Positions 1 to 5,909 of a stretch of 5,909 nucleotides of DNA are shown in pieces. The DNA is taken from positions 1 through 5,909 of the forward strand of contig JAFQIF010000229.1 of the NCBI GenBank assembly GCA_017397695.1, read 5' to 3'. The notes beneath the pieces are model-generated. The model ran no database searches and was not told where the DNA came from. It saw nothing but the letters and a program-made list of their open reading frames with translations. The translations under genes and the position numbers were made by a program. Positions within the stretch are counted from its first letter, which is position 1, and each line of letters opens with the position of its first letter. Source of the stretch: Clostridia bacterium. GTDB taxonomy: Bacteria > Bacillota_A > Clostridia > Christensenellales > Aristaeellaceae.

Positions 1-191
1 ACATCGCAGGCATGGACGCCTTCGCTCTGGGTCTCATCAAGGCTTACGAGATCATTGAGGACGGCCGTATCGACGAGTTCGTGGCCAAGCGTTACGCTTC
101 CTACACCGAGGGCATCGGTAAGGACATCCGCGAGGGCAAGGACGATACCATTGACGAGCTGGTGACTACGCTTCAAAAGCTGATGAAATAA
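1..191 (+). CDS. xylA: Xylose isomerase, C-terminal end (5' end outside window)
   Basis: This is the last 62 codons of a gene that enters from the left; the first whole codon is at 3 and the TAA is at 189-191. The peptide starts [20 protein letters not shown] and continues through [17 protein letters not shown]. This matches the C-terminal part of bacterial class II xylose isomerases, which interconvert D-xylose and D-xylulose in the cytoplasm (IAGMD.FA.G...A..L...G.ID.....RY.S...GIG..I..GK). Family members usually continue after this point into a stretch containing a GRQE-like motif and a final helix. Here the protein stops after [11 protein letters not shown], roughly 25 residues early. That tail is not visible in another frame before copA. 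The catalytic metal site lies upstream and cannot be judged. Identification is strong; the short tail is directly seen, but its meaning is unknown. Confidence 0.85.
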
Positions 192-259
192 ACCGTTCAC
201 TCTGCTTTCCCGACAGTTTTCCTTAAAAGGAGCGCGTTGGTTTTCAGATTGAACCCTTT

Positions 260-266
260 AGGAGGA
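260..266 (+). promoter_or_regulatory. Ribosome binding site of copA
   Basis: AGGAGGA lies 7 bases before the ATG at 274. It is a near-perfect Shine-Dalgarno sequence and fixes the copA start. I saw no convincing -35/-10 pair, CsoR-type or CopY-type operator in the 82 bases between xylA and copA, and no terminator there either. Confidence 0.85.
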
Positions 267-273
267 CACACAT

Positions 274-2793
274 ATGGAACAATACAACGTAACAGGTATG
301 AGTTGCGCCGCATGCAGCGCGCGCGTGGAAAAAGCCGTGAGCAGCGTACCAGGCGTTACCGCCTGCTCGGTGAGCCTGCTCACCAACTCGATGGGCGTAG
401 AAGGTACAGCCAGCGCCGAGGCTGTGATTCGCGCCGTACAGGACGCCGGATACGGCGCAAGCCGCAAAGGAAGCGCTGACACAGGAAATGCTACCCCAAG
501 CGCCGCCATGGACGAAGATGCTCTGGCGGACCACGAAACCCCGGTACTCAAACGCCGACTGATCGCCTCGCTCGGCTTCCTGATCGTGCTCATGTATTTC
601 TCCATGGGCGCGATGATGTGGGGATGGCCGGTGCCATCCTTTTTCGATGGGAATCACATTGCCATGGGCCTGCTGCAGCTGCTGCTCTCCGCGATTGTGA
701 TGATCATCAACCAGAGATTCTTTATAAGCGGCTTCAAGGGACTCATCCATCGTGCGCCGAACATGGATACACTGGTGGCGCTGGGCTCGGGCGCATCGTT
801 CATCTACAGCACCTACGCCCTCTTTGCGATGACGCAGGCGCAGATGCTTGGCGATCATGCTGCCGTGATGGGCTACATGCATGAGTTCTATTTTGAATCC
901 GCCGCGATGATCCTCGCGCTGATCACCGTGGGCAAGATGCTCGAAGCACGCAGCAAGGGCAAGACAACCGACGCGCTGAAAAGCCTGATGAAGCTCGCGC
1001 CGAAGACCGCCGTCGTGCTCAGGGATGGTCAGGAAGTGACCGTACCGATCGAACAGGTACGCAAGGGCGACGTATTCGTCGTGCGCCCTGGCGAAAACAT
1101 CCCGGTGGATGGCGTGGTTCTCGAAGGCGAGAGCGCAGTGAATGAAAGCGCATTGACCGGCGAGAGCATTCCCGTGGACAAGGCGCCGGGCGACATGGTT
1201 TCCGCCGCTACGGTAAACCAGTCCGGTTTTATCCGCTGTGAGGCGACGCGCGTTGGCGAAGACACGACGCTCTCTCAAATCGTAAAGATGGTTTCCGACG
1301 CTGCTGCAACCAAGGCGCCGATTGCCAAAGTAGCAGACAAGGTCTCCGGCGTATTTGTGCCTGCGGTCATCTCCATTGCCGTGATCACGACGGCCGCGTG
1401 GCTGCTGGCCGGACAGACGCTGGGCTTTGCCCTGGCCCGCGGCATTTCTGTGCTTGTCATCAGCTGTCCCTGCGCGCTGGGCCTGGCGACGCCGGTAGCA
1501 ATCATGGTCGGCAACGGCATGGGTGCAAAGCACGGCATCCTGTTCAAGACTGCCGTCTCACTGGAGGAAGCCGGCAAAACTGAAATCGTCGCACTGGACA
1601 AGACGGGCACGATCACAAAGGGCGAACCGAAGGTAACCGATATTCTGCCTGCACAAGGTGTGACGGAAAGAGAGCTGCTGGCGCTCGCCAGTTCGCTTGA
1701 ACAAAAGAGCGAGCATCCCCTCGCCCGCGCGATCATGAACCGCGCAGCTGAAGACGCAATTGCCGCGCAGGAGGTTGCAGACTTCCGCGCGCTGCCAGGC
1801 AACGGCCTGCGCGCCAGGCTGGGTGATGCGCTCATCACCGGCGGCAGCATGAAATATATGCAGAGCGTTGCGGAGATTCCCGAAGATATGATCGAACGTG
1901 CTTCTCAACTGGCCGGGCAAGGCAAAACGCCGCTGCTCTTTGCCATGGGCAGACAGCTGCTGGGCATCATCGCCGTAGCTGACGTGATGAAGGAAGACAG
2001 CCCTGCCGCAATCAGAGCGCTGCAGAATATGGGGATCCGCGTCGTGATGCTCACCGGCGACAACGAGCGCACAGCAAAGGCCATTGGCGCGCAGGCTGGC
2101 GTTGACGAGGTGATCGCAGGCGTGCTGCCCGACGGCAAGGAAGCCGTGATCCGCAAGCTCAGGCTGCAGGGCAAAGTCGCCATGGTCGGCGACGGCATCA
2201 ACGACGCGCCTGCGCTCACCCGGGCGGACATCGGCATCGCCATCGGCGCGGGCACAGACATCGCCATCGACGCGGCGGATGTGGTGCTGATGCACAGCAG
2301 ACTTTCCGATGTGCCGGCAGCAATTCGCTTGAGCCGTGCGACCCTTAAGAACATTCACGAGAACCTTTTCTGGGCGTTCTTCTACAATGTGATCGGCATT
2401 CCGCTGGCTGCGGGCGTATGGTATCCTCTCTTCGGGCTGAAGCTCAGCCCCATGTTCGGCGCTGCAGCAATGAGCCTGTCGAGCTTCTGTGTGGTGACCA
2501 ACGCGCTGAGACTGAATCTTTTTAAGCTGCATGACGCAGGAAAAGATAAACGAATCAAGAGAAAACATAAGGAGGTCAAACCCATGGTCAAGACGATGAA
2601 AATTGAGGGTATGATGTGCAAGCACTGCGAGGCACGCGTGAAGAAGACGCTGGAGGCCATCGACGGCGTGGTGGAGGCTGTGGTCAGCCATACCGAAGGC
2701 ACTGCTGTGGTGACGATGGACAAACCGGTGGATGACGCGACGCTGCGCACGGCCATCGAGGCGCAGGATTATCCGGTGCTGGGCATCGAATAA
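274..2793 (+). CDS. copA: Cu(I)-exporting P1B-type ATPase with C-terminal fused CopZ-like HMA domain
   Basis: An 839-residue membrane pump predicted to export Cu(I) with ATP. In order it shows an N-terminal HMA domain with GMSCAAC (8-14, Cys11/Cys14), a linker to about 90, four membrane segments (about 95-222), and the actuator domain with TGES (295-298). Next come the transmembrane CPC metal site (398-400), the phosphorylation motif DKTGT (442-446), the nucleotide-domain HP (481-482), TGDN (594-597) and GDGIND (639-644). The last two membrane segments carry YN (704-705) and MSLSS (733-737). CPC plus YN plus MxxSS is the signature of the Cu(I)/Ag(I) subclass. After a basic linker ([14 protein letters not shown]) a second HMA domain follows (771-839, Cys782/Cys785 in MMCKHC). 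The usual GN of the nucleotide domain appears as GS near 524-525. The start has a strong ribosome binding site. No CsoR or CopY regulator gene is in the window. Confidence 0.96.
2569..2575 (+). promoter_or_regulatory. Internal ribosome binding site inside copA, before the CopZ-like domain
   Basis: AAGGAGG sits 8 bases before an ATG at 2584 that is in frame with copA (codon 771). In the fusion protein these bases encode the linker residues around HKEV. Strength and spacing are as good as those at the true copA start, so initiation here is plausible. The sequence alone cannot show that it is used. Confidence 0.6.
2584..2793 (+). CDS. copZ: Possible free CopZ-like copper chaperone made from an internal start in copA
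   Basis: Starting at the in-frame ATG at 2584 gives a 69-residue protein that is a complete HMA domain. It begins [20 protein letters not shown], with the Cu(I)-binding pair at Cys12 and Cys15 of this product, and ends in the typical final strand (QDYPVLGIE). The size equals that of stand-alone CopZ chaperones, which carry Cu(I) in the cytoplasm to CopA. The product is the same amino acid sequence as the C-terminus of CopA, because there is no stop codon between pump and chaperone. The internal ribosome binding site at 2569-2575 is the main support. The alternative is that the domain exists only as part of the pump and the AAGGAGG is a relic of a formerly separate copZ gene. Confidence 0.5.
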
Positions 2794-2807
2794 AAACGTA
2801 TACCGCC

Positions 2808-2969
2808 GCGAAGCGAAGAGGGGAGTCTGAGGGGCAATGCCCCTCAGGCAGGTCTTAGGGCGGCAGCCCTAACGCAACCCATTCGCAAAGCAAAAAAGAA
2901 GCAAGAATCTCAGAGGAGCCGAAGGCGACAATTGAGATTCCGGTACAGGATCGTAAGAATCTCTGCGTG
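2808..2969 (+). repeat. Structured intergenic element, left copy (three hairpins, downstream of copA)
   Basis: This begins 14 bases after the copA stop with GCGAAGCGAAG (2808-2818). Hairpin 1 is CTGAGGGGC/GCCCCTCAG with loop AAT (2827-2847). A GCAGGTC spacer follows, then hairpin 2, TTAGGGC/GCCCTAA with loop GGCA (2855-2872). A degenerate form of the first motif, CGCAAAGCAAAAAAG, is at 2884-2898. Hairpin 3 is GAATCTCA (2905-2912) paired with TGAGATTC (2933-2940) around a 20-base loop containing AGGAGCCGAAGGCGAC. No run of T follows any stem, so these are not textbook intrinsic terminators. The same order of motifs appears inverted at 2970-3123. The outer limits are set by that similarity and are approximate. 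Confidence 0.85.
2827..2847 (+). terminator. Possible 3'-end hairpin of the copA transcript
   Basis: A perfect 9-bp, GC-rich stem with a 3-base loop starts 34 bases after the copA stop. It is the first stable structure after the gene and could terminate or protect the mRNA. It lacks the U-tract of an intrinsic terminator, so an mRNA-end or processing role is only a guess. Confidence 0.3.
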
Positions 2970-2984
2970 AACCACACAGATTCT
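2956..2984. repeat. Hairpin at the junction of the two inverted elements
   Basis: AGAATCT (2956-2962) pairs with AGATTCT (2978-2984), and GTG/CAC can add inner pairs around the loop AAC. It sits at the symmetry centre of the inverted pair. The flanks also match in inverted form: TACA...TAAGAATCT on the left, and TACA...TAGAATCT on the minus strand from the right. The similarity of the two copies therefore runs to the centre. Confidence 0.65.
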
Positions 2985-3123
2985 ATCGAAGTGTATCAGA
3001 ATCAAAAGCGTCGCTTTCGGCTCCTGTTTGATTCTTGCTTTTTCGCTTCGCGATCAGGAGAACGCTGGGCTACCGCCCAGACCTGCCTGGGGATTTCATC
3101 CCCAGAGCCCTTCTTCGCTTCGC
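2970..3123 (-). repeat. Structured intergenic element, right copy (inverted; downstream of the phosphatase gene)
   Basis: Read on the minus strand this copy repeats the left element in the same order. GCGAAGCGAAG is at 3123-3113. Hairpin 1 is CTGGGGAT/ATCCCCAG with loop GAA (3105-3087). After GCAGGT comes hairpin 2, CTGGGC/GCCCAG with loop GGTA (3080-3065). The second motif, CGCGAAGCGAAAAAG, begins at 3052. Hairpin 3 is AGAATCAAA/TTTGATTCT (3035-3027 with 3006-2998) around a 20-base loop containing AGGAGCCGAAAGCGAC. The stems differ from the left copy at paired positions, while loops and linkers are largely kept. It would lie in the 3' region of the minus-strand operon, in the same sense as that transcript. 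Confidence 0.85.
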
Positions 3124-3188
3124 GCAGTTTAAAGCTTTTGCGCTTCGGCTACGTCAGGATTGCCGCCCAGCCCCCTTCTTCGCTTCGC
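3124..3188 (-). repeat. Degenerate partial third copy of the element
   Basis: On the minus strand this starts again with GCGAAGCGAAG (3188-3178), followed by AAGGGGGCTGGGCGGC. This resembles the start of the element joined directly to the hairpin 2 region, but the pairing arm is missing (GGCAATCC instead of GGCAGCCCAG). Further on is GCCGAAGCGCAAAAGC, another weak echo of the GCGAAGC-AAAAGC motif. It ends next to the right full copy and begins 13 bases after the phosphatase stop codon. It is probably a truncated tandem copy. Confidence 0.55.
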
Positions 3189-3201
3189 GCGGTTTTACGT
3201 C

Positions 3202-4041
3202 TTAGAGATACGGAATCATATCCGCAAGCTTACCGAAGATCAGGTGCGGCTTTACATCGGAATTGGCCACAGTATCCATGTCTGCCTCGCCGGAGAGCAC
3301 AAGAATACCCGTCATGCCATGATTCACGCCCGTCGCCACATCGGTATACAGGCGGTCGCCAACCATCGCCATCTCATCAAGCTTGAAACCCGTGCGCATC
3401 AGCGCCTCATCGACGATGCCCACATACGGCTTTCCCAGGATCACGTCTGCCTTACGGCCCGTGCTCGCCTCGATAAACGCCATGATCGCGCCCATATCCG
3501 GAATAAAGCCGGTCTCCGTCGGGCAGTTGAAGTCCGGATGGGTCGCGATGTACGGCTTGCCATAGCGGATATAATCGCAGACCTTGCACATCTTCGCGTA
3601 GTCCAGCGTCGTATCAAACGCCACGATCACGTAATCCGCATCGTCCTCAGTCAGCTCCAGGCCCATAGAGATCATCTCTTCACGCAGCATCGGATTGCCC
3701 AGCAGGTAGCACTTCTTTCCCGGGAAATGCTCGAGGCAGTAATGTGCAGTCGCATGACCGGAGGACATCACATCGCGATACTCCTCCTCCACGCCCATGC
3801 GCTCCAGCTTCTTCTTATACACAGAAGCAGACTTGCTGGAATTGTTCGTCAGGAAGCGCGCCGTACGTCCGGTGCGCTTGAGCGCAGCGAGAAAATCCAG
3901 CGAGCCTTCGATCAGGTTATCGCCCAGATAGAACGTACCGTCCATATCCAGCAGGAAGCAGCGGATATTGGAAAGGCGCTCGCGGATCTGTTCATCGGTC
4001 ATGCCATCCACATACACAACCGGAGGATTCTTTTCATTCAT
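3202..4041 (-). CDS. HAD-IIA family phosphatase (NagD/4-nitrophenylphosphatase-like)
   Basis: A 279-residue cytoplasmic haloacid-dehalogenase-type phosphatase. Motif I is DMDGT (32-36, nucleophile Asp32 and acid Asp34), motif II is TNNSS (65-69), the motif III lysine is in ILGKPY (Lys204), and motif IV is GDRLYTDV (228-235). The cap domain lies between motifs II and III, as in subclass IIA, and contains FNCPTETGFIPDMGAI. Length and motif spacing are normal for NagD, AraL and YutF relatives, which hydrolyse nucleotide or sugar phosphates; the substrate cannot be told here. I chose the ATG at 4041 because GAAAGGG (4057-4051) is 9 bases ahead of it. An in-frame TTG at 4071 would overlap the preceding gene and has no better site. 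It is the third gene of the operon, 22 bases after the PiT gene, so a link to phosphate supply is inferred from context. Confidence 0.92.
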   Translation of the reverse strand: MNEKNPPVVYVDGMTDEQIRERLSNIRCFLLDMDGTFYLGDNLIEGSLDFLAALKRTGRTARFLTNNSSKSASVYKKKLERMGVEEEYRDVMSSGHATAHYCLEHFPGKKCYLLGNPMLREEMISMGLELTEDDADYVIVAFDTTLDYAKMCKVCDYIRYGKPYIATHPDFNCPTETGFIPDMGAIMAFIEASTGRKADVILGKPYVGIVDEALMRTGFKLDEMAMVGDRLYTDVATGVNHGMTGILVLSGEADMDTVANSDVKPHLIFGKLADMIPYL

Positions 4042-4063
4042 ATGTTTATACCCTTTCGTATGC

Positions 4064-5137
4064 TCATGCAAAATAACCCTGTGTCGCTGCCGCGACGAGA
4101 TACGTCATCAGGCCTGCTACCGTCGGAGAGCTTACCCAGGCCAGCGCAATGCGCTTGAGGATGCTGAAATGGATATTATCCACGCCCTTTACCAGTCCGG
4201 CTCCGATTACCGCGCCCACAACCGCCTGCGAGGTAGATACCGGAATGCCCATCCAGCTGCCCATAATGACAACCGTCAGCGCCATGCCGATGATGACCAG
4301 GAAGCCGTCGAGCTGGCTGATGGAAGCAATATTGCTGCCAACCGTCATCATGACCTTCTTGGAATACGTGAGCACTCCCACTGCAATGGCAATGCCGCCT
4401 ATGGTCGCCGTCAGTTGCGCATTGGTCAGCAGATTGGCTGCAACGCCCGTCTGGGCAAATGTCGCATCATAATACAGCGCAGTCACGTTGGCAGAGGAAT
4501 TCAGGCCGATCGAATATGAAGCAAACGCACCGGAAAGCAGGTAGCCTGCTTTGATGAACATATCATAGCCATTGAGCGAATTCAGCTTCTGCCTGAGGGA
4601 TTTGTTAACCGTCCACACAAGCGCAAATGAGATCAGGCCTGCGCCCACGGGATTGAGCACCCAGGTTGCGGCAAATTTGCCGATCTGCGGCAGATTGACC
4701 GCCAGAACTTCCGGGTCTGCATAGTTTGCATGGAACAAACCCCAGCCGATGATTGCTCCCGTAATTGATTGATTAGCCGACACAGGAAACTGAAGCCAGC
4801 TCATGAAAAATACAGTCAGGCCTGCACAGGCGAAGATGATGGCAGCCTTGAGCGCGGAATGGAAACGAATTCTTTCTTCTTCCCCCGCCTCAATTGCCTC
4901 ATATACTTCTTCTGCCGCAGCAGTCACCTTGTTGCTGATGGCCAATTCGGCCACCTTCCCGATGTTATGCTCACCGCCTGTAAACGCGCCGGTGACGACA
5001 AGAACAGCGATGATTAAAACAGCCGTGCGGTATTTGATTACGCGCGTCGCTACCGCCGTGCCAAAGGCATTGGCCGCATCATTTGTGCCCAGCGACCAAC
5101 CCATAAAGAGTCCCGCAAAAAGCAGCAAATAAATCAT
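4064..5137 (-). CDS. PiT-family inorganic phosphate permease
   Basis: A 357-residue integral membrane transporter of the PiT (PF01384) family, predicted to import inorganic phosphate with a cation. The first half carries the signature GTNDAANAFGTAVATR (17-32) and FPVSANQSITGAIIGWG (117-133). The second half carries the inverted-repeat counterpart GLNSSANVTA (211-220) and GIPVSTSQAVVGAVIGAG (297-314). A short acidic, soluble loop (about 70-95) and about ten hydrophobic segments fit the family. The second signature has Ser where most members have Asp (GANDVANA). The ATG at 5137 is preceded by AGAAAGG (5153-5147) with a 9-base spacer, embedded in the last codons of the DUF47 gene. Only 4 bases separate the genes, so they are probably translationally coupled. 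Some PiT members carry sulfate (CysP); the DUF47 partner favours phosphate. Confidence 0.92.
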   Translation of the reverse strand: MIYLLLFAGLFMGWSLGTNDAANAFGTAVATRVIKYRTAVLIIAVLVVTGAFTGGEHNIGKVAELAISNKVTAAAEEVYEAIEAGEEERIRFHSALKAAIIFACAGLTVFFMSWLQFPVSANQSITGAIIGWGLFHANYADPEVLAVNLPQIGKFAATWVLNPVGAGLISFALVWTVNKSLRQKLNSLNGYDMFIKAGYLLSGAFASYSIGLNSSANVTALYYDATFAQTGVAANLLTNAQLTATIGGIAIAVGVLTYSKKVMMTVGSNIASISQLDGFLVIIGMALTVVIMGSWMGIPVSTSQAVVGAVIGAGLVKGVDNIHFSILKRIALAWVSSPTVAGLMTYLVAAATQGYFA

Positions 5138-5141
5138 CGTA

Positions 5142-5801
5142 TTATGCCTTTCTGGTGATGAGCATGATCTGGATCTGATCGGCAAGATTCTCGATCATAT
5201 CGGCGATATCACCGATGTCCTCCACAAAACGGCTCATCTGCATCTGGTGTGCAAGATCAATATCCATGGCAAATATCTGTTCATGAAGCCGATCCTCAAT
5301 CACATCAGCCTTCGATTCCTCCTCACGAATCCGATCGAGGATGGAATGATCCTCCAGCAGATCGCCGAACCTGGAAAAGAGCATGCTGATGCTTTCCCTG
5401 AGCAGATCATATTCCTCTCTGATCACGCGCAGCATATCCTGAAGCTGCTGCGCATAAGCCTGCGGAAAGCGGAATCGCTGATAGCACATCATCAGTGCGG
5501 TATGCTCGCACTTATTGGCAATTTTATCACAGCTCGTCGCGATGGAGATCAATTCCTCACGGCTGGACGGAAGAAACGCGCCGCCCAGTGAGTCAATCAT
5601 GCGGCGCAGCGAACGATCCGCCGCATTTTCCATCTGATGCACACTGGAGGAAAGCGCACGGAGCATTTCATCCGTAGTTTCCAGCTGGAGCGCAGCATGC
5701 ATAAAGTTTTCAAAGCCAATCAGGCAGCCTTCCACGTCCTTGAGCTGTTCCATGATCAGGGCGTGAACCTTGCTGCTGTTGTTCTTGCTGAACAGCATCA
5801 T
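5142..5801 (-). CDS. DUF47 / PhoU-like accessory protein of the PiT transporter
   Basis: A 219-residue, all-helical cytoplasmic protein of the DUF47 (PF01865, TIGR00153) family. Members are distant PhoU relatives and are typically encoded next to PiT permeases, where they are thought to regulate uptake. The N-terminus MMLFSKNNSSKVHALIMEQL has the F-x-(8-10)-(hydrophobic) start of the family. Two helical repeats follow. The second ends in RFVEDIGDIADMIENLADQI (191-210), with the E-x3-D metal-type motif of PhoU proteins; the first has the weaker SCDKIANKCEH (90-100). The start is uncertain. GGAG (5816-5813) lies 11 bases before the ATG at 5801, a second ATG follows at 5798, and an in-frame GTG at 5813 overlaps the GGAG and is unlikely. 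It is the first gene of the operon. Confidence 0.9.
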   Translation of the reverse strand: MMLFSKNNSSKVHALIMEQLKDVEGCLIGFENFMHAALQLETTDEMLRALSSSVHQMENAADRSLRRMIDSLGGAFLPSSREELISIATSCDKIANKCEHTALMMCYQRFRFPQAYAQQLQDMLRVIREEYDLLRESISMLFSRFGDLLEDHSILDRIREEESKADVIEDRLHEQIFAMDIDLAHQMQMSRFVEDIGDIADMIENLADQIQIMLITRKA

Positions 5802-5854
5802 CTTATCGTACACTCCGTTCTATCGAATCAATGCCGGTAAAGCGGGGTATGGAG

Positions 5855-5885
5855 CGGAAGTCGGACGCAATGCGCCCGACTTCCG
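5855..5885. promoter_or_regulatory. Strong hairpin upstream of the DUF47-PiT-phosphatase operon
   Basis: CGGAAGTCGG (5855-5864) pairs perfectly with CCGACTTCCG (5876-5885). Inside, one mismatch is followed by CGC/GCG closing an AAT loop. It lies 53 bases before the DUF47 start on the minus strand. No T-run follows on either strand, so it is a poor intrinsic terminator. It could be the end of a gene beyond the right edge, an operator, or a 5'-leader structure of the operon. TAATAT on the minus strand (5897-5892) could be a -10 box just upstream, but its -35 would be outside the window. Confidence 0.5.
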
Positions 5886-5909
5886 TCTATGATATTACAC
5901 GTTCTTGGT

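Follow-up and report, generated by a model that had tools for sequence, protein, structure and literature searches.

The window analysed here is a 5,909-nt stretch of contig JAFQIF010000229.1 from a Clostridia bacterium, which appears to be an uncultured gut organism. On its plus strand an open reading frame at 274-2793 encodes a CopA-type P-type ATPase with two HMA matches, and on its minus strand lie genes for a HAD hydrolase (3202-4071), a PHO4-family phosphate transporter and a PhoU_div (DUF47) protein. The repeat element described below, which we call A, lies between the convergent 3' ends of the ATPase frame and the HAD hydrolase gene: its left copy begins 12 nt past the ATPase stop, a degenerate third copy adjoins the stop of the hydrolase gene, and both outer copies begin just past a stop codon. 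The nearest relative of the window is genome G001, in which the neighbouring HAD protein is 95% identical; a HAD tree places the window as sister of G001 (support 97/93), and since the tree is poorly resolved, with 3 of 22 inner branches starred, no single origin is claimed. In a separate observation on the same genes, the ATPase frame continues at 2570-2793 as a CopZ-like HMA domain, for which an AAGGAGG-type ribosome site precedes a separate ATG at 2584; this arrangement recurs in the same form at loci L154 and L155 and in similar form at L158, which makes a separate internal start within the long frame likely.

The two copies of A in the window are inverted, and each is recognised by a covariance model (R3) built from 25 copies in other genomes with the window excluded. 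The left copy lies at 2806-2941 on the plus strand (R3 130.7 bits, E 4.9e-37; 130.9 bits with R1, a model that includes the window copies) and the right copy at 2998-3125 on the minus strand (R3 117.8 bits, E 2.3e-33). The left copy aligns with the minus-strand reading of the right one over nearly its full length at a local score of 95, against a mean of 17.4 and a maximum of 31 in 500 dinucleotide shuffles; compared with the remainder of the window, the scores are 19 and 22. The region also folds far better than its shuffles do (z -11.6 as DNA, z -14.3 as RNA); taken singly, the left copy gives z -6.3 and the right copy z -3.3, with 1 of 200 shuffles as good. These results bear out the initial annotation in its central points, namely two inverted structured copies with a common module order between convergent genes. 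The extent that it gave, 2808-3123, captures both copies and misses the boundary, as the degenerate third copy at 3133-3190 on the minus strand, consisting of a head, one hairpin remnant and a mini-hairpin remnant, carries the region to about 3190 (R1 20.8 bits, E 8.5e-6; R3 gives a shortened match at 3147-3190, 17.2 bits, E 1.3e-4).

Read along the plus strand, the left copy starts with a head mini-hairpin, CGC-GAA-GCG (2807-2815), followed by AAG and a G run. Behind these come a first hairpin (HP1, 2825-2849), a GCAGGT linker (2848-2853) whose first two bases close HP1 and whose GG is invariant in the alignment, and a second hairpin (HP2, 2855-2872) identified, like HP1, by folding. A second GCGAAGC-type motif, here a degenerate mini-hairpin, lies at 2884-2892 ahead of an A-rich stretch, and a third hairpin (HP3) closes the copy at 2905-2940. 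The right copy presents the same modules on the minus strand, with HP3 at 2999-3034 (stem GAATCAAA / TTTGATTC), a mini-hairpin TCGC-GAA-GCGA at 3043-3053 that the family survey also recovers, HP2 at 3065-3080, HP1 at 3087-3105 and the head at 3116-3124; its three larger hairpins were assigned from sequence and fold together, and its head from sequence and alignment. Between the two tails sits a 56-nt junction hairpin (2942-2997, plus strand), also part of the original description, with a predicted fold of -15.8 kcal/mol (z -2.5; 4 of 200 shuffles fold as well). The tails themselves form a long imperfect palindrome at 2896-3043, with arms at 2896-2947 and 2992-3043 that are 79% complementary over 52 nt, and this palindrome ends in T5 on the plus strand. 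One feature of the earlier description did not hold: the long conserved loop attributed to HP3 is instead a short stem that contains GGAG/CGAC as an internal motif (GGAG at 2915-2918 and CGAC at 2926-2929 in the plus-strand left copy) and a tip of 3-4 nt, which in that copy is GAA at 2921-2923.

The architecture of A across genomes is modular and structured, as had been proposed. In an alignment of 27 of 29 intact copies (L037 and L042 were left out), elements of about 120-140 nt follow the order head, AAG/G run, HP1, GCAGGT-like linker, HP2, second mini-hairpin, A-rich stretch and HP3, with one to three G/C-rich hairpins, by eye, between the head and the second mini-hairpin. The head (columns 2-10) is invariant in 27 of 27 copies and can fold as a mini-hairpin, and the AAG plus G run behind it pairs with a C run lying past HP2. 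HP1 shows changes on both sides in 2 of 5 helix pairs. In HP3 both sides change in 5 of 7 outer pairs, the outer stem varying as whole pairs of the GAATC..GATTC, GAACC..GGTTC and GCC..GGC types around an inner part, GGAG-CC-GAA-GG-CGAC, that is almost fixed; its GGAG/CGAC portion can be read from the sequence as G-C, G.A, A.G, G-C, that is, as tandem G.A pairs. The second GCGAAGC motif is present as first described, and in many copies folds into a mini-hairpin of its own, whose loop is often GNA: a stem of 3-5 pairs was detected there in 36 of 66 copies, in a count of triloops that is biased because the script looked for GAA, GGA, GCA and AAA only. Mutual pairing of the two GCGAAGC motifs, which single-copy folds propose, was rejected, as many copies show a local mini-hairpin with matched stem changes. 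GNA triloops form the tip of HP3 in 22 of 27 copies, of HP1 in 11 and of HP2 in 7, the commonest HP2 tip being GGCA (14 of 27).

Covariation in A is pronounced on most measures, when judged against shuffles that ignore the relatedness of the copies. Paired states occupy 97.1% of 648 cells (90.3% shuffled), double-change cells number 54 (17.3 shuffled) and the covariation score is 0.249 (0.120 shuffled). The number of pairs with a double change does not stand out (7 against 5.3, with 47 of 500 shuffles as high), nor do pair types exceed the shuffles (16 against 18.2). Tail-to-tail dimers with a junction of 55-56 nt occur in the window and at L099, L111, L112 and L113. At L019/L023 in G006, A is also found in tandem with a 174-bp unit in which head and HP3 are repeated.

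A is a repeat family concentrated in one genus of the lineage. The exact HP3 pattern matched 13 stretches among GTDB species genomes, all in MAGs titled Clostridia, Clostridiales or Candidatus Ventricola gallistercoris, and none among viral contigs (IMG/VR); the exact 16-mer core of HP3 was found 7, 6, 1, 1, 4 and 12 times in six genomes, with no match for the reversed control. At E<=1e-3, R1 matched 9 of 200 genomes of the order, all except G001 at <=41 bits, and 93 of 300 genomes of the family. Copy counts in the family scan are floors, given that about 11 candidates were scored per genome under strict filters. At E<=1e-15 the family total is 22 of 300, made up of 19 of the 29 genomes in the genus of G001 and 3 of 271 others (G235, G244, G401), a split that takes all 29 to be among the 300. 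Across 703,506 bases drawn from G006, G005 and G001, R1 found 173 matches (57, 16 and 100); these stretches were chosen for holding A or B, so their density does not extrapolate to whole genomes. It is in relatives of the source genome that the predicted interspersed family is shown, three MAGs supplying the 173 matches. A covariance search of 4227 Rfam families gave no match at E<=5, a phage or plasmid origin was rejected as blastn returned no such record at E<=0.01, and no title or abstract opening in the open-licence literature was found to name this element. The initial view of an undescribed element, neither confined to this locus nor matching an Rfam family or a phage or plasmid record at these thresholds, is supported, and A, like the second element B introduced next, is uncatalogued so far as these searches reached.

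Several copies of A carry foreign DNA in the loops of HP1 or HP2, and this DNA is the second element, B. B is 96 nt long and consists of ACCGGAGCC followed by two hairpins, B1 and B2, which a GGAGCGTC linker separates; the 5' end of B reads GGAG, GTAG or GAAG ahead of the hairpin, and B2 shares the AGGAG...CGAC internal motif with HP3. Exact B cores number 53, 8, 1, 15, 44 and 35 in G001-G006, with none for the reversed control. In an alignment of 40 of 73 collected copies, hand-picked to thin near-copies, 98.1% of cells are paired (85.7% shuffled), 131 cells are doubly changed (37.8 shuffled), 18 of 27 pairs show a double change and all five measures exceed every shuffle. The B2 tip is most commonly CTTG (15 of 40) and is a GNA triloop in 12 of 40, and B1 tips include no GNA triloop. 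A covariance model of B (R2) matched 96 of 300 family genomes at E<=1e-3, mostly weakly; at E<=1e-14 it matched 19 of the 29 genomes of the genus and none of the 271 others, with the best outsider, G243, at 3.6e-14. No copy of B occurs in the window, and the initial annotation could not have seen this nested element.

Nesting of B in hairpin tips is a regular feature of its placement. R2 found 72 copies of B in the same 703,506 bases, of which 66 overlap an A copy or head or lie in its vicinity, compared with 43% of random intergenic segments from the same stretches, and 60 stand directly behind GGG or GGC. Twenty of the 72 have another B no more than 40 nt away, and 4 fall in predicted genes. 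The flanks of B are complementary, with a mean stem of 5.31 over 71 distinct sites against 3.34 at random positions; shuffling the flank partners reached 5.31 in 0 of 500 trials (mean 4.73, max 5.27), a narrow margin because the sites share hairpin types. By eye, B also lies inside the HP3 tip (L047, L062), inside the B1 loop (L091, L117), near the B2 tip (L096, L110, L116) and, at one site, in a long hairpin repeat of a third kind, whose loop is occupied by B in G004 and plain in G005. A lone B2-type hairpin in the HP3 tip (L047, L062 and L095 of G005) suggests that single hairpins can be exchanged or inserted.

Other repeats share these regions. A third long palindromic repeat (..GCGCTGCGCTGGGCCCA..), with B in its loop in G004 and not in G005, lies behind the tail of A at L146, L147 and L016 (G004, G005), and another hairpin repeat (CCTCATCC..CCACCTTCCCC..GGGGAAGG) stands beside A at the same gene ends at L151, L095, L096 and L111. 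G006 has a 101-bp stretch with CAACCGGCATGATGCCGGTT that the orthologous site of G005 lacks (L092 vs L098), and a similar palindrome occurs at L037 and L040; this is a further short repeat of mobile appearance.

Comparison of orthologous sites shows that A is present in some species and absent in others. At the 3' flank of the HAD gene, R1 matches occur at 4 of 21 loci of the genus (L151, L154 with two, L155 and L160), the CopA neighbour not being kept at all 21. The HAD-CopA locus of G289 (L154) has two inverted modules, one at each gene end; G378 (L155) has one weaker copy of A in the 3' flank of its HAD gene; and G327 (L158), read by eye, retains both convergent genes with a short gap and a terminator-like hairpin between them, and gives no R1 match. 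Of nine orthologous A sites that could be compared, five lack A in at least one relative (L089/L144, L110/L090 twice, L105/L084 and L095/L118), and at one site, L090/L110, the partner holds other repeat DNA. At four sites the partner also has an A-type copy (L095/L076, L111/L096, L110/L090 and L098/L092; L095 is counted in both groups), which is a different copy of A at L098/L092 and a different copy with B at L110/L090. In being non-coding, dispersed and present or absent at orthologous sites, A answers to the description of a MITE, the comparisons being between species: the genomes share about 74-92% identity over the flanking matches, so that absence may be deletion and loss is inseparable from gain.

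Copies of B supply a second line of evidence on mobility. Among those compared, 26 of 32 in G001 and 20 of 27 in G006, 7 and 2 pairs respectively are at least 97% identical; 8 of the 9 differ in their distal flanks, and the remaining pair has common flanks. No clear target-site duplication was seen by eye at B junctions. One way to account for such data would be that A and B are old and do not move, their changes arising through slippage, hairpin-templated repair and gene conversion among the copies. The comparison of L111 with L096 fits this idea, as the HP1 units differ at the same site and an HP2 A-T pair has become T-A, as if hairpins were replaced whole; so do the tandem copies with the 174-bp unit at L019, the mostly Watson-Crick compensation and the lack of a carrier-tracking transposase among the four enzyme families surveyed below. 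Near-identical B copies at unrelated loci would nevertheless need new insertion or many clean losses, as would the sites wholly without A, and we regard purely immobile repeats as improbable.

The genomic placement of A bears on a different explanation, a function in RNA. Genes were taken from a simple codon-trained caller that may be wrong in single cases, and placement was counted for the 122 of 173 R1 matches scoring at least 41 bits, of which 7 lie at a stretch edge, 4 in predicted genes and 111 between genes. The 4 genic cases among 115 non-edge copies compare with 3435 of 4000 random 90-nt segments, and 104 of 111 intergenic copies (94%) border a gene 3' end, the relation that the initial annotation had proposed to map, compared with 460 of 565 random intergenic segments (81%); avoidance of genes is thus strong and preference for 3' ends moderate. 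Head-first placement behind a same-strand 3' end is found in 76 of 111 intergenic copies, at a median of 34 nt (random 304 of 565), 28 are antisense and face the following gene's 3' end, and 7 adjoin no 3' end. In same-strand gaps sense copies outnumber antisense ones 42 to 28 (random 187 to 156). The head-after-stop orientation is a lead and not a rule.

These figures, together with the start of both outer window copies just past stop codons, the covarying stems of A and B, the inverted copy at each gene end of the G289 locus and the T5 that ends the window palindrome, could be explained if A acted as RNA at the 3' ends of mRNAs, either terminating transcription in both directions or stabilising the transcripts' ends, and were kept by selection, with the two window copies serving both convergent genes. 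We consider this the main rival and, on balance, unlikely. The antisense copies run against it, as does the separate terminator-like hairpin adjoining A, by eye, at L151, L154 and L155. A terminator scan was empty at HP1-HP3 and returned a single hit, in minus-strand orientation at the left head, against 0.7 expected; the large window palindrome has its T5 and a loop beyond the limits of that scan. One-side, wobble changes are few beside double changes (15 vs 54 in A, 20 vs 131 in B), and strong matches fall largely within one genus. A role at RNA 3' ends would explain the 3'-end placement and the covariation, and fails on the orthologous genes that lack A, the nesting and the narrow distribution.

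Four obvious enzyme families were surveyed as possible movers of A and B, in 12 carriers and in 8 genomes of the family that gave no A match (two of the 8, G211 and G213, have weak B matches). In these draft genomes, Y1 transposases occur in 5 of 12 carriers, three of them with broken or short frames, and in 4 of the 8 non-carriers; TnpB in 1 of 12, below the cut-off, and 0 of 8; reverse transcriptases, group II or other, in 2 of 12 and 2 of 8; and IS110 in 0 of 12 and 2 of 8, one below the cut-off. None tracks A, and no parent transposon for A or B was found among these four families. Two of the Y1 frames, in G004 (L120) and G001 (L121), we take to be RAYT-like. They share the same two flanking genes, one frame carries a stop, and beside and inside them lies a GTAGGGGAGGGGCTCTGCTCCTCCC-type GTAG-footed palindrome that is neither A nor B, so that the pair looks like a separate, classical REP system.

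The presence of these frames invites the explanation that A and B are themselves the REP sequences of a RAYT (Y1) transposase, an idea in keeping with their extragenic, palindromic nature, their inverted dimers and the GGAG/GTAG/GAAG 5' end of B. It is set against the 7 of 12 carriers, all drafts, that have no Y1 match, against the other palindrome that adjoins both RAYT-like frames in place of A or B, and against length, as A and B exceed the 20-40 bp given for REP repeats (PMC3733652). Given the distribution of Y1 and the palindrome at the RAYT-like frames, the usual REP partner fails to explain A or B; we rejected it as the mover and hold little expectation that the repeats are of this kind.

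Our preferred reading, held with moderate confidence, is that A is a family of non-autonomous, REP/BIME/MITE-like mobile DNA hairpins and that B inserts into hairpin tips after a G run. Spread would be by transposition, the substrate would be DNA in preference to RNA, and placement at 3' ends would reflect tolerance of insertions there. In this mechanism hairpins of A would be gained, lost and exchanged as whole units, and B would enter the tips of A hairpins, of other hairpins and of B itself behind GGG or GGC, each insertion supplying fresh tips and so building nested hairpins. The likely substrate would be hairpin DNA, formed in the single-stranded lagging strand or as a cruciform and handled by a putative transposase or recombinase. 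An effect on transcript ends is possible as a secondary consequence.

The case for DNA over RNA is soft. It draws on the occurrence of both orientations, the rarity of wobble changes and the common GNA triloop tips of A, which fit stable DNA mini-hairpins of GCGAAGC type. Against the DNA-hairpin point stand the tips of B, with GNA in a minority of B2 and in no B1, and those of HP2, mostly GGCA, and against mobility itself it may be said that the strong covariation and the sense lead of 42 to 28 would also fit a function in RNA. A more specific and tentative extension, which we put forward as possible and no stronger, is self-nesting, in which the enzyme would insert B in folded tips, the composite A would have been built in this way and hairpins could be swapped between copies.

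The observations matter in three respects. A and B add two repeat families to a gut lineage, in which they shape many intergenic regions. The nesting in hairpin tips offers a concrete case for insertion that would read a DNA fold and not a sequence. And with no common Y1, TnpB, IS110 or RT partner, the survey raises the question of what moves A and B.

Among known systems, REP, BIME and REPIN sequences are described as extragenic, palindromic, multicopy, arranged in inverted dimers and mostly downstream of genes (PMC3733652, PMC3116915). A resembles them in being extragenic and palindromic, in forming inverted dimers and in lying near gene 3' ends. It differs from the short REP palindrome with its GTAG or CGTC foot in having several hairpins and no conserved foot of that kind, and no RAYT/Y1 gene flanked by A was found in the drafts, which may be incomplete. 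The initial statement that this is not a REP element accordingly holds for sequence and size and not for behaviour, which is REP/BIME-like and includes possible cruciforms.

Miniature elements derived from IS200/IS605 have two subterminal hairpins and insert after a short sequence with no target duplication. B resembles them in its two hairpins and in insertion after a short sequence, and is set apart by the 7 of 12 carriers without Y1 and 12 of 12 without TnpB over the cut-off. The small dispersed repeats of cyanobacteria, reportedly described by Elhai as tiny, structured and found within other repeats, belong to another lineage and are smaller, in a comparison made by description only. We know of no mover for BOX. 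BOX, RUP and SPRITE of Streptococcus pneumoniae enter the comparison through the Rfam search alone, which gave no match at E<=5. In the open-licence literature searched we found no non-coding pair in which one element regularly lies in the hairpin tips of the other with stems intact. For ISPsy8, insertion is reported at the axis of symmetry of a predicted REP hairpin (PMC1525189). IS1397, IS621 and ISPsy8 share with B a palindrome as target; they are full insertion sequences with transposase genes, for which B at 96 nt is too short, and none of the 12 carriers surveyed had an IS110 match. The nearest systems in behaviour are REP/BIME/REPIN, BOX/RUP/SPRITE, whose small repeats are reported to insert into one another, and the REP-targeting insertion sequences (PMC3733652, PMC3116915, PMC3049150, PMC1525189); B differs from the BOX/RUP/SPRITE case in that it enters the tips of A hairpins behind a G run and leaves their stems intact.
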